Source: Aliiroseovarius zhejiangensis | GTDB taxonomy: Bacteria; Pseudomonadota; Alphaproteobacteria; Rhodobacterales; Rhodobacteraceae | Assembly (NCBI RefSeq): GCF_014656375.1 | Contig: NZ_BNCH01000002.1 | Coordinates: 310,001-374,000, forward strand | Length of the DNA stretch: 64,000 bases | Direction of reading: 5' to 3' | Shown here: positions 1 through 64,000 of the stretch, one piece after another | Numbering within the stretch: the first letter of the stretch is position 1 | Layout of the letters: every line of letters begins with the position of its first letter | Translations under genes and position numbers: made by a program | Notes under the pieces: model-generated | The model's database searches: none | Told to the model about the DNA's origin: nothing | The model's input: the letters and a program-made list of their open reading frames with translations, nothing else

Positions 1-639
1 CAACCCGTCCGATGTGTCCTTGAGGGTCGAGGCAATCACGAAGGCATCCGGCACGGCCTTCATCGCGCCGACCTCCTCCAACGCCTGGGAATGCGTCATG
101 ATATCAATGCGGTGGCGGATCTCGGTCGCCAGATGCATCCGCCAATAGATCCCCGTCTCGGCGTCCGGGGCGATCAGCGCGATACGCGCGTGGCGGGCGA
201 ACAGGGCAGGGGCTTCGGCCAGTCCGAAATCACGCGACAGTTCGCGCCGCCTGAGCACCTCGTTCTCGGCCCCCCGCGCGCGGATCAGGTTGCGCACCAT
301 CGCCATCAGGGTGGCTTCGTTCAGCGGTTTGGAAAAGACGTCATCGGCACCTGCGGTGATTGCTTCCAGCCGGGCGCGCTGGTCGTCCTGATCCGACACG
401 ATGATGATCGGGATCATCCCCAGCACCGGATCCGCCTTGAGCGTCCGACAGGTGGCCAGGCTGCAATCCGACGCCCCACGCCCCAGTATGATCAGGTCCG
501 GCTGGGTGTCGCGCGCCAGTTTGGGCACCTCGTCGCACCGATCGGTCTGAATGACCTCATAACAGGCGACGGTCAGCTTGACCTTCAACACGATGCGATT
601 GGTCGCAAGGTCATCCGCGATCAGGATTCTCTCACTCAT
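1..639 (-). CDS. PleD-like response regulator, C-terminal part beyond window
   Basis: The gene reads in from the window edge; 213 codons from the ATG at 639 are visible. The N-terminus (MSERILIADD, residues 1-10) is a receiver-domain start with the acidic pair at 9-10, and the switch lysine lies in SKPLN. A second, more diverged receiver starts near residue 155. Two tandem receivers are the PleD arrangement, in which a GGDEF cyclase domain normally follows; that part lies outside the window. The phosphoacceptor aspartate expected after PDLIIL is a glycine (PDLIILGRG), so the first receiver may not be phosphorylated. Role in c-di-GMP signalling is inferred. Confidence 0.75.
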   Translation of the reverse strand, partial: MSERILIADDLATNRIVLKVKLTVACYEVIQTDRCDEVPKLARDTQPDLIILGRGASDCSLATCRTLKADPVLGMIPIIIVSDQDDQRARLEAITAGADDVFSKPLNEATLMAMVRNLIRARGAENEVLRRRELSRDFGLAEAPALFARHARIALIAPDAETGIYWRMHLATEIRHRIDIMTHSQALEEVGAMKAVPDAFVIASTLKDTSDGL

Positions 640-739
640 ATCGTCAACTCGCCCTTGTCATTGTGCTCAGGTTTAAGGTCTGTTCATATTGCTGCCAGAT
701 TGGTTAAGAAAACCTTTCCAATCGTTAAGGAGATCAGGG

Positions 740-1018
740 ATGACGCCGGAAAACGCCGAAACAACCGCGCTAAAGGCGCTGGCATGGTTGGTCGCGGATG
801 ACGAATTGTTGCCGGTGTTCATGGGGGCGACGGGCGTGGACCAGGATGCGCTGCGCGCCAGCGCGGGGGATCCGGGTTTTCTTGGTTCGGTGCTGGATTT
901 CCTCTTGATGGATGATGCCTGGGTGATCCGTGCCAGTGATGCATTGAGCCTGCCTTATGACCAGTTGGCAATGGCTCGGCAGATGCTTCCCGGTGGGGCG
1001 CAGATACATTGGACCTGA
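740..1018 (+). CDS. DUF3572 family protein
   Basis: A 92-residue cytoplasmic protein starting MTPENAETTALKALAW. It matches from memory the DUF3572 family of small alphaproteobacterial proteins, including the MDDAWV segment in the middle and a GGAQIHWT-like end. The start at 740 is chosen over an upstream ATG at 689 because AAGGAG sits at 728-733 with good spacing and because family members begin at this point. No signal peptide or membrane segment. It stands between the divergent PleD-like gene and the HAD phosphatase. Function unknown. Confidence 0.8.
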   Translation: MTPENAETTALKALAWLVADDELLPVFMGATGVDQDALRASAGDPGFLGSVLDFLLMDDAWVIRASDALSLPYDQLAMARQMLPGGAQIHWT

Positions 1019-1070
1019 CTGAAAAAATGAATCATTACAGTATATTGTGATCTAACCGGAAAGGGCCGAT

Positions 1071-1766
1071 ATGAGCATCGACGCACTGCTTTTCGACAAG
1101 GATGGCACCTTGTTTCTGTTCGAGGCAACGTGGGAATCCTGGGCGCATGCGGTGCTGATGCGGCTGACCGATGATGATCCGGAGCGCGCCCGCGTGATCG
1201 GTGCGGATATCGGATTCGACATCGATTCCAGACAGTTCCACCCCGCCAGCGTGGTGATCGCCGGCACGCCGGGTGAGGTCGTGGCGCAGCTTCGGCGGCA
1301 TGTCGCCTATACCGACGCGGCGCTGGAAACAATTCTTAACGAAGAAGCCGCCATCGCCCCGCAGGTCGAGGCCGTCGCCCTTGCGCCGTTTCTGACCGAT
1401 CTGCGCCGGCGCGGGCTGAAGATCGGTGTGGCGACCAATGACGCTGAACGCCCGGCGCGGGCGCATCTGGATGCGGCAGGCGTGACGGGGCTGTTCGACT
1501 TCATTTCAGGCTATGACAGCGGGCATGGTGTGAAGCCCGCGCCGGGGCCGTGCCTGGCCTTTGCCGCTGCGACAGGTCTTGCCCCAGAGCGCGTGGCGAT
1601 GGTGGGCGACAGCCTGCACGACCTGCGCGCCGGACGTGCCGCGGGCATGCGGACCATCGCGGTTCTGACCGGGATCGCAGGCGCCGACGAGCTTGCCCCG
1701 TTTGCCGACATCGTACTGGATGATATCAGCCATATCCCGGACTGGCTGGACAATGGGCAGACCTGA
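1071..1766 (+). CDS. HAD-family hydrolase, phosphoglycolate phosphatase-like
   Basis: A 231-residue protein of the haloacid dehalogenase superfamily. Motif I is DKDGT at residues 9-13 (nucleophile Asp followed by the general-acid Asp); motif II is the ATND segment near residue 123; motif III/IV is the K in GVKPAPGP and the VGDSLHD segment near residue 180. The helical cap between motifs I and II places it with the Gph/PGP-like phosphatases. The substrate cannot be told from sequence; phosphoglycolate is only the family's best known one. Preceded by GGAAAGG at a usual distance. Confidence 0.85.
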   Translation: MSIDALLFDKDGTLFLFEATWESWAHAVLMRLTDDDPERARVIGADIGFDIDSRQFHPASVVIAGTPGEVVAQLRRHVAYTDAALETILNEEAAIAPQVEAVALAPFLTDLRRRGLKIGVATNDAERPARAHLDAAGVTGLFDFISGYDSGHGVKPAPGPCLAFAAATGLAPERVAMVGDSLHDLRAGRAAGMRTIAVLTGIAGADELAPFADIVLDDISHIPDWLDNGQT

Positions 1767-1848
1767 ACACTGCGGCGTCCCGACCTGATCGGCTGTTTCC
1801 GATTTGTTTACACTCGGCTGCTAGGCTCAGGCCGGAAACGAGTGTGAT

Positions 1849-2445
1849 ATGACGATTCATGGATTGATATTCTGGTGCTTCGAAGGGTTCCTGATCTTCA
1901 CCTATGGGATCGGCCGCTGGCGTTCGATCATGGGTGAACTGGAATTGGGGTATGACAGTTTCGAACCCCTGTTTCGATATGACGTGGATCTGGCGAACCG
2001 TCTGGTCACCGAAGCCGCGCGCCAACTGGACAAGCCGTCGGATATGCTGCTGGAAGATTTCGGCACCTTTCTGGTGACGGATGAACGGGTCGAGCGGGTG
2101 CGCCGTCTGTTGCGCTTCGGCGGTGTGGATTACACGGATTTCCTGCATTCTCTCGAAGATCTGCGCGGCCGGGCACAACTCGCCGTGCCAGAGCTGGACC
2201 TGCCGGTGATCCAGCTTGACGCGGTGTCGGCCGACGAGTTTCAGATCACATGCTGCAGCGTGGCGCCGGGGGTCGGCTTCATCCTGTTGGGGGTGTTGCG
2301 GGCGTTGGCAGATGATTACGGCGCACTTGCGTTTCTGGAACATCTGGGGCGCGACGGACAGGATGAAAGCATTTCCGTTCGTCTGCTGGAAATGCGCCAT
2401 GGCACCGGCCGGGCGTTTCACCTTGCAGCGGGAGGGGCATCTTGA
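1849..2445 (+). CDS. H-NOX-fold (HNOB) protein without the heme-ligating histidine
   Basis: A 198-residue protein with the overall H-NOX pattern: MTIHGLIFWCFEGF at the start, the buried-helix region, FLHSLEDL near 98-105, VPEL, and APGVGFILLGVLRALADDYG near 139-158. In classical H-NOX proteins a histidine after LxxL binds heme and a YxSxR motif binds the heme propionates. Here the ligand position is Arg106, and the motif reads C135-x-S137-x-A139. Heme binding in the standard manner is therefore unlikely. The stop overlaps the start of a diguanylate cyclase, the usual H-NOX partner, so a regulatory partnership is inferred even without heme. Confidence 0.82.
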   Translation: MTIHGLIFWCFEGFLIFTYGIGRWRSIMGELELGYDSFEPLFRYDVDLANRLVTEAARQLDKPSDMLLEDFGTFLVTDERVERVRRLLRFGGVDYTDFLHSLEDLRGRAQLAVPELDLPVIQLDAVSADEFQITCCSVAPGVGFILLGVLRALADDYGALAFLEHLGRDGQDESISVRLLEMRHGTGRAFHLAAGGAS

Positions 2446-3458
2446 CCATCCCACGCACCATCCCGATCGCCTTGCACACGCTGGACCAGATGATGCCGAT
2501 GCATCTGGTTCTGGACGGTGCTGCCCGGATCAGCCATGCAGGCCCGACCATCGAAAAGGTGTTTGGCGGGCCGCTGGTCGGGCGCAGCGCGTTTTCTCTG
2601 TTCGAATTGCGGCGCCCCCGCGTGGTGCGGTCGATGGATGACGTGCGCGCGATGGGGGATGCAAAGGTCTATTTGCGTCTGAAGGACGGGTCGGGGACCA
2701 CGATGGTGGGGGCGGTTTCGGTTCTGTCGGGGGGCAATCAGGTCTTGATGAACCTGTCCTTCGGCTATTCCGTGGTGGATGCCGTCGCACGCTACAAACT
2801 GGCCGGGTCCGACTTCGCGCCCACCGACCTGACGGTCGAGATGCTGTATCTGATGGAGGCCAAGACCGCCGCGATGGAGGCGACCACACAGCTTGCCCAT
2901 CGTCTGCATGACGAAAAGGCCGAAGCACAGGTCGAAGCGATGACAGACGGGTTGACCGGGCTGCACAATCGACGCGCCTTCGACATCCAGCTCGATCGTC
3001 AGATTGCCCGGGGCGGTATGTTTTCACTGATGCATATCGATCTGGATTTCTTCAAGGCGGTCAATGACACGCAAGGTCATGCGGCGGGTGACGCGGTGCT
3101 GCGTGAGGTGGCACGGGTGTTGCAGGAGGAAACGCGCGATACCGATATGGTCGCGCGGGTCGGCGGGGATGAATTTGTCATCATGTTCAACAGGTTGTCC
3201 GATGCAGATATGCTGAACAGCATTGCAACGCGCATCATCGCGCAGCTTGAACGGCCGATCCCGTTTGACGGAAAGGCCTGCCGCATCTCGGCCAGTATCG
3301 GGATTGCCAGAAGCGTGGATTACGACACGGTCTCGGCCGCACAGATGACCGCGGATGCTGATGAAGCATTGTACATGTCGAAGAACAAGGGCCGGGCATG
3401 TGCGACTTTGTTTCAAGCGCCTCCCCAACCGTCCACAGCATTGGGCCGAGGGGACTGA
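2442..3458 (+). CDS. Diguanylate cyclase with HNOBA-like sensor domain
   Basis: A 338-residue protein. Residues 1-150 resemble the H-NOX-associated (HNOBA) domain followed by a signalling helix (TDLTVEMLYLMEAKTAAM). Residues 165-335 are a GGDEF domain: TDGLTGLHNRR at 168-178, GGDEF intact at 241-245, and an intact RxxD inhibitory site (RDTD, 232-235). It should make c-di-GMP from GTP with product inhibition. The start is TTG, overlapping the stop of the H-NOX-fold gene (TTGA), with GGAGGGG just upstream, so translation is probably coupled. An ATG at 2488 is a weaker alternative start. Confidence 0.88.
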   Translation: MTIPRTIPIALHTLDQMMPMHLVLDGAARISHAGPTIEKVFGGPLVGRSAFSLFELRRPRVVRSMDDVRAMGDAKVYLRLKDGSGTTMVGAVSVLSGGNQVLMNLSFGYSVVDAVARYKLAGSDFAPTDLTVEMLYLMEAKTAAMEATTQLAHRLHDEKAEAQVEAMTDGLTGLHNRRAFDIQLDRQIARGGMFSLMHIDLDFFKAVNDTQGHAAGDAVLREVARVLQEETRDTDMVARVGGDEFVIMFNRLSDADMLNSIATRIIAQLERPIPFDGKACRISASIGIARSVDYDTVSAAQMTADADEALYMSKNKGRACATLFQAPPQPSTALGRGD

Positions 3459-3562
3459 TGGTGGCGCGGTGAGCAGCCTTCCGGCAACAGGAAACGAATG
3501 GGTTACACGCGTCACGGAAACGCCTGGGCCAAGGCGGCGATTACAATCATCGCAGGAAGAAG

Positions 3563-3637
3563 TGGCAGCCCGTAGGGGAATCGAACCCCTCTTTCCAGGT
3601 TGAAAACCTGGCGTCCTAACCGATAGACGAACGGGCC
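3563..3637 (-). tRNA. tRNA-Glu (UUC)
   Basis: A 75-nt cloverleaf on the minus strand with encoded CCA. Acceptor stem GGCCCGT pairs with ACGGGCT (G1-U72 wobble). The anticodon stem CCAGG/CCTGG closes the loop TTTTCAA, giving anticodon TTC. The T-arm GAGGGGTTCGATTCCCC is canonical. Confidence 0.97.
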
Positions 3638-3728
3638 ACTCTGTCGGTGAGGGGGTTCTAAGAGAAAGGTCGGGGCCGTGCAAGAGGGTTTTTCAGCTTT
3701 TTTGAAAAAACTGGAAGGCCCATGAAAA

Positions 3729-5477
3729 TCAGGCTTTTGCGGCGTCTTCCAGGCGCAATTGGGGGCTGGTTCGGCCCTGCCATTGGTTAAGTTCGAGTCG
3801 CCCTGCCAGATGGAACCGCTGGCCGCCATGTTGTTCCAGAAGCGGGCCAAGTGGGCCGTCGAATGCGCCGAAGGCGATGGCATCAAGACGGGTGCCCAGC
3901 CCGTCGCCGAAGCTGATCTTCAGGTGCGACTGCCCGACCCGTTTGGCAAACAGGATGCTCACGTCCGGGAAGGCAAAGCGCGGGGCGGGGGCCGAGGCGC
4001 CAAAGGGACCCGCCTTTTCCAGCAGTTCGATCATGTCGACCGTTGCGCCCGAAGGCATCAGCACCCCGTCGATCTTCAGATCGGCCGCGCCAAGATCGCT
4101 TGCCCCCTGTTTGGCAAGCAGGGCTGACAGGCGCTCCATCGCCGGGTGCAACTGATCGCGCGTCAGGCTAAGTCCGGCGGCCATCTTATGCCCTCCACCT
4201 TTGGCGATGAACCCATCGGCTGCCAGCCGTTGGATGGCGGCGCCCAGGTCGATGCCCGCAACCGAGCGGCCAGATCCCTTACCCTCGTCCCCGTCAAACC
4301 CGATCACGATGGCGGGGCGGTTGGTGGCCTCTTTCAGGCGGCTGGCGACGATGCCCACGACCCCCGGGTGCCAACCCTCGGCCGCGGCCCAGACCAGCGG
4401 GGCGTCCAGCCCACGTTCTTCCGCCTGCACCATCGCCGCATCCTGAACCCGCGCTTCAATCTCGCGGCGTTCAGCGTTGAGATCATTCAGTTTATCTGCA
4501 ATTGCGCGGGCTTCGTTCATGTCCGTGGTGGACAGAAGTCGCGCCCCAAGATCCGCCTTGCCGATCCGTCCGCCCGCATTCACCCGCGGCCCCATCAGAT
4601 AGCCCAGATGATAGGCGCGCGGAGCCTCGTTCAGCCCCGCCACATCCGCCAGCGCCACCATGCCGGGCCGCGCACGGCGGGCCATGATCTTCAATCCTTG
4701 CCGCACAAAGGCCCTATTCGCATCGGTCAGCGGTGCCACATCCGCCACCGTTCCCAGCGCCACAAGATCCAGCATCGAAATCAGGTCGGGTCCGGGGCGA
4801 CCGGCGTCGCGCAGACGGCGCCCCAACTCGACCAGCAGCAGGAACACTACACCCGCGGCGCACAGATATCCGGGTGCGTCGGCTTCGTCTTGCCGGTTGG
4901 GGTTCACGACGGCATTGGCATCGGGCAGGGGCTCTGCGCCCAAATGGTGGTCCAGCACGAGCACATCCGCGCCAGCAGCGCGGGCGGCGGCGATCGGTTC
5001 GTAGCTCAGCGTGCCGCAATCGACGCAGATGATCAGGCTGTGATCCTTCGCCAAACCTTCCATCGCGGGCACGTTCGGGCCATAACCCTCGTCGATCCGG
5101 TCGGGGATATAAAGCGTGACTTCCCGCCCGAAGAACCGAAACCAGTCGATCAGCAATGTGGCCGAGGTCGCCCCGTCGACGTCGTAATCGGCAAAGATCG
5201 CAACCCGCTCGTTTTGATCCAGCGCCTGCAGCACGCGGTCGGCAGCGGCGTCCATATCCTTCAGCTTGCGCGGGTCCGGCAGCAGGTCTCGCAGGGTCGG
5301 GTCCAGAAATCCGGCGGCATCAGCGGGTGCGACGCCGCGTCGGGCCAGAACGGTGCAGAGCGGGGCGGGCAGGTCGGATTGCTGTTGCAGTGCTTCCGCC
5401 TGGCGGCCGATATCGGGCGAAGGGCCGATCCATCGGCGACCTGTAATCGACTTGTCCACCCCCAGAAAACTGCTCAT
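3729..5477 (-). CDS. recJ: Single-stranded-DNA-specific exonuclease RecJ
   Basis: A 582-residue DHH-family 5'-3' exonuclease acting on single-stranded DNA in recombination and repair. Motif I DYDVDG is at 97-102, motif II VDCGT near 152, motif III DHH at 176-178, and the GGGHKMAAGLS segment of the DHHA1 domain lies in the C-terminal half, followed by the OB-fold end. Length fits RecJ. It begins the minus-strand run recJ-glpX-ceramidase-hom, in which recJ, glpX and hom lie close together as in other Rhodobacterales. A 447-residue reading frame on the opposite strand is a shadow. Confidence 0.96.
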   Translation of the reverse strand: MSSFLGVDKSITGRRWIGPSPDIGRQAEALQQQSDLPAPLCTVLARRGVAPADAAGFLDPTLRDLLPDPRKLKDMDAAADRVLQALDQNERVAIFADYDVDGATSATLLIDWFRFFGREVTLYIPDRIDEGYGPNVPAMEGLAKDHSLIICVDCGTLSYEPIAAARAAGADVLVLDHHLGAEPLPDANAVVNPNRQDEADAPGYLCAAGVVFLLLVELGRRLRDAGRPGPDLISMLDLVALGTVADVAPLTDANRAFVRQGLKIMARRARPGMVALADVAGLNEAPRAYHLGYLMGPRVNAGGRIGKADLGARLLSTTDMNEARAIADKLNDLNAERREIEARVQDAAMVQAEERGLDAPLVWAAAEGWHPGVVGIVASRLKEATNRPAIVIGFDGDEGKGSGRSVAGIDLGAAIQRLAADGFIAKGGGHKMAAGLSLTRDQLHPAMERLSALLAKQGASDLGAADLKIDGVLMPSGATVDMIELLEKAGPFGASAPAPRFAFPDVSILFAKRVGQSHLKISFGDGLGTRLDAIAFGAFDGPLGPLLEQHGGQRFHLAGRLELNQWQGRTSPQLRLEDAAKA

Positions 5478-5530
5478 ATGCGCCCCTGACGCTGCACCTC
5501 GTTTGATGCGGAAACCCGCGCCAACCCGCG

Positions 5531-6502
5531 TTACTTCGCGGCGACCGGGTTGCGATAGATCATCCGGCGCACCGATCCGGTTTTCGACCGCATCAGGATG
5601 GTTTCAGTGGTCAGGAACCCCGGCTCACGCTTGATGCCGGACACGACCGACCCGTCGGTGACGCCTGTCGCGGCAAAGATTACGTCTGCTGTGACCATCT
5701 CGTCGCGGTTGTAGACGCGGTCCAGATCGGTGATGCCCGCCTTGGCGGCGCGGCCACGTTCGTCGTCATTGCGGAAAGTCAGCTGCCCCCACATCTGCCC
5801 GCCCATGCATTTCAGGGCCGAGGCCGCCAGCACGCCTTCGGGGGCGCCGCCGCTGCCCATATACATGTCGATGCCGGTGATGTCGGCTTCGGCACAGTGA
5901 ATCACACCGGCCACGTCACCATCGGTGATCAGGCGGATCGCGGCGCCGGTCGACCGGATGCCCTCGATCATGTCTTCGTGACGGGGACGTTCCAGTACGC
6001 AGACGGTGATGTCCGACATGGCGCAGCCGCGTGCCTTGGCCAGTGCCTTGACGCGTTCTGCGGGGCTCATGTCAAGGCTGACCACGTCTTTTGGATAGCC
6101 CGGCCCGATGGCCAGTTTGTCCATGTAAACGTCCGGGGCGTGCAACAGGGTGCCGCGGGGGGCCATGGCGATCACGGTCAGGGCGTTGGGCATGTCCTTG
6201 GCGGTCAGCGTTGTGCCTTCCAGCGGGTCCAGCGCGATGTCGACGGCGGGGCCGTCGCCGGTGCCGACCTCTTCCCCGATATAGAGCATGGGCGCTTCAT
6301 CCCGTTCCCCTTCGCCAATCACCACGGTGCCCTGGATGTCCAGCAGGTTCAGCTGGTCGCGCATCGCGTTCACGGCGGCCTGGTCGGCGGCTTTTTCATC
6401 GCCGCGCCCGACAAGATTGGCGCTGGCCATGGCGGCGGCTTCGGAGACACGGGCCAGACCGAGCGAGAGCATGCGGTCCAGAAAAACGACTTTATCGGCC
6501 AT
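5531..6502 (-). CDS. glpX: Fructose-1,6-bisphosphatase class II
   Basis: GlpX-type fructose-1,6-bisphosphatase, 323 residues; it hydrolyses fructose 1,6-bisphosphate (often also sedoheptulose bisphosphate in related bacteria) in gluconeogenesis. The metal site segment DIALDPLEGTTLT, the GEGERDEAPMLYIGE segment and YMGSGGAPEGVLAA are diagnostic. The start MADKVVFLDRML at 6502 is preferred to the ATG 21 bases upstream because AAGGA stands eight bases before it and homologues start there. About 50 bases upstream of recJ. Confidence 0.95.
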   Translation of the reverse strand: MADKVVFLDRMLSLGLARVSEAAAMASANLVGRGDEKAADQAAVNAMRDQLNLLDIQGTVVIGEGERDEAPMLYIGEEVGTGDGPAVDIALDPLEGTTLTAKDMPNALTVIAMAPRGTLLHAPDVYMDKLAIGPGYPKDVVSLDMSPAERVKALAKARGCAMSDITVCVLERPRHEDMIEGIRSTGAAIRLITDGDVAGVIHCAEADITGIDMYMGSGGAPEGVLAASALKCMGGQMWGQLTFRNDDERGRAAKAGITDLDRVYNRDEMVTADVIFAATGVTDGSVVSGIKREPGFLTTETILMRSKTGSVRRMIYRNPVAAK

Positions 6503-6587
6503 GGGGGCAATCCTTGTTTTCAATCTTCGATGTCGGGTTTAGTGCCCGCACGGGGCAGGGGCAAGAGACTGCTTGTCGTTTTGTCTT

Positions 6588-7301
6588 TCATGCCGGCTTT
6601 GCAACGGGGCTGCGAACAAGACCCTGGAACAGAAGCGCGATCATCACCCCGTTCAGGATGTGCCAGATGAAATGTGTGCCAAGCGGCCAGATTTCGCACA
6701 GGTGCATGTCCAGCGTGCGCAAGGTTAGGGACAGCATGAAGATGGCGATGGCGGCGGCGATCCACGGGGCAATCGCGTGGCCTTTGCGGCGGCTGAGCGC
6801 GGCAAAGGCCATAAGCGCCAGCACGGCAGGCAGGTATTGCTCGGACCCGTTCAGAAGCGTGTTCGTCCGGGTGTGATCATGCGCGGCAGGTGTGGCACTG
6901 GTCTGGCTGCCGCTGCCATCGCCGCCGAACGCGAACAGGATGGCGACAAGGCCCGTCGCAACGGCAAGACCGACCGCGATGCGACCGGGGCGGACGCCGC
7001 CGATCCGGTGCAGGGCGACCAGCGCGAACAGGGCGACGAAGGTCCAGATGGGGATCACATCGGCCAGTCCGGACCACGCATTGGCGAAGGTGTGAAACAG
7101 GAAACTACCCAACCCGATCAGGGCAGCAAGCACGATCAGGATCACCGTCATGGGGTCGGTGCGGCCACGCTTTCGCGCCTCGGCCCAGCCCCAGAGGGCG
7201 GCGAGGATGAAGGACAGGTTCGACAGGGCGTTCAGCGGCTCGGACCAGAAGTCCGGCCCGGTGCGTTCGCAATAGATGTCGACGGCGGCGAACCAGTCCA
7301 C
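6588..7301 (-). CDS. Ceramidase-family (alkaline ceramidase-like) membrane protein
   Basis: A 237-residue multi-spanning membrane protein. CERTGPDFWSEPLNALSNL near residues 11-29 and LGSFLFHTFA near 82-91 are hallmark motifs of the ceramidase/CREST superfamily, together with the conserved histidines near the C-terminus (DMHLCEIWPLGTHFIWH). About seven hydrophobic segments are visible. Family members hydrolyse amide-linked lipids with a zinc site of three histidines, aspartate and serine. Whether this one cleaves ceramide or another amidolipid of the bacterium is unknown. It lies just downstream of hom on the same strand, with 7 bases between the two genes. Confidence 0.85.
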   Translation of the reverse strand: MDWFAAVDIYCERTGPDFWSEPLNALSNLSFILAALWGWAEARKRGRTDPMTVILIVLAALIGLGSFLFHTFANAWSGLADVIPIWTFVALFALVALHRIGGVRPGRIAVGLAVATGLVAILFAFGGDGSGSQTSATPAAHDHTRTNTLLNGSEQYLPAVLALMAFAALSRRKGHAIAPWIAAAIAIFMLSLTLRTLDMHLCEIWPLGTHFIWHILNGVMIALLFQGLVRSPVAKPA

Positions 7302-7308
7302 GGCGCGG

Positions 7309-8601
7309 CTAGACGTTTTCGATGCGAATGGCGACCGGGTCGCCTTCGACCACCTTGGTCTTGGTCAGCCCGGTCAACGCCGTGTCCAGCGCGTCGCGGG
7401 TGCATTTGTGGGTGACGATCAGCACCGGGGCGAGCTTCTGGTCATGGCTGACCTGGCGCATCCGGTCGATCGAGATACCTGCATCCCCCAGCACCGCCGC
7501 GACCTTGGCCAGCGCGCCGGGCTTGTCCAAAAGCACCATGCGCAGATAGAAGGGCGCAGGCTTCATCGCTTTCACCCCCGTCACCGGGCGCAGCGTGGTT
7601 GCCGGTTGCCCGAAGGTCGGAATGCGCAGGCCGCGCGCAATGTCCATCACGTCGCCCATTACGGCGCTGGCGGTCGGGCCTTCGCCCGCGCCGGGGCCGC
7701 GCAGGACAACCTGTTCAATGGCGTCACCTTCGACCACGACCATATTGGTGCCACCTTCCAACTGCCCCAGGGGCGAGCCATCGGGCACAAGGCAGGGCGT
7801 CATGCGTTGTTCCAGCCCGCGCCCCGTCATCTGCGCCACGCCCAGAAGCTTGATGCGATAGCCCATCTCGGCGGCGTGTTCGATATCTTCCAACTGGATG
7901 CGCTGGATGCCTTCAAGCTCGACCGCGTCGAAATTGACCTGCGTGCCGAAAGCGATTGACGACAGGATCGCCAGCTTGTGGCCCGCGTCGATGCCGCCCA
8001 CGTCAAGGTTGGGATCGGCCTCAAGATAGCCAAGGTCGGCGCATTCCTCGAACAGGGCGTTATAGCCGCGCCCGGTGGCCTGCATCTGGGTCAGGATGTA
8101 GTTGCAGGTGCCGTTCATCACGCCCATGACGCGGGTGATTTCGTTGCCTGCCAGACCTTCGGTCAGGGCCTTGATGATCGGGATGCCACCTGCCACGGCG
8201 GCTTCGTACCGCAAGCGCACGCCCGCGTCTTCGGCGGCCAGCGCCAATGCCTGCCCGTGATGAGCCAGCAGCGCCTTGTTGGCGGTGACGATGTCCTTGC
8301 CGGCGGCAATCGCGGCTTCGCAGGCGTCCTTGGCGGGGCCGTCATGACCACCCATCAACTCGACAAACACGTCGATGTCATCCCGCTGTGCCAGCGCGAC
8401 CGGGTCGTCTTCCCATGCGTAATCCGACAGATCAACGCCGCGATCCTTGTCGCGCGAGCGGGCGGATACGGCGGTGATCGTGACCGGGCGTCCGGCGCGG
8501 TCTTGCAGCAGAGTGGCCTGACGGCGAATGATTTTGATCACGCCGATGCCGACGGTGCCAAGACCTGCAATCCCAAGGCGCAGGGGGGGGATGTCGGTCA
8601 T
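7309..8601 (-). CDS. hom: Homoserine dehydrogenase
   Basis: A 430-residue NAD(P)-dependent enzyme converting aspartate semialdehyde to homoserine for methionine and threonine synthesis. The Rossmann motif GIAGLGTVGIGV is at residues 9-20; GVMNGTCNYILTQM and the catalytic region around EADPNLDVGGIDAGHKLAILSSIAFG are clear; an ACT regulatory domain (YLRMVLLDKPGALAKVAAVLGDAGISI) occupies the C-terminus, suggesting threonine feedback. GGAGAG precedes the ATG. Confidence 0.97.
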   Translation of the reverse strand: MTDIPPLRLGIAGLGTVGIGVIKIIRRQATLLQDRAGRPVTITAVSARSRDKDRGVDLSDYAWEDDPVALAQRDDIDVFVELMGGHDGPAKDACEAAIAAGKDIVTANKALLAHHGQALALAAEDAGVRLRYEAAVAGGIPIIKALTEGLAGNEITRVMGVMNGTCNYILTQMQATGRGYNALFEECADLGYLEADPNLDVGGIDAGHKLAILSSIAFGTQVNFDAVELEGIQRIQLEDIEHAAEMGYRIKLLGVAQMTGRGLEQRMTPCLVPDGSPLGQLEGGTNMVVVEGDAIEQVVLRGPGAGEGPTASAVMGDVMDIARGLRIPTFGQPATTLRPVTGVKAMKPAPFYLRMVLLDKPGALAKVAAVLGDAGISIDRMRQVSHDQKLAPVLIVTHKCTRDALDTALTGLTKTKVVEGDPVAIRIENV

Positions 8602-8711
8602 GTCGCTCTCCGTCGGCTGTCATTTGGTTCAGCGACGTGTAGCCAATGGCCGCGAAGGGTGCAATCCGCAGGGTGTGGGAACGGGGAAATTTCTGAAAGG
8701 GGTGTGTCGGT

Positions 8712-8999
8712 TCAGGACGAGGACAGCGCATCCTGCATCTGTTCTTCGGTCGCCTCGTCAACCACCGTGGTGCCGCGCAGCGCGTCAGCCCGCGCGCGCA
8801 GGTCGGCGGCGCGTGCAGCCAATTCGGCAATGCCTTCGTCCCCGGGTGGCACGACGACCTGTGCCTGTATCTCGCTGATCGGCACGATCTTGGGGAAAGG
8901 CGCGTTGGCCGCGTCGCCCGCAGGAAAATCCGGCGCACTGGCACAGGCGGCGACGGTGCCGGGCAAAAATGCCGCAAGGATGAAGGTGCGCGGGGTCAT
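8712..8999 (-). CDS. Small putative lipoprotein
   Basis: A 95-residue protein with a lipoprotein signal: charged start MTPRT, hydrophobic core FILAAFLPGTV, and a lipobox ending in cysteine (VAAC, Cys19). The mature part is short and helical with repeated alanine/arginine (IAELAARAADLRARADALRG), possibly a coiled coil. No family recognised. It is divergent from the TetR-family gene, 121 bases apart. Confidence 0.7.
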   Translation of the reverse strand: MTPRTFILAAFLPGTVAACASAPDFPAGDAANAPFPKIVPISEIQAQVVVPPGDEGIAELAARAADLRARADALRGTTVVDEATEEQMQDALSSS

Positions 9000-9092
9000 C
9001 TGCGTCTCCTGTAAGGTGCCGCACGGGCTGGCGTGACCTTATCTGCGTGGCTCGGGTGTCGCAAGATCGCTGAGGCGCGAATAGGTTTGATT

Positions 9093-9106
9093 TGAACAAG
9101 CGTTCA
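9093..9106. promoter_or_regulatory. Probable TetR-family operator
   Basis: Perfect inverted repeat TGAAC-AAGC-GTTCA lying 14 bases before the start codon of the TetR-family gene and in the intergenic space shared with the divergent lipoprotein gene. Palindromes of this shape are typical TetR-family operators, so autoregulation is inferred. The flanks (TTGAT on the left, ATCAA on the right) weakly extend the symmetry. Confidence 0.55.
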
Positions 9107-9120
9107 GTTATCAAGGGGCC

Positions 9121-9708
9121 ATGGCACGAAAAACCGGATCACACAGCGACATCACCGGCCCCAAGGTGCGCGAAGCGGCGCTGGCCTTGTTTGCACAGCA
9201 TGGGTTTGCGGCCGTTTCCATGCGCCAGATCGCGGCCGAGGTCGGTGTGCAGGCGGGCGCGCTTTATCTTTACACAAAGGACAAGCAAAGCCTGCTCTAT
9301 GATCTGATGCAGGCGCATATGGATGACCTGCTGGCGGCGTGGGAAGTGGAGCCGAAAGGGGACGGCGCGTTGGCCCATCTGGAAGCCTTCGCGCGGTTTC
9401 ACATTCGCTTCCACCTGGAACGCCCCGACGCCGTGTTCATCGCCTACATGGAGCTGCGCAACCTGTCGGACGAAAACTTCGCGGCCATCGAAGCCCTGCG
9501 CCGCCGTTATGAAGGCGAGCTTGAGGCGATCCTGCGCGCCGGTCAGGCCGAGGGCGTGATCACCGCCCCCGATATCCGCCTGACTACGATGGCCCTGATC
9601 GCCATGCTGACCGGCGTGAACACCTGGTATCGCGAAGGCGGGCGGCTGTCGCGCGATGCGGTGGCGGATATCTATTGGGACATGGTGCGCGGCGCGGTTG
9701 GGGCGTAA
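9121..9708 (+). CDS. TetR/AcrR family transcriptional regulator
   Basis: A 195-residue repressor-type protein. Residues 12-60 form the TetR helix-turn-helix domain (VREAALALFAQHGFAAVSMRQIAAEVGVQAGALYLYTKDKQ); the rest is an all-helical ligand domain of the kind seen in KstR2/acyl-CoA-responsive members (RFHIRFHLERPDAVFI, AIEALRRRYEGELEAIL). Its effector is unknown. An operator-like palindrome lies immediately upstream, suggesting that it controls itself and perhaps the divergent lipoprotein gene. Confidence 0.9.
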   Translation: MARKTGSHSDITGPKVREAALALFAQHGFAAVSMRQIAAEVGVQAGALYLYTKDKQSLLYDLMQAHMDDLLAAWEVEPKGDGALAHLEAFARFHIRFHLERPDAVFIAYMELRNLSDENFAAIEALRRRYEGELEAILRAGQAEGVITAPDIRLTTMALIAMLTGVNTWYREGGRLSRDAVADIYWDMVRGAVGA

Positions 9709-9757
9709 GGCATGAACGCTACTGGACTCTGACGTCCGTCGCGCCAATATATAACCC

Positions 9758-11740
9758 ATGTCCCTGCCACCCGGTTTCCTTGATGAATTGCGCAACCGTC
9801 TGAGCCTGTCACAGGTCGTCGGGCGCAAGGTGATGTGGGACCAGCGCAAATCCAATCAGGCCAAGGGCGACATGTGGGCGCCATGCCCGTTCCATCAGGA
9901 AAAAACCGCGTCTTTTCATGTGGATGACCGCAAGGGTTATTATTATTGCTTCGGGTGCCACCAGAAAGGCGACGCGATTTCCTTTGTGCGCGAGACCGAG
10001 AATGTCGGCTTTATGGAAGCGGTCGAGATCCTGGCGGGCGAGGCCGGGATGCAAATGCCCGCGCGCGACCCCAAGGCGCAGGAAAAAGCCGATCACCGCA
10101 CGCAACTGGTCGAGGTGATGGAGATGGCGGTCAGCCATTTTCGCCTGATGTTGAAGACCGGCGCGGGCAGCGCGGCGCGTGAGTATCTGGCCCGTCGTGG
10201 ACTGAATGAAGCGGCTTTGGAGCGTTGGGAAGTTGGTTTCGCACAGGATGCGTGGCAGGGGTTGTGGGATCATCTGAAGGGCAAGGGGGTCGAGGATGAC
10301 CTGATCCTTGGCGCGGGGCTGGCCAAGCCCAGCACGAAGGGTGGCAAGCCCTATGATACATTCCGAAATCGCATCCTGTTCCCCATTCGCGACGCGCGTG
10401 GGCGGGCGATTGCCTTTGGCGGTCGCGCGATGGACCCCGAGGAAAGCGCGAAATACCTGAACTCGCCAGAAACCGCGCTGTTCGACAAGGGGCGCAGCCT
10501 CTACAACCACGGCCCCGCGCGGGAAGCAGCGGGCAAAGGGCAACCGCTGATCGTGGCCGAAGGCTATATGGATGTGATCGCGCTGTCCGAAGCGGGGTTC
10601 GGCGCGACCGTCGCCCCCCTTGGCACGGCGATCACCGAAGATCAGTTGCGCCTTCTGTGGCGCATCGCGCCCGAGCCAATCATCGCGCTGGATGGTGACA
10701 GTGCCGGGCTGAAGGCCGCGATGCGGGTGATCGACACGGCGCTGCCCTTGCTTGAGGCGGGTCAGAGCCTGCGCTTTGCCCTGATGCCCGAAGGGAAGGA
10801 CCCTGACGATCTGTTGAAGGAAAGCGGGGCCGAGGCCATGCAGGCGCTGATCGACGCGGCGATCCCGATGGTCGACCTGCTGTGGCGGCGTGAAACCGAG
10901 GGCAAGGTCTTTGACAGCCCCGAACGCAAAGCCGCGCTGGACAAGGATCTGCGCGCGGTCATTGCGCGTATCAAGGATCCTTCGATCCGGTCGCATTACG
11001 GGCAGGCCATCAAGGACAAGCGGTGGGAACTGTTCCGGTCGCGGCCCAAAGCGCAGGGAACTGGGCGCGCATCGTGGAGCCCCGGCCCGTGGAAAAAGGG
11101 GCAGGGGCGCGGTTGGGCGCCAACGCCACCGGTGCTGCAATCGACCAAGACATCGCTTCTGGCGACCGCCGACGATCAGGCGCAAGAGGTGCTGCGCGAG
11201 GCGGTGATCCTGGCCATCCTGATCCGTCGGCCCGACATGCTGGAACAGGTCGAAAGCCGGATGGAGCGTCTGGATATGATCGGCCCGGATCACGGCGCGC
11301 TTCAACGTGTGCTGTTGCGCCACGCCCATGAAGGCGCCGAGGTGTTGGAACGCACCATTGTCGAACGAATTGGGGCGACGGCCCTTGAAAAGCTCTATGC
11401 GCTGAACCATGTGCGAATCACGCCCGCCCTGCGACACCCCGATGATGACGAGATCGTGCAGGCCAGCCTGAACGAAGAGCTCATGAAACTCGAAGCGGCG
11501 CGCGGGCTGAGACGCGAGATTGCAGATGCCGCACAGGACATGGACACGCTGCCGGACGAGGGCGTGACATGGCGCTTGGGGCAGGCGGCGGAAGCGCGCA
11601 ACAAGGCGCTTCGCAGCCAGACCGAGGACAAAGCCACCTATGACGTTGCCGATAACGGGACGCTTCTGAACCGCGATGAACGCGATGCGCTGGACAAGCT
11701 GTTGGCGCAGATCGACCCCATCAAGACCAAGGGGAAATAG
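9758..11740 (+). CDS. dnaG: DNA primase
   Basis: A 660-residue primase that lays down RNA primers at the replication fork. The CHC2 zinc ribbon is Cys43-x2-His46 ... Cys64-x2-Cys67; the primase core has the YLARRGL and FRNRILFPIRDARGRAIAFGGR segments; the TOPRIM domain carries VAEGYMDVIAL and ALDGDSAG. The C-terminal part is the DnaB-interacting region. It is directly followed by rpoD, a remnant of the macromolecular synthesis operon. A 676-residue antisense reading frame is an artefact of codon bias. Confidence 0.97.
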   Translation: MSLPPGFLDELRNRLSLSQVVGRKVMWDQRKSNQAKGDMWAPCPFHQEKTASFHVDDRKGYYYCFGCHQKGDAISFVRETENVGFMEAVEILAGEAGMQMPARDPKAQEKADHRTQLVEVMEMAVSHFRLMLKTGAGSAAREYLARRGLNEAALERWEVGFAQDAWQGLWDHLKGKGVEDDLILGAGLAKPSTKGGKPYDTFRNRILFPIRDARGRAIAFGGRAMDPEESAKYLNSPETALFDKGRSLYNHGPAREAAGKGQPLIVAEGYMDVIALSEAGFGATVAPLGTAITEDQLRLLWRIAPEPIIALDGDSAGLKAAMRVIDTALPLLEAGQSLRFALMPEGKDPDDLLKESGAEAMQALIDAAIPMVDLLWRRETEGKVFDSPERKAALDKDLRAVIARIKDPSIRSHYGQAIKDKRWELFRSRPKAQGTGRASWSPGPWKKGQGRGWAPTPPVLQSTKTSLLATADDQAQEVLREAVILAILIRRPDMLEQVESRMERLDMIGPDHGALQRVLLRHAHEGAEVLERTIVERIGATALEKLYALNHVRITPALRHPDDDEIVQASLNEELMKLEAARGLRREIADAAQDMDTLPDEGVTWRLGQAAEARNKALRSQTEDKATYDVADNGTLLNRDERDALDKLLAQIDPIKTKGK

Positions 11741-11806
11741 CAACAGTGCCGTGATCTCTGGTCTTTTCCGGATGATCACGCAAAGAATACGCGATAGACG
11801 GGTTGG

Positions 11807-11847
11807 CGAATCACTGATTCGAGGTGATGATTCGGCCAACGCGAATC
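11807..11847. promoter_or_regulatory. Cluster of four GANTC sites with palindromes upstream of rpoD
   Basis: Four GANTC sequences occur in 40 bases: 11808-11812, 11816-11820, 11829-11833 and 11843-11847. The first two form the perfect palindrome CGAATCA-C-TGATTCG (11807-11821). The last two sit in an imperfect inverted repeat (AGGTGA..ATTCG / CGAATCACCT). GANTC is the site of the alphaproteobacterial CcrM methyltransferase. The position, about 75-115 bases before the rpoD start codon, suggests a role at the rpoD promoter; this is inference. Confidence 0.55.
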
Positions 11848-11921
11848 ACCTATGAGGTGGGGCATCACACCGGCAGACGCCCGATGCCCCATATCCGCCA
11901 AGCCAAGTGCAAGGAGGGCCC

Positions 11922-13925
11922 ATGGCCGCCAAGGACACCGCCAACGACCGCAAGGATGACGACCAGGACGACGAAGCGATGGGCGACGTCAGCCAAAAAG
12001 CGATCAAGAAGATGATCGCCGAGGCGCGGGAGAAGGGCTATATCACCTATGATCAGCTGAACCAGGTTCTGCCCCCCGATCAGGTAAGTTCGGAACAGAT
12101 CGAAGACGTGATGTCGCTGCTCTCGGAAATGGGCATCAACATCATCGAGGATGAAGAGGCGGAAGAGGAAGAGAAGGGCTCGACCGAACTGGTGACGCAG
12201 GCCGGCGCCCGCGAAGTCACCGTCGCCACCGCCGAGACCGAGAAGCTGGATCGCACCGATGACCCCGTGCGCATGTATCTGCGCGAAATGGGGTCGGTCG
12301 AACTGTTGAGCCGCGAAGGCGAGATTGCGATCGCCAAGCGGATCGAGGCCGGGCGCAACACGATGATTGCGGGTCTTTGCGAAAGCCCGCTGACCTTTCA
12401 GGCGATCACCATCTGGCGCGACGAACTTCTGAGCGAGGACATCCTTCTGCGGGATGTCATCGACCTGGACGCCACCTTCGGCAACGCGATGGAGGACGAC
12501 GACGAAAGCGAAAGCGTCGCCAGCGCCCCCGGTGTCGACGGCGTTGCCGCTTCCGGTGAGAAAGAGAAAAAGGACACCGGCCCCGAACTGGACGCAGACG
12601 GCAATCCGATCGCGTCCGACGATGACGATGACGACGACGAGGATGAAGCCGCCAACATGTCGCTTGCGGCAATGGAGGCTGCGCTGAAACCCCGCGTTCT
12701 GGAAACGCTGGAACTGATTGCGCGCGACTACAACAAGCTGTCCGAGATGCAGGACCTGCGAATGTCCGCGACCCTGAACGAGGATGACAGTTTCTCGAAG
12801 AAGGCCGAGGTTGAATATCAGAAGCTGCGCTCGGAAATCGTGCTTTTGGTGAACGAGCTTCACCTGCACAACAACCGGATCGAGGCGCTGGTCGATCAGC
12901 TTTACGGCATCAACCGCCGCATCATGTCAATCGACTCGGCGATGGTGAAACTGGCCGATCAGGCCCGGATCAACCGTCGCGAGTTCATCGACGCCTATCG
13001 GGGGCGCGAACTGGACCCCACCTGGCTTGAGGATATGGCGAACCAGTCGGGCCGTGCCTGGCAGGGATTCATCGAACGGTCTTCGGACAAGGTCGAACAG
13101 TTGCGCGGTGACATGGCGCAGGTCGGTCAGTATGTCGGCGTCGACATTCCCGAGTTCCGCCGCATCGTGCAGCAGGTGCAGAAAGGCGAGAAGGAAGCGC
13201 GTCAGGCCAAGAAGGAAATGGTCGAGGCGAACCTGCGTCTGGTGATCTCGATCGCCAAGAAATACACCAACCGCGGGTTGCAATTCCTTGATCTTATTCA
13301 AGAAGGCAATATCGGTCTGATGAAGGCCGTGGACAAGTTCGAATACCGCCGCGGCTACAAATTCTCGACCTATGCGACGTGGTGGATCCGGCAGGCGATC
13401 ACGCGTTCGATCGCCGACCAAGCCCGCACAATCCGTATTCCGGTGCACATGATCGAAACGATCAACAAGCTGGTGCGGACGGGTCGCCAGATGCTGCACG
13501 AAATCGGCCGCGAACCGACGCCCGAAGAGCTGGCCGAAAAGCTGCAAATGCCGCTTGAGAAGGTGCGCAAGGTGATGAAAATCGCCAAAGAGCCGATCAG
13601 CCTTGAAACACCCATCGGCGACGAAGAAGACAGCCAGTTGGGTGATTTCATCGAGGACAAGAATGCCGTGCTGCCTTTGGACAGCGCCATTCAGGAAAAC
13701 CTTAAGGAAACAACGACCCGCGTGCTGGCGTCCCTTACCCCGCGTGAGGAACGCGTGCTGCGCATGCGTTTTGGTATCGGCATGAACACTGACCACACGC
13801 TGGAAGAGGTGGGTCAACAGTTCAGCGTGACCCGCGAACGGATCCGCCAGATCGAAGCCAAGGCGCTGAGGAAGCTGAAGCATCCCAGCCGGTCACGCAA
13901 GCTGCGGTCGTTCCTGGATCAATAA
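11922..13925 (+). CDS. rpoD: RNA polymerase primary sigma factor (sigma-70)
   Basis: A 667-residue housekeeping sigma factor. Region 1.1 is at the N-terminus ([23 protein letters not shown]), followed by region 1.2 ([23 protein letters not shown]), a long non-conserved insert rich in Asp/Glu (residues about 190-250), region 2 ([33 protein letters not shown]), region 3 and region 4.2 ([17 protein letters not shown]). The ATG at 11922 follows AAGGAGG closely; an in-frame GTG at 11907 overlaps that site and is rejected. Confidence 0.98.
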
Positions 13926-13932
13926 CTGTAAG

Positions 13933-13955
13933 CGCCCCCGGAAGGGGGCGTTTTT
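13933..13955 (+). terminator. Rho-independent terminator of rpoD
   Basis: Stem CGCCCCC / GGGGGCG with a GGAA tetraloop, followed by five T residues, eight bases after the rpoD stop codon. Confidence 0.93.
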
Positions 13956-13990
13956 CGTCGCTCACACGCCCCCGGCAGAAAGGATCACTC

Positions 13991-14284
13991 ATGTCCCTTC
14001 TTTCAAAACTTTTCGGCGTTGGATCCGCATCGGCACAGGCCGGGTCGGCGACGGCTCGACCCGATCCGGTCATGCATGACGGTTTTGCCATCTATCCCGA
14101 ACCGGCCAAGGATACGGGCGGCTATCGCATCGGGGCACGGATCGAGAAACAGATCGACGGGGAACTGAAATCGCACATGATGATCCGGGCGGATGTGTTG
14201 GGGTCGCAAGAGGCGGCGTCATCTGAAAGCCTGCGCAAGGCGCGGATCTATATTGACCAGATGGGCGAGCGGATTTTCGACTGA
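13991..14284 (+). CDS. HlyU family protein
   Basis: A 97-residue protein with the HlyU-family pattern: short N-terminal MSLLSKLFG, then DGFAIYPEPAKDTGGYRIGARIEKQIDGELKSH and a C-terminal helix ARIYIDQMGERIF. HlyU was named as a haemolysin regulator in Vibrio, but the alphaproteobacterial small proteins of this family have no established role. AAGGA precedes the start. It is separated from rpoD by a terminator and so has its own transcript. Confidence 0.85.
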   Translation: MSLLSKLFGVGSASAQAGSATARPDPVMHDGFAIYPEPAKDTGGYRIGARIEKQIDGELKSHMMIRADVLGSQEAASSESLRKARIYIDQMGERIFD

Positions 14285-14892
14285 CCCACGGGTAAACGAA
14301 TCTCGGTCAGTTACACCGGCCCGTTATGATGATAAGGTGGGTGGGCGTCTATTTATTCACGAATTTCCTGAACTGGGTTCTCTCCGAGCCTGAATTCCGA
14401 CCTGGAAACAGTTTGTTTTTTCATGTTTTCAAGGGCGATGAATCTGTTTTCTTTGAATTAGGGCGGAAATGTGGCGATAATGTGAACACATTGGACGATC
14501 GCTTTGTTTGACACGATACTTTTTGAGACTGGGGATTATGATGCGTAAGACGGTGGGCGCGCAGACATACGCAACCGGCCTGAAGGGGCCAATCACGAAC
14601 TTGCAGGAAGAACTGGCACAGCACGACGGGCGACCGGATGTCAGGTCCGGGCGGCTGAGAGCGCTTATGAAACTGGAAACCCGGCGGCAGGATGGGCATG
14701 TCTCACGACGCCCCGCCCTGGTCCCGCTCTAGGGTTTCCGCTGTGTTTTCCGGCACATCAAGGCAAGCCACTCACGCGACCAAAGGCAGAAAGGGTGCCG
14801 GCCCTGCTGACCTGACTTCAATTGCCTTGACGTGCCGGAAAAACGAACGACGGGCCTTGCGCAGATCGGTCGGGTGACATTGTATCACCGCC
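14285..14892. other. Gene-poor gap, AT-rich in its first half
   Basis: No convincing gene. The part from about 14390 to 14540 is clearly richer in A and T than the surroundings. Short open frames exist (for example 14538-14732, 64 codons, plus strand, starting MMRKTVGAQ), but none shows a good ribosome site together with a recognisable product. The end of the gap holds the long inverted repeat listed separately. It may be decayed or horizontally acquired sequence. Confidence 0.5.
14746..14842. repeat. 97-base element with 21-base inverted terminal arms
   Basis: The arm 14746-14766 (starting TTTTCCGGCAC) is complementary to 14822-14842 (ending GTGCCGGAAAA) over 21 positions with one mismatch; the 55-base interior contains a further GC-rich hairpin. 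There is no T-run on either side, so it is not a standard terminator. It could be a MITE-like relic, or a structured RNA upstream of the yjbQ-family gene. Confidence 0.7.
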
Positions 14893-15315
14893 ATGAGACA
14901 TGGCTTCACGATCCGAACGCAAGGCCCCGGCCTTTATGACTTCACCGCCGATGTGGCCGGGTGGCTGTCCGATCAGGGGGCGGGTCACGGGTTGCTGACG
15001 CTGTTTGTGCGCCACACCTCCTGTTCGCTGCTGATCCAGGAAAACGCGGATCCCGAAGTCCGGACCGACCTGCAAAACTTCCTGCATCGGTTGGTCCCGC
15101 CCACATCTGATCCGTCCATGTCCTATCTGACCCATACCTATGAAGGCCCCGATGACATGCCCGCTCATATCAAGGCGGCCCTTCTGCCGGTCAGCCTGTC
15201 CATCCCGGTGCAGAGCGGGCGGATGGTGCTGGGCACATGGCAGGGGATATACCTGTTTGAACACCGGAACGCGCCGCACACCCGGCACGTGGCGGTGCAT
15301 CTTCTAGGCGATTGA
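14893..15315 (+). CDS. YjbQ/UPF0047 family protein
   Basis: A 140-residue cytosolic protein of the YjbQ (UPF0047) family, recognised by GLLTLFVRHTSCSLLIQENADPEVRTDL, the HTYEGPDDMPAHIKAAL segment and GTWQGIYLFEHRNAPHTRHV. Some members have weak thiamine phosphate synthase activity, giving the name secondary thiamine-phosphate synthase; the true role is unsettled. The histidines and glutamates of these segments form the presumed active site. Confidence 0.92.
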   Translation: MRHGFTIRTQGPGLYDFTADVAGWLSDQGAGHGLLTLFVRHTSCSLLIQENADPEVRTDLQNFLHRLVPPTSDPSMSYLTHTYEGPDDMPAHIKAALLPVSLSIPVQSGRMVLGTWQGIYLFEHRNAPHTRHVAVHLLGD

Positions 15316-15442
15316 TCCAGCGCAATCGGCCAGCGTAAGAGTGTTCTATCTTCGAATTAGCCACTCAGGGATGAGTTGTCCGGGGGGCGAGTGGCCTCCA
15401 AAGCAATTGCCCCCTGACAGAAACTTGTTGGGAGGATTTAAC

Positions 15443-15871
15443 ATGACGAAAAGCATTCAAACACTGATGTGCAGCGTGGCGTTCCTTACGGCCAATTTGG
15501 CCGGAGGAGGTGTGGCGCTTGCTCAGGATGCCGATTTTGGAAAGACGGTATTCATGACGAGCTGCGCTGTTTGTCACGGAGAAATGGGTGGCGGGGGCGG
15601 ACCTGTCGGCGAATTGTTCGCCAAGCGACCGCGCAATCTGACGACGCTCGCCAAGGACAACGATGGAGTATTTCCATTAGAGCGTGTCTATGACTCGATC
15701 AGCGGCAAGCGGGAAATTCAGGGCCATGGCGACAGCAATATGCCGATCTGGGGCCCGATCTTCACGGCAGAAGCCATGCCGCGGGCCATCCACCCCGGCC
15801 TCAGCCCCGAAGAGATCGCGCATGGCCGCATCCTGAGCTTGGTTTATTACTTGCAAACCATCCAGGAATAG
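15443..15871 (+). CDS. Periplasmic c-type cytochrome, class I-like
   Basis: A 142-residue exported protein: signal peptide of about 28 residues ending GGGVALAQ-A, then a single heme motif CAVCH near residue 43, and a likely axial methionine in SNMPIWG. The start MTKSIQTLM is chosen because GGGAGG stands eight bases upstream; a frame extension to 15341 lacks this. It closely resembles the protein at 28697-29134 (shared DNDGVFPLE / NNDGVFPLL, GHGDSNMPIWG / GHGTDAMPIWG and a terminal YYLQTIQ / FYIQSIQ), so the two are paralogues. Electron transfer role inferred; partner unknown. Confidence 0.88.
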   Translation: MTKSIQTLMCSVAFLTANLAGGGVALAQDADFGKTVFMTSCAVCHGEMGGGGGPVGELFAKRPRNLTTLAKDNDGVFPLERVYDSISGKREIQGHGDSNMPIWGPIFTAEAMPRAIHPGLSPEEIAHGRILSLVYYLQTIQE

Positions 15872-15894
15872 CCTGCCGTTGCACAAACCAGTTT

Positions 15895-15924
15895 CAGCGC
15901 CCCGTGTTTTGCCGCGGGGCGCTG
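15895..15924. terminator. Strong hairpin between convergent genes
   Basis: Perfect 10-base stem CAGCGCCCCG / CGGGGCGCTG with a 10-base loop, placed between the convergent cytochrome and dodecin genes. No T-run follows, so intrinsic termination is probable but not certain. Confidence 0.5.
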
Positions 15925-15948
15925 CGACCGTTGAATGTCATTTGACGC

Positions 15949-16152
15949 TTAGTCGTCCAGGACGAATGTCACCATCAGGTTGACCTGATAATGGGCAACC
16001 TTCCCATTTTCGACCTTCACGGACTGTTCCTTGACCCAGGCGCTGACGACGTTGCGCAGGGTGTCTGCGGCGCGTTTCACCCCTTGTTCCACGGCGTCGT
16101 CAAAGCTTTTCGGCGAGGTGGCGGAAATTTCTGTCACGCGTGCGATGGTCAT
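15949..16152 (-). CDS. Dodecin family flavin-binding protein
   Basis: A 67-residue protein with the dodecin pattern: MTIARVTEISATSPKSFDDAVEQGVKRAADTLRNV, then VKVENGKVAHYQVNLMVTFVLDD. Dodecins form dodecamers that store or buffer flavins. The start at 16152 follows GGGAGA and fits the family length; a longer frame to 16206 is not used. Its place a short distance from the riboflavin genes may be meaningful, though it is transcribed divergently from nrdR-ribD. Confidence 0.92.
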   Translation of the reverse strand: MTIARVTEISATSPKSFDDAVEQGVKRAADTLRNVVSAWVKEQSVKVENGKVAHYQVNLMVTFVLDD

Positions 16153-16371
16153 GTTGTGTCTCCCTTTTGGATGAATGGTGGGCAGAGTGGTCAAGTCTAC
16201 GCCCATCGTGCAGGGGAAGGGAAAGCAATCTTTCCCCGTGACAGTGGGGTATCGCGCATCTTGGGGCGTCTATTTCCCACTACACAAGACCTAGAGGCTG
16301 CCCTATAGTGCCTGTGGATAACTGGGCGAAAGACCCAAATAACCGAGGTGATTGAGAGAAGAGGAAGGCCG

Positions 16372-16842
16372 ATGCGCTGCCCGTTTTGCGGAAATATTGA
16401 TACTCAGGTAAAAGACAGCCGCCCGGCCGAAGACCACGTTGCCATTCGCAGGCGTCGGTTTTGCCCGGCCTGTGGGGGGCGGTTCACCACCTATGAACGG
16501 GTGCAGTTGCGCGATCTTGTCGTGGTGAAATCCAATGGGCGGCGCGAGGATTTCGACCGCGAGAAGCTGGAACGTTCAATCCGCATTTCGATGCAGAAGC
16601 GCCCGGTGGAGCCCGAACGCATCGACCAGATGATCTCGGGCATCGTGCGGCGGTTGGAGAGCATGGGCGAGACGGATATTCCATCCAAGACGATCGGCGA
16701 GATCGTGATGGAAAGCCTGGCCCGGATCGACACCGTGGCTTATGTGCGTTTTGCCAGTGTTTACAAGAACTTCCAGGCGGCGGATGATTTCGACAAATTC
16801 GTCAGCGAGCTGCGTCCGGACGTGGCACCAGAGGACGAGTGA
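16372..16842 (+). CDS. nrdR: Transcriptional repressor NrdR
   Basis: A 156-residue repressor of ribonucleotide reductase genes. The N-terminal zinc ribbon is [17 protein letters not shown] with a second pair in FCPACGGRF; an ATP-cone domain follows ([20 protein letters not shown] ... [12 protein letters not shown]). GAGGAAGG lies just before the ATG. The stop overlaps the start of ribD by four bases, the usual alphaproteobacterial nrdR-ribD arrangement. Confidence 0.97.
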
Positions 16843-17939
16843 CCCAATCTGATACACGCTTCATGCGTCTGGCCCTGTCGCTTGGGCGGCGGGGGCTGGG
16901 GCGATGTGCGCCGAACCCAGCGGTGGGCTGCGTGATCGTGCGGGATGGTCGGATTGTTGGGCGGGGCTGGACCCAGCCGGGCGGACGCCCTCATGCGGAA
17001 ACCGTGGCGCTGGCGCAGGCCGGCGCGGCATCGCGCGGCGCGACCGCTTACGTCACGTTGGAGCCTTGCGCCCATCACGGACATACGCCCCCCTGTGCCG
17101 CCGCGTTGATTAATGCGGGCATCGCAAGGGTGGTGATCGCCCTTGGTGACCCGGACCCGCGCGTGGATGGCGGCGGCATTGCCATGCTGCACGCTGCCGG
17201 GATTGTTGTTGACACCGGCCTGTGCGCCGACGAGGCGCGCGCCGATCTGGCGGGCTTTCTGTCGCGGGTCACGCGCGGCCGGCCGATGGTCACGCTGAAG
17301 CTGGCCAGTTCGTTTGACGGGCGGATCGCCACGGCCTCGGGCGACAGCCAGTGGATCACCGGGGCCGAGGCGCGCCGTCATGTTCACGCAATGCGCGCCA
17401 CCCATGATGCGGTGATGATCGGGGCGGGCACCGCGCGGGCCGATGACCCGTCGCTGACCGTGCGCGGGCTGGGCGTCGAACACCAACCGATCCGCGTGAT
17501 CCTGTCGCGCCATCTGGACCTGCCGCTAGACAGTCAATTGGCCCGCACCGCGCGCGATATCCCGGTCTGGATTTGTCACGGCCACCGTGCCGCGCCTGAA
17601 CTCGTGTCAGCCTGGGCAGGCGTCGGGGCCGAGATGATTGCGGTGGATGACATGCAAGGCGCGCTGGACCCGGCGGCGGTGTTGCACGCCTTGGGCGACC
17701 GTGGCCTGACCCGCGTCTATTGCGAAGGGGGTGGCGGCCTTGCGGCCTCGCTTCTGGTGGCGGGGCTGGTGGACGAGCTTGTGGGCTATACCGCCGGGGT
17801 TGCTCTTGGGGCCGAGGGGCGACCGTCCCTCGCCGCCATGGGACTGGGACGGTTGGCCGAGGCGCCGCGTTTCGATCTGGTCGAGGCGCGGGTGATTGGC
17901 GGCGATATCCTGCATCGTTGGCGTCAACGCCAAAGATAG
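16839..17939 (+). CDS. ribD: Bifunctional riboflavin biosynthesis deaminase/reductase
   Basis: A 366-residue enzyme for the second and third steps of riboflavin synthesis. The N-terminal deaminase has the zinc site HAETVAL (near 49-55) and [11 protein letters not shown]; the reductase starts at [23 protein letters not shown] and has the [12 protein letters not shown] segment near 293. GTG start overlapping the nrdR stop (GTGA). The 3' end overlaps the convergent KpsC-like gene by 16 bases. Confidence 0.96.
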
Positions 17940-19987
17940 GCGTAGCTGGCAAACAGCCCCTGCAATTTCGACAGGATGCGCGTGCCGGGTGCCATCTTCG
18001 GCGCGACACCGTTGGCAAGACGCTCCACCACAACCTCGACCGGGCAGGCGGTGCCGGTCACGGGGTCGTGGTAGCGCGGGTAGTCTATCAACACAGCATG
18101 GGTCAGGGCAATCAGGTCGGGTCGCGCGGTGCGGCGGTCGGGGATGTCTCCCAGGTCGCGGGTCAGCCCCCAACCGGCATAGAAGGGCGCGCCAAGGCAG
18201 GTGACGCAGCGACCGCGGATAAGCGCCTCGAACCCTAATGTCGAGGTCATGGTCCACACCTCGTCCACCGCGTTGATCAGGCCGATAGGGTCGGCGTTGT
18301 CAGCTACCAGATTGGCAAGGGCGCGGGTCTGGTCGGGCGGAACAGCACCTGCACGCAGCCCGGCTTCCACATCCGGGTGGGGCTTATAGATGATAACGGC
18401 ATCGGGATTCTCCGCGCGGGTCCGTTCCAGCAGCGCCAGATTGGTGGCGACGGCATCCGTGCCCAACCGGATCGAGGCGTCATCTTCAACCTGACCCGGC
18501 ACCAGAATGCGCCGCCCATCCGGCAGGTCTGCAAGCCCATCGGGCAGGGGGCGGTCGAGGTTGTATTTGCCAAGCCCGGTTGCCGTCAGCCGCGCGATCA
18601 GCCGTTCGGCCCGGTCACGGGCGTGGTCGGGCAGGGTGGGTGAGGCGGCGATCAGGTGTTCCAAACGACTTTCCCGGGTGGGGTCGTAGTAGATGCCCAG
18701 ATCATCGCGCACCAGTGACATCGGTGGCACGAGGTCCGCGCCCAGCCCGCGCGAGCGCAGAAACCCGTCCTCGATCCGCAGAAGGGGGGCGTGGGTTTGG
18801 TGTTCCGGCTGTTCCTTCCCGGCCCAGACCATCAACGGACGGTCCACATCGTCTGCACCCTTGGCTGCGCGGGCGGGATTGTCATCGAAAATCATTGCCG
18901 GGCCACTGGCGAAGAACCGCGTCAGTGGGCGGCGTTTCCACAGGCGCATGCCACTGGCGACATAGCCGTTGTGATCCTCGCGCCAGGCGCGGGCGCGGGC
19001 TTCCAGCGTGTCCAGCACGGTTTCGATCTCGCACAGCTCATCGCGATAGGGGTCATACCAGGTGGGGTAGAGGATCATCGCCCCCATGAAAAGCTGTGTG
19101 CGTGTCAGGGTGCGCGTGCGCCGATCCACCGGGCGGTCGTCGAAGGTCAGCCCCCAGCCGGCATAGAAAGGCTGGCCGAACACATGCGGCTTGTGGCCTG
19201 CCACGATCGCCTCGAACCCCATGCCGGAGCTGACGGTATAGACCGCCTGCGCCCCTTCCAGCAGTGCCCAGGGGCTGACCGGGGCAGTGATCAGGCGGAC
19301 CTGATCGTTTTCATCCTCGGGGCCGTAGTGGCCGGGACGATGGCCCAGCGAGGTTTCTGGATGGGTTTTGACAAAGATTCGCGCGTCGGGGTGGTTCAGC
19401 CGGGCGGCAACCAACATGTCGCGAAACGTGTTTTCAGACGCGCCCGCATGGGTAATCGAGGCATCGCCGCGCGTCTGGTCGATCACCAGCACATAGGGCG
19501 CGTCCGGCACGGGAAGGGCGGGATCGAAGGCGTTGTACTTCGACAGATGCGCTTGCCGCATCCGGTCCATCGCGTCGCGCGCCCGGCGCAGGGTGTCGCT
19601 GTGATCCAGCGGGTCCGAGGCCAGGATATGTTCCAGCCGCGAGGGCTGCGCGCTGTCGAAATGCACGCCCATATCGTCGATCAGAAGACCCAATGGCGCC
19701 TCGCCCGACCGCCCCGTCAGGACCGAACGCAGAAACGCATCCTCGACCCGGATCAGCGGGGTGTCCCGGCGCGCGGCCACCGCTTCGCCGCGCGGTGCGG
19801 TGGGGCTTTTGCCCCAGATGCCGATACAGTCGCCATCGCCCGGCAGACCCAGCCGCACCTCCCACCCTGCCAGCGCCAGAATGCGACGGATGCGCGGTTG
19901 GGTCAGGAAGCCGCCATTATAAACATAAAGCCGCCGGGAAGGATGATCCCCGGCGGCTTTTTGGTGGTCTGATGATCGGGCCATCAT
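17924..19987 (-). CDS. KpsC-like capsular polysaccharide beta-Kdo transferase
   Basis: A 687-residue protein made of two related halves, as in KpsC. Each half has a similar segment: LIDDMGVHFDSAQPSRLEHIL in the first and VRDDLGIYYDPTRESRLEHLI in the second, and FGQPFYAGWGLTFD versus LGAPFYAGWGLTRD. In group 2 capsule systems KpsC and KpsS build the poly-Kdo linker between lipid and polysaccharide (KpsC carries two transferase modules, GT99 and GT107). Cytoplasmic. Eleven bases separate it from the Wza-like gene upstream, so they form an operon. Confidence 0.9.
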   Translation of the reverse strand: MMARSSDHQKAAGDHPSRRLYVYNGGFLTQPRIRRILALAGWEVRLGLPGDGDCIGIWGKSPTAPRGEAVAARRDTPLIRVEDAFLRSVLTGRSGEAPLGLLIDDMGVHFDSAQPSRLEHILASDPLDHSDTLRRARDAMDRMRQAHLSKYNAFDPALPVPDAPYVLVIDQTRGDASITHAGASENTFRDMLVAARLNHPDARIFVKTHPETSLGHRPGHYGPEDENDQVRLITAPVSPWALLEGAQAVYTVSSGMGFEAIVAGHKPHVFGQPFYAGWGLTFDDRPVDRRTRTLTRTQLFMGAMILYPTWYDPYRDELCEIETVLDTLEARARAWREDHNGYVASGMRLWKRRPLTRFFASGPAMIFDDNPARAAKGADDVDRPLMVWAGKEQPEHQTHAPLLRIEDGFLRSRGLGADLVPPMSLVRDDLGIYYDPTRESRLEHLIAASPTLPDHARDRAERLIARLTATGLGKYNLDRPLPDGLADLPDGRRILVPGQVEDDASIRLGTDAVATNLALLERTRAENPDAVIIYKPHPDVEAGLRAGAVPPDQTRALANLVADNADPIGLINAVDEVWTMTSTLGFEALIRGRCVTCLGAPFYAGWGLTRDLGDIPDRRTARPDLIALTHAVLIDYPRYHDPVTGTACPVEVVVERLANGVAPKMAPGTRILSKLQGLFASYAYLWR

Positions 19988-19997
19988 GCCCTCTGGT

Positions 19998-21140
19998 TCA
20001 ACTGTCGGACAGCGATTGGTTCAGCGACGAAATCGACCCGGCCGTGGCCAGCGACCCGGTCAGAGCGGACAAAAGCTTGGTCCACTGGACATAAGGCGCT
20101 TCGGTCACGTAGATTGTGTCGCCATCGCGGATCACGAAATCACGCGCCTTGAACATGCCATTGGGCTCGGTCAGGTTCAGCACATAGACCATGCGCTGCG
20201 ATCCGCGTATGTCGGACCGGCCAAGCACCTTGTTGGCAATTTCGGCGGTTTCATCGCGCAGGATGAAGATCCCCTTGGGGTCGGCGGACGACCCCGACAG
20301 GCCACCAACCTGCGCCAGAGCTTCCATCGCCGACAGGTTTTGCGTCTCGAACCGGACACGGCTTTGGCCGCCGGTGGCGCCGATGGCGGTGTAGGACCTT
20401 GTGTCCTCTTCGACCAGAATGCGGTCGCCGCCGCGCAGGGCGATGTTGGTTTCGGGATGTTCAAAAAGATCCTGGAACCAGACTTCGCCGGTCTGGTTGC
20501 CACGGTTGACCCGGATCTTGGCAATCTCGGGCGAAATGGCGATGCCACCGGCGCGCGCCAGCATGGCGTTCAGCGTCCGCGTGGGCCGCTCGATGGGATA
20601 GACGCCCTGACCGCCGACCGCGCCCGTGATCGTGACGGTGGACCCGTCACCGGCCAGACGCCGCACCAGCACCTGCGGGTCCGGGGTCTGTTCGGCCAGT
20701 TTGCGGGTGATGATTCGGCGGATCGCCTCGGGCGAGTTGCCTGCGGCCTTGATACGGCCTGCATAGGGAATGAAGATGAAGCCCGACCCATCCACTTGCA
20801 CTTCCTCCAGAGAAGCGGGGGCGCCAGCGGTGGTCAGGATGCCGGTGTCGACATTTTCCCAGATTGAGATGCCCAGCGTGTCACCTGGCTGAATGGTGTC
20901 TGACCCGACAAGCGGGGCATTGGCAAAGGCCTTGCTGAACCCCAGCGGCGGCGTGACGGCGGTGGCCCGGTTCACGTGATCGTTGACCAGAACGACAATG
21001 GAGTCATTCAACGGCTGGTCAGTCTTGGCAAGCAGTTCGGATTTGTTCGGGCCGCTGCGCGGCAATCCACAGGCGCCAACGGACAGAACCAATGCACAAA
21101 GGGCCGCGGCGCGGACCCATTTCTTTCCGGTGACTGACAC
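19998..21140 (-). CDS. Outer-membrane polysaccharide export lipoprotein (Wza/KpsD-like)
   Basis: A 380-residue lipoprotein: signal peptide with lipobox LSVGAC (Cys24), then a polysaccharide export domain (IQPGDTLGISIWENV, EVQVDGSGFIFIPYAGRIKAAGNSPEAIRRII) and SLBB-type repeats (VTITGAVGGQGVYPI...LNAMLARAGG; ALAQVGGLSGSSADPKGIFILR). Such proteins form the outer-membrane channel for capsular polysaccharide. It lies between the KpsS-like and KpsC-like genes. The ABC transporter (KpsM/KpsT) and KpsE are not in this window. Confidence 0.92.
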   Translation of the reverse strand: MSVTGKKWVRAAALCALVLSVGACGLPRSGPNKSELLAKTDQPLNDSIVVLVNDHVNRATAVTPPLGFSKAFANAPLVGSDTIQPGDTLGISIWENVDTGILTTAGAPASLEEVQVDGSGFIFIPYAGRIKAAGNSPEAIRRIITRKLAEQTPDPQVLVRRLAGDGSTVTITGAVGGQGVYPIERPTRTLNAMLARAGGIAISPEIAKIRVNRGNQTGEVWFQDLFEHPETNIALRGGDRILVEEDTRSYTAIGATGGQSRVRFETQNLSAMEALAQVGGLSGSSADPKGIFILRDETAEIANKVLGRSDIRGSQRMVYVLNLTEPNGMFKARDFVIRDGDTIYVTEAPYVQWTKLLSALTGSLATAGSISSLNQSLSDS

Positions 21141-21232
21141 TCTGCGTGCTCCTTCTGGGCGTTGGCCGATAGGGATTTGGCGCGACCCTAGTCGGGCGCG
21201 CGTGTTTTATCCAGCGTTTCGCCCGTGTCGCG

Positions 21233-22519
21233 CTATTTTACAACCCGCAACTGTTGCCTTGGTGCCGCTGTCCCACGCTCCAGCGCCTGATAGGGGTCAT
21301 CGGCGGCCAGCATCATGTCCACCACTTGCCGCAAAAGCTGCCGTCGCCCCCGTGCTGCGTAGAAGCTGCCGGTGACCTGGCTTGTTTCCAGCAGATAGTG
21401 GCGATAGTCGCGATAGGCACGGCTGTCGGGGCGGGTTGGCAGGGCAAAAAACTCTTCGACCGACTGGGTCGAGGTAAATTCGGGTTTGTCAAAAACTGCC
21501 GTGCCGAACACCCTTAGCGGCAATCCGCGCCACAAGACCTGCTGGGCAGCGGTGGAGTTTACGGTCATCGCGGATCGGGCGTGGTCCAGAAGCCGGGCCA
21601 GCTTGCCACCGCGCACATAATGCACCCGGTCGGCGACGCCATGGATTTGCGCCAGCCGCCGGATTTCGCGGCGCTGCGGCACACGCCCGTCCTCCAGCGG
21701 GTGGGCTTTGAAAACAAGATGGTGATGGCGCGGCGCACCGGTGGCGAACCCTTTGATCACCACCTCAAGAAACTCAGTCATCGTATTGAAAGGGCTGTGA
21801 TTTTGGAAGCTCGAGTCATGCTCAAGCTGAAGCAGCGCCAGATGATAGGGGAAGCCGCCATACTTGATCCGCAGGGTCGCGGCAATGCGATCAGCGGCGA
21901 GAAACGGCATCAGCAGAAGCCGCTTCAGATAGAGGTTCAACTCGTGCCCCACACTCACCGCCCGATGCGGCCGGAAGTGGGGATAACGGCGGTTGGTGAA
22001 CATCACGAACCAATGATACAGGGCACCATAGAATACATGGTGACGCATATCGCCCCAATGGGCGGGTGCTTCGGGGATATCAAGCTCGGCATGGGCAAGG
22101 GTATCGCGCATCTGTGCGACGCTGGTTTGCATCAGACGTGAGTTACCATTCGAGCCGTCCCGTTCATACGTCACCCAATAGGGGCGCAGATAGCCTTCTT
22201 CAAACACGTGGATGCACAACCCGCGCGCTTTGGCGATCCTGACCGCGTTGGCATGGATCGACCGGGTGTCGCCATAGAGCACAATATCGGTGATGGCGTG
22301 GTCGTCCAGCAGGCGGGTGAACCGGTCGGGCCATGCTTCGTGCGGTTCAGTGAAAGGGATGAAGCTCGCGGGATCGCGCCAGAACACCTGGTCGCCCATG
22401 TTGAACCCAACGCGCCAGACCTTCACACCGGCCGCCCGCAGCATCCGGCCCAACTGCCAGAAGAACGGGCCATGCGGTCCTTGTAGAAACAGAAAATGTC
22501 GGTCCTGGCCGGTCATCAT
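21233..22519 (-). CDS. KpsS-like capsule polysaccharide biosynthesis protein
   Basis: About 428 residues; the start segment FLFLQGPHGPFFWQLGRMLRAAGVKV is typical of KpsS-family enzymes, which add the first Kdo to the lipid anchor of group 2 capsules. VLYGDTRSIHANAVRIAKARGLCIHVFEEGYLRPYWVTYE and the late VVKGFATG / VFKAHPLEDGR and VNSTAAQQVLWRGLPLRVFG segments support this. Start at MMTGQDRHF (22519) chosen to match the family; the frame opens to 22573. First gene of the three-gene capsule group, divergent from ribE. Confidence 0.88.
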   Translation of the reverse strand: MMTGQDRHFLFLQGPHGPFFWQLGRMLRAAGVKVWRVGFNMGDQVFWRDPASFIPFTEPHEAWPDRFTRLLDDHAITDIVLYGDTRSIHANAVRIAKARGLCIHVFEEGYLRPYWVTYERDGSNGNSRLMQTSVAQMRDTLAHAELDIPEAPAHWGDMRHHVFYGALYHWFVMFTNRRYPHFRPHRAVSVGHELNLYLKRLLLMPFLAADRIAATLRIKYGGFPYHLALLQLEHDSSFQNHSPFNTMTEFLEVVIKGFATGAPRHHHLVFKAHPLEDGRVPQRREIRRLAQIHGVADRVHYVRGGKLARLLDHARSAMTVNSTAAQQVLWRGLPLRVFGTAVFDKPEFTSTQSVEEFFALPTRPDSRAYRDYRHYLLETSQVTGSFYAARGRRQLLRQVVDMMLAADDPYQALERGTAAPRQQLRVVK

Positions 22520-22754
22520 GAACTGCCTGTCTATCTTTTTCCGTCGCTGCGTAGCGGGTGAAGCGAGGTTCAATCCCTTTTGCCCCGGTCCGTTTAATAT
22601 GGGAAGGGGAACCTTTCCATTCTGTTACCCTCGCCTTTGGGCAAAAGTGTGGCCTGAAGCTGTACCGGATTGGGCAGTCAGGCGTCGTCACATCTTGGCA
22701 ATACCTTTGTCGCACGCTAGGGCTGAGGCACCACATGAGCGGGAGGAAACCAGC

Positions 22755-23342
22755 ATGTTCACCGGGATCATCACAGATATCGGCCGGATTGAGGCGCTGA
22801 GCCAGTCGGGCGACATGCACGCGCGGATCAAGACGGGCTATGACACGGGCAGCATCGACATCGGCGCCTCGATCGCGTCCGATGGCGTGTGCCTGACCGT
22901 GGTGGCGTTGGGTGATGATTGGTATGATGTTGATATCTCGGCGGAAACCGTATCGAAAACCAATCTTAGCGCTTGGACGGTCGGTCACACGGTCAACCTT
23001 GAGCGGGCGTTGAAGGTCGGCGACGAGCTGGGCGGACATATCGTGTCGGGTCATGTGGATGGTGTGGCCGAGATCATCGCGATGACGGAGGAGGGCGACA
23101 GCACGCGCGTGCGGTTCCGCGCGCCCGCTGATCTGGCGCGGTTCATCGCGCCCAAGGGGTCCGTTGCGCTGAACGGCACATCCCTGACCGTGAACGAGGT
23201 GGAGGGCGACGTGTTCGGCGTCAACCTGATCTCGCACACGAAAGAGGTGACGAACTGGGGGCACGCGAAAGTGGGCGACCGCGTCAATCTGGAAATTGAC
23301 ACGCTGGCACGCTATGTGGCGCGGCTGGCGGAATACGGGTGA
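22755..23342 (+). CDS. ribE: Riboflavin synthase alpha subunit
   Basis: A 195-residue riboflavin synthase, converting two lumazines to riboflavin and a pyrimidine. It has two homologous lumazine-synthase-like halves: MFTGIITDIGRIEAL at the start and GHIVSGHVDGVAEIIAM at the start of the second barrel, with IAPKGSVALNGTSLTVNEVEGDVF. GGGAGGAAAC precedes the ATG. The open frame extends upstream to 22290 through the divergent capsule gene, which is an artefact. No FMN riboswitch was recognised in 22574-22754. Confidence 0.96.
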   Translation: MFTGIITDIGRIEALSQSGDMHARIKTGYDTGSIDIGASIASDGVCLTVVALGDDWYDVDISAETVSKTNLSAWTVGHTVNLERALKVGDELGGHIVSGHVDGVAEIIAMTEEGDSTRVRFRAPADLARFIAPKGSVALNGTSLTVNEVEGDVFGVNLISHTKEVTNWGHAKVGDRVNLEIDTLARYVARLAEYG

Positions 23343-23422
23343 GCATCCCGGCGGGTTCCCTTTGACATATTCGGATGCGGGCATATGATCGTCTGAACGC
23401 CTGACCCAAGACGGAGCAACCA

Positions 23423-24388
23423 ATGACCCTGATCCGCCCGACCCGCCGTGACCTTCTGCGTCTGGCCGCCATCGCACCGGCCTTCGCCATGCCCGCCACC
23501 GCGCGCGCCATGCTGGGGGCGCCGACGGCTGGCAACCCGGCGCATTTCAGCTTCACGCTGGGCGACGCGCGCCTGACCGTGGTGTCGGACGGCTATTTCT
23601 CGCTGCCCGGCAGCGGGCTCGCGGTGAACGCGCCCGAGGACGAGAAGATCGCCTTTCTGAAAGATCACTTCCTTGATCCCGAGCGCGGCTATTCCCACAC
23701 CAACCACCTTTATATCGAGATCGGAGAGGCACGGGTTCTGATCGACGTGGGGTCGGGGACACGTTGGCTGGACACGACCGGGCGTCTGATGGGCAATCTT
23801 GAGGCCGCCGGCATCGACCCGATGGGCATCACCCATGTGGTCATCACCCACGCGCACCCGGATCATATCTGGGGCATCCGCGACGACTTTGACGAACCGC
23901 TCATCCCGGATGCGGAATACATCATGGGCGAGGCCGAACAGGCTTATTGGTTGCAAGACGGGCTGGTGGATCAGGTGACACCGGAACGTCAGCAATTCGT
24001 CGTGGGGGCCGTGAATGCGATCAACGCCGATGGGCTGGACTGGACGCTGGTGGGTGGCGGGGCCGAGGTCGTGCCGGGTGTGACCCTGCTTGACAGTCCC
24101 GGCCACACGCCGGGTCATTTGTCGGTTATGATCGACAGCGGCGGGCAGCAGCTGATCGCCACGGGTGACGCGCTGACCCATGCCTATACCAACTTTGCCC
24201 ATCCCGACTGGTTCAACGATACCGACACCGACGGCGAGATGACAGTTGCCAGCCGCCGCAAGCTACTGGACATGGCGGCATCCGACCGGATCGCGATGCT
24301 GGGCTATCACTTTCCCTTCCCCGGCGTGGGCCATGTGCGCCGCATGGGCGAGGCGTTCGAGTTCGTGCCTGCGTTGTGGCAATTCTAA
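23423..24388 (+). CDS. Exported MBL-fold metallohydrolase
   Basis: A 321-residue metallo-beta-lactamase-fold enzyme. The N-terminus has a twin-arginine signal (TRRDLLRLAAIAPAF...ATARA), so it is probably a folded periplasmic protein carrying metal. Zinc motif THAHPDHIWG near residues 147-156, further ligands in DSPGHTPGHLSV, ATGDAL and LGYHFPFPGVGHV. Resembles quorum-quenching lactonase and related hydrolases, but substrate is unknown. It sits between ribE and ribBX without obvious pathway link. Confidence 0.88.
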   Translation: MTLIRPTRRDLLRLAAIAPAFAMPATARAMLGAPTAGNPAHFSFTLGDARLTVVSDGYFSLPGSGLAVNAPEDEKIAFLKDHFLDPERGYSHTNHLYIEIGEARVLIDVGSGTRWLDTTGRLMGNLEAAGIDPMGITHVVITHAHPDHIWGIRDDFDEPLIPDAEYIMGEAEQAYWLQDGLVDQVTPERQQFVVGAVNAINADGLDWTLVGGGAEVVPGVTLLDSPGHTPGHLSVMIDSGGQQLIATGDALTHAYTNFAHPDWFNDTDTDGEMTVASRRKLLDMAASDRIAMLGYHFPFPGVGHVRRMGEAFEFVPALWQF

Positions 24389-24452
24389 CACCCGAGGTTG
24401 ATCGGTGGACAGCAATGCTTAGCTTCAATGATGAAGCAAAGAGGGATTGCGT

Positions 24453-25091
24453 ATGTACAATAACGGTTTAGGGTCGCCTGCCGATGACGACAGGGTCGCA
24501 CTGCTGATTGATGGCGAAAACATCTCCAGCGCGCTGGCGGGTAAGATCATTGTCGAGGCGGGCAAGTTTGGCGAATTGCTGGTCAAGCGTGTCTATGGCA
24601 ACGCGGCCCGCATCCGTGGTTGGGACGAGGCCCCGGGCATCAAGCTGGTGCACACCGGGCTGGGCAAGAACGCCGCCGACATCGCGCTGGCGCTGGATGC
24701 TGCCGAGTTGAGCTTTGAGGCAAAGGTGCGCACCATTGTTCTGGTCAGCTCGGATGGTGATTTCTCACACCTTGCAACCTTTCTGCGCGAACGCGGTCAT
24801 GTGGTCGCCGGGATGGGCGAAGGGAAGGCGCCGGTGAATTATCGCAAATCGTGCTCCAGTTGGCTGACACTCGACTCTAACCCGAAAGATATGGATCAGA
24901 AAATCCTGGCCGAAATGCGCAAGCAGAAAGACGGGCTTCTGATTGGCCGCGTCAGCCCCACCTTGCGTGCAGCTTTGGGTGTCACCCTGTCCGATCTGGA
25001 AGAAAAGACCTGGCGCAAGTATTTCGAAAAACGTCCCGACACGTTCAAGATCACCGGCGAGGCGCAGCAGACCCGGATTACGGCGCGTTAG
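24453..25091 (+). CDS. NYN domain (LabA/DUF88-like) putative ribonuclease
   Basis: A 212-residue protein. Residues 15-150 are a NYN (PIN-like) domain: VALLIDGENIS with the first acidic residue, KNAADIALALDA, and VLVSSDGDFSHLATFLRERG with the later acidic pair. A C-terminal OST-HTH-like winged region (ILAEMRKQKDGLLIGRVSPTLRAALGVTLSDLEEKTWRKYFEKRPDTF) follows, suggesting RNA binding. The ATG at 24453 follows AGAGGG. Function in RNA processing is inferred from the family. Confidence 0.87.
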   Translation: MYNNGLGSPADDDRVALLIDGENISSALAGKIIVEAGKFGELLVKRVYGNAARIRGWDEAPGIKLVHTGLGKNAADIALALDAAELSFEAKVRTIVLVSSDGDFSHLATFLRERGHVVAGMGEGKAPVNYRKSCSSWLTLDSNPKDMDQKILAEMRKQKDGLLIGRVSPTLRAALGVTLSDLEEKTWRKYFEKRPDTFKITGEAQQTRITAR

Positions 25092-25171
25092 CACCGTCCG
25101 GCGCCGCCTTTGCACTGGCAAACGCATCCCGCCTGCGCTAGTCACGGGCGCGAACCTGAGGGGAATGCGCC

Positions 25172-26305
25172 ATGCCTGATCGCAGCACATATGAAACGCC
25201 CGGCCCGGTCGAGGCCAGCCTGTCCGATGCCATCGCCTCGGCCGAGGAGATCATCGAAGAAGCCCGCGCGGGGCGGATGTATATCCTCGTCGATCACGAA
25301 GATCGCGAGAACGAGGGCGATTTCGTCATTCCCGCCGATGCCTGTACCGCCGAGGCGATTAACTTCATGGCCACCCACGGACGCGGCCTGATCTGCCTGC
25401 CGATGGAGGCTGCGCGGATCGAGGCGCTGGGCCTGCCGATGATGTCGATGCACAACTCGTCGCGCCATGAAACCGCGTTCACCACCTCGATCGAGGCACG
25501 CGAAGGCGTCAGCACAGGGATTTCCGCCGCGGATCGCGCCCTGACCGTGGCGGTTGCGATCGACCCAGAGAACGGCCCCGCGGACATCGCCACCCCCGGC
25601 CACGTCTTCCCCCTGCGCGCCCGCAATGGCGGCGTGTTGGTGCGGGCGGGGCATACAGAGGCTGCGGTCGATATCTCGCGCCTTGCGGGACGTACACCTG
25701 CGGGTGTGATCTGCGAGATCATGAACGAAGACGGCACCATGGCGCGGCTGCCGGAACTGGTCGAGATCGCCAGGAAACACAACATCAAAATCGGGACCAT
25801 TTCCGATCTGATCGCCTATCGTCGCCGCCACGACAATCTTGTGCGTGAAACCTCGCGCGAGCGTGTCACCTCGCAATATGGCGGCGATTGGGAGATGCGG
25901 ATTTTCACCGACCTGACCCACGAAATCGAACATGTCGTCCTGATCAAGGGCGATATCACCACGCCCGACCCGGTTTTGGTGCGCACCCATGCGCTGCAAG
26001 AAGCGCAGGACGTGCTGGGTCTTGGCCCACGCCCGGCCGACGAGTTGCCCCGCGCCATGCAGATCATCGCCGATGAAGGCCGGGGCGTCGTCTGCCTGTT
26101 CCGTGAGCCGCGCAAGACGCTGCACGCCAACGACGATGACGATGGCCCGCGTACCGTGCGCCAGATCGGGCTGGGCTCGCAGATCCTGTCCGCGCTTGGC
26201 TTGCACGATATGGTGCTTTTGACCGACAGCCCCGACACCCGCTATGTGGGTCTGGACGCCTATGGGCTGTCCATCACCGGCACACGCCCCATTCAGAAGG
26301 ATTGA
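25172..26305 (+). CDS. ribB: 3,4-dihydroxy-2-butanone 4-phosphate synthase with degenerate RibA-like domain (RibBX type)
   Basis: A 377-residue protein. Residues 15-215 are a complete RibB domain (HEDRENEGDFVIPA, THGRGLICLP, HNSSRHETAFTTSI, RAGHTEAAVDI). Residues 220-377 resemble GTP cyclohydrolase II but lack its zinc cysteines: where active enzymes have Cys ... GSLRCDC this protein has THALQEAQDVLGLGPRPAD with no cysteine. It therefore makes the four-carbon riboflavin precursor but probably not the GTP-derived one. This matches the RibBX hybrids described in proteobacteria. Four bases upstream of ribH start region. Confidence 0.92.
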   Translation: MPDRSTYETPGPVEASLSDAIASAEEIIEEARAGRMYILVDHEDRENEGDFVIPADACTAEAINFMATHGRGLICLPMEAARIEALGLPMMSMHNSSRHETAFTTSIEAREGVSTGISAADRALTVAVAIDPENGPADIATPGHVFPLRARNGGVLVRAGHTEAAVDISRLAGRTPAGVICEIMNEDGTMARLPELVEIARKHNIKIGTISDLIAYRRRHDNLVRETSRERVTSQYGGDWEMRIFTDLTHEIEHVVLIKGDITTPDPVLVRTHALQEAQDVLGLGPRPADELPRAMQIIADEGRGVVCLFREPRKTLHANDDDDGPRTVRQIGLGSQILSALGLHDMVLLTDSPDTRYVGLDAYGLSITGTRPIQKD

Positions 26306-26308
26306 ACC

Positions 26309-26860
26309 ATGGCCAAAGCCGAACAGCACTACGTGCTCGACCGCCCGAATTTTGATAAACCGGTGAAGCTGTTGATCGTGGTCGCGCCGTACTACAAGGA
26401 CATCGCCGACGAACTGGTCGCCGGGGCCAAGGCCGAGATCGAGGCGGCTGGCGGCACCTGGGATCTGGTCGAGGTGCCCGGCGCGCTGGAAGTGCCCACG
26501 GCAATTGCCATGGCCGACCGGCTGTCGAATTTCGACGGCTATGTGGCGCTGGGCTGCGTGATCCGGGGCGAGACGACGCATTATGAAACTGTCTGCAACG
26601 ACAGCTCGCGCGCGATCCAGATGATGGGGCTGCAGGGGTTGTGCATCGGCAACGGCATCCTGACCGTCGAAAACCGCAAGCAGGCCGAGGTGCGCGCAGA
26701 CACGAAAGATCAAAATAAAGGCGGTGGGGCGGCGGCTGCGGCCTTGCATCTGGTCGCACTTTCGCGCAAATGGGCCGGCGCAAGCAAAGGTGTCGGGTTC
26801 AAGTCGATCTCGGATTCCATAAAACTTGCGGGCAAGACGAAGGATACCCCGACAGCATGA
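26309..26860 (+). CDS. ribH: 6,7-dimethyl-8-ribityllumazine synthase
   Basis: A 183-residue lumazine synthase. The active-site region VPGALEVPTAIAMAD, the GCVIRGETTHYETVCNDSS segment with the catalytic histidine and the NGILTVENRKQAEVRA segment are present. The last 40 residues (GGGAAAAALHLVALSRKWAGASKGVGF...) form a longer tail than in many homologues. Directly follows ribBX, and its stop codon overlaps the nusB start (ATGA). Confidence 0.96.
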   Translation: MAKAEQHYVLDRPNFDKPVKLLIVVAPYYKDIADELVAGAKAEIEAAGGTWDLVEVPGALEVPTAIAMADRLSNFDGYVALGCVIRGETTHYETVCNDSSRAIQMMGLQGLCIGNGILTVENRKQAEVRADTKDQNKGGGAAAAALHLVALSRKWAGASKGVGFKSISDSIKLAGKTKDTPTA

Positions 26861-27324
26861 CGCTTTCCGGCAACCAGCAACGAAAGATGAAATCCGCCGC
26901 CCGGCTGTTCGCCGTGCAGGCTTTGTTTCAGATGGAAGCCGCGGGGCAGACGGCGGACCGCGTGATGGTCGAGTTCGAGGACCACCGCTTTGGCGAGGTG
27001 TTCGATGCCTATACCATGGCGGAAGGTGACAGCCGCCTGTTTCGCAAGCTGGTCGAGGACGCGGTGAACCATCAGGCCAGGATCGACCAGATGACCGACC
27101 GGGCGCTGGTCGCCAAATGGCCCCTGGGGCGCATCGACCCGACCCTGCGCGCCCTGTTTCGCGCAGCAGGGGCCGAGCTGACCCAGGGTGACACGCCGCC
27201 CAAGGTGGTGATCACCGAATTTGTCGACATCACCAAGGCCTTCTTCCCTGAAAGCGACGAAGGCAAGTTCGCCAACGCGGTTCTGGATCACATGGCCCGC
27301 GAGGCGAAGCCCGAAGCGTTTTGA
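26857..27324 (+). CDS. nusB: Transcription antitermination factor NusB
   Basis: A 155-residue all-helical protein that binds boxA RNA with NusE and promotes rRNA antitermination. Recognised by SAARLFAVQALFQMEAAG, RIDPTLRALFRAAGAELTQGDTPPKVVITEFVDITKAFF and the terminal FANAVLDHMARE. The ATG at 26857 overlaps the ribH stop by four bases, the usual ribH-nusB coupling; frame upstream to 26770 is inside ribH and rejected. Confidence 0.96.
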   Translation: MTLSGNQQRKMKSAARLFAVQALFQMEAAGQTADRVMVEFEDHRFGEVFDAYTMAEGDSRLFRKLVEDAVNHQARIDQMTDRALVAKWPLGRIDPTLRALFRAAGAELTQGDTPPKVVITEFVDITKAFFPESDEGKFANAVLDHMAREAKPEAF

Positions 27325-27470
27325 CGCTGCTGAGGATGGTTCTGTGCTCCATCGCCCCGAGGCAGCGCCTTGCCAGACCTGCGCACGCCAACCCGTGACC
27401 TGCGACTGTCTGCCCCTTTAAATTCCGTCCGATTGCGCTAGATTGAAAGGGCAGCAGGAAAGGAAACGCC

Positions 27471-27773
27471 ATGCCAAGACTCGTCCGCCTTTACATCAAG
27501 CAAGTGCTGATCGGATTTGGCTTGTCCGCAACCTTCGTCGCCCTGCTTCTTTACACCAATGTCGGGAACCTGTGGCACCTCGTGTCGACCTCGGATATCG
27601 GCTGGATCGCGGTCCTGATGCTGTTCATGTTCAACGGCATCGTGTTCGCCGGCGTCCAGTTCGCCATCGTCATCATGCGCATAGGGCAGGACGACACACC
27701 GAAAGGCGGCAAGCGCGAGCCGATCGCCACCACCATTCCGGTGCCGGTGGAAGCGACGTCGCGGAACAGCTGA
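27471..27773 (+). CDS. Small conserved membrane protein
   Basis: A 100-residue protein with two clear membrane helices (VLIGFGLSATFVALLLYTNV and WIAVLMLFMFNGIVFAGVQFAIVI) and a charged C-terminal tail. No function recognised; similar small proteins are remembered from Rhodobacterales. AGGAAAGG precedes the ATG. Confidence 0.72.
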   Translation: MPRLVRLYIKQVLIGFGLSATFVALLLYTNVGNLWHLVSTSDIGWIAVLMLFMFNGIVFAGVQFAIVIMRIGQDDTPKGGKREPIATTIPVPVEATSRNS

Positions 27774-27852
27774 CCATATTCCGGCGCGCAATCACGCTGG
27801 TCCAATCCGGTCGATCCTGCTTGAATGGCCGGAGGAAGGATGGACGGGCTTC

Positions 27853-28650
27853 GTGACGGGACTCCGGATATTTCTGGCCGCCATGTTGGTGGTCGTACCC
27901 ACCTTGGGCCATGCCCAAGGCATTCAACCCGCTCGCTCTTGCTTTGCACCGACCCAGATGCAGGCGGAAACCAAGGATCAGATGGTAATCGCGGGCATGA
28001 TCTCGCAACTTGAGCCGGTGATCGAGCTTGTGTTCACACAATGGACATCACAACCACAGCTAAGACCCAGCCTGTGTCTGGTCGACCATTCCAGTGCCGC
28101 GATCGGTGAATATCTCAGCGCGCCGAACACGATATATTTGCGCCGTGACATGCCCGCGCCGCTGATGCAGGGTATCATGTTGCACGAACTGCGCCACGCG
28201 GACCAATATCTGCGGGGCTTTTGCCCATCGAATGATGTTTCTATGCAGGAAAACGCGCGCGCCGTTGCCGCGATCGAAGCTGATGCCAGTGCGATCAGCC
28301 TATTGGCGGCGTGGCGGTTGTCCAAGTTGGGACGACCTGACACTTGGGCGGCTCTTGCGGCCTGGCCGATGCAGCGTGACATCGCCACGATCTTCGAGCA
28401 GCGCTTGTCTGCGACCCTGGATCCCGTCGATGCCGTGTCCGCAGCCTTTGCCCAATGGTATCGCGCCGATGGTCGCTGGAACAGCTACTATGTCTCAAGT
28501 TGCAGCGATTATCTGGATCGCCAAGACGACGGACATCTTTTGCCCAGCTACGCCACGCTTCCAGACGATTTTCTGAAGAAGTTGTGCATCATGCCGGGGG
28601 GCGAGCGCTATCCTTGCAGCGATGCGAACTGGCACGACCGGTTTCGGTGA
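27853..28650 (+). CDS. Exported putative zinc metallopeptidase (DUF6782-like)
   Basis: A 265-residue exported protein with GTG start. A signal peptide (MTGLRIFLAAMLVVVPTLGHA) is followed by a mature domain with HELRH at about residues 116-120, the HExxH zinc-metallopeptidase signature, and glutamates in QENARAVAAIEADASAIS that could supply the third ligand. Several cysteines (CF, CLVD, CPSN, CSDY, CIMPG, CSD) suggest disulfides in the periplasm. Resembles the DUF6782 family from memory. Substrate unknown. Confidence 0.7.
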   Translation: MTGLRIFLAAMLVVVPTLGHAQGIQPARSCFAPTQMQAETKDQMVIAGMISQLEPVIELVFTQWTSQPQLRPSLCLVDHSSAAIGEYLSAPNTIYLRRDMPAPLMQGIMLHELRHADQYLRGFCPSNDVSMQENARAVAAIEADASAISLLAAWRLSKLGRPDTWAALAAWPMQRDIATIFEQRLSATLDPVDAVSAAFAQWYRADGRWNSYYVSSCSDYLDRQDDGHLLPSYATLPDDFLKKLCIMPGGERYPCSDANWHDRFR

Positions 28651-28696
28651 TTGTGCCAGCTCGACTGTCATGCCCCTGCCTTGTGGGCAGGGTTGG

Positions 28697-29134
28697 CTAC
28701 ATCATCTGAATTGACTGGATGTAGAACACCAGCTCCAGCAGGCGCGCGCGAATGACCTGCTCAGCCCCGTATGGCCCATAGGTGTCGCCGATATCTTCTG
28801 AATAGCGCGATCCCCAGATCGGCATCGCATCTGTGCCATGACCGCGCACCTGCGTGCGGCCATCGACAATCTGGAACACCTCCAGCAATGGGAAAACCCC
28901 GTCATTGTTTTTGGCGATCACGGTCAGATCCGCTGGCTTCACCGTCAGGGTTTCGGCCATTGCGCCGTTGCCTGTCCCATCTTCGCCGTGACATACCATG
29001 CAGGAGTTTGTGTACTCTTTCAGCCCGATTGCAGTCTCTTCAGCCAAGGCCGCCGAAACGCTGGACGTGGCCAGCAGCCCACTCACAAATGCGAGCATTC
29101 TGAACGGTGTCTTGAAACACTTTTTTTCAAACAT
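28697..29134 (-). CDS. Periplasmic c-type cytochrome, paralogue of 15443-15871
   Basis: A 145-residue exported cytochrome: signal peptide MFEKKCFKTPFRMLAFVSGLLATSSVSAALA, heme motif CMVCH near residue 47, and likely methionine ligand in DAMPIWG. The start at 29134 follows GGAGGTAATCC closely. Compared with the earlier paralogue it has a similar NNDGVFPLL and terminal FYIQSIQ. The inserted segment SRYSEDIGDTYGPYGAEQVIRARLLELV follows the methionine. No heme-lyase or partner gene is adjacent. Confidence 0.87.
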   Translation of the reverse strand: MFEKKCFKTPFRMLAFVSGLLATSSVSAALAEETAIGLKEYTNSCMVCHGEDGTGNGAMAETLTVKPADLTVIAKNNDGVFPLLEVFQIVDGRTQVRGHGTDAMPIWGSRYSEDIGDTYGPYGAEQVIRARLLELVFYIQSIQMM

Positions 29135-29371
29135 TGGATTACCTCCATCATAATCGACCTGCACCTGAACCCGGTAACAAGGCCTTGATTGGTCTGAAAG
29201 AACCGACCAGGAAGAAATCGTGTCACCCGGATCGATACGCTTTCAGGTGAACGAATTGATTGTGCAGCTCTCGCCGTGTTTTCACCATGATCTGGCTCAT
29301 GGAAGAGAGGAGAGATCTGCCTTAGACTTAAAGCTGATAGGCAAAAAGTTACGTGAAACGGGCAACAGGTC

Positions 29372-29842
29372 ATGAAATATTTGGTTCAACTGGTGGCGTT
29401 CATTCTTGCCTTTCCGGTTCTTGGCCAAACGGTTGGAGAGGCACAGGAGATCACCTGCAGGACAGAAACGGGTCAGGAACTGGTGATTCAATTATGGACA
29501 CCACATCCGTTGGGTGACCCGATGCACTGCATCCAGTCCGAGCGGCTGCCAAGCGAGGCCTTTTGTGCTCCGAATGGCGGATGGGGGCTGTTGAATGATG
29601 CCGGGGTTCCGGCGCTTGTGTCGGTCACCATGGATTGGAAAACCGCGCATGAGCATCAACTGGGCAAACTGACCGCGATTGCTGGTCCCAAGGCGGTGCG
29701 GTTCAATGCGCAACATGGCGTGGGCACAGGCAGCAATCTGAGCTATGAATGGAAATTCACGCTCGACCGCCGCACGGGCGATGCAACCTGGTTCTCAAAG
29801 GCGGGTGAACGGGTGCCCTATCGTTGCGAGTTGCAAGGTTGA
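29372..29842 (+). CDS. Exported protein of unknown function
   Basis: A 156-residue protein with a signal peptide (MKYLVQLVAFILAFPVLGQTVGEAQ) and four to five cysteines (CRTETG, MHCIQ, FCAPNGG, YRCELQG) suggesting two disulfides. Not recognised. Divergent from the cytochrome gene and convergent with the sugar dehydrogenase. Beta-rich appearance; periplasmic location inferred. Confidence 0.65.
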   Translation: MKYLVQLVAFILAFPVLGQTVGEAQEITCRTETGQELVIQLWTPHPLGDPMHCIQSERLPSEAFCAPNGGWGLLNDAGVPALVSVTMDWKTAHEHQLGKLTAIAGPKAVRFNAQHGVGTGSNLSYEWKFTLDRRTGDATWFSKAGERVPYRCELQG

Positions 29843-29860
29843 GACCGGGGCAAGGGCCGT

Positions 29861-31000
29861 TCAAGGTGCCGTCAGGCGCAGGAGCCGTCCGCCTTTTCTG
29901 TCCTCCAGGACCCAAAGCGCCCCGTCCGGACCTTGTTCGACGTCGCGCAGGCGGCGGTCCCAGCTGAAGCGTTCGACCTCGCGCGCGGTGTCACCATTTA
30001 TCTTGACGCGGATCAGCGCGCGGCTGACCAGACCTCCGATCAAGGCATCCCCCCGCCAGTCAGGAAACATATCGCCGTCATAGATCGCCAGCCCGGATGG
30101 TGCGATACTGGGCACCCAGAAGGCGGCTGGCGCGGCAAACTCGGGGCGCGTGTCGTGGTCGGGGATCGCTTTTCCGCTGTAATGGTCGCCCATCGACACA
30201 ACAGGCCAGCCATAGTTCCGGCCCTTCTTGATCAGGTTCAATTCGTCCCCATGGCGCGGCCCCATCTCGTGCGTCCAAAGGCGGCCCTTCGCGTCAAAGG
30301 CAATGCCAAGAAGGTTGCGGTGGCCAAGGGTCCAGAAGCTTTTTGCCAGGTCGCCCTTGTTTTGAAACGGGTTGTTGCCCGGCACTGAGCCATCATCGTT
30401 CAGCCGGATGATCTTGCCAAGCGCCATGTCCCAACGCTGCGCCGGGGTCTGCTCCTGCCGGTCGCCCGAGGTGATGAACAGCTTGCCCGCCTGCGCTGAG
30501 CCTTTCGGGCCAAAAGCGATCTTGTGGGAAAAATGGCCGGACCCCGGCCGATGGGGATGCTGGCTCCAGATCCGTTGCAGGTTGGTCAGGGCAGGGCGGT
30601 TTCCCCGGACAAGCGTGCCGCGCACCACAGCGGCCCCGCGCGTCACCCCGCCATCCCGGCTTTCCACAAAGGACAGGTAGATCAGCCCGTTCTTGGCAAA
30701 ATCGGGGTGTGGCACGACGTCCCCCATCCCGCCCTGCCCCCCGACGACAACGCGCGGCACGCCGCGGACGGCGCGCCGTGTGCCATCGGTTGTCACCAGG
30801 AACAGTTTGCCTGGCCGGGTGGTGACCAGAAGCTCTGAATTGCTGATGAAGCTCATCGCCCAGGGGCGATCGAACTGGGCAATCTTGGTCGCAGTCAGTG
30901 TGCTGCCGGCGCTGCCTTCGGTGGTGAAGGCCACGGCGGTTGTTGCCAGGGCGATCAGGGCGGACAGGTTCAGGAACAGGGCAAGGGTCAGGCGTTTCAT
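29861..31000 (-). CDS. PQQ-dependent sugar dehydrogenase (YliI/Asd-like)
   Basis: A 379-residue exported beta-propeller protein: signal peptide ([24 protein letters not shown]), then the soluble aldose dehydrogenase pattern ([103 protein letters not shown]). Related enzymes oxidise aldoses in the periplasm with PQQ. No PQQ synthesis genes are in this window, so the cofactor source is elsewhere or the cofactor is unused. Confidence 0.9.
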
Positions 31001-31109
31001 GGGACCTCCGGCGGGCGTGGTTGCAGGTGTGCAGGCAGTCTAGGACAAACGGAGATGATGCCGCGAACACAACCATGTGAGCCGCCGGGACGGTGCGACA
31101 AACCGGGAA

Positions 31110-31310
31110 AGAAAGGCGGGGAAAGGTGGCGGAACCGCACGCATCCGTCGGGGTCTGAATTCCCGAGGACCTGTATTTACAGGTGGGCGCCGGGTAACCG
31201 GACCAGGATCCGGACAGAGCCAGCTCCCTCGGAATTGCTTAAGGCCACTGGAATTGTACCCACGTGAGACGAGAAGGGCAGAAGCCGCCTCGACCTAGAT
31301 AGGCGGCACG
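31110..31310 (+). ncRNA. Candidate structured non-coding RNA
   Basis: The divergent interval between the sugar dehydrogenase and mmcB has no gene but several stable pairings: a perfect hairpin ACCTGT-ATTT-ACAGGT (31169-31184), CCGG-GTAA-CCGG with a GNRA loop (31190-31201), an enclosing helix of 58-63 and 65-68 with 31227-31236, and GCCGCC/GGCGGC near 31285-31306. AATTCC at 31158-31163 can pair with GGAATT at either 31231-31236 or 31250-31255. The GNRA loop favours the plus strand. Identity unknown (6S or other RNA not excluded); boundaries are approximate. Confidence 0.45.
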
Positions 31311-31354
31311 TAATGGCGTTACAAGGGGAGAGTTCGGAAGGATTGGTGAAGCGG

Positions 31355-31379
31355 TTGACAAAATGTTCACGAAATGTTC
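31355..31379 (+). promoter_or_regulatory. SOS (LexA) box and -35 element of mmcB
   Basis: GTTC-ACGAAAT-GTTC at 31365-31379 fits the alphaproteobacterial LexA site GTTC-N7-GTTC exactly. TTGACA at 31355-31360 is a good -35 hexamer. The box lies just 3' of it, where LexA would block RNA polymerase. The mmcB start codon is only 12 bases beyond the box. Confidence 0.85.
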
Positions 31380-31390
31380 ATGCTTGTCGC

Positions 31391-31849
31391 ATGGAATTAC
31401 CACATCAAACCCTGATGCCCGGCCAGGTGCTGGCGCGCGGTGTGTGCCGCCACATGCTAAGCCATGGGTTCGTCACTGTCGAAGAGCTGGTGCCGACGCG
31501 GGGGCTGCGGGTGGACGTGATGGCGCTTGGTCCCAAGGGCGAGATCTGGGTGATCGAATGCAAGTCCTCTCGGATGGATTTCCTGTCGGATCAGAAATGG
31601 CAGGGTTATTTGGAATGGTGTGACCGCTATTTCTGGGCGGTGGACGCCGATTTCCCGACCGAGCTTCTGCCCGAAGAGACCGGTCTGATCATCGCGGATG
31701 GGTATGATGCCGAGATCCTGCGCATGGGGCCGGAGGACAAACTGCCGCCCGCCCGCCGCAAGGTGATGGTGCAGAAATTTGCCACCCATGCGGCGCGCCG
31801 GCTGCAGGGGTTTCGCGACCCCGGCGTCGCGGCGCTTGTGAATATCTGA
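31391..31849 (+). CDS. mmcB: MmcB family DNA repair protein
   Basis: A 152-residue protein: RGLRVDVMALGPKGEIWVIECKSSRMDFLSDQKWQGYLEWCDRYFWAVDADFP is the hallmark of the MmcB family, whose Caulobacter member is SOS-induced and gives mitomycin C resistance. The D-x17-ExK arrangement of acidic residues and the IECKSS segment look like a PD-(D/E)xK nuclease fold. The ATG at 31391 has no strong ribosome site and starts very near the expected transcription start, so a leaderless message is possible. Confidence 0.9.
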   Translation: MELPHQTLMPGQVLARGVCRHMLSHGFVTVEELVPTRGLRVDVMALGPKGEIWVIECKSSRMDFLSDQKWQGYLEWCDRYFWAVDADFPTELLPEETGLIIADGYDAEILRMGPEDKLPPARRKVMVQKFATHAARRLQGFRDPGVAALVNI

Positions 31850-31854
31850 CGTAA

Positions 31855-31897
31855 CAGGGGCGTTGCCCCTGCGCGCGAAATCCTTCGGGATTTCACG
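31855..31897. repeat. Tandem perfect hairpins after mmcB
   Basis: CAGGGGC-GTT-GCCCCTG (31855-31871) is followed at once by GAAATCC-TTCG-GGATTTC (31877-31894), the second with a UUCG tetraloop and GCG/CGC extension. They lie between convergent mmcB and the DUF6324-like gene. Together they may act as a bidirectional terminator or be a genome-wide palindromic repeat. Confidence 0.6.
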
Positions 31898-31931
31898 CTA
31901 CCCCAGGATATTTCTGGCCAGAAGAAGCCGG

Positions 31932-32141
31932 TTATTTCTTTTTTGATTTGGCGCTGTCGGCCAGGGCGCGGGCCTGCTGGGCGGCGACGCGCAATTCTTC
32001 GGCGATTTCCTCGGCCTCTTCCGGTTCGAAATCCATCGGCAGTTCGACCCCGCCGCCTTCGACGTAGAGCCGCACCATCCCAAGCGACGTTGGGCCGATC
32101 TGAAGGTTGGCGTCGATGTCGCTTTCGTCGTTGATGCCCAT
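31932..32141 (-). CDS. DUF6324-like small protein
   Basis: A 69-residue acidic protein (DESDIDANLQIGPTSLGMVRLYVEGGGVELPMDFEPEEAEEIAEELRVAAQQARAL) with a lysine-rich end. Matches from memory a small family of Rhodobacterales proteins (DUF6324). GAGAGAAG precedes the start. No known role. Cytoplasmic; the middle forms a short beta part and the rest a helix. Confidence 0.72.
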   Translation of the reverse strand: MGINDESDIDANLQIGPTSLGMVRLYVEGGGVELPMDFEPEEAEEIAEELRVAAQQARALADSAKSKKK

Positions 32142-32247
32142 GTCTTCTCTCCTGAAAAACTCTCCTTGGGGTTAGAGGCGTTTCGTGCATTTTTCAAGCG
32201 GCGACCTCTTGCAATGCCCGCGCGTGGCGGGTAAATGCGTCCTGCGT

Positions 32248-32324
32248 GCCGACATAGCTCAGTAGGTTAGAGCGCTTGATTGTGGATCAAGAGGTCCCCC
32301 GTTCGAGCCGGGGTGTCGGTACCA
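32248..32324 (+). tRNA. tRNA-His (GUG)
   Basis: A 77-nt cloverleaf with encoded CCA: acceptor GCCGACA / TGTCGGT (G1-U72 wobble), anticodon stem CTTGA/TCAAG closing TTGTGGA (anticodon GTG), T-arm CCCCGTTCGAGCCGGGG. The discriminator is A73, and the base before G1 is T, so the G-1 usual for histidine tRNA is not encoded. This form is known from a subset of alphaproteobacteria with a matching HisRS. Confidence 0.97.
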
Positions 32325-32404
32325 TTCTTTCGCGACAACCCGAAGCATGCATCTGCTTGCCAGTGTCCTTGGCGAAATGCCGTTGGCAGAGGCGCATCAA
32401 GGCG

Positions 32405-33232
32405 TCATAGGTCTTGCGCTTCGGTCCAGTCGTCGGGAAACCAGGCTTTGATCAGGCCGTCCGTATCGGCATTGAGCAGCGCGGCAACCAGGCGCCGAAA
32501 ATCCGGGTCTTCCACGTATCGTGGCCACCGTTTCGATTTGGAAATGGTGTCGACATCCTGTTGTCGATCAAACGAACTTCCGCCACCGGCAGTTGTCATG
32601 GCGCCCAGATCCAGTCTTTTTGGGTCAAGCCCGACGCTTTCCAGAATGTCTTTGCGATAGGTTTGATCGGCGCCCCATTGATCATAGATTACCGGGTGCA
32701 CATCATCTTCGGATGCCGTTTGCAGATAGGCTTGATAGGTGCCTGGCAGCCAGGCTTCCAGATGTTCAAGCGACTTTCTCAATCTTGGGGGTCTCGTGAT
32801 TTCATTCCGCAGTTTCGTCAGACTGGAAGCGATCAGATTGAGCGGGCTTCTTATGATCAGAAAATCGGCTGTCGGTTGAGCATTGATGCCGCTTTCAGCG
32901 TGCAGCCGGGCCCGTTCTTCGGGTCGCGGTGACATGATCTCATAAGAGATGATCAGGTCCGTTGCGGAGGATCTCTTGTCAAGCAGCCGGTGGAAATGAT
33001 GGTTCTTTTCGCGATGGATATTGGCGCGATGTTTGCGCAGATGGCCGTTGTGGACGAAGTTGCAATACGAAAACCCCGTGAATGGATCGCCCTCGCGGCA
33101 ATTGTTCAGGAAGATGGTTGTCTCGATATCGATGTTTCCCATGAACCATTCGATTATAGCGTGGTTGCCAGATCGCGGAATGCCGAAGAAACGCCAAACG
33201 CGCGGGTTTGTTGGAAGGATTTCGGTGGTCAT
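32405..33232 (-). CDS. Sulfotransferase-like protein
   Basis: About 275 residues starting MTTEILPTNPRVWRFFGIPRSGNHAIIEWFM; the GIPRSGNHAI segment resembles the 5'-phosphosulfate loop that binds PAPS, and LIIRSPLNLIASSLTKL resembles the 3'-phosphate motif with a conserved serine. YEIM and KSRKRW-like basic segments follow. Such enzymes transfer sulfate to carbohydrates or other acceptors. Base composition is lower in GC than the neighbours, and the gene stands alone, hinting at transfer. The start at 33232 is chosen over 33286 for similarity of the N-terminus; uncertain. Confidence 0.68.
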   Translation of the reverse strand: MTTEILPTNPRVWRFFGIPRSGNHAIIEWFMGNIDIETTIFLNNCREGDPFTGFSYCNFVHNGHLRKHRANIHREKNHHFHRLLDKRSSATDLIISYEIMSPRPEERARLHAESGINAQPTADFLIIRSPLNLIASSLTKLRNEITRPPRLRKSLEHLEAWLPGTYQAYLQTASEDDVHPVIYDQWGADQTYRKDILESVGLDPKRLDLGAMTTAGGGSSFDRQQDVDTISKSKRWPRYVEDPDFRRLVAALLNADTDGLIKAWFPDDWTEAQDL

Positions 33233-33339
33233 GGCGTGGATGTGGCGTCTTTCATGTCGGGTCTGCGCGCGAGCGGGCGCAGTCACTATCGTTGAATAAG
33301 CGCAGGGAAATCAACGCCTGACTGCATGAAGCCGAGGCT

Positions 33340-33675
33340 TTACCTGATCTTGACCCGCTTGGTCAGTTGGCCGTTGGTGCGGTCAAAGATAAGGATGTCG
33401 CCATCCGACACCACCGCGATCCAGTCCGGGCCGAAGGTCACGGCCTGGGCGGTTGCGCCATCGGGCAGGGTGATCTGGTCGGGCAGGGTGGGTAATGTGC
33501 TTGTTTCGGGCGCGGTTTGCGAGAACCGCATCACCACGACCGTGACCAGCACGACGAGCGCCACGATCGTCGTAATCGTCATTGCCGTCACCAGCGTCTT
33601 CAGGTATCGCACGGTGCCTGTGCCGATGCTGCCTTCAAGGGCTGCGTCCAGATCCTGTTCAGGAGTGTCGTTCAT
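33340..33675 (-). CDS. DUF6476-like membrane-anchored protein
   Basis: A 111-residue protein from the ATG at 33675, with one membrane helix (VTAMTITTIVALVVLVTVVVM) and a C-terminal beta-rich domain (AQAVTFGPDWIAVVSDGDILIFDRTNGQLTKRVKIR) that would be periplasmic. Conserved in Rhodobacterales as remembered; role unknown. Its start codon shares bases with the start codon of the divergent pseudouridine synthase. The longer frame up to 33726 lies inside that neighbour and is not used. Confidence 0.72.
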   Translation of the reverse strand: MNDTPEQDLDAALEGSIGTGTVRYLKTLVTAMTITTIVALVVLVTVVVMRFSQTAPETSTLPTLPDQITLPDGATAQAVTFGPDWIAVVSDGDILIFDRTNGQLTKRVKIR

Positions 33676-34720
33676 GTCGTCCTCGCACCGTATCATTGAG
33701 GTGATCATCGCGGAGAACCCGCCCAAGCGTCTTGATAAGGCGATTGCGCGCGATGTGCCAGAGGCAGCGAACCTGTCGCGGTCGCGGCTGGCGCGCTTGA
33801 TTGCTGACGGGGCCGTGCAGCGCGATGGTAAGGTGATGGACGACCCGCGCGCGAAGGTGGCCGAGGGCGATGTGTTCGAAATTCACGTGCCCGAGGCCGA
33901 GGAAAGCCATATCGGGCCGGAAGACATTCCGCTTGAGATTGTCCATGAGGATGCTGATTTGATCGTGGTGAACAAACCGGCGGGCATGGTGGTTCATCCG
34001 GCACCGGGCACGCCGACGGGCACGTTGGTCAATGCGCTTTTGCATCATTTCGGGAGGGAATTGTCCGGTGTTGGCGGGGAAAAACGCCCGGGCATCGTGC
34101 ATCGCATCGACAAGGATACTTCGGGTTTGTTGGTGGTGGCCAAGTCGGATGCGGCCCATCACGGGCTGGCCAAGCAGTTCGAGGCGCACAGCGTCGAGCG
34201 TCGGTATCATGCCGTGACCCATGGCGCGCCTGACAAGGGCGACCCGCGTCTGGGCGGCATCAAGGGCACCAGTTTCGAGCCGGGCAACATCCTGAAAATC
34301 ACCACGCAACTGGCGCGGCACAAGACGGATCGGCAGAAGCAGGCGGTGCTGTTCTCGGGTGGGCGCCACGCGGTGACGCGGGTCCGCACGGTCGAGGTAT
34401 TCGGCGACCCGGCGCAGGCGGCACTGATAGAATGCTGGCTGGAAACCGGGCGCACCCATCAGATCCGAGTGCATATGGCCCATGCGGGGCATGGGTTGAT
34501 CGGTGATCCCATTTATGGCGGGCGGCGGAAGTTGAACGTCAAGGCGATCGGTGCAGAGGCGGTCGAGGCGGCGCGCGCCTTCCCGCGCCAGGCACTTCAT
34601 GCGGCAACGCTGGGGTTCATCCATCCCGTCACCGGTGAAAACTTGCGCTTTGACGCACCGATGCCCGCAGATATGGTGGCCCTGATCGATACGCTGCGAG
34701 CGGGTGCACAGACCCACTGA
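33674..34720 (+). CDS. RluA-family pseudouridine synthase (RluD-like)
   Basis: A 348-residue enzyme: S4 domain (KRLDKAIARDVPEAANLSRSRLARLIADGAVQRDG), then the catalytic domain with HRIDKDTSGLLVVAK (catalytic Asp) and ETGRTHQIRVHMAH. RluD modifies helix 69 of 23S rRNA; this assignment is by similarity. The start at 33674 follows AGGAG with eight-base spacing and overlaps, on the opposite strand, the start of the DUF6476-like gene at CATG. A frame opening at 33326 is an artefact of the antisense gene. Confidence 0.92.
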   Translation: MSSSHRIIEVIIAENPPKRLDKAIARDVPEAANLSRSRLARLIADGAVQRDGKVMDDPRAKVAEGDVFEIHVPEAEESHIGPEDIPLEIVHEDADLIVVNKPAGMVVHPAPGTPTGTLVNALLHHFGRELSGVGGEKRPGIVHRIDKDTSGLLVVAKSDAAHHGLAKQFEAHSVERRYHAVTHGAPDKGDPRLGGIKGTSFEPGNILKITTQLARHKTDRQKQAVLFSGGRHAVTRVRTVEVFGDPAQAALIECWLETGRTHQIRVHMAHAGHGLIGDPIYGGRRKLNVKAIGAEAVEAARAFPRQALHAATLGFIHPVTGENLRFDAPMPADMVALIDTLRAGAQTH

Positions 34721-34743
34721 CAGTCGCGATGCAAGAGGCGAGC

Positions 34744-36189
34744 ATGACCAACCTTTCCTGGGCATCCTGGGGTGCCATCTGGGCTGTCCTGCTGTTCGCG
34801 GTGGACCTTGCGACCATCGCGCGGGCGGTCACGCGAGAACATCGCTCGCCCGCGTCGCGGCTGGCCTGGAGCGTGGTGATCATGACCCTGCCGCTGGTGG
34901 GGGTGATTGCCTATTTCTTTCTTGGCGACACCAGCGCCGATCGAAAATCAGACAAGAAGCTCAAGGATTTACGGCGTGAGCTTCGCCGGCGGCCCGATGC
35001 GGATATGCCGCAGGCCAACCTGCCCCTTTTGTATCGACAGGCGTTTGCGCGCGCGGCGTCGGTGAACGGGTTTCAGCCGGTTTCGGGCAATCGGGCGCGG
35101 GTGACGACCGACAGCAACGAAAGCATGGACTGGCTGGTGGACGATATCGAGGCCGCCACGGATCATGTGCATATCCTGTTCTATATCTGGCTGGCGGACG
35201 GCAATGGCACCCGCGTGGCCGAGGCGCTGATCCGCGCGGCGGGGCGTGGGGTCAAGGTGCGGGTGATCGTCGACGGGCTAGGATCGCGGCGGTTGTTGTC
35301 CGATCCGCTATGGGCGCGGATGAAAGAGGGCGGCGTTGATACCGTGGTTGCCTTTGCCTTCCGGTTTCCGCTGATTTCGGCGTTTATCCGCAGGCTGGAT
35401 ATCCGCAACCACCGCAAGATCGTGGTGATCGACCATGCCACCACCTATGTGGGCAGCCAGAACTGCGCGGATGCGGCGTTTCGGGTGAAGGCCAAATACG
35501 CGCCCTGGGTCGATGTCATGTTGCGTGTGACCGGCCCGGTGGCCTGGCAGGCACAGCGGCTGTTCGTGTCGGACTGGATGGTCAATGGCGGTGACGACAT
35601 TGCCCGGTATCTTGACCATGTGCCCGAAGTGCCGAAAGAGGGCTTCCCGGCGGTGATGGCTGGCACGGGACCGACCGAAAGCGTTCAGGCGGTGCCGGAC
35701 ATGATGCAGATGCTGCTGGCCGCGGCCCAGCACGAGGTGATCATCACCACTCCCTATTACGTGCCGTCCGAGGCGCTGCACCAACAGATCTGTGCTGCCG
35801 CCCTGCGCGGGGTGCGGGTGCGGTTGAATGTGCCTGCCACAAATGACAGCCTGATCGTTGCCTTTGCCTCGCGCAGTTTCTATCGGTCTCTGCTGAAATC
35901 CGGGGTCGAGGTCCATGAATTTCAACCCGGTCTGTTGCATGCCAAGATCCTGAGCATCGATGGCACCGCCGCCCTTGTCGGGTCGCCGAACCTTGACCAG
36001 CGAAGCTTTGATTTGAACTATGAAAACAGTATGATGCTGGTCGATCCTGATGTGGTGTCCGAACTATGCCAGAAGCAGGAAGCCTTCATCAATGTGTCCT
36101 TGCAGGTGCAGGCGGATACGGTTGTGAACTGGTCGGTGCCACGGCGCATCCTGATCAACAGCATCGGCATGTTGTCTCCGCTTCTTTGA
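34744..36189 (+). CDS. cls: Cardiolipin synthase (phospholipase D family)
   Basis: About 481 residues. Two N-terminal membrane helices (WGAIWAVLLFAVDLATIARAV and VVIMTLPLVGVIAYFFLG) are followed by two phospholipase D sites: HRKIVVIDHATTYVGSQN (HxKx4D) and LHAKILSIDGTAALVGSPNLDQRSFDLNYENS. It joins phospholipid headgroups to make cardiolipin in the inner membrane. The start MTNLSWASW at 34744 is taken because AAGAGG stands upstream; the frame opens at 34729. Confidence 0.92.
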   Translation: MTNLSWASWGAIWAVLLFAVDLATIARAVTREHRSPASRLAWSVVIMTLPLVGVIAYFFLGDTSADRKSDKKLKDLRRELRRRPDADMPQANLPLLYRQAFARAASVNGFQPVSGNRARVTTDSNESMDWLVDDIEAATDHVHILFYIWLADGNGTRVAEALIRAAGRGVKVRVIVDGLGSRRLLSDPLWARMKEGGVDTVVAFAFRFPLISAFIRRLDIRNHRKIVVIDHATTYVGSQNCADAAFRVKAKYAPWVDVMLRVTGPVAWQAQRLFVSDWMVNGGDDIARYLDHVPEVPKEGFPAVMAGTGPTESVQAVPDMMQMLLAAAQHEVIITTPYYVPSEALHQQICAAALRGVRVRLNVPATNDSLIVAFASRSFYRSLLKSGVEVHEFQPGLLHAKILSIDGTAALVGSPNLDQRSFDLNYENSMMLVDPDVVSELCQKQEAFINVSLQVQADTVVNWSVPRRILINSIGMLSPLL

Positions 36190-36294
36190 GTTGTCTGCAA
36201 CTTACTGCACGAGGTTGTGAGGTTTCATGTCATCCCCTTTCCTTTTTGCCGGCGGGGGATCATATCTGGATTAAGAAATATGTTGATAGCTCGC

Positions 36295-36322
36295 TTGATT
36301 TCGCGGGGTTCGGGCTTATCTT
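36295..36322 (+). promoter_or_regulatory. Possible sigma-70-like promoter of rpoH
   Basis: TTGATT (36295-36300) and TATCTT (36317-36322) are 16 bases apart, 50 bases before the rpoH start. Matches are moderate. No sigma-32 type promoter was evident by eye. Confidence 0.35.
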
Positions 36323-36371
36323 GATGTTAAGCCTCGCAACATTGCGGGAAAGTGAGGGAGAGTAGGTCTAG

Positions 36372-37268
36372 ATGAGCAACTATAAAAACTTGCCGGCCCC
36401 GACGCCGGAAGGTGGCTTGAACCGCTATCTTCAGGAAATTCGGAAGTTTCCGATGCTCGAGCCGGAAGAAGAATACATGCTGGCCAAACGCTGGGTGGAT
36501 CATCAGGATCGCGAAGCGGCGCACCAGATGGTCAATTCCCACCTGCGGCTGGCAGCCAAGATCGCCATGGGCTATCGCGGCTATGGTTTGCCGCAGGCCG
36601 AGGTGATTTCCGAGGCGAATGTCGGCCTGATGCAGGCGGTGAAACGCTTCGACCCGGAAAAAGGGTTCCGCCTGGCGACCTATGCCATGTGGTGGATCCG
36701 TGCCTCGATCCAAGAATATATCCTGCGGTCGTGGTCTTTGGTGAAACTGGGCACAACCTCGGCGCAGAAGAAGCTGTTTTTCAACCTGCGCAAGGCCAAG
36801 GCGCGCATCGGTGCGCTGGAAGAGGGCGATCTGCGCCCGGAAAACGTGGCACGGATCGCCAATGACCTGAATGTCACTGAAGACGAGGTGATCTCGATGA
36901 ACCGGCGGCTGTCGGGCGGGGATGCGTCACTGAACGCCACCGTGTCTGCCGATGGCGAAGGGTCGATGCAGTGGCAGGATTGGCTGGAAGACGAAGACGC
37001 CGATCAGGCCAGCGACTATGCCGAACAGGATGAATTGCAGGTCCGGCGCGAATTGCTGGCGAAAGCCATGGACGTGCTGAACGAGCGCGAAAAAGACATC
37101 CTGACCCAGCGCCGTCTGCAGGACAAGCCGGTGACGCTGGAAGAACTGTCCGGCGTCTATGACGTCAGCCGCGAACGCATCCGCCAGATCGAAGTGCGGG
37201 CATTCGAAAAGCTGCAAAAACGGATGCAGGAACTGGCAGCGGAAAAAGGACTGCTGGAAGAGGCCTGA
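36372..37268 (+). CDS. rpoH: RNA polymerase heat-shock sigma factor (sigma-32)
   Basis: A 298-residue sigma factor of the RpoH type. Region 2 is SHLRLAAKIAMGYRGYGLPQAEVISEANVGLMQAV and RLATYAMWWIRASIQEYILRSWSLVK; the RpoH box follows as AQKKLFFNLRKAKARI; region 4.2 is [23 protein letters not shown]. Controls chaperone and protease genes. Several rpoH copies are common in this family; which copy this is cannot be told. GGGAGAG lies upstream. Confidence 0.95.
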   Translation: MSNYKNLPAPTPEGGLNRYLQEIRKFPMLEPEEEYMLAKRWVDHQDREAAHQMVNSHLRLAAKIAMGYRGYGLPQAEVISEANVGLMQAVKRFDPEKGFRLATYAMWWIRASIQEYILRSWSLVKLGTTSAQKKLFFNLRKAKARIGALEEGDLRPENVARIANDLNVTEDEVISMNRRLSGGDASLNATVSADGEGSMQWQDWLEDEDADQASDYAEQDELQVRRELLAKAMDVLNEREKDILTQRRLQDKPVTLEELSGVYDVSRERIRQIEVRAFEKLQKRMQELAAEKGLLEEA

Positions 37269-37383
37269 TCCGGCCCTGACTGCGCCCGTGCGGTGTCTGC
37301 CGCAATGTTTACCACCGGACCGACCCGCGATAGGCTGGGTCGGTCATCTTTTTTGTCAGGGCATCACGTCGCAGGGGCATCAC

Positions 37384-38373
37384 ATGGTCAAGGTTCTGAA
37401 CTGGGGCGTTCTGGGCGCATCGAATTTTGCACGAAAGCAGATGGCCCCGGCCATTCATGCCGCGCGCGGGGCGCGACTGGTGGCGCTTGCCACGTCGGAT
37501 GCGGGGAAGGCGCGGGGGTTCACGGCGTTCTGCCCGGATCTCAGGGTCCATGACAGCTATCAGGCGTTGCTGGAGGACCCGGGTGTGGACGCTGTCTATA
37601 TTCCCTTGCCGAACGCGTTGCATGTGGAATGGGCGCAGAAAGCGGTGCGCGCGGGCAAGCATGTGCTGGTAGAGAAGCCCATTGCCATGACGGCCGCCGA
37701 AATCGACGATCTGATCGCGCTGCGGGACGACACCGGGCTGTTGATCGCCGAAGCCTATATGATCGTGCATCACCCGCAATGGATCCGCGCCCGCGAACTG
37801 GTGCAATCAGGCGCAATTGGCACGGTGGAACATGCCGAAGCGGTGTTTTGCTATGACAACCGTGCCGACCGGGCCAATGTGCGCAACGACCCGGCACTGG
37901 GCGGCGGCGGCATTCGCGACATCGGCGTTTACACCTATTCCTCGGTGCGCTTTGCGACCGGGGCCGAGCCGATTGACCTGTTGGCGCGGATCAGGACGGA
38001 AAACGGCGTCGACACCTGGGCGCAGGTGGTCGGGCAGATGGATGGGCCATCGGGGCGGTTTACCTATTCGGCCATGACGTCGATGCGCCTGTCCCCCCGG
38101 CAAGAGGTCGTGATCCAGGGCGATCGCGGCCAGATGCGTCTGACCGCGCCGTTCAATCCCGGCATCTTCGGCCCGGCGGAACTTGACCTGCGGCGCCCTG
38201 ACGGCACCCGCACCATTGAAAACTGGCCGCAGGACAACCAATATATTCTGCAGATCGAAAACTTTGGACGCACGGTGCAAAAGGGCGCGGACTATCCGTG
38301 CCCGTTGGAGTTTTCGCGCGGCACGCAGGCGATGATCGACCGCGTGTTCGATGTGGCTGTGGACATAGGCTGA
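37384..38373 (+). CDS. Gfo/Idh/MocA family oxidoreductase
   Basis: A 329-residue NAD(P)-dependent oxidoreductase: Rossmann motif LNWGVLGASNFARKQMAPAI at the start, the VYIPLPNALHVEWAQKAVRAGKHVLVEKPIA segment with conserved EKP, and a C-terminal substrate domain (GGGGIRDIGVYTYSSVRFATG). Members act on sugars, inositols or trans-dihydrodiols; the substrate here is unknown. The frame extends up to 37159 inside rpoH, but MVKVLNWG is the family start. Confidence 0.88.
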   Translation: MVKVLNWGVLGASNFARKQMAPAIHAARGARLVALATSDAGKARGFTAFCPDLRVHDSYQALLEDPGVDAVYIPLPNALHVEWAQKAVRAGKHVLVEKPIAMTAAEIDDLIALRDDTGLLIAEAYMIVHHPQWIRARELVQSGAIGTVEHAEAVFCYDNRADRANVRNDPALGGGGIRDIGVYTYSSVRFATGAEPIDLLARIRTENGVDTWAQVVGQMDGPSGRFTYSAMTSMRLSPRQEVVIQGDRGQMRLTAPFNPGIFGPAELDLRRPDGTRTIENWPQDNQYILQIENFGRTVQKGADYPCPLEFSRGTQAMIDRVFDVAVDIG

Positions 38374-38384
38374 CGGAGGGTGAC

Positions 38385-38654
38385 ATGGCAGGAGGTTGGG
38401 CACGCGACGGTGCGGTACAGGACCAGATTGACGCCTCGATCCAGGATGAACTGGCCCGGATGAAAACCCGGTCAGGCCCGGTGGGCGACAGCCTGACCCA
38501 TTGCGCGGAATGCGAGGAAGAAATCCCCGAAGCCCGCCGCCGCGCCATTCCCGGTGTGAAACTGTGCATCGACTGCATGCAGGAACGGGATGCCTCTTTC
38601 AAAGCGCGTCCGGGGTTCAACCGACGCGGATCGAAAGACAGTCAGTTGAAGTAA
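38385..38654 (+). CDS. DksA/TraR-type C4 zinc finger protein
   Basis: An 89-residue protein with one zinc finger, Cys-x2-Cys (CAEC) and Cys-x2-Cys (CIDC) separated by about 17 residues, the DksA/TraR arrangement. The N-terminal coiled coil of full DksA is much reduced. Short TraR-like proteins can still bind RNA polymerase in the secondary channel. GGAGGG precedes the ATG by four bases. Confidence 0.88.
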   Translation: MAGGWARDGAVQDQIDASIQDELARMKTRSGPVGDSLTHCAECEEEIPEARRRAIPGVKLCIDCMQERDASFKARPGFNRRGSKDSQLK

Positions 38655-38722
38655 GGGAGTGGTGTTGGCAACGGTGGCGGTGGGCCCATACCTCCCGTGA
38701 AACGCTGTGTTAGAGTGTCAGA

Positions 38723-39211
38723 ATGACAGTCGCCAGCAAGTACGAATTCCGCAAAGTGACGATGGGCGATCTGCCTATGCTGTTGGAGTGGCAGGCGCAG
38801 CCACATGTTCGCGAGTGGTGGCATTCAGACGAACCGTATGATGAGGAAGAAATAAGCGATCCTCGTGTGTCTCGTTGCATCGTCTCGGTTGATGGACGTC
38901 CATTTGCCTTCATGCAGGATTACTCCGTCCATGAGTGGGAAGAGCATCACTTTGCACATCTTCCAAAAGGCACGCGAGGGATCGACCAATACATCGGCGA
39001 TTCCAAGATGATTGGAGTTGGGCATGGGACGGCTTTTATCGGCGAGAGAATGGGCGTTCTCTTTGACAGCGGTGCGCCGGTGATCGCGACCGATCCTCAC
39101 CCGGACAATGAACGGGCGATTGCGGTTTACAAGAAGCTGGGGTTTGAACCGTCAGGGCAACCTCAAGAGACGCAATGGGGTCGCATACTACCGATGCTGG
39201 CCAGGCCTTAA
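38723..39211 (+). CDS. GNAT acetyltransferase, AAC(6')-like
   Basis: A 162-residue acetyltransferase: DLPMLLEWQAQPHVREWW at the N-terminus, GIDQYIGDSKMIGVGHGTAFIGE and ATDPHPDNERAIAVYKKLGFEP at the acetyl-CoA site. This pattern is that of the AAC(6')-Ib / siderophore acetyltransferase branch. Whether it acts on an aminoglycoside, a siderophore or another amine cannot be said. Slightly lower GC than its neighbours. Stand-alone. Confidence 0.85.
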   Translation: MTVASKYEFRKVTMGDLPMLLEWQAQPHVREWWHSDEPYDEEEISDPRVSRCIVSVDGRPFAFMQDYSVHEWEEHHFAHLPKGTRGIDQYIGDSKMIGVGHGTAFIGERMGVLFDSGAPVIATDPHPDNERAIAVYKKLGFEPSGQPQETQWGRILPMLARP

Positions 39212-39284
39212 ACGCGGAGCTGTGAACGGCGGCAGAATCCGCAATCCCGCCATTCCAACCCTTCAGGGGCGCTGATGCCCGCGC

Positions 39285-41111
39285 TCAGTCCTCCATCGCT
39301 TCCAACTCGTCGATGAACCCTTCGATCATCGACAGCCCCTTGGCCCAGAAATCCGGGTCCGAGGCATCTAGGCCGAACGGGGCCAGAAGCTCTTTGTGGT
39401 GTTTCGACCCTCCGGCTTTCAGCATCTCGAAATACTTGTCCTGAAACGCCGCGTAGCCTTCTTCATATGCCGCGTAAAGCGCATTCACCAGACCGTCGCC
39501 AAAGGCATAGGCATAGACATAGAAGGGGGAATGGACGAAATGCGGGATATAGGCCCAGAAGGTTTCGTACCCGTCCATGAATTCGAATGCCGGGCCAAGG
39601 CTTTCGCCCTGAACGCTCATCCAGATGTCGTTGATCTGGTCAGGGGTCAATTCACCTTCGGCGCGGGCGGCGTGCAGCTTGCATTCGAAGTCATAGAACG
39701 CGATCTGACGCACGACCGTGTTGATCATGTCCTCGACCTTGCCGGCCAGAAGCACCTTCTTCTCGGCAGTGGTCTTGGCCTTGCTCAAGAGTTTGCGGAA
39801 GGTCAGCATTTCGCCGAACACGCTGGCGGTTTCGGCCAGCGTCAGGGGGGTCGATGACAGCATTTCACCCTGATCCGCGGCCAGCACCTGGTGGACGCCG
39901 TGGCCCAATTCATGCGCTAGGGTCATCACGTCACGCGGTTTGCCCAGATAGTTCAGCATGACATAGGGGTGCACGTTGGTGACGGTGGGGTGGGCGAACG
40001 CGCCGGGTGCTTTGCCCGGCTTCACGCCCGCATCGATCCAGCCATCGGTGAAAAATGGCTTGGCGATCTCGGCCATGCGCGGGTCGAAATCGGCATAGGC
40101 GTCCATCACGATCTTTTCGGCATCCGGCCAATCGACCAGCTTGTCATCTTCCATCGGAAGCGGCGCGTTGCGGTCCCAGACCTGCATCACGTCCAACCCC
40201 AGCCACTTGCGCTTCAACTCGTAATAGCGGTGTGACAGGCGCGGATAGGCGGCGACCACGGCATTGCGCAGCGCCTCGACCACCTCGGGTTCGACATGGT
40301 TGGCAAGGTGGCGCCCGGTCTGCGGGGTGGGCATTTTGCGCCACGTATCTTCGATCTCTTTTTCCTTGGCGAGCGTGTTGTGAATGCGCGCGAACAGCTT
40401 GACGTTTTCGCCCAGCACGCGGGCGATTTCCTTCGCCGCTGCTTCGCGTGTGGCGCGGTCCTTGTCGCTCAACAGGGTGGTTGTGGCTTCCAGCCCGCGG
40501 TCCTCGCCGTTGACGGTGAACACGAGCCCCGCCACGGTTTCGTCAAAGAGCGTGTTCCAGGCAGATGCCCCGACCGCGGATTTGTCGTGCAGAAACTGCT
40601 CCAACTCATCGGACAGCTGATAAGGGCGCATGGCGCGCAGCCGGTCGAAGATGGGCTTGTAACGGGCCAGTGCCGCGTTGTCGGCAAACCAGCCGTCCAG
40701 CACGGTGTCGTCGATGCGGTTCACTTCCAAAGAGAAAAACACAAGCGGCGCGGTAAAGACGGTGATCTTTTCCTGGCAGTTTTGCAAAAACTGCGCGCGG
40801 TCGGCATCGGTGGTTTTCTGGTAATACCGCAGTCCCGCAAACGACATGATGCGCCCGCCGATCAGGTCGATCTGTTCATAGGCCTCGATGCAGGCCAACA
40901 TGCCAGCGGCGTCCAGCCCGGCCAGTTTGCCCTGATAGGTCGCGGCGAAATCGGCGCAGGCTTTCTCCAACCACTCCATGTCGCGCGACAGTTCCGGGGC
41001 GTCCTGCGACGCATAGAGGTCGCTCAGATCCCACTCGGGCAAGCCTTCAAGCGGGATATCACCGGATTGTGCATTGGCATCGCGGACGGGGAAGGGAAGG
41101 GTGGTAAGCAT
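39285..41111 (-). CDS. M3 family oligoendopeptidase (PepF-like)
   Basis: A 608-residue zinc peptidase with HELGHGVHQ near residue 397 (HExxH) and the ETASVFGEMLTF segment supplying the third ligand, matching M3 oligoendopeptidase F. Cleaves short peptides in the cytoplasm. N-terminal WDLSDLYAS is typical. GGAGG precedes the ATG. Divergent from the PBP1A gene. Confidence 0.93.
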   Translation of the reverse strand: MLTTLPFPVRDANAQSGDIPLEGLPEWDLSDLYASQDAPELSRDMEWLEKACADFAATYQGKLAGLDAAGMLACIEAYEQIDLIGGRIMSFAGLRYYQKTTDADRAQFLQNCQEKITVFTAPLVFFSLEVNRIDDTVLDGWFADNAALARYKPIFDRLRAMRPYQLSDELEQFLHDKSAVGASAWNTLFDETVAGLVFTVNGEDRGLEATTTLLSDKDRATREAAAKEIARVLGENVKLFARIHNTLAKEKEIEDTWRKMPTPQTGRHLANHVEPEVVEALRNAVVAAYPRLSHRYYELKRKWLGLDVMQVWDRNAPLPMEDDKLVDWPDAEKIVMDAYADFDPRMAEIAKPFFTDGWIDAGVKPGKAPGAFAHPTVTNVHPYVMLNYLGKPRDVMTLAHELGHGVHQVLAADQGEMLSSTPLTLAETASVFGEMLTFRKLLSKAKTTAEKKVLLAGKVEDMINTVVRQIAFYDFECKLHAARAEGELTPDQINDIWMSVQGESLGPAFEFMDGYETFWAYIPHFVHSPFYVYAYAFGDGLVNALYAAYEEGYAAFQDKYFEMLKAGGSKHHKELLAPFGLDASDPDFWAKGLSMIEGFIDELEAMED

Positions 41112-41297
41112 CGGACCTCCGGTTTTGTGTCTGGGTCAAGACATAGGACGCAGGCCGGGCAGTTGCAATCCGCCCCCGCCGTACGTGGCGTTTGCCGCGA
41201 CAAAGGGCGCAAAATGGCCGATTTTCCCCGCCAAGGGGTTTTGACCCGGCCCTGCGGTCCCTTTATAGGAAGGAAGCACTTTTCAAAGGACGCGCGC

Positions 41298-43838
41298 GTG
41301 ATCAGATTCATTCTTGGCATATTCGGTGCCGTCTTTACCGGCATCACGCTGGCTGTCTTCATGGCCGCACTGGTGATCGGCGGCGTTTTCTGGATGTATT
41401 CCAGAGACTTGCCCAGTCACGAACAGCTTGCCACCTATACGCCTGCCACCATCAGCCGGGTCTATTCCGGCGAAGGGCAGTTGATGGACGAATTTGCCCG
41501 CGAACGCCGCCTGTTCACCCCGGCGGACGAGATTCCGGCGCTGGTGAAGCACGCCTTTATCTCGGCCGAGGACAAGAATTTCTATACCCATGCCGGGTTC
41601 GACCCCCGCGGGATCGCCGCCGCCGCCGTCGAAGCGGCGCGCGGGGGAAAGCTGCGCGGCGCGTCCACCATTCCGCAGCAGGTGGTGAAGAACTTCCTGC
41701 TCAGCTCTGAACGGTCGGCGGAGCGCAAGATCAAGGAACTGATCCTGTCGGTGCGGCTGGAAAGCACCTTGTCCAAGGACGAAATTCTGGCGCTGTATCT
41801 GAACGAGATTTTTCTGGGCCAGAACTCATACGGTGTGACGGCGGCGGCGCAGACCTATTTCAACAAGACGCTGGACGAATTGGAGCCGCATGAGGCCGCA
41901 ACGCTGGCCTCGATGCCGCAGGCGCCCAGCAACTTTCACCCGGTGCGCGCGAAAGAACGCCTGATGGCGCGGCGCAACTATGTCCTGCGCGAGATGTTCC
42001 AGAACGGCTATCTGGACAAGGCGACCTATGATGCCGAGGCCGCCAAGCCTCTGCGGTCGGTTCAGAACGGCGACTTCCCGGCCTTCCGCGAGGCGCTGCC
42101 GCCGCGTGACTACTTCACGGACGAGATTCGGCGTCAGTTGAGCCGCGATTTCGGGGAAGAGGAGTTCTTTACCGGCGGCATGACCGTGCGGGCCACCGTC
42201 GACCCGGACTTGCAGCAGGTGGCCGCCAAAAGCCTGCGCATCGCGCTTGAGGATTACGACCGCAGCCGGGGCGTCTGGCGCCCGTCCGGCGTGACGTTGC
42301 CCGCCGAAGTGCTGGGCGACGAGGCGTCCTGGCGTGCAGCCCTGGCCGATACCCGGTTCCCGCGGGACATCGAAGGCTGGTCACCGGCGGTGGTGCTTGA
42401 GGTCGGCAGCAGCGATGCGCGCATCGGCATCGAAGGCGTGGACGAGGACGAAGACGGCCACTGGATCCCGGCCAAGGATGTGACATGGGCGCGCCGCCGC
42501 AATGAAGACGGAAGCCTTGGCCCCCGCGCACAGGTTGCTGGTGATCTGCTGAAGGTCGGCGAGGTCGTGCATGTGCGCCAGATGACCAGCGATGATGACG
42601 GCAGCTTCATCCGCTGGACCTTGCGACAGGTGCCCGAGGTGCAGGGCGGATTCATGGCAATGGACGTGAACACCGGCCGGGTGATCGCGATGCAGGGCGG
42701 CTTCAGCTATCAGCACTCGGTCTTCAACCGGGCGACGCAAGCGACACGCCAGCCGGGGTCGAGTTTCAAGCCCTTCGTCTATGCCGCCGCGCTGGACAGT
42801 GGATTTTCGCCTGCCACCATCGTCATTGACGCCCCGATCGAGGTGGTCGCGGGGGGGCAGATCTGGCGGCCCAAGAACTACTCCAACCGGTTTTATGGAC
42901 CGACGCCCTTGCGCACCGGGATCGAACAGTCGCGCAACCTGATGACGGTTCGTCTGGCGCAGGAAATCGGCATGGATACCGTGGCGGGTTATGCCGAGCG
43001 GTTCGGTGTCTATGACCGGATGAACCAGTTTCTGGCGAACTCTCTGGGGGCCGAAGAGACGACGCTTTTCCGCATGGTCGCGGCTTACGCGATGTTCGCC
43101 AATGGCGGCGAGCGGGTGGAACCCACGCTGGTCGACCGGGTGCAGGACCGTTGGGGCAAGACGATCTATCGCCATGACGATCGCCAATGCACCGATTGCA
43201 GCGATCCGACGCTTGCCAGTGGTCAGGCGCCTGCGATCGTGTCGGACCGCGAACGGGTGATGAATGCGATCACCGCCTATCAACTGACCTCGATGCTGCG
43301 GGGCGTAGTAGAACGCGGCACGGCGCGTGGCACGGTGAACCTGCCGGTGCCGACGGCTGGCAAGACCGGCACGACCAATGATGAGCGCGACGTGTGGTTT
43401 GTCGGCTTTACCTCGAACATCGTGGCGGGCTGCTATATCGGCTATGACCGTCCACGCACCATGCCCGGCACCTCCGGCGGCGGGATGTGCGGCCCGGTGT
43501 TCCAACGCTTCATGCTTGAGGCAATCAAGGAATATGGCGGGGGTGAGTTCAAGGTGCCGCCGGGCGGGCATTTCATCAAGATCGACCGCTTCACCGGCGC
43601 GCGCCTGCCGCCGGATGCGTCAGGTGATCATGTTGTGGCCGAGTATTTCCGCGATGGTGAAGAGCCGCTGTTTGGCGTGATGTTCGACGGTGGCTTTGCG
43701 ATGGGGGCCAACCTGCCCATGTTCAACCGTGGTGAAACGGATGATGGCGCGACGAAGGTTCAGACCTCGACCGGCAAAACAGTGGTGGTGCCGGGCAAGG
43801 CTGATTTCGGGTCTCTGTCGTCGGGCGGGCTATACTAG
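41298..43838 (+). CDS. mrcA: Penicillin-binding protein 1A
   Basis: An 846-residue bifunctional peptidoglycan synthase. A membrane anchor spans residues 5-35; the transglycosylase (GT51) domain has EDKNFYTHAGFD from residue 91 and the RKIKELILSVRLE segment; the transpeptidase has SSFK at 488-491 with the active Ser488, an SRN triad and KTGTTND near 688. GTG start with AAAGGA seven bases before. The open frame runs further upstream (to 40296) only because the antisense peptidase gene lacks stops in this frame. Confidence 0.95.
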   Translation: MIRFILGIFGAVFTGITLAVFMAALVIGGVFWMYSRDLPSHEQLATYTPATISRVYSGEGQLMDEFARERRLFTPADEIPALVKHAFISAEDKNFYTHAGFDPRGIAAAAVEAARGGKLRGASTIPQQVVKNFLLSSERSAERKIKELILSVRLESTLSKDEILALYLNEIFLGQNSYGVTAAAQTYFNKTLDELEPHEAATLASMPQAPSNFHPVRAKERLMARRNYVLREMFQNGYLDKATYDAEAAKPLRSVQNGDFPAFREALPPRDYFTDEIRRQLSRDFGEEEFFTGGMTVRATVDPDLQQVAAKSLRIALEDYDRSRGVWRPSGVTLPAEVLGDEASWRAALADTRFPRDIEGWSPAVVLEVGSSDARIGIEGVDEDEDGHWIPAKDVTWARRRNEDGSLGPRAQVAGDLLKVGEVVHVRQMTSDDDGSFIRWTLRQVPEVQGGFMAMDVNTGRVIAMQGGFSYQHSVFNRATQATRQPGSSFKPFVYAAALDSGFSPATIVIDAPIEVVAGGQIWRPKNYSNRFYGPTPLRTGIEQSRNLMTVRLAQEIGMDTVAGYAERFGVYDRMNQFLANSLGAEETTLFRMVAAYAMFANGGERVEPTLVDRVQDRWGKTIYRHDDRQCTDCSDPTLASGQAPAIVSDRERVMNAITAYQLTSMLRGVVERGTARGTVNLPVPTAGKTGTTNDERDVWFVGFTSNIVAGCYIGYDRPRTMPGTSGGGMCGPVFQRFMLEAIKEYGGGEFKVPPGGHFIKIDRFTGARLPPDASGDHVVAEYFRDGEEPLFGVMFDGGFAMGANLPMFNRGETDDGATKVQTSTGKTVVVPGKADFGSLSSGGLY

Positions 43839-44416
43839 GCAGGGAGTTACAGGCGATGCGCCTTCGGTGCCGTTCGCGCCTATGGCCCCGTGTGGCGCAA
43901 TCATCTGCACGGAGATGCATTTTGCCCATTGTCATTCCGACCCCTGACCACGTATGGTCCTTTCATGGCGGATCGCGTCTTTGCACCCGACCGCTGACGA
44001 GAGTTTCGTTGTTTTGCTGACCGAATGTTGGCCAAGGCCGCAGGCCGGGGCAAAACAAACCGAGAATGCTCTGGAACGCGCCCGGAAATGGGCTGGCTGC
44101 CAGAGCGCGAAATTGACGATCACGGAGGTAAGCGCCCGCAAGGCCGTTGTTCCGGGTCCGAAAATCCGCCCGACGTCTGACACCAGACCGGGCAAAAGAA
44201 TGGGTCGCGCACGGGGTCTGGCCACTCCAGCCCACCGCAAGCGTGACCGGAGAAGAAACGCGATGATGCGCGAGAGGATCGAGCAAACTCAGAAGGCAGG
44301 GCGCAAGCCCCTGACCTTGTTGCCGTATCCCACGCATCGCTTCGCCCTGACAAGACACCCCCAAAACCGTGCGCTTCCGCCTGGAAGGGCGCGCGTCGGG
44401 GGTGCGGAAAGAACAT
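43839..44416. other. 578-base non-coding interval, probable long rne leader
   Basis: No credible gene. The strip between the PBP1A and RNase E genes has several GC-rich inverted segments (e.g. GGAAGGGCGC near the end and CCAGACCGGGC / GGGGTCTGG around 44190-44220). RNase E messages usually have a long, structured leader through which the enzyme regulates itself, so this is the likely content; not proven here. A frame from 43954 has no family resemblance. Confidence 0.45.
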
Positions 44417-47200
44417 ATGCCCAAGAAGATGCTTATCGACGCCACCCATGCGGAAGAAACCCGCGTTGTGGTGGTGGACGGAAACAAGGTCGAGGAATTT
44501 GACTTTGAATCAGAAAACAAACGCCAGCTAGCTGGCAATATCTATCTGGCCAAGGTGACGCGGGTCGAACCGTCGTTGCAGGCAGCCTTTGTGGATTATG
44601 GCGGCAACCGCCACGGCTTTTTGGCCTTTTCCGAAATCCACCCTGATTATTATCAGATCCCGGTCGCGGACCGCGAGGCGCTCTTGGAAGAAGAACGCGC
44701 CTATGCCGAAGCCATGGCCGAGGAAGAGGAAAAACCCAAATCGCGCCGCCGCCGGTCGCGCGGCCGATCCCGCGCGAAGGCGGAAGAGGTCAAATCCGAT
44801 GATGCCGTGGCCACCAAAGAGGTCGACTCCACCGGCTCCGGTATGGATGTCATTGACCTGGACAATGGTGAAGGCGACCCCGAAGAAGGCCGCTCGCCGA
44901 TGGAACTGGTTGGCGACACCCCTGTCGAAGAACCTACCGATGGCTCGGATGACGATGCAGTCCTGACAGATGCGGCCAGCGACAGCCCCAAGGTCAAAGA
45001 CCAGGCATCGGACACGTCGGACGACAGCGACGACAGCGACGACGACGACGATGATGACGACGACGCACCGCTGGATGCCTCGGAAAAAGACGACCAGATC
45101 GAAAGCGTCGCCGATGATGACGCCGTCGAGGATATCCGCCCGCGCCGCAAACCGCGCCCGAAACGCTACAAGATCCAGGAAGTGATCAAGGTGCGCCAGA
45201 TCCTTCTGGTGCAGGTCGTGAAGGAAGAACGCGGCAACAAGGGCGCGGCGCTGACCACCTATCTGTCGCTGGCCGGGCGCTATTGCGTCTTGATGCCCAA
45301 CACGGCGCGCGGCGGCGGGATCAGCCGCAAGATCACCAATGCCGCCGACCGCAAGAAGTTGAAGGAAATCGCCGCCGAGATCGACGTGCCCAAGGGGGCG
45401 GGTCTGATCGTGCGCACGGCGGGGGCCAAGCGCACCAAGTCGGAAATCAAGCGTGACTACGAATATCTGCAACGCCTGTGGGAACAGATTCGCGAGCTGA
45501 CGCTGAACTCCACCGCACCTGCGAAAATCTATGAAGAAGGCAACCTGATCAAACGCTCGATCCGCGATCTGTATTCGCGCGAGATCGACGAAGTGTTCGT
45601 GGAGGGCGAGGCAGGCTATCGCACCGCCAAGGACTTCATGAAGATGATCATGCCGTCCCACGCCAAGAACGTGAAGCTGTATCAGGACCAGATGCCACTG
45701 TTCGCGCGCTATCAGGTTGAAAGCTACCTGTCGGGGATGTTCAGCCCCACGGTGCAGCTGAAATCCGGTGGCTATATCGTCATTGGTGTGACCGAAGCTC
45801 TGGTGGCGATTGACGTGAACTCGGGCCGAGCAACGAAAGAAGGCTCGATCGAGGAAACGGCGCTGAAAACCAACCTTGAGGCCGCCGAGGAAGTCGCGCG
45901 CCAACTGCGTCTGCGCGACCTGGCCGGTCTGATCGTGATCGACTTCATCGACATGGAAGAACGCCGCAACAACAACGCGGTTGAAAAGCGTCTGAAAGAC
46001 AAGCTGAAAACCGACCGTGCGCGCATCCAGGTGGGCCGTATCTCGGGCTTTGGTCTGGCGGAAATGTCGCGCCAGCGTCTGCGCCCCGGCATGATCGAGG
46101 CGACGACCCAGCCTTGCAACCATTGCCATGGTACGGGCCTGATCCGCTCGGACGACAACCTTGCCTTGTCGATCCTGCGCCAGTTGGAAGAGGAAGGCGT
46201 GCGCCGTCGCTCGCGCGAGGTTCTGGTGAAGGCTCCGGTCGGCATCGTGAACTTCCTGATGAACAACAAGCGCGAGCATATTGCGCAAATTGAAGCGCGC
46301 TATGGCATGGCGGTGCGGATCGAAGCCGATCCGTTCCTGATCTCGCCCGATTACTCGATCGAGAAGTTCAAGACAGCCACCCGCGCCGTGCCGGACGCCT
46401 CGGCAACGGTGGTGTCCGTCGATGCCTCGCTGATGGAGGATATTGACGAGGTCGAAGACGCCGAAGTGATTTCGGAGGACACGAGCGAGGACGAACAGAA
46501 GCCCAAGAAACGTCGCCGCCGCCGTCGCCGTCGTCGGTCGTCCAACGGGGATGACGCGCGGCAGGACAACCAGAACGGCGACGCGTCCGAGGACAATGAC
46601 CCATCGGACGAGGTCAAGGACACCGCGGCAACGGATGCCGACGCCGAGACCCCTGCCGAAGACAGCGACGACAAGCCCAAGCGCAAACGCGCCCCGCGTC
46701 GCCGGTCGAAGAAAGCCGATGATGAAGCGGCCGGTGAAACAGGAGCTGCGGACGCATCCAGCGAAGACGCGCAAGCGACGGCTGAGGTTGAGGCGGAAGA
46801 AAAGCCGAAGCCCAAGCGCGCACCCCGTAAACGGGCAGCGAAACCGAAGGCGGAAGAAGCGGCGACCGATGCCACGGCAGAAGTTGAGGTGGAAGAGGCA
46901 CCGAAGAAACCCGCGCGCAAGTCACGGGCCAAGAAGCCCAAAGAGGACGCTCCCGCAGAGGCTACGTCGGCTGAGAAGTCAGCGCCGGAAGCCGAAGTAA
47001 AGCCCAAGAAAGCACCACGCAATCGGGCGACCACGTCACGAAACAACGAAGACGACGCGGCAGTTGACGCGACCACTGCCGAGAAAGCGCCGGAACCCGC
47101 AATGGCAAACGCCGCTCCGGCGACCCCTGCCGAGCCCGAGGTGAAAGCCGACGAGCCGCCCAAGCCCAAGCGCAAGGGCTGGTGGTCGCTGGGCAGCTAA
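44417..47200 (+). CDS. rne: Ribonuclease E
   Basis: A 927-residue endoribonuclease that starts mRNA decay and matures rRNA. Start MPKKMLIDATHAEETRVVVVDG. The S1 domain begins at residue 40 (NIYLAKVTRVEPSLQAAFVDYGG) but is interrupted by an acidic/basic insertion at about 100-250 (Asp run near 201-216), then resumes with IQEVIKVRQILLVQVVKEERGNKGAALTT. The catalytic VAIDVNSG and IVIDFIDMEE segments and the zinc link CNHCHGTG are clear. The tail beyond about 680 is low-complexity, acidic and lysine/arginine rich, the degradosome scaffold. Confidence 0.96.
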   Translation: MPKKMLIDATHAEETRVVVVDGNKVEEFDFESENKRQLAGNIYLAKVTRVEPSLQAAFVDYGGNRHGFLAFSEIHPDYYQIPVADREALLEEERAYAEAMAEEEEKPKSRRRRSRGRSRAKAEEVKSDDAVATKEVDSTGSGMDVIDLDNGEGDPEEGRSPMELVGDTPVEEPTDGSDDDAVLTDAASDSPKVKDQASDTSDDSDDSDDDDDDDDDAPLDASEKDDQIESVADDDAVEDIRPRRKPRPKRYKIQEVIKVRQILLVQVVKEERGNKGAALTTYLSLAGRYCVLMPNTARGGGISRKITNAADRKKLKEIAAEIDVPKGAGLIVRTAGAKRTKSEIKRDYEYLQRLWEQIRELTLNSTAPAKIYEEGNLIKRSIRDLYSREIDEVFVEGEAGYRTAKDFMKMIMPSHAKNVKLYQDQMPLFARYQVESYLSGMFSPTVQLKSGGYIVIGVTEALVAIDVNSGRATKEGSIEETALKTNLEAAEEVARQLRLRDLAGLIVIDFIDMEERRNNNAVEKRLKDKLKTDRARIQVGRISGFGLAEMSRQRLRPGMIEATTQPCNHCHGTGLIRSDDNLALSILRQLEEEGVRRRSREVLVKAPVGIVNFLMNNKREHIAQIEARYGMAVRIEADPFLISPDYSIEKFKTATRAVPDASATVVSVDASLMEDIDEVEDAEVISEDTSEDEQKPKKRRRRRRRRRSSNGDDARQDNQNGDASEDNDPSDEVKDTAATDADAETPAEDSDDKPKRKRAPRRRSKKADDEAAGETGAADASSEDAQATAEVEAEEKPKPKRAPRKRAAKPKAEEAATDATAEVEVEEAPKKPARKSRAKKPKEDAPAEATSAEKSAPEAEVKPKKAPRNRATTSRNNEDDAAVDATTAEKAPEPAMANAAPATPAEPEVKADEPPKPKRKGWWSLGS

Positions 47201-47222
47201 GCAGCCATGCCGATAGACAGGG

Positions 47223-47250
47223 AAAGGCCGGGCAACTTGTCCGGCCTTTT
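47223..47250 (+). terminator. Rho-independent terminator after rne
   Basis: AAAGGCCGG / CCGGCCTTT nine-base stem with loop GCAACTTGT and a T-run (TTTT). The A-run on the other side allows it to serve the convergent TusA-like gene too. Confidence 0.9.
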
Positions 47251-47258
47251 CGTTTCCG

Positions 47259-47486
47259 TCATCCCTTGCGGATGAAGTAATGGGTGGCGTTGCCGTGTTC
47301 TTCCTGCCCCAGAAGGTCGTGCCCCTGTTCGGCGCAGAAATGCGGCACGTCGATCACCGCCGCCGGATCGGTGGTTTGCAGGCGCAAAACCTGCCCCGTT
47401 TCAAGCGATTTCAGACGCTTGCGGGCCTTCAGCACAGGCAGGGGGCACAGCAACCCCAGCGCATCAAGATCGTCGTCAAACTCCAT
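47259..47486 (-). CDS. TusA-family sulfurtransferase
   Basis: A 75-residue protein with DALGLLCPLPVLKARKRLKSL, the CPxP motif of TusA whose cysteine carries a persulfide for tRNA thiolation and cofactor sulfur trafficking. Start MEFDDDLDALG at 47486 matches family length with GGGAAG upstream; a 24-residue in-frame extension up to 47558 is possible but unlike homologues. Confidence 0.88.
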   Translation of the reverse strand: MEFDDDLDALGLLCPLPVLKARKRLKSLETGQVLRLQTTDPAAVIDVPHFCAEQGHDLLGQEEHGNATHYFIRKG

Positions 47487-47600
47487 ATCTTCCCATAGGC
47501 CGTCGGGGTGGACCTGTCCATCGGGCAGGTGAACCAATTTGTCGCGCAGTTGTGACAAAGGGGCAGGTGACGACGCGGCCTTCCCGCGCTATGTGAGGGT

Positions 47601-48353
47601 ATGTTTGGATTTGACCTTATCGACGCCAGCCTGCTGCCGGCCTTGATCATCGCCTTCGTGGCCGGGATCCTGAGTTTCCTCAGCCCCTGCGTGCTGCCCA
47701 TCGTGCCGCCCTATCTGGCCTATATGTCCGGCGTCAGCATGGGCGAGATGACCGAGGGGCGGCAAGCCGCCCGCAAGGCCACACTGGCCGCTTTGTTCTT
47801 CGTCATGGGCCTGTCGACGGTGTTTCTGTTTCTTGGCTTCGCGGCATCGGCCTTCGGGGCGTTTTTCCTGCAAAACCAACAGCTTTTCGCCACGTTCGCC
47901 GGAATCGTCGTGATGGTGTTCGGGGCGCATTTTCTGGGCGTGATCAATATCCCCTTCCTCAATCGCGAGGCGCGGCTTGATGCGGGCGACCAGGGTGGAA
48001 GCGCGTTCGGAGCCTATCTGCTCGGGCTGGCCTTCGCCTTTGGCTGGACCCCGTGCATCGGGCCGCAACTGGGTGCGATCCTGTCGCTTGCCGCGTCGGA
48101 AGGATCGGTTGCGCGGGGCACCACGCTTCTGGCGATCTATGCTGCCGGGCTGGGCATTCCGTTTCTGCTGGTCGCGGCATTCTTCCCGCGCATGACCGGG
48201 ATGATGAATTTCATGAAACGGCATATGGAGCGGATCGAGCGGATCATGGGGCTGCTTCTGTGGACTATCGGGTTGATGATGCTGACCGGGGGGTTTTCGC
48301 GATTCTCCTATTGGCTGCTTGAGACATTCCCGGCACTTTCCGCACTTGGCTGA
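47601..48353 (+). CDS. ccdA: Cytochrome c biogenesis protein CcdA
   Basis: A 250-residue membrane protein with six or more helices. The two cysteines sit in LSPCVLPIVPPYLAYMSGV and GWTPCIGPQLGAIL, moving reducing power from cytoplasmic thioredoxin to periplasmic apocytochromes or other proteins. The two periplasmic cytochromes c of this window are potential clients. Confidence 0.93.
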   Translation: MFGFDLIDASLLPALIIAFVAGILSFLSPCVLPIVPPYLAYMSGVSMGEMTEGRQAARKATLAALFFVMGLSTVFLFLGFAASAFGAFFLQNQQLFATFAGIVVMVFGAHFLGVINIPFLNREARLDAGDQGGSAFGAYLLGLAFAFGWTPCIGPQLGAILSLAASEGSVARGTTLLAIYAAGLGIPFLLVAAFFPRMTGMMNFMKRHMERIERIMGLLLWTIGLMMLTGGFSRFSYWLLETFPALSALG

Positions 48354-48429
48354 GCAGGAAGTCCACGCAAGGGCTTAATTTCGACTGTTTTTCCGGATAG
48401 CCTTGCGCTGAAACAGACAGGCCGGAACC

Positions 48430-49692
48430 ATGCATGCCACCGACGACCGACCGCCCGGAAAACCCGCCCAGGTGCGGCGTCGCCAGGTGTTTTACATTCC
48501 CGGCTATGACCCGATTCACCCGCGCCGATATCGCGAGTTGTATCGCAAGGAGGGGGCGGCGCAGGCGGCGATTTCGGGTTATCAGATTGACCTGATCGGG
48601 CGGCAGCGTTCAGGCAGCTACGGTTGGCAGGTGACCGGCCGGATCGACGGGGTTGAAACCGAGGCCGAATTCGACGTGCTGGTCTGGGCCGACATCGTTC
48701 GTGACAGCATGAAGTTGAACATCGCACAGACCTACCTTCTGATGGCGCGCACGGCGTGGACCTATATCGCGACCGGCGCGTTGTGGCGCTTGATGCGGTT
48801 GCGCAAGGGGCCGGTGATTGCCGCGCTTTACCCGGTGGGCATGTTAATGCTGCAACTGGTTCTGGCCCTGCTTCTTGGGCATATTCTTGGTCATGTCGCC
48901 GCGTTTTTCGCGGTCCATGTCACATTTAGCGCCATTGCGATGGTCGCCGGTTACTGGATCGGGTTTGCCGTGACCGTCGCGGTTCTGCTGCGCTGGTTTC
49001 GCGCGGTAGATAACAAGCTATATGTTTACTACCTGATGCACGATTATGCCTATTCCGCGCGCTCGAAAGGGGCCAACCCGCCAGAGTTGGAGGCGCGGAT
49101 GGCGCTATTTGCCGACCAGATCGAACGGGCGCTGCACACGGATGTGGATGAGGTTTTGGTGGTGGGCCACAGTTCCGGCGCGCATCTGGCCGTATCCGTG
49201 CTGGCCGACCTGCTACGGGCGGGTCGGGTGCCGCAGGATGGCCCCGCGCTGGCGTTTCTGAGCCTTGGGCAAGTCATGCCGATGGTCAGCTTCCTGCCCG
49301 ATGCGCACAGGCTCAGGCGCGACCTGCATGAGTTGAGCATGCAGACCCGTGTCGCATGGGTGGACGTGACTGCGCCGGGGGATGGCTGTGCCTTTGCGCT
49401 GTGTGATCCGGTGGCGGTGACAGGGGTGGCGCCCGATCAGGGCAAACGCTGGCCGCTGGTGGTTTCTGCAGCGTTCACAAAAACGCTCAGCCCCGAACGC
49501 TGGAAGGCTCTGCGCTGGCGCTTTTTTCGGCTGCATTTTCAATATCTTTGCGCCTTTGATCGTCCTGGAGATTACGATTATTTTCAAATTACCGCTGGCC
49601 CGATGACCCTTGCAGACCGCTATCGCAAGCGCCGCCCGTCGGCCAGCCGGATCGAGAACCCGGTGTCAAAATACACGAGCATGGCGGCATGA
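48430..49692 (+). CDS. Membrane-embedded alpha/beta hydrolase
   Basis: A 420-residue protein of an unusual layout: an N-terminal hydrolase strand (VFYIPGYDPI near 20-29), then two long membrane helices (about 127-152 and 155-187), then the nucleophile elbow VVGHSSGAHLAVSVLADLL with Ser248 in GxSxG, an acidic residue in WVDVTAPGDG and a late His in RFFRLHFQY. No named family recognised. Its last four bases overlap the start of the P450 gene (ATGA), so the two are translationally coupled. Confidence 0.72.
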   Translation: MHATDDRPPGKPAQVRRRQVFYIPGYDPIHPRRYRELYRKEGAAQAAISGYQIDLIGRQRSGSYGWQVTGRIDGVETEAEFDVLVWADIVRDSMKLNIAQTYLLMARTAWTYIATGALWRLMRLRKGPVIAALYPVGMLMLQLVLALLLGHILGHVAAFFAVHVTFSAIAMVAGYWIGFAVTVAVLLRWFRAVDNKLYVYYLMHDYAYSARSKGANPPELEARMALFADQIERALHTDVDEVLVVGHSSGAHLAVSVLADLLRAGRVPQDGPALAFLSLGQVMPMVSFLPDAHRLRRDLHELSMQTRVAWVDVTAPGDGCAFALCDPVAVTGVAPDQGKRWPLVVSAAFTKTLSPERWKALRWRFFRLHFQYLCAFDRPGDYDYFQITAGPMTLADRYRKRRPSASRIENPVSKYTSMAA

Positions 49693-51062
49693 CGACGCCC
49701 TTGCCCCCCAAACCGCCCTCGCGTGCCGGGCGGGTGTCGCTTTGGCGTTACGCGAAACTGTTTCGCCGTGATATCCTGTCGGCCCAACCGGCGCGGCTCT
49801 ATCGCGCCTGGATGGCCGAGTTTCGTACGCCGTTCTTCCGCAGTTTCCTGTGCAACGACCCGACGCTGGTCGAACTGGTGCTGAAGAAACGCCCCGACGA
49901 TTTCCCGAAATCCGACCGCATCCGCGAGGGGCTGGCACCGCTGTTGGGCCAGTCCGTCTTCGTCACCAATGGCGAGGTCTGGAAGCGGCAGCGCCGCATC
50001 ATAGACCCCGCGTTCGACGGTGGGCGGTTGAAAGAGGTGTTCCCGGCCATGTGGGATGCTGCCGTGTCTGCCGTGGACCGCCTGCGCCCTGTGGCGGACG
50101 GCTCCCCCGTCGAGATGGAAAGCCATGCCAGCCACGCCGCTGCTGACGTAATTTTTCGCACGCTGTTTTCGATCCCGATCGAGCATGAGGTCGCGGGGCA
50201 GGTGTTCACGAAATTCCGCGACCACCAGCGCGCGCAACCTGTGATCAATCTTGGGGCGCTGTTGCCCTTGCCGCGCTGGATGCCCCGGTTTCACCGCGCA
50301 CGGGCCAAACAGACCGCGCGCCAGATCAGGGGTCTGATCCACGACCTGACCGCCGACCGCATGGCCGAGATCAAAGCAGGCACGGCGCCCGACGATCTGG
50401 CCACCAAGATCATGACGACGACCGACCCCGAAACCGGCGGCCGGTTCGATACCGACGAGATGGTCGATCAGGTGGCGATCTTCTTTCTTGCAGGGCACGA
50501 GACCAGTGCCTCGGCCTTGGCGTGGACGCTGTATCTGTTGGCCCTCAATCCTGATTGGCAGGATCGGGTGGCAAGCGAAGCAGCGCATGAAATTGATCCT
50601 GAAAAGATCTATTTCTCGGTCATGTCGCGGCTGCGCCTGTCGCGGGACGTGTTTCGCGAGGCGCTGCGCCTCTATCCCCCGGTGCCGATGATGGTGCGCG
50701 AGGCAAGCTGCCCCGAACAGTTCCGGGGACGTGACGTGCCGAAGGGCAGCCAGATCGTGCTGAGCCCCTGGCATTTGCACCGGCATGAACGGCTGTGGGA
50801 GGATCCCGATGCCTTCAACCCCGCCCGGTTCCAGACGGCGAATGGAAAATCCTGCCTGCGCAACGCCTTCATCCCGTTTTCCAGCGGGCAAAGGGTGTGC
50901 CCCGGGGCCGGCTTTGCGATGATCGAAGGACCGTTGATTCTGTCGATGCTGGTGCGGGCCTTTCGGTTTGAACTGGTTCAAGACCGGCCCGCGATGCCTG
51001 TGGCGCATCTGACGGTGCGGGGCAGGGACGGGATCTGGCTGTCCCTGACGCCGCGCGAGTGA
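49689..51062 (+). CDS. Cytochrome P450
   Basis: A 457-residue P450. The I-helix oxygen site is FLAGHETSASAL, the ExxR motif is EALRLYPPVP, and the heme loop is FSSGQRVCPGAGFA with the thiolate Cys. No membrane anchor at the N-terminus. Close to fatty-acid/terpenoid-type bacterial P450s by general look; substrate unknown. The coupled membrane hydrolase upstream suggests a lipidic or esterified substrate; no ferredoxin or reductase gene is next to it. Confidence 0.92.
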   Translation: MTTPLPPKPPSRAGRVSLWRYAKLFRRDILSAQPARLYRAWMAEFRTPFFRSFLCNDPTLVELVLKKRPDDFPKSDRIREGLAPLLGQSVFVTNGEVWKRQRRIIDPAFDGGRLKEVFPAMWDAAVSAVDRLRPVADGSPVEMESHASHAAADVIFRTLFSIPIEHEVAGQVFTKFRDHQRAQPVINLGALLPLPRWMPRFHRARAKQTARQIRGLIHDLTADRMAEIKAGTAPDDLATKIMTTTDPETGGRFDTDEMVDQVAIFFLAGHETSASALAWTLYLLALNPDWQDRVASEAAHEIDPEKIYFSVMSRLRLSRDVFREALRLYPPVPMMVREASCPEQFRGRDVPKGSQIVLSPWHLHRHERLWEDPDAFNPARFQTANGKSCLRNAFIPFSSGQRVCPGAGFAMIEGPLILSMLVRAFRFELVQDRPAMPVAHLTVRGRDGIWLSLTPRE

Positions 51063-51065
51063 ACC

Positions 51066-51293
51066 TCAGCCCTCGGACGGTCGTCTGTAGTGATCGAGCA
51101 CATACACTCGAATCGCCGAAGCCAGCCCCCTGTCCACGCCGCGTTTCTCATCCACTTCGGCAGCGAGCGCGTTCAGGGGCAGTCCGCGTGCCTTCGCAAT
51201 CTCGCGAAATGCCTGCCAAAACTCCGGCTCCAGCGAAACCGACGTGCGATGCCCGCGCAGGGTCAGCGAGTGTTTTTCGGGGCGCGAACTCAT
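51066..51293 (-). CDS. Ribbon-helix-helix domain protein
   Basis: A 75-residue protein: TLRGHRTSVSLEPEFWQAFREIAKARGLPLNALAAEVDEKR is the pattern of the RHH_4 family, which resembles Arc/CopG DNA-binding proteins. Start at 51293 overlaps the stop of the DUF4169 gene (ATGA). The last of three coupled genes starting with fumC. Target unknown. Confidence 0.87.
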   Translation of the reverse strand: MSSRPEKHSLTLRGHRTSVSLEPEFWQAFREIAKARGLPLNALAAEVDEKRGVDRGLASAIRVYVLDHYRRPSEG

Positions 51294-51475
51294 ACTGTGT
51301 CCGGGTCTTTTCTGTGACCGTCCAACTGTCGCTGCATTCGGGTCTTCTCCGCGCGCTCCATGGCTTTCTGCGCCTTGCTGCGCCCATGTTTGACGGCGTT
51401 TTCATCAGCGCGGGCCTTTCGCGCGGCCCGCGCCTTTTCTTTCCGAAACCGGTTCAGATTGACCGGTTCCGCCAT
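51290..51475 (-). CDS. DUF4169 family protein
   Basis: A 61-residue basic protein (NLNRFRKEKARAARKARADENAVKHGRSKAQKAMERAEKTRMQRQLDGHRKD). It matches the DUF4169 family, small highly charged proteins found after fumC in Rhodobacterales. The ATG overlaps the fumC stop by one base. Probably nucleic-acid or ribosome associated by its charge, but no role is known. Confidence 0.87.
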   Translation of the reverse strand: MAEPVNLNRFRKEKARAARKARADENAVKHGRSKAQKAMERAEKTRMQRQLDGHRKDPDTV

Positions 51476-52869
51476 CAGTCCTTCGGGCCGATCATCTGTT
51501 CGGGGCGCACAACCGCGTCAAAGGTCGCCTCATCCACGAACCCAAGCGCAATCGCCTCTTCCTTCAGGGTCGTGCCGTTTTTGTGCGCCGTCTTGGCCAC
51601 CTTGGTGGCGTTGTCATAGCCGATGGTCGGGGCCAGCGCCGTCACCAGCATCAGGCTTTCCTTCATCAGCTTGTCGATGCGCGGCTCGTTGGCCTGGATG
51701 CCGTTCAGCATCCGCTCGGTGAAGCTGTCGGCCGCATCGCCCAGAAGCTGGATGGATTGCAGCAGGTTGTAGCTCATCATCGGGTTATAGACGTTCAGTT
51801 CGAAATGCCCCTGGCTGCCTGCAAACTTGATCGCGGCATCGTTGCCCATCACATGCGCGGCCACTTGCGTCAGCGCCTCGGCCTGGGTCGGATTGACCTT
51901 GCCGGGCATGATGGACGAGCCGGGTTCATTTTCCGGCAGGATCAACTCGCCCAGACCCGAGCGCGGGCCGGAGCCGAGAAAACGGATGTCATTGGCAATT
52001 TTGTAGCACGAACCCGCCACGGTCGCCAAAGCGCCCGACATGAACACTATCGCGTCATGGGCAGCCAGAGCCTCGAACTTGTTGGGGGCGGTAACAAAGG
52101 GCAGGCCGGTGATGCGAGCCATATTCGCGGCGACTTCCTCGCCCCAGCCCTTGCGTGTGTTCAAACCGGTGCCGACAGCCGTGCCACCCTGTGCCAGTTC
52201 ATAAATGCCGGGCAGGGCCAGCTTCACCCGTTCGATGCCCTGACGGATCATATGGGCATAGCCCGAGAACTCCTGCCCAAGCGTCAGCGGGGTGGCGTCC
52301 TGCGTATGGGTGCGGCCGATCTTGATGATGTCCTTGAACTCGTTTTCCTTGGCTTCAAGCCCGGCCAGCAGTTTTTCCAGACCGGGCAGCAGCACGTCAC
52401 GCACGCTCATCGCGGTGGCGATGTGCATCGCGGTCGGGAACGTGTCGTTCGAGGATTGGCCCATATTGCAGTGATCGTTCGGGTGCACCGGGTCTTTCGA
52501 TCCGATCACGCCGCCCATGATTTCAATGGCGCGGTTGGCGATCACCTCGTTGGCGTTCATATTCGATTGGGTGCCGGACCCGGTTTGCCACACGACCAGC
52601 GGGAAGTTGTCGTCGAACTTGCCAGCCACGACTTCCGATGCGGCCTGAATGACGGCATCGGCAATCTTGCCATCCATCGCGCCCGCGGCTTTGTTGGCTT
52701 CTGCGCAGGCCTGTTTGATGACACCAAGGGCACGCACGATGGCGGTGGGTTGCTTTTCCCAGCCAATCGGAAAGTTCATCAAAGAGCGCTGCGTCTGTGC
52801 GCCCCAGTATTTGTCGGCAGGAACTTCAAGAGGGCCAAAGCTGTCGGATTCTGTGCGGGTCTGGGTCAT
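51475..52869 (-). CDS. fumC: Fumarate hydratase class II
   Basis: A 464-residue TCA-cycle enzyme hydrating fumarate to malate. Signature [13 protein letters not shown] near residue 318 and [14 protein letters not shown] near 98 are present, as is [11 protein letters not shown]. Iron-free homotetramer class. First gene of the overlapping fumC-DUF4169-RHH operon. Confidence 0.97.
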
Positions 52870-53010
52870 GTCAGGGCGCCTTTATTTGCAAAACCGAGGC
52901 CGTTGTACACGACTGCACACCAAATTCAATGCTGGTAGCGCCCGAACCGCGTGGTGTGGCAATGCTGTCGGAGATTGGACCGTGTCGACAGGGGCAGGCG
53001 GGGCGGTCCG

Positions 53011-53529
53011 CTATTTGCGAAAGCTGTCCAGCCGAACGATCTCGGCCTCTTTGTGGGATGGGTCCTGGGCGTCAGCGTCCGTGTCGGGCGCATCGCGTTC
53101 CGGGTCGGCGACGGGCGCGGCCTCTTCCGCGATCGCGTCCTGATCTCCGGCAAGATGCAGGTCGGGGTGGTGGTCGTCCTGCATTTCGAACCGCAATCCG
53201 AATTCCACCGACGGATCAACGAAGGTGTTGATCGCATCGAACGGAATGAACAGCGTCTCGGGCGTGTCGCCAAAATTCAGCGTGACGGAAAACCCGTCCT
53301 CGCTGACGGCCAGGTTTTCGAACCAGTGCTGCAAAACGATCGTCATGTCGTCGGGAAACCGATCATGCATCCAGTTCGCAATCTCGACCCCGTCATGGCG
53401 GGTGTCGAAATTGATGAAGAAATGATGTTCACCCGGCAGGCCAGACGCCGCGACATCCCCCAAAACCTTGCGGATCAGGTCGCGCATGGCGTCATGCATC
53501 AGGTTTCCATAGTCGATGGTGTCGGACAT
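53011..53529 (-). CDS. sspB: SspB-family ClpXP adaptor
   Basis: A 172-residue alphaproteobacterial SspB: IDYGNLMHDAMRDLIRKVLGDVAASGLPGEHHFFINFDTRHDGVEI, then WFENLAVSEDGFSVTLNFGDTPETLFIPFDAINTFVDPSVEFGLRF. It brings ssrA-tagged proteins to ClpXP. The C-terminal tail is acidic and ends with RLDSFRK, the ClpX-binding end. ssrA itself is 2.2 kb away in this window. Confidence 0.93.
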   Translation of the reverse strand: MSDTIDYGNLMHDAMRDLIRKVLGDVAASGLPGEHHFFINFDTRHDGVEIANWMHDRFPDDMTIVLQHWFENLAVSEDGFSVTLNFGDTPETLFIPFDAINTFVDPSVEFGLRFEMQDDHHPDLHLAGDQDAIAEEAAPVADPERDAPDTDADAQDPSHKEAEIVRLDSFRK

Positions 53530-53595
53530 GAGCGGTCTTTCTGCTGTCTGGGTCCAGAATACGGGATTCGGTGGCGATGAAAAGGCGCAAGATGA

Positions 53596-54939
53596 TCACG
53601 CGGTCAGCACGAACAACCCCGCGCCAAGGGTCGCCATGATCGCCAGTGTCAGCGGCAGCGAGACGCGCAGGGCAAGCAATAGCAGAGCGGCGGTGCCAGC
53701 CAGGCCCAGGGCGGTCGCATTCAGGCTGCCCGGCTCAGGCAGGGTGGGGGCGAACACATTGTCCGCGCGCGTCACATGATCGAAAAAGACATGCAAGGCA
53801 AACCACAGAGACAAGTTGGCGATGACGCCGACAACCGCAGCGGTGATGGCGTCCAGCGCCGCGGTCAGCCGGGGTCGGGTGGTCAGCCAGTCCAGATGGG
53901 GGGCCGCGACGAAGATCCACAGGAAACAGGGGATGAAGGTGACCCAAAGTGTCATCGCCGCCGCCAACAGTGCAAGAACCGGGCCGGACAGGCCATGACC
54001 GGCCATATAGCCCACGAACTCCGTCACCAGAATCAGCGGGCCGGGCGTGGTTTCGGCCAGCCCAAGCCCTTCCATCATCTGCGCGGGGCTCAGCCAGCCA
54101 TGGGTGGTCACGGCCTCTTGCGCCATATAGGCCAGCACCGCGTAGGCACCGCCAAAGCTGACCACGGCGAGTTTCGAGAAGAACAGCCCGATAGCGGTCA
54201 GGCTGTCCGCGCCAAATCCGTGTGCCAGCAAAAGGGGGGCAAACCACAACGCCAGCCAGAGGGCTGCTTGTTTCAGTGTGCGACCCAACGTCGTCGGCTG
54301 TGCCGGTCTTGGCGTGGCGGGCAGTTGGCCCGTAGATCCGCCCGCGAAACCAATCCCGATCGCGCCGGCAACCAGGATCACCAGCGGAAACGGCGCGTCG
54401 AAGGCATAGAGCGCGATGAACGACGCCATCGCGATGGTCCCGTGTGACCAGTGGCGCAGGGTTTTGCGGGCCAGTCTGAACAGAGCTTGCAAGACCACGA
54501 TCACCACCGTGGCCTTGACGCCCAGAAACAGGGCTTCGGCCAAGGGCAGTTGCCCCCAACGGGCATATGCCGCCGCCAAGACCAGCATGACCAACGCGCC
54601 CGGCAAGACGAACAGCAACCCCGCGATCAACCCGCCCGGCACTCCGCGCAGCCGCCACCCGGCATAGGTGCACAACTGCATGGCCTCCGGGCCGGGCAGC
54701 AACATGCAGAAGGACAGGGCATTCAGGAACTGCCGCTCGGTCAGCCACGGGCGGTCCTGCACAAGTTCGCGGTGCATCACCGCGATTTGCGCCGCCGGAC
54801 CACCGAAGGACATCAATCCGATACGTGCAAAGATGCGGGTGAGCTCGGGCAGGCCGGGCGACATATGCGGTTCGGGAGGAGGAGACACGGGTGGTGGAGG
54901 CGAGGGTGGAGGAGGGGACAAGGGCGGGCAAGGCGGCAT
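53596..54939 (-). CDS. chrA: Chromate/sulfonate transporter family protein ChrA
   Basis: A long-chain (two-domain) CHR-family transporter of about 447 residues and about ten membrane helices. Domain one has RIGLMSFGGPAAQIAVMHRELVQDRPWLTERQFLNALSFCMLLPGPEAMQLCTYAGWRL; domain two repeats it as KLAVVSFGGAYAVLAYMAQEAV...GLAETTPGPLILVTEFVGYMA. Members export chromate. The start is uncertain: ATG at 54939 gives a proline-rich N-terminus (PPCPPLSPPPPSPPPPVSPP), ATG at 54864 starts just before the conserved part. No chrB regulator seen. Confidence 0.9.
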   Translation of the reverse strand: MPPCPPLSPPPPSPPPPVSPPPEPHMSPGLPELTRIFARIGLMSFGGPAAQIAVMHRELVQDRPWLTERQFLNALSFCMLLPGPEAMQLCTYAGWRLRGVPGGLIAGLLFVLPGALVMLVLAAAYARWGQLPLAEALFLGVKATVVIVVLQALFRLARKTLRHWSHGTIAMASFIALYAFDAPFPLVILVAGAIGIGFAGGSTGQLPATPRPAQPTTLGRTLKQAALWLALWFAPLLLAHGFGADSLTAIGLFFSKLAVVSFGGAYAVLAYMAQEAVTTHGWLSPAQMMEGLGLAETTPGPLILVTEFVGYMAGHGLSGPVLALLAAAMTLWVTFIPCFLWIFVAAPHLDWLTTRPRLTAALDAITAAVVGVIANLSLWFALHVFFDHVTRADNVFAPTLPEPGSLNATALGLAGTAALLLLALRVSLPLTLAIMATLGAGLFVLTA

Positions 54940-55162
54940 GACCGGATAGGGCCCTGATCCGCACCCATTGGCAAGGGAAAACCGCCCGGTGCCATACGCG
55001 ACCAGAGGGGAACACCAAGGCAACGCAGCCCTGCATGCCCAAGGCCTTGAAGGTGACCACCCGGACCACATCCAAGCCCGGCGGCACCACCCGCGCAGTT
55101 ATCTGCCCACGATACGGGCGCACAGGCGCGTCACCCTTCGCTGGTGTGGGTCAGGCGCAGCG

Positions 55163-55588
55163 TCAGGCTGCGATCCCTTCGCCTGACAGGCACAGGGCCA
55201 GGCTGTCCGGCGGCAGATATCCCAACTGTTCGAAAAAGGTCAGAAAGTCGATCTGGTTATAGGCTTCGACAATCTTGCCATCCGACATACGCGCCATGAT
55301 CTGGCCGGTGGTCTGCACAGGCTTCTGGTCCGCCAGCGTCACCGCTAGGACGGTGAAGGTCGCCCAGACCCAGTCGCCCAGCTCAACCTCGCGATCAAAA
55401 CGGACTTCGCTGATTTCGACCTGTGCCAGAACGGCGGCACCCAGGGCATGAAAATCTTCGGGCCCGACACCGAAATCCATCACCCCCTGCGCTTCGAAGT
55501 CGGGGGCAAAGAAACGCCCGATTGCATCCAGATCCTGCTGTACCCAGACACGGTCATACCATTGTTTCAGAAGCTCCAGATGGGCCAC
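55163..55588 (-). CDS. SnoaL/NTF2-like protein
   Basis: A 141-residue protein with the alpha+beta barrel pattern of the SnoaL-like branch (LELLKQWYDRVWVQQDLDAIGRFFAPDFEAQG ... VEISEVRFDREVELGDWVWATFTVLAVTL ... QIMARMSDGKIVEAYNQIDFLTFFEQLGYLP). Family members are polyketide cyclases, isomerases or uncharacterised ligand binders. The reaction is unknown. Confidence 0.82.
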   Translation of the reverse strand: MAHLELLKQWYDRVWVQQDLDAIGRFFAPDFEAQGVMDFGVGPEDFHALGAAVLAQVEISEVRFDREVELGDWVWATFTVLAVTLADQKPVQTTGQIMARMSDGKIVEAYNQIDFLTFFEQLGYLPPDSLALCLSGEGIAA

Positions 55589-55737
55589 GTGCTGTTCCTT
55601 CCAAGTTCATGTGTTTCGGTTTTCAGACCTCCGAATCTAGGCCAAAAGCATTAAGGAGGTGTAACCGGCAATCCGGGCAACCCGGTCAGGCTGGACATGG
55701 GTCAGGCTTGGCGCATGTCTGGGGTACCTGGGGGAAG

Positions 55738-56055
55738 GTGCAGGCTTCTGTTGCCAGGTGCCTGCGAACCCCGCCTTACGCTGCTAGGCCTAAGGACTTA
55801 GGTTTCGGCGACCCGAACTGCTTACGCAGCCAGAGCCATTGCCGGAGCTTTGTTGTCGTTTGCAACTAGCTTAAGTGAACCGATAACGGTGGTATCTCAC
55901 CGAGACAAAGCAAACCCCTTTAGACGTCCGTCGATCCTGTTTCGCCCCCAGAATGCCCAAACGAAGCATATTGGTGGAGGCGCCGGGTACCGCCCCCGGG
56001 TCCGATCCGCTTATTACGAGCGCGTTTATGTCCATAGTCCCGAAGGACAGATCAT
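55738..56055 (-). ncRNA. ssrA: tmRNA, circularly permuted two-piece gene
   Basis: On the minus strand the acceptor piece comes first, ending in CGCCTCC-A-CCA (3' end at 55972), with T-arm CCGGG/CCCGG. A short spacer follows, then the coding piece from 55949 (GGGGGCGAAACAGGATCGACG-like 5' end) whose first seven bases pair with the acceptor end, including the G3-U70 alanine identity pair. The tag frame at 55863-55825 reads ANDNKAPAMALAA and stops with TAA (55824-55822). A helix GCAGGC/GCCTGC near 55740-55765 closes the coding piece. The 5' limit (about 56055) and 3' limit are estimates. It rescues stalled ribosomes with SmpB. Confidence 0.95.
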
Positions 56056-56152
56056 ATGTAAGGGCTTGGAGAGGGATTGAAAAGGGGGGGCTGTACAGTA
56101 TGCTCGCCCTAAGTAGCTGAAGATTTTCAACCAGCACATTAAGAGAGATACG

Positions 56153-56971
56153 TTGCCCGCTTTTATTCGACTACTTTGCGACAGAGTGGCGCTGCTTTTT
56201 GCGCTCTGGATACCTTACATTGCCGCCGGGTTCGTCTTCTCAGCTCTCTTTGTTTGGCTCAGTAGCCACGTAAACCCCGACCCCTGGGTGTTGCCCGCGA
56301 TGCAGTTTGCCACCGCGTTGTGGACTATTGTCAAACTTGTACTGTTGGTTCTGTTGATCATTGCTTACTGGCGCGCACTGTTTCTGGGTGAAGAACCACG
56401 ACTAAAGGGACTGCGCGTAATTCCAAAGGTGTTTCTTGCTGTTTTTTGGCGCGTGTTGCTCATCGCAACGATCGCTACATTCTTTGCGCAGGCGACCTAC
56501 TATCTGAGCTTTCGCATGATCCAACAGACACTACAGAATGTGCTCAGCGGATCTCAGTATTTGATTTACTATTCCGGCGTTAGCTTTGTGATCTATTCGG
56601 TTGGCACCTATCTACTGTCACGTGTTTGTTTGGGGATTGTCTCGATATCAATTGGGCGATCAACGCTTTCGGTCTTAGCTTCGTGGGAAGGGACACGCTC
56701 GTTTCGACGTGATATCGTGATCTTGTCTATTCAACTCGGCGCTGTGGTGTCTTTGCTTTACGCAGGAAATGCGACCTTCCAAACGAGCTTAGCGCAACTA
56801 GCGCACGGTCATATGCCTGTTTTCGCGATCAATATGGCTTCGAGTGTTTCCTCGGTTCTCGCCTCACTTGTTGTTATTTGGTTTTTGGCCTCTGCGATGG
56901 CCATCGCGTATTCTCGGTCTGTTGAGATTCCGACGAAAACCATTGAAAATGTTGATGCTGTGAAAAGATAA
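56153..56971 (+). CDS. Multi-spanning membrane protein of atypical composition
   Basis: A 272-residue hydrophobic protein starting with TTG, preceded by AAGAGAGA. About six helices (VALLFALWIPYIAAGFVFSALFVWL, LWTIVKLVLLVLLIIAYW, FLAVFWRVLLIATIATFFAQ, VSFVIYSVGTYLLS, IVILSIQLGAVVSLLY, VLASLVVIWFLASAMAIAY). No family recognised. The sequence is lower in GC and uses A/T-ending codons far more than its neighbours, and it begins about 100 bases from the 5' end of ssrA, a classic integration site. Recent acquisition is inferred. Confidence 0.7.
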   Translation: MPAFIRLLCDRVALLFALWIPYIAAGFVFSALFVWLSSHVNPDPWVLPAMQFATALWTIVKLVLLVLLIIAYWRALFLGEEPRLKGLRVIPKVFLAVFWRVLLIATIATFFAQATYYLSFRMIQQTLQNVLSGSQYLIYYSGVSFVIYSVGTYLLSRVCLGIVSISIGRSTLSVLASWEGTRSFRRDIVILSIQLGAVVSLLYAGNATFQTSLAQLAHGHMPVFAINMASSVSSVLASLVVIWFLASAMAIAYSRSVEIPTKTIENVDAVKR

Positions 56972-56978
56972 ACTAACG

Positions 56979-57698
56979 TCACCGCGTCGACATGCGACTT
57001 TGCCCCAACTCAACCGTATACTCAGCCAGCTCGGACAAGATGAGGTCCGCCCGCGACCCATCCGCCCCCTCAATCGCATCCGCCAGCCGTGTATGCAGTG
57101 CCACGATCCGGTCCCGATCCCGCTGCGTGTAGGTGATCATGTTCATCAGGGGCTGCATGGCTTCAACGGCGCCCGCCAGTTGATAGGACAGCACCGGATT
57201 GCCCGCCCCATCCACCAGTGCGCGGTGAAACGCCACGTCCGAGGCACAGAACGCCTCGTCGGTCAGGCCGGGCTGCGATTGGCGGTGGATCTCGGCGCGC
57301 ATGGTGGCCACGTGGTCGGGGGTGCGGCGCCGGGCGGACAGGGGCGCGCAGGCCCGTTCCAGCGCATAGCGCGCCTCGCACGCCGTCTCAAAGTCCACGC
57401 TGTTCATCGACAGAAGCAGGGTCGAGGTGGTGATCTGCTGGCCATATGCCTCTTCAAACGACATCCGGTTCACGAAGGCCCCGCCAGACGCGCCGCGCTG
57501 GGTGCGAATGAGGTTCTGGGCGGCCAACCGCTTTAACGCTTCGCGCACGGTCGAGCGCCCGACGCTGAATTTGTCGCACAGCTCGGCCTCGGACGGCAGG
57601 CGTTGATCGACGATCAAATCACCCTCGATGATAGCGTCACGAATGGCCTCGGCGATCTGCTTTGACAGGTCCTGATTGTCGTCCAGATCGGTTTTCAC
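56979..57698 (-). CDS. FadR/GntR-family (FCD) transcriptional regulator
   Basis: A 239-residue regulator: winged helix (IAEAIRDAIIEGDLIVDQRLPSEAELCDKFSVGRSTVREALKRLAAQNLIRTQRGASGGAFV), then an all-helical FCD ligand domain (FETACEARYALERACAPLSA ... FHRALVDGAGNPVLSYQLAG) with metal-binding histidines. Divergent from the DUF2182-DUF1326 genes with two FadR-type palindromes in the shared promoter, so it is the probable controller of that unit and of itself. Effector unknown. Confidence 0.92.
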   Translation of the reverse strand: MKTDLDDNQDLSKQIAEAIRDAIIEGDLIVDQRLPSEAELCDKFSVGRSTVREALKRLAAQNLIRTQRGASGGAFVNRMSFEEAYGQQITTSTLLLSMNSVDFETACEARYALERACAPLSARRRTPDHVATMRAEIHRQSQPGLTDEAFCASDVAFHRALVDGAGNPVLSYQLAGAVEAMQPLMNMITYTQRDRDRIVALHTRLADAIEGADGSRADLILSELAEYTVELGQSRMSTR

Positions 57699-57713
57699 GC
57701 AGCGTCACTCCTT

Positions 57714-57728
57714 AATTGTCTGACAATT
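57714..57728. promoter_or_regulatory. FadR-type operator 1
   Basis: Perfect palindrome AATTGTC-T-GACAATT, 16 bases before the start of the regulator gene. TTGTC-N-GACAA is a typical operator shape for FCD-subfamily GntR proteins. Confidence 0.75.
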
Positions 57729-57743
57729 GCTTGCCCTGTGGTC

Positions 57744-57758
57744 AATTGTCAGACATTA
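57744..57758. promoter_or_regulatory. FadR-type operator 2
   Basis: AATTGTC-A-GACATTA repeats the first operator with two mismatches in symmetry. Its centre is 30 bases from the first, three helical turns, so two dimers would bind the same face. It lies 29 bases before the DUF2182 start. Confidence 0.7.
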
Positions 57759-57786
57759 TCATTCCGACTCGAAAGATGGGGGAACC

Positions 57787-58566
57787 ATGTCCGTTTCGTC
57801 AAGGATAAGAACCATGCAGGCGCCGCATTGGCTGGCGCTGTTCGGGCTGATCCTTGTGGGCTGGGGGCTGCTCTATGCGATGGCGCTGCCACCCGACGCG
57901 TTGGAGCTGTCACGTATCTATGGTGCCGACTTCTGGCGGTCAATTTGCATCGTGGCGCCGGATCAGGCCGGGTTTGCCGGGCTTTTTGCAATGTGGGCGG
58001 TGATGTCTGCCGCGATGATGGCCCCGACGGCGTTGCCCAGCTTTGCGACCTATGACGATCTGATCGCCTCAGGCGCAGGAACACGGCAGGGATTTGTGCA
58101 ATTGGTCGCAGGCTATCTGGCGGTCTGGCTGGGCTTTGCCGCCATTGCGGCGGTCGGGCAGTTGCTGCTGTTTCGCGCAGGGCTTCTGTCGCCGCTGGGC
58201 CAGAGCGTATCGCCGTGGCTGACGGGGGGATTACTGATCGGGGCGGGGGTGTATCAATTCTCGTCGCTGAAGGACGCCTGCCTGTCCAAATGCCGCCAGC
58301 CGATGACCTTCTTCATGCAATACTGGCGTGCGACCCGTTGGAACGCCGCCGCGCTGGGCGTGCGCCTGGGGGCACTTTGTCTGGGCTGTTGCTGGGCGCT
58401 GATGCTGTTGGGCTTCGTGGGTGGTGTGATGAACCTGGCCTTCATGGGGCTGGCCACCCTGATCATGATTTTTGAAAAACTGCCCGATCTGGGCCGCTAT
58501 CTGACCCGCCCCCTGGGATGGGCGCTGATCGCGGGCGGGATCTGGGCCTTGTTCCCGGGAGGTTGA
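57787..58566 (+). CDS. DUF2182 family membrane protein
   Basis: A 259-residue protein with about seven helices and the motif FAMWAVMSAAMMAPTALP near 75-92, typical of DUF2182. Further CLSKCRQPMTFFMQYWR and LGALCLGCCWALMLLGFVGGVMNLAFMGLATL with conserved cysteines and methionines suggest metal handling. GGGGGAA precedes the ATG. Followed two bases later by the DUF1326 gene; the two families often occur together. Function unknown. Confidence 0.87.
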   Translation: MSVSSRIRTMQAPHWLALFGLILVGWGLLYAMALPPDALELSRIYGADFWRSICIVAPDQAGFAGLFAMWAVMSAAMMAPTALPSFATYDDLIASGAGTRQGFVQLVAGYLAVWLGFAAIAAVGQLLLFRAGLLSPLGQSVSPWLTGGLLIGAGVYQFSSLKDACLSKCRQPMTFFMQYWRATRWNAAALGVRLGALCLGCCWALMLLGFVGGVMNLAFMGLATLIMIFEKLPDLGRYLTRPLGWALIAGGIWALFPGG

Positions 58567-58567
58567 T

Positions 58568-59203
58568 ATGGACGGAACGCAAGTTGGACAAGTGGAATGG
58601 ACCATCAAGGGAGAGCTGATTCTGAACTGCAACTGCACGGTCTTCTGCCCCTGTGTGGTCAGCCTTGGCAAGCACCCGCCCACGGAAGGGCACTGCCAGA
58701 CATGGGGCGGGGTGCGGATCGACAGTGGGCAATATGGAGACATCGACCTGTCTGGCCTGAACCTTGGCCTGATGATCGAGATCCCCGGCAATATGGGGCG
58801 CGGGAACTGGAAAGTGGCGCTGTTCGTCGATGATCGCGCCAGTGACGACGCCTATGAGGCGTTGGTGACGATCTTTTCCGGGGCGGCCAAGGGCACAACA
58901 GGTCTGTTCCAGATGCTGGTGGGCGAGTTTCTGGGCGCCGAACGCCAGCCTGTCACCTATGAGACCGAAGGCAAAACCCGCCACATCACCGTGGGGCGCA
59001 AGATTGCCGGCGTGGTGCATCCCGTGGACGGGGCCAACCCGGACGAGGATATCGTGATCCGCAACACGCAATACTGGATGGGGCCGGACATCACCGTCGC
59101 CACCGCCACCAAGGGCAAGCTGCGCGCGCATGGACGGGTCTGGGATTTCGACGGGCGATCCGCCGAGATCTGCCAGATCGACTGGAAAGGCCCGGGGCGC
59201 TGA
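58568..59203 (+). CDS. DUF1326 family protein
   Basis: A 211-residue soluble protein. The N-terminal segment LILNCNCTVFCPCVVSLGKHPPTEGHCQTWGG has Cys-x-Cys...Cys-x-Cys and histidines suggesting a metal site; the rest is a beta-rich domain. DUF1326 is uncharacterised, but the pairing with DUF2182 is recurrent. GGAGG ends the preceding gene, giving tight coupling. Confidence 0.88.
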   Translation: MDGTQVGQVEWTIKGELILNCNCTVFCPCVVSLGKHPPTEGHCQTWGGVRIDSGQYGDIDLSGLNLGLMIEIPGNMGRGNWKVALFVDDRASDDAYEALVTIFSGAAKGTTGLFQMLVGEFLGAERQPVTYETEGKTRHITVGRKIAGVVHPVDGANPDEDIVIRNTQYWMGPDITVATATKGKLRAHGRVWDFDGRSAEICQIDWKGPGR

Positions 59204-59225
59204 ACTCTGCTGAAGGAGAGAGATT

Positions 59226-60218
59226 ATGTTCAAAGCACTTGTGATGGAGCAGGACGAGGCGGGGCTGGCCCAAGCCTCTCTCAAAGAGATATCCGAGGAT
59301 CAGTTGCCCGACGGCAATGTGACCGTCGCGGTCGAATATTCCACCGTGAACTACAAGGACGGATTGTGCCTGTCGCCCAAGGGCGGGGGGCTGGTGCGTC
59401 ATTATCCCCATGTGCCGGGCATCGACTATGCAGGCACCGTGGAAGCGTCGGATGACGACCGATACAAGCCCGGCGACAAGGTGGTTCTGACCGGCTGGCG
59501 CGTGGGCGAGGTCACATGGGGCGGCTATGCCCAGAAGGCGCGCATTGACGCGGACAAGCTGGTGCCGCTGCCCGACGGTCTGACCACCCGGCAGGCGATG
59601 GCTGTGGGGACGGCGGGGTTTACCGCAATGCTCGCCGTGATGGCGCTGGAAGATCACGGGATGAAACCGGGGCAGGGGCCGGTCCTTGTCACCGGCGCAG
59701 CCGGCGGCGTGGGATCGGTCGCCACCGCGATCCTTGCCAATCTTGGCTATGACGTGGCCGCCGTCACTGGGCGACCCGATCAGGCGGCGTATCTGAAGGG
59801 GCTCGGGGCGTCGTCCATCGTGCCGCGTGAAGAGCTGAACGAGACCACCAAGCGCCCACTTGAGGCCGAGACCTGGGCGGGCTGTGTGGATGCCGTGGGC
59901 GGCGACATGCTAGCCCGCGTGCTGGGGCAGATGAAATATGGCGCCAGTGTCGCCGCCGTGGGGCTTGCCGGGGGGGCAGCCTTGCCCGCGACGGTCATTC
60001 CGTTCCTGCTGCGCGGGGTGAACCTTTTGGGGATCGACAGTGTCATGCAGCCTTATGACAACCGTCTGCGAGCGTGGCAGCGTATTGCCAGGGACCTGCC
60101 GATGGACAAGCTTGAGGCCATGATAAACCCCGCGACTTTGGAAGACCTTCCCGCTCTGGGCGCTGATATCCTGAAAGGGCAGGTCAAGGGGCGCGTTGTT
60201 GTGGACGTGAACGGCTGA
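59226..60218 (+). CDS. acuI: Acrylyl-CoA reductase (AcuI/YhdH family MDR)
   Basis: A 330-residue zinc-free medium-chain reductase. VEYSTVNYKDGLCLSPKGGGLVRHYPHVPGIDYAGTV and GWRVGEVTWGGYAQKARI are typical of AcuI; the cofactor site is VLVTGAAGGVGSVATAILANLGYDVAAVTGR. AcuI reduces toxic acryloyl-CoA to propionyl-CoA with NADPH, which in marine Rhodobacteraceae follows DMSP or 3-hydroxypropionate use. AAGGAGAGAG precedes it; only 22 bases from the DUF1326 gene, so it may share its transcript. No dmd genes in the window. Confidence 0.9.
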   Translation: MFKALVMEQDEAGLAQASLKEISEDQLPDGNVTVAVEYSTVNYKDGLCLSPKGGGLVRHYPHVPGIDYAGTVEASDDDRYKPGDKVVLTGWRVGEVTWGGYAQKARIDADKLVPLPDGLTTRQAMAVGTAGFTAMLAVMALEDHGMKPGQGPVLVTGAAGGVGSVATAILANLGYDVAAVTGRPDQAAYLKGLGASSIVPREELNETTKRPLEAETWAGCVDAVGGDMLARVLGQMKYGASVAAVGLAGGAALPATVIPFLLRGVNLLGIDSVMQPYDNRLRAWQRIARDLPMDKLEAMINPATLEDLPALGADILKGQVKGRVVVDVNG

Positions 60219-60387
60219 TCGTTCACGCCCCGGTATGAGACGGTTCGTCGCGGCGCGAATTGACGCATTCCTTGTCTTGAATATATCGCGTAGCCCTTGC
60301 GGCGGGGCATGTCGCCCCGCCCGCTGACGCGTGGATGGCAATCCCTCTGCCGTGTGCGGGCTCACCCGTTATTCAAGGACAGATCAC

Positions 60388-60837
60388 ATGACCAAGTTTT
60401 CGCTCAAGACGACCCTGACCGCCGCCGCAATCGGGCTGGCCGGGCTGGCCGGCACCGCCCATGCGGATGACGACGATACCCTTGTCACCATCCTGACCGC
60501 GCCTGAAGCACAGACCCAGATGATGGCGATGGTGCTGACGATGAAATCCGCCGAACAAGGTGCTGCGCCGCATGTGATGTTGTGCGGACCCGCCGCCGAT
60601 CTGGCGCTGAAAGACGCCCCCGAAAGCGCGACCGCCCCGCAAAAGCCGCTGGGCGTTGGACCGCAGCAGTTGATGCAGAAAATCATGGGGATGCCGGGCG
60701 CAAAGGTCGAGGTCTGCGCGATCTATCTGCCTAACAAAGGGGCCGAAAAAGACGTGCTGCTGGACGGCGTGAGCGTTGCCGCGCCAGATGCGATGGCAGC
60801 CGCGATGCTGGACGCCGACACGTTGATGAGCCTTTAA
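60388..60837 (+). CDS. Exported DsrE/F-like protein
   Basis: A 149-residue exported protein: signal peptide (MTKFSLKTTLTAAAIGLAGLAGTAHA), then TLVTILTAPEAQTQMMAMVLTMKSAEQGAAPHVMLCGPAADLAL, which looks like a DsrE/DsrF-type fold, with two cysteines (MLCGP, EVCAIYL). DsrE-type proteins handle sulfane sulfur, but no activity can be assigned to this periplasmic form. The start at 60388 follows AGGACAG. Confidence 0.75.
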   Translation: MTKFSLKTTLTAAAIGLAGLAGTAHADDDDTLVTILTAPEAQTQMMAMVLTMKSAEQGAAPHVMLCGPAADLALKDAPESATAPQKPLGVGPQQLMQKIMGMPGAKVEVCAIYLPNKGAEKDVLLDGVSVAAPDAMAAAMLDADTLMSL

Positions 60838-61033
60838 GCTCACGTCACACAGCCATTGGGGCAGGGCATCACCTTGCCCCTCTGCGCCCTGGCGCCCCGG
60901 TGTCGTGCGAAGCCGCGACGCTTGACCCGTTCTCATATGGCAGATAGCCAGAAAGCGTCCGGGGCGACCGCGCGCCTGCAAGCGCGCCCTGTTCCGTCAG
61001 GAACCCCACCAGATCTGATGCGAAGGAGCCGCC

Positions 61034-62260
61034 ATGAGCGAGTTGGACATCACTTGGGTGCGCGCCCAGTTTCCGGCTTTCTCGGAGCCGACGCTGCAAG
61101 GGCTGGCGTTCTTTGAAAATGCTGGCGGGTCGTATACCTGCAAGCCGGTGATCGACCGGCTGACCCGGTATTACCACCAGCGCAAAGTGCAGCCCTACGG
61201 CCCCTATGACGCCTCGCGTCTGGCAGGGGACGAGATGGACGAGGCCCGGACACGTCTGGCCGCTATGATGGGGGTCGATACGGATGAGCTGAGCTTTGGC
61301 CCGTCAACCACGCAAAACACCTATGTGCTGGCGCAGGCGTTTCGCCGGTATCTGCCCGAAGGTTCGGCCATAGTGGTGACCAATCAGGATCATGAAGCGA
61401 ACTCTGGTCCGTGGCGACGGCTTGCGGAGGACGGGGTCGAGGTTCGAGAGTGGCAGATTGACCCCGACACGGGCCATCTGGACCCGACGGCGCTGGACAC
61501 GCTTCTGGACGACGGAAAGGTCAAACTTGTCTGCTTCCCCCATTGCTCGAACGTGGTGGGCGAGGTCAATGACGTCACCGCCATCTGCGCCAAGGCGCGT
61601 GCAGCGGGGGCGTTCACCTGTGTCGATGGCGTCAGCTACGCCCCCCATGGGTTTGTGAATGTCGACGCGTTGGGCGCTGATATCTATCTGTTTTCCGCCT
61701 ACAAGACCTATGGGCCGCATCAGGGGATCATGGTGATCCGCCGTGCGCTGGGCACGGCACTGCCCAATCAGGGGCATTTCTTCAACGGGGACGTGCTCTA
61801 CAAACGATTCACCCCTGCCGGACCCGATCACGCGCAGATCGCGGCGTCCGCCGGGATGGCGGATTACTTCGATGCGATGGCGGCACATCACGGGATAACC
61901 GGCGAAGCGTCGGCGCGGGCGGCCGGGGTGCACGACCTGATGCGCGCGCATGAGGGGCGGCTGTTGCAGCCCTTGCTGGATTATCTGACCTCGAAAAACT
62001 CGGTGCGCTTGCTGGGGCCGTCGCGGGCAGAAGGCCGCGCCCCGACGATCGCGATTGCCACGCAACGCCCGGCGGCCGGGCTGGCCGAACGTCTGGCGCC
62101 GCTGGGGATCATGGCCGGGGGCGGCGACTTCTATGCCGTGCGGGCGCTGACGGCGCTGGGCATCGACCCGGCGCTGGGCGTGCTGAGGGTCAGCTTCACC
62201 CATTATACGTCTGAAAGCGATGTGGCTAAGTTGATGGATGCGCTCGATCGCGTTCTTTGA
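61034..62260 (+). CDS. Cysteine desulfurase-like class V aminotransferase
   Basis: A 408-residue PLP enzyme. Substrate loop FFENAGGSY, QDHEANSGPW, CVDGVSYAPHG and the PLP lysine in FSAYKTYGPHQGIMV are clear. It resembles the subfamily of cysteine-desulfurase-like proteins without a mobile Cys loop near the C-terminus, so persulfide delivery may be absent. Proceeds from AAGGAG. Stand-alone; no iron-sulfur cluster genes next to it. Confidence 0.9.
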   Translation: MSELDITWVRAQFPAFSEPTLQGLAFFENAGGSYTCKPVIDRLTRYYHQRKVQPYGPYDASRLAGDEMDEARTRLAAMMGVDTDELSFGPSTTQNTYVLAQAFRRYLPEGSAIVVTNQDHEANSGPWRRLAEDGVEVREWQIDPDTGHLDPTALDTLLDDGKVKLVCFPHCSNVVGEVNDVTAICAKARAAGAFTCVDGVSYAPHGFVNVDALGADIYLFSAYKTYGPHQGIMVIRRALGTALPNQGHFFNGDVLYKRFTPAGPDHAQIAASAGMADYFDAMAAHHGITGEASARAAGVHDLMRAHEGRLLQPLLDYLTSKNSVRLLGPSRAEGRAPTIAIATQRPAAGLAERLAPLGIMAGGGDFYAVRALTALGIDPALGVLRVSFTHYTSESDVAKLMDALDRVL

Positions 62261-62278
62261 TAGTAACTAATATCAAAG
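62255..62278. repeat. AT-rich palindrome at the end of the aminotransferase gene
   Basis: CTTTGATA-GTAACTAA-TATCAAAG: eight-base arms with an eight-base centre overlapping the stop codon. The shape could serve as a regulator site for the downstream lipid gene or as a weak terminator without T-run. Confidence 0.45.
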
Positions 62279-62443
62279 AGTTGAGCAGAGAACTTAATGT
62301 ATGTAGCGGGCGCCCTCCATCCCCCGTCATAGGTTTTTGCAGTCGCAGCAGGTGTTGTTGCAGCTGCAAAGCAACCATCTTGTCAGCCACGCCCCCTCCG
62401 TCCTAGCCTTGAGCAGGACGGATCGCGAACATTGGGGGGTGAT

Positions 62444-63649
62444 ATGATCCTGACCAGCACGGCGGGGCAGACGCATTTGCCACGCTATTTCAGCAATGTG
62501 TTCGAGATCGCATGCCGGATGAATCGCGGGCGGCTGGATTTCGTGATGCCGGACGGGCGCCGGTTTCGTGCCGAAGGGGCGCATCCGGGCTTTGTTGCCG
62601 AATTGTGTGTGCATGACGCGGATGTGTTCGCCCGCCTGATCCGCGAAGGCGATCTGGGCTTTTGCGATGCTTATATCGACGGCGGCTGGTCCACACCGGA
62701 TTTGCAGGCGTTTCTGGACCTTTTGCAGGACGACAATGACGTTCTGTATGACGGGTTTCCCGGCCAGATTTTCCTGCGCGCCTATGAACGTATGCGCCAC
62801 CTGATGAAGTCCAACACCAAAAGCCGGGCGAAGAAGAACATCAGCTATCACTATGATCTGGGCAACGATTTCTATGCGCTGTGGCTGGATGACACAATGA
62901 CCTATTCCTCGGCGCTGTTTCGCAGCGGGCAGGACAGTCTGGAAAAGGCGCAGGAGCAGAAATACGCCTCGATGATTGACCAGATGGGGGTGGGGCCGGG
63001 CGATCATGTGCTGGAAATCGGCTGTGGCTGGGGCGGCTTTGCCGAGCATGCGGCAAGGAAAGGTATCCGCGTCACGGGCCTGACCATCAGCCAGGAACAA
63101 CATGACTTCGCGGTCGAGCGTATCCGGAAAGCCGGACTGTCCGATCTGGTGACGATCAAGATGCAGGACTATCGCGACGAAAAAGGCCAGTATGACGGCA
63201 TCGCCTCGATCGAGATGTTCGAGGCGGTGGGCGAGAAATACTGGCCGATCTATTTCGGCACCGTGCGCAAATGCCTGCGCCCCGGCGCGCAGGCCGTGTT
63301 GCAGATCATCACGATCACCGAAAAACGGTTTGACGTCTATCGGAAGGGCGTTGATTTCATACAGAAATATATTTTTCCCGGTGGGATGCTGCCGTCCAAG
63401 ACCGTGCTACGTGCTGAGGTCGAAAAAGCCGGGCTTGCGTTTCGCAACCAGATCGCATTCGGGGAAAGCTATTCGGCGACGCTCAGGCGGTGGCACGAGG
63501 TGTTCAACGCGAAATGGGGGCAGGTCGCGGCCCTTGGCTTTGATGACCGTTTCAAACGGATGTGGAACTTCTATCTGACCTCCTGCGCGGCGGCCTTTCA
63601 TTCCGGCAATTGCGACGTGGTGCAGGTCACGCTGAAAAACCCCGAGTGA
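62444..63649 (+). CDS. cfa: Cyclopropane-fatty-acyl-phospholipid synthase family protein
   Basis: A 401-residue SAM-dependent methyltransferase. ISYHYDLGNDFYALWLDDTMTYSSALF and LEIGCGWGGFAEHAARKGIRVTGLTISQEQHDFA (SAM site) are diagnostic, as is SIEMFEAVGEKYWPIYFGTVRKCLRPGAQAVLQIITI. Adds a methylene to unsaturated fatty acids in membranes, or a related modification. The start at 62444 follows GGGGGTGAT; a TTG 12 bases up is in frame but less likely. The region 62261-62443 holds no gene. Confidence 0.92.
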   Translation: MILTSTAGQTHLPRYFSNVFEIACRMNRGRLDFVMPDGRRFRAEGAHPGFVAELCVHDADVFARLIREGDLGFCDAYIDGGWSTPDLQAFLDLLQDDNDVLYDGFPGQIFLRAYERMRHLMKSNTKSRAKKNISYHYDLGNDFYALWLDDTMTYSSALFRSGQDSLEKAQEQKYASMIDQMGVGPGDHVLEIGCGWGGFAEHAARKGIRVTGLTISQEQHDFAVERIRKAGLSDLVTIKMQDYRDEKGQYDGIASIEMFEAVGEKYWPIYFGTVRKCLRPGAQAVLQIITITEKRFDVYRKGVDFIQKYIFPGGMLPSKTVLRAEVEKAGLAFRNQIAFGESYSATLRRWHEVFNAKWGQVAALGFDDRFKRMWNFYLTSCAAAFHSGNCDVVQVTLKNPE

Positions 63650-63789
63650 CGCAGGTGGCACGGGCACAGGTGCATCAACGGGCGTGGTTCACGTGTTACT
63701 GCGCGACATTCGCCGTCAAATTTGCCTTAAAATGGCCATAACAACCTGTGAAAACACCGGCTGAACGGCCGATACTGCAGGAGGTCTTG

Positions 63790-64000
63790 ATGCCCACAGC
63801 CGCGAAACTGGTTGCTGCCCTGATCCTGTCCGCGACAGGGTGGTTCTGTGCCGAACTGATCAAACCCCTGATGGAAGAAGGCCGCGATCTGTCGAAACTG
63901 TCACCGATTTTTGCTTTGGTGGGGTTGTTTGTCGGGTGGAAATTCCTTGGTCCGCGGGCGGATCGGCGGCTGGGCAGCGTGGGGGCCAACGCCTTCACCA
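63790..64000 (+). CDS. TrgA-like protein, truncated by window end
   Basis: Only the first 70 codons are visible: MPTAAKLVAALILSATGWFCAELIKPLMEEG ... SPIFALVGLFVGWKFLGPRADRRLGSVGANAFT. Two hydrophobic segments, and similarity in memory to TrgA (tellurite resistance gene of Rhodobacter). AGGAGG lies six bases before the ATG. Confidence 0.72.
   Translation, partial: MPTAAKLVAALILSATGWFCAELIKPLMEEGRDLSKLSPIFALVGLFVGWKFLGPRADRRLGSVGANAFT

Follow-up and report, generated by a model that had tools for sequence, protein, structure and literature searches.

How can a protein with the fold of a heme-based gas sensor serve a diguanylate cyclase when the residues that usually hold the heme are gone? The question is raised by a gene pair in the window, the 64,000-nucleotide stretch of Aliiroseovarius zhejiangensis DNA analysed here. 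The first gene (1849..2445, + strand) encodes P0001, an HNOB or H-NOX-fold protein of 198 aa without the usual heme ligand, recognized from its open reading frame, a profile match and a structure alignment. In a profile search P0001 scored 57.4 bits against PF07700 (HNOB; cut-off 25.5) and was the only PF07700 match in the host genome; a search of NCBIfam models with P0001 gave none at E 0.01. The predicted structure (pLDDT 90) had Nostoc H-NOX as its best PDB match, with a TM score of 0.78-0.80 and 22-24% identity, confirming the H-NOX fold assigned in a preliminary description of the locus, and P0001 starts no more than three residues from the H-NOX start. Alignment to Nostoc H-NOX (PDB 4iah, E 1e-10) paired Arg106 (codon CGC, 2164..2166, +), which falls within the alphaF-equivalent helix of the model (residues 95-112; 2131..2184, +), with the His of ...NLDNLH. 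P0001 thus carries Arg106 in place of the proximal histidine of heme-binding H-NOX gas sensors, as first described. The YxSxR heme-propionate motif is also missing: at its site lies C135-C-S137-V-A139 (2251..2265, +), in which C135, S137 and A139 pair with the Y, S and R of YQSTR in Nostoc H-NOX and Ser alone is retained. Furthermore, Leu75, found in 125/128 subfamily members, occupies the position of the Trp in Nostoc ...GEYWV, which we take to be a heme-pocket residue. The only cysteines of P0001 are C10 (codon 1876..1878, +), C135 and C136.

The partner gene starts with TTG inside the HNOB gene, the two sharing the four bases TTGA (2442..2445, +), an overlap already seen in the preliminary description. 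Its product, P0002 (338 aa; 2442..3458, +), scored 142.6 bits against the GGDEF profile. The GGDEF domain (residues 166-318; 2937..3395, +) contains an RxxD inhibitory site, R232-D235 (3135..3146, +), and the GGDEF motif at residues 241-245 (3162..3176, +). Among 88 partner cyclases G241-F245 was invariant, and R232 and D235 were present in at least 90%. Judged by these motifs P0002 appears to be an intact diguanylate cyclase. The cyclase had been described as keeping GGDEF and RxxD, which was correct, but an HNOBA (PAS-like) region at residues 8-83 (2463..2690, +) had been overlooked; it matched PF07701 at 30.8 bits in a profile search (cut-off 23.4), and HNOBA was found at E 0.01 or better in 77/88 partner cyclases. 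The predicted structure (pLDDT 95) consists of the PAS-like domain, a long helix at residues 130-166 (2829..2939, +, from the model) that links it to the GGDEF domain, and the GGDEF domain itself. Caulobacter DgcB (6ttr) matched the model over coiled coil and GGDEF (TM 0.88 by target). Human sGC beta1 (8hbe_B) was aligned over 319 columns at E 5.3e-14 with a TM score of only 0.33, the domain arrangement being different. The sGC-like order, with HNOBA/PAS between H-NOX and cyclase, is present at this locus, and HNOBA sits on the cyclase protein.

The host genome encodes three GGDEF proteins and two EAL proteins, one protein bearing both. The three GGDEF matches are P0002, a GGDEF-EAL protein and the product of a 467 aa open frame matched at G000:C2:309281-309769 (-), roughly 0.2 kb ahead of the window's first base. 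Since the host has so few of these proteins, the HNOB/cyclase pair could weigh heavily on its c-di-GMP level. A HAD-family hydrolase is encoded upstream of the pair (window 1071-1766, +); one also lies upstream, one gene further away, in Phaeobacter sp. G2, and a figure legend of PMC8738867 includes HAD in its abbreviations for neighbour families. A tRNA-Glu gene (anticodon ttc; window 3563-3637, -) is convergent with the cyclase gene.

We then asked how widely this arrangement occurs. The sample comprised 134 loci, of which 128 were distinct after removal of 6 duplicates: the window's own locus, 29 close relatives of the query, 98/100 regions picked among the best-scoring PF07700 matches listed, 2 loci from a class-level draw and 4 plasmid or chromid records. 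The other two regions (L061 and L122) belonged to the canonical HNOB class and were set aside. Position 106 was occupied by P in 85 members, H in 16, S in 8, R in 8, Q, N, K and A in 2 each and E, T and G in 1 each, so that the proximal His was absent from 112/128; because best-scoring matches were sampled, His-bearing members may be over-represented (12.5% versus 'fewer than 10%' in PMC8738867). Neither YxSxR nor a Tyr at position 135 was found in any of the 128 aligned members, including the 16 with His. The replacement of this motif had been read correctly, but its loss is not specific to P0001. A cyclase of the same type lies downstream on the same strand in 128/128, with a match whose first base falls between -72 and +148 relative to the HNOB stop (in L116 the best match was reported over a short stretch only), and 87/128 pairs overlap by ATGA, GTGA or TTGA. 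HNOB-cyclase fusion was considered as further proof of contact and discarded: downstream of the long frames (496, 586 and 823 aa) the cyclase had a frame of its own. The two HNOB classes together gave matches in 296/394 genomes of the family; in the class-level draw 14/289 genomes had a match, 4 of them in the family. No viral copy was found in 46 candidate stretches. The second, higher-scoring Rhodobacteraceae class (L002-L031, L061 and L122) has the proximal His in 32/32 loci and nearly always YxSxR (L122 is without the Ser and L028 without the Arg), often in a motif like HVEVRKLYPDAELP, and 29/32 of its loci had no match to the partner cyclase in the fetched stretch of about 1.5-2 kb on either side.

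We propose that the HNOB and cyclase genes would together make up a single signalling module that corresponds to a split sGC beta subunit and in which the H-NOX-fold subunit would dock on the HNOBA/PAS-helix part of the c-di-GMP synthase and set its activity. P0001, with no proximal His, no YxSxR and Leu for the pocket Trp, would no longer hold heme in the usual way and would serve as a heme-independent regulator, most likely one that restrains the cyclase, whether constitutively or in response to some input. We regard this reading, a split sGC-beta-like module whose heme-independent H-NOX regulator most likely restrains the cyclase, as somewhat probable. We infer the physical contact between P0001 and P0002, the direction of control and the absence of heme in the cell from the residues and from related systems. 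H-NOX proteins are reported to touch their kinases through helices A-C and alphaF (PMC7108781), and the PAS domain of active sGC is described as lying close to alphaF on its proximal His side (PMC8196705). In the subfamily the alphaF residues F98, L99, S101, L102, L105, R108 and A112 are each present in at least 121/128 members; at 1.81 bits the entropy of position 106 is narrowly the highest of positions 98-112 (position 100: 1.77), position 96 at the helix start being more variable. The conservation of alphaF except at the ligand position suggests that the contact with HNOBA was kept and the heme trigger lost. Restraint as the direction of control would follow by analogy with the genetics of P. 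denitrificans and a report on D. shibae, both taken up below.

A competing explanation is that P0001 is a heme sensor after all, in which another residue such as Cys135 or His100 holds the heme, or no protein residue does so axially, with control by NO or redox as in D. shibae. The same-subfamily D. shibae H-NOX, listed in a table as a heme/NO sensor by direct assay (PMC8846402), lacks the Tyr and Ser of YxSxR, which is consistent with this explanation, as are Pro119 and Gly72, Gly92 and Gly148, all kept in 128/128 members (the Gly hinge pair of the published Group 5 was compared by description only). A conserved proximal Pro is reported to distort the heme in H-NOX (PMC7108781). The host also carries a nirS-type cluster, seen as three consecutive matches to the cytochrome d1 family (G000:C8:83430-94155, -), and so probably makes NO, and NO may be an input; this counts against heme independence. 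However, nothing consistently replaces His106, as P, S, R, Q, N, K, A, E, T and G all occur there, with Arg, Ser or Lys in close relatives. Cys135 or some other residue could still hold heme or take up NO, which counts against a heme-independent P0001, yet Cys135 is found in 70/128 members and missing from 58. A histidine near enough to substitute had been named beforehand as counter-evidence. His100, six residues away on the same helix and present in 88/128, was examined as such a ligand and rejected: it coexists with His106 in 12/16 rows and is therefore not a replacement. We consider a retained heme unlikely and prefer the heme-independent regulator.

To follow the ligand position through the subfamily, a tree was built from 104 members and one outgroup, using HNOB and cyclase joined and leaving out columns 106, 135, 137 and 139. 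Changes between His and non-His numbered at least 11 on this tree and the same on 128 members, and His was hardly clustered, 63/500 shuffles being as low. Stochastic mapping put the losses at about 19 (13-28) and the gains at about 5 (3-8). A single loss of the ligand was rejected, given the at least 11 changes and the much worse fit of a loss-only model than of one with loss and gain (lnL -53.2 versus -37.6). The number of events is unsure, since errors in quick trees inflate such counts and 36/102 inner branches of the 104-member tree were unsupported. His at the subfamily base had a probability of 0.07 under a flat root and with a long outgroup branch, and 'loss' is therefore meant here against canonical HNOB and not branch by branch. 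The ligand position switches repeatedly between His and other residues over the tree, and in which direction it first did so is unsure. The alignment proposed in the preliminary description, in search of a clade lacking the histidine, did yield a His-poor set when run on the 128 members, but within it His comes and goes. We also considered His as a mark of denitrifiers: strong nirK or nirS-type matches occurred in 10/16 genomes with His106 and 22/64 without (Fisher p 0.0497; one non-His genome, L099/G256, with only a 95-bit PF02239 fragment, was scored as without). The link did not hold once the tree was allowed for (LR 5.3, 4 df, p 0.26), and the host itself has a nirS-type cluster with Arg106; the idea was dropped.

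For co-variation with His106, models of dependent and independent evolution on the tree were compared by likelihood, in 319 single-residue tests that covered 147 variable columns. Ser10 (LR 22.7) and Trp137 (LR 22.3) came out on top, followed by Leu84 (18.4), against a 99% quantile of 17.2. Ser10 occurs in 14/16 His rows and 24/112 others, Trp137 in 8/16 and 10/112, and the two together in 8/16 and 2/112; the pair is absent from the other 8/16 His rows. Column 137 corresponds to the Ser of YxSxR, and column 10 lies, by alignment, in the first helix, presumably near residues lining the distal pocket. The control columns were inside the tree and columns 10 and 135-139 outside it, a difference that may work in favour of the columns outside. 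Ser10 initially emerged from 967 tests run without correction; W and H at 137 were grouped post hoc, and the single-residue W test was not a post hoc choice. An independent-pairs test of His106 against Trp/His137 had only 4 pairs on supported branches and no power, and the likelihood test was used instead. Because the gap to background is modest, these results are support, not proof, for a variant heme pocket common to the His-bearing members and lacking in P0001 (Cys10, Arg106, Ser137). A fuller history, which we offer tentatively as possible rather than probable, is that the module keeps control of c-di-GMP with or without heme. Loss and recovery of the ligand would have recurred many times, heme-competent members having a second type of pocket with Ser10/Trp137 in place of YxSxR; the module would alternate between NO sensor and heme-free restraint, and the Arg106 branch would have settled as heme-free with its pocket refilled (Phe8-Trp9-Cys10 for Asn-Arg-Ala/Ser).

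The nearest named relatives of P0001 are Aliiroseovarius strains and one MAG, at 79-87% identity. In four close orthologues within this range the reading frame and the overlap of 4 bases are conserved and position 106 is again not His, three of them having Arg and one Ser, which shows that the pattern is not due to chance; on the tree, the query's branch comprises 4 rows with R, 1 with S and 1 with K. Phe8-Trp9-Cys10-Phe11 (window 1870-1881, +) is found in the five close Aliiroseovarius-type proteins, most relatives having Asn-Arg-Ala/Ser-Ile, and side chains of this bulk might occupy the space of an empty pocket. Across 9/10 pairs of the five close proteins the HNOB dN/dS was 0.04-0.11 (the tenth was not computable, and dS was near saturation), and the cyclases of the same five genomes gave 0.07-0.12 in 10/10 pairs. 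When the more distant L038 was added, the few computable values were higher (HNOB 0.22, cyclase 0.16) with dS saturated. The HNOB gene is under purifying selection.

Selection in spite of the missing heme residues is also what would be expected had the pocket been taken over by another small ligand or a redox switch (Cys10/Cys135, S-nitrosation, a lipid or a porphyrin), making P0001 a new kind of sensor. Nine charged residues (E69, D70, R85, R86, R89, R108, R151, D155 and D156), each present in at least 123/128 members and in 0 to 2 of 5 aligned canonical rows, and the C10 and C135 common to the five close Aliiroseovarius-type proteins fit such a takeover, for which the redox control of heme-free H-NOX in V. 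cholerae is a precedent (PMC7108781). But C10 is found in 7/128 members and C136 in 5/128, the V. cholerae switch is described as a Cys3 zinc site (PMC7108781), and Group 5 is said to be without conserved Cys (PMC8738867); we think a takeover improbable. That the HNOB gene is a decaying relic, persisting only through translational coupling of the cyclase gene, is very improbable: the frequent 4-base overlaps suggest coupling, but decay is contradicted by the low HNOB dN/dS, by eight residues invariant in 128/128 (W24, G72, R89, G92, P119, G148, A154 and D155) and by the in vivo phenotype of a P. denitrificans mutant (PMC5588039; polar effects possible). The heme-independent regulator of a split sGC-beta-like module is the reading that we carry forward.

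P0001 is one more case of a published but unexplained group of heme-less H-NOX proteins, and the idea of a distinct subfamily in related genomes held in that 112/128 members are without His, but the group was already in print as Group 5 and 16/128 keep His. New here are the tally of how often the pairing recurs, the finding that the ligand position is labile, and the Ser10/His106/Trp137 pattern, through which the question can be put to the test. A search of titles and abstract openings covering few subscription papers found nothing on the Arg106 branch or on co-variation with His106, which is weak evidence. Subfamily members are annotated as heme NO-binding (in both annotated plasmid records), and the D. 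shibae protein and an R. capsulatus homologue are treated as NO sensors (PMC7232146); judged by their residues, most members gathered here probably cannot hold heme in the known way.

Group 5 of the H-NOX sequence network (Lee-Lopez and Yukl 2022, PMC8738867) is described as very large, with fewer than 10% His and most members having Pro, and its authors ask how such proteins sense anything. The subfamily shares these features, with His lost in 112/128, Pro in 85 and a GGDEF neighbour in 128/128, and from this likeness it is probably Group 5; P. denitrificans (L175) aligns within the set. Kumar and Spiro (2017, PMC5588039) reported that no axial His is present in the H-NOX proteins of P. denitrificans and R. 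sphaeroides and that the gene for H-NOX overlaps a GGDEF gene. With these cases in print, the His-less class was already known. The window's pair resembles Group 5 and Pden_3719/Pden_3720 in having an HNOB mostly without proximal His and a GGDEF gene beside or overlapping it, and differs in Arg106, a residue shared by 8/128 members. The P. denitrificans hnoX mutant was partly biofilm-deficient and without BapA, whereas a dgcAB mutant overproduced both, from which opposite phenotypes the authors suggested that H-NOX inhibits DgcA; they also proposed that NO acts via H-NOX despite the missing His (PMC5588039), which counts against a heme-independent regulator. As the P. denitrificans HAMBI_2443 orthologue has Pro106, the hnoX phenotype indicates that a His-less member still acts in vivo.

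With sGC the module shares H-NOX, HNOBA/PAS, coiled coil and nucleotide cyclase, but sGC has these in one chain and makes cGMP, whereas here they are divided between two proteins with a GGDEF domain for c-di-GMP. The H-NOX domain of sGC alpha, without His (human) or YxSxR (moth), is reported to be heme-free and yet retained; there an N-terminal extension keeps heme out (PMC8196705), whereas P0001 starts within three residues of H-NOX. The heme-free redox sensor of V. cholerae likewise shows an H-NOX able to act on its partner without heme, but it retains the His, carries a Cys/zinc site and has a histidine kinase as its target; its zinc site is given as three Cys plus His/Gln, two of the Cys being C-terminal (PMC7108781), and P0001, compared by description, has no C-terminal Cys. 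The closest functional comparison is H-NOX/Dgc1 of D. shibae (Dshi_2815 and its neighbour), of the same subfamily and gene order with 40% HNOB and 45% cyclase identity, where H-NOX is reported to bind NO and inhibit Dgc1 (Bedrunka 2018, via PMC8846402 and PMC7232146). The locus taken as D. shibae DFL12 (L154, HNOB at 1904-2491, -), from a genome in which a stretch of pDSHI01 recurs with 100% identity at identical coordinates, has Ser10, His106 and C-I-W-H-R (Cys135-x-Trp137-x-Arg139); with His106 and Arg kept and the Tyr and Ser of YxSxR missing, its heme pocket must differ from that of canonical H-NOX. P0001 has Cys10/Arg106/Ser137 in place of Ser10/His106/Trp137, and comparing members of the D. 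shibae type with the rest would be a direct test of which of them are NO sensors.
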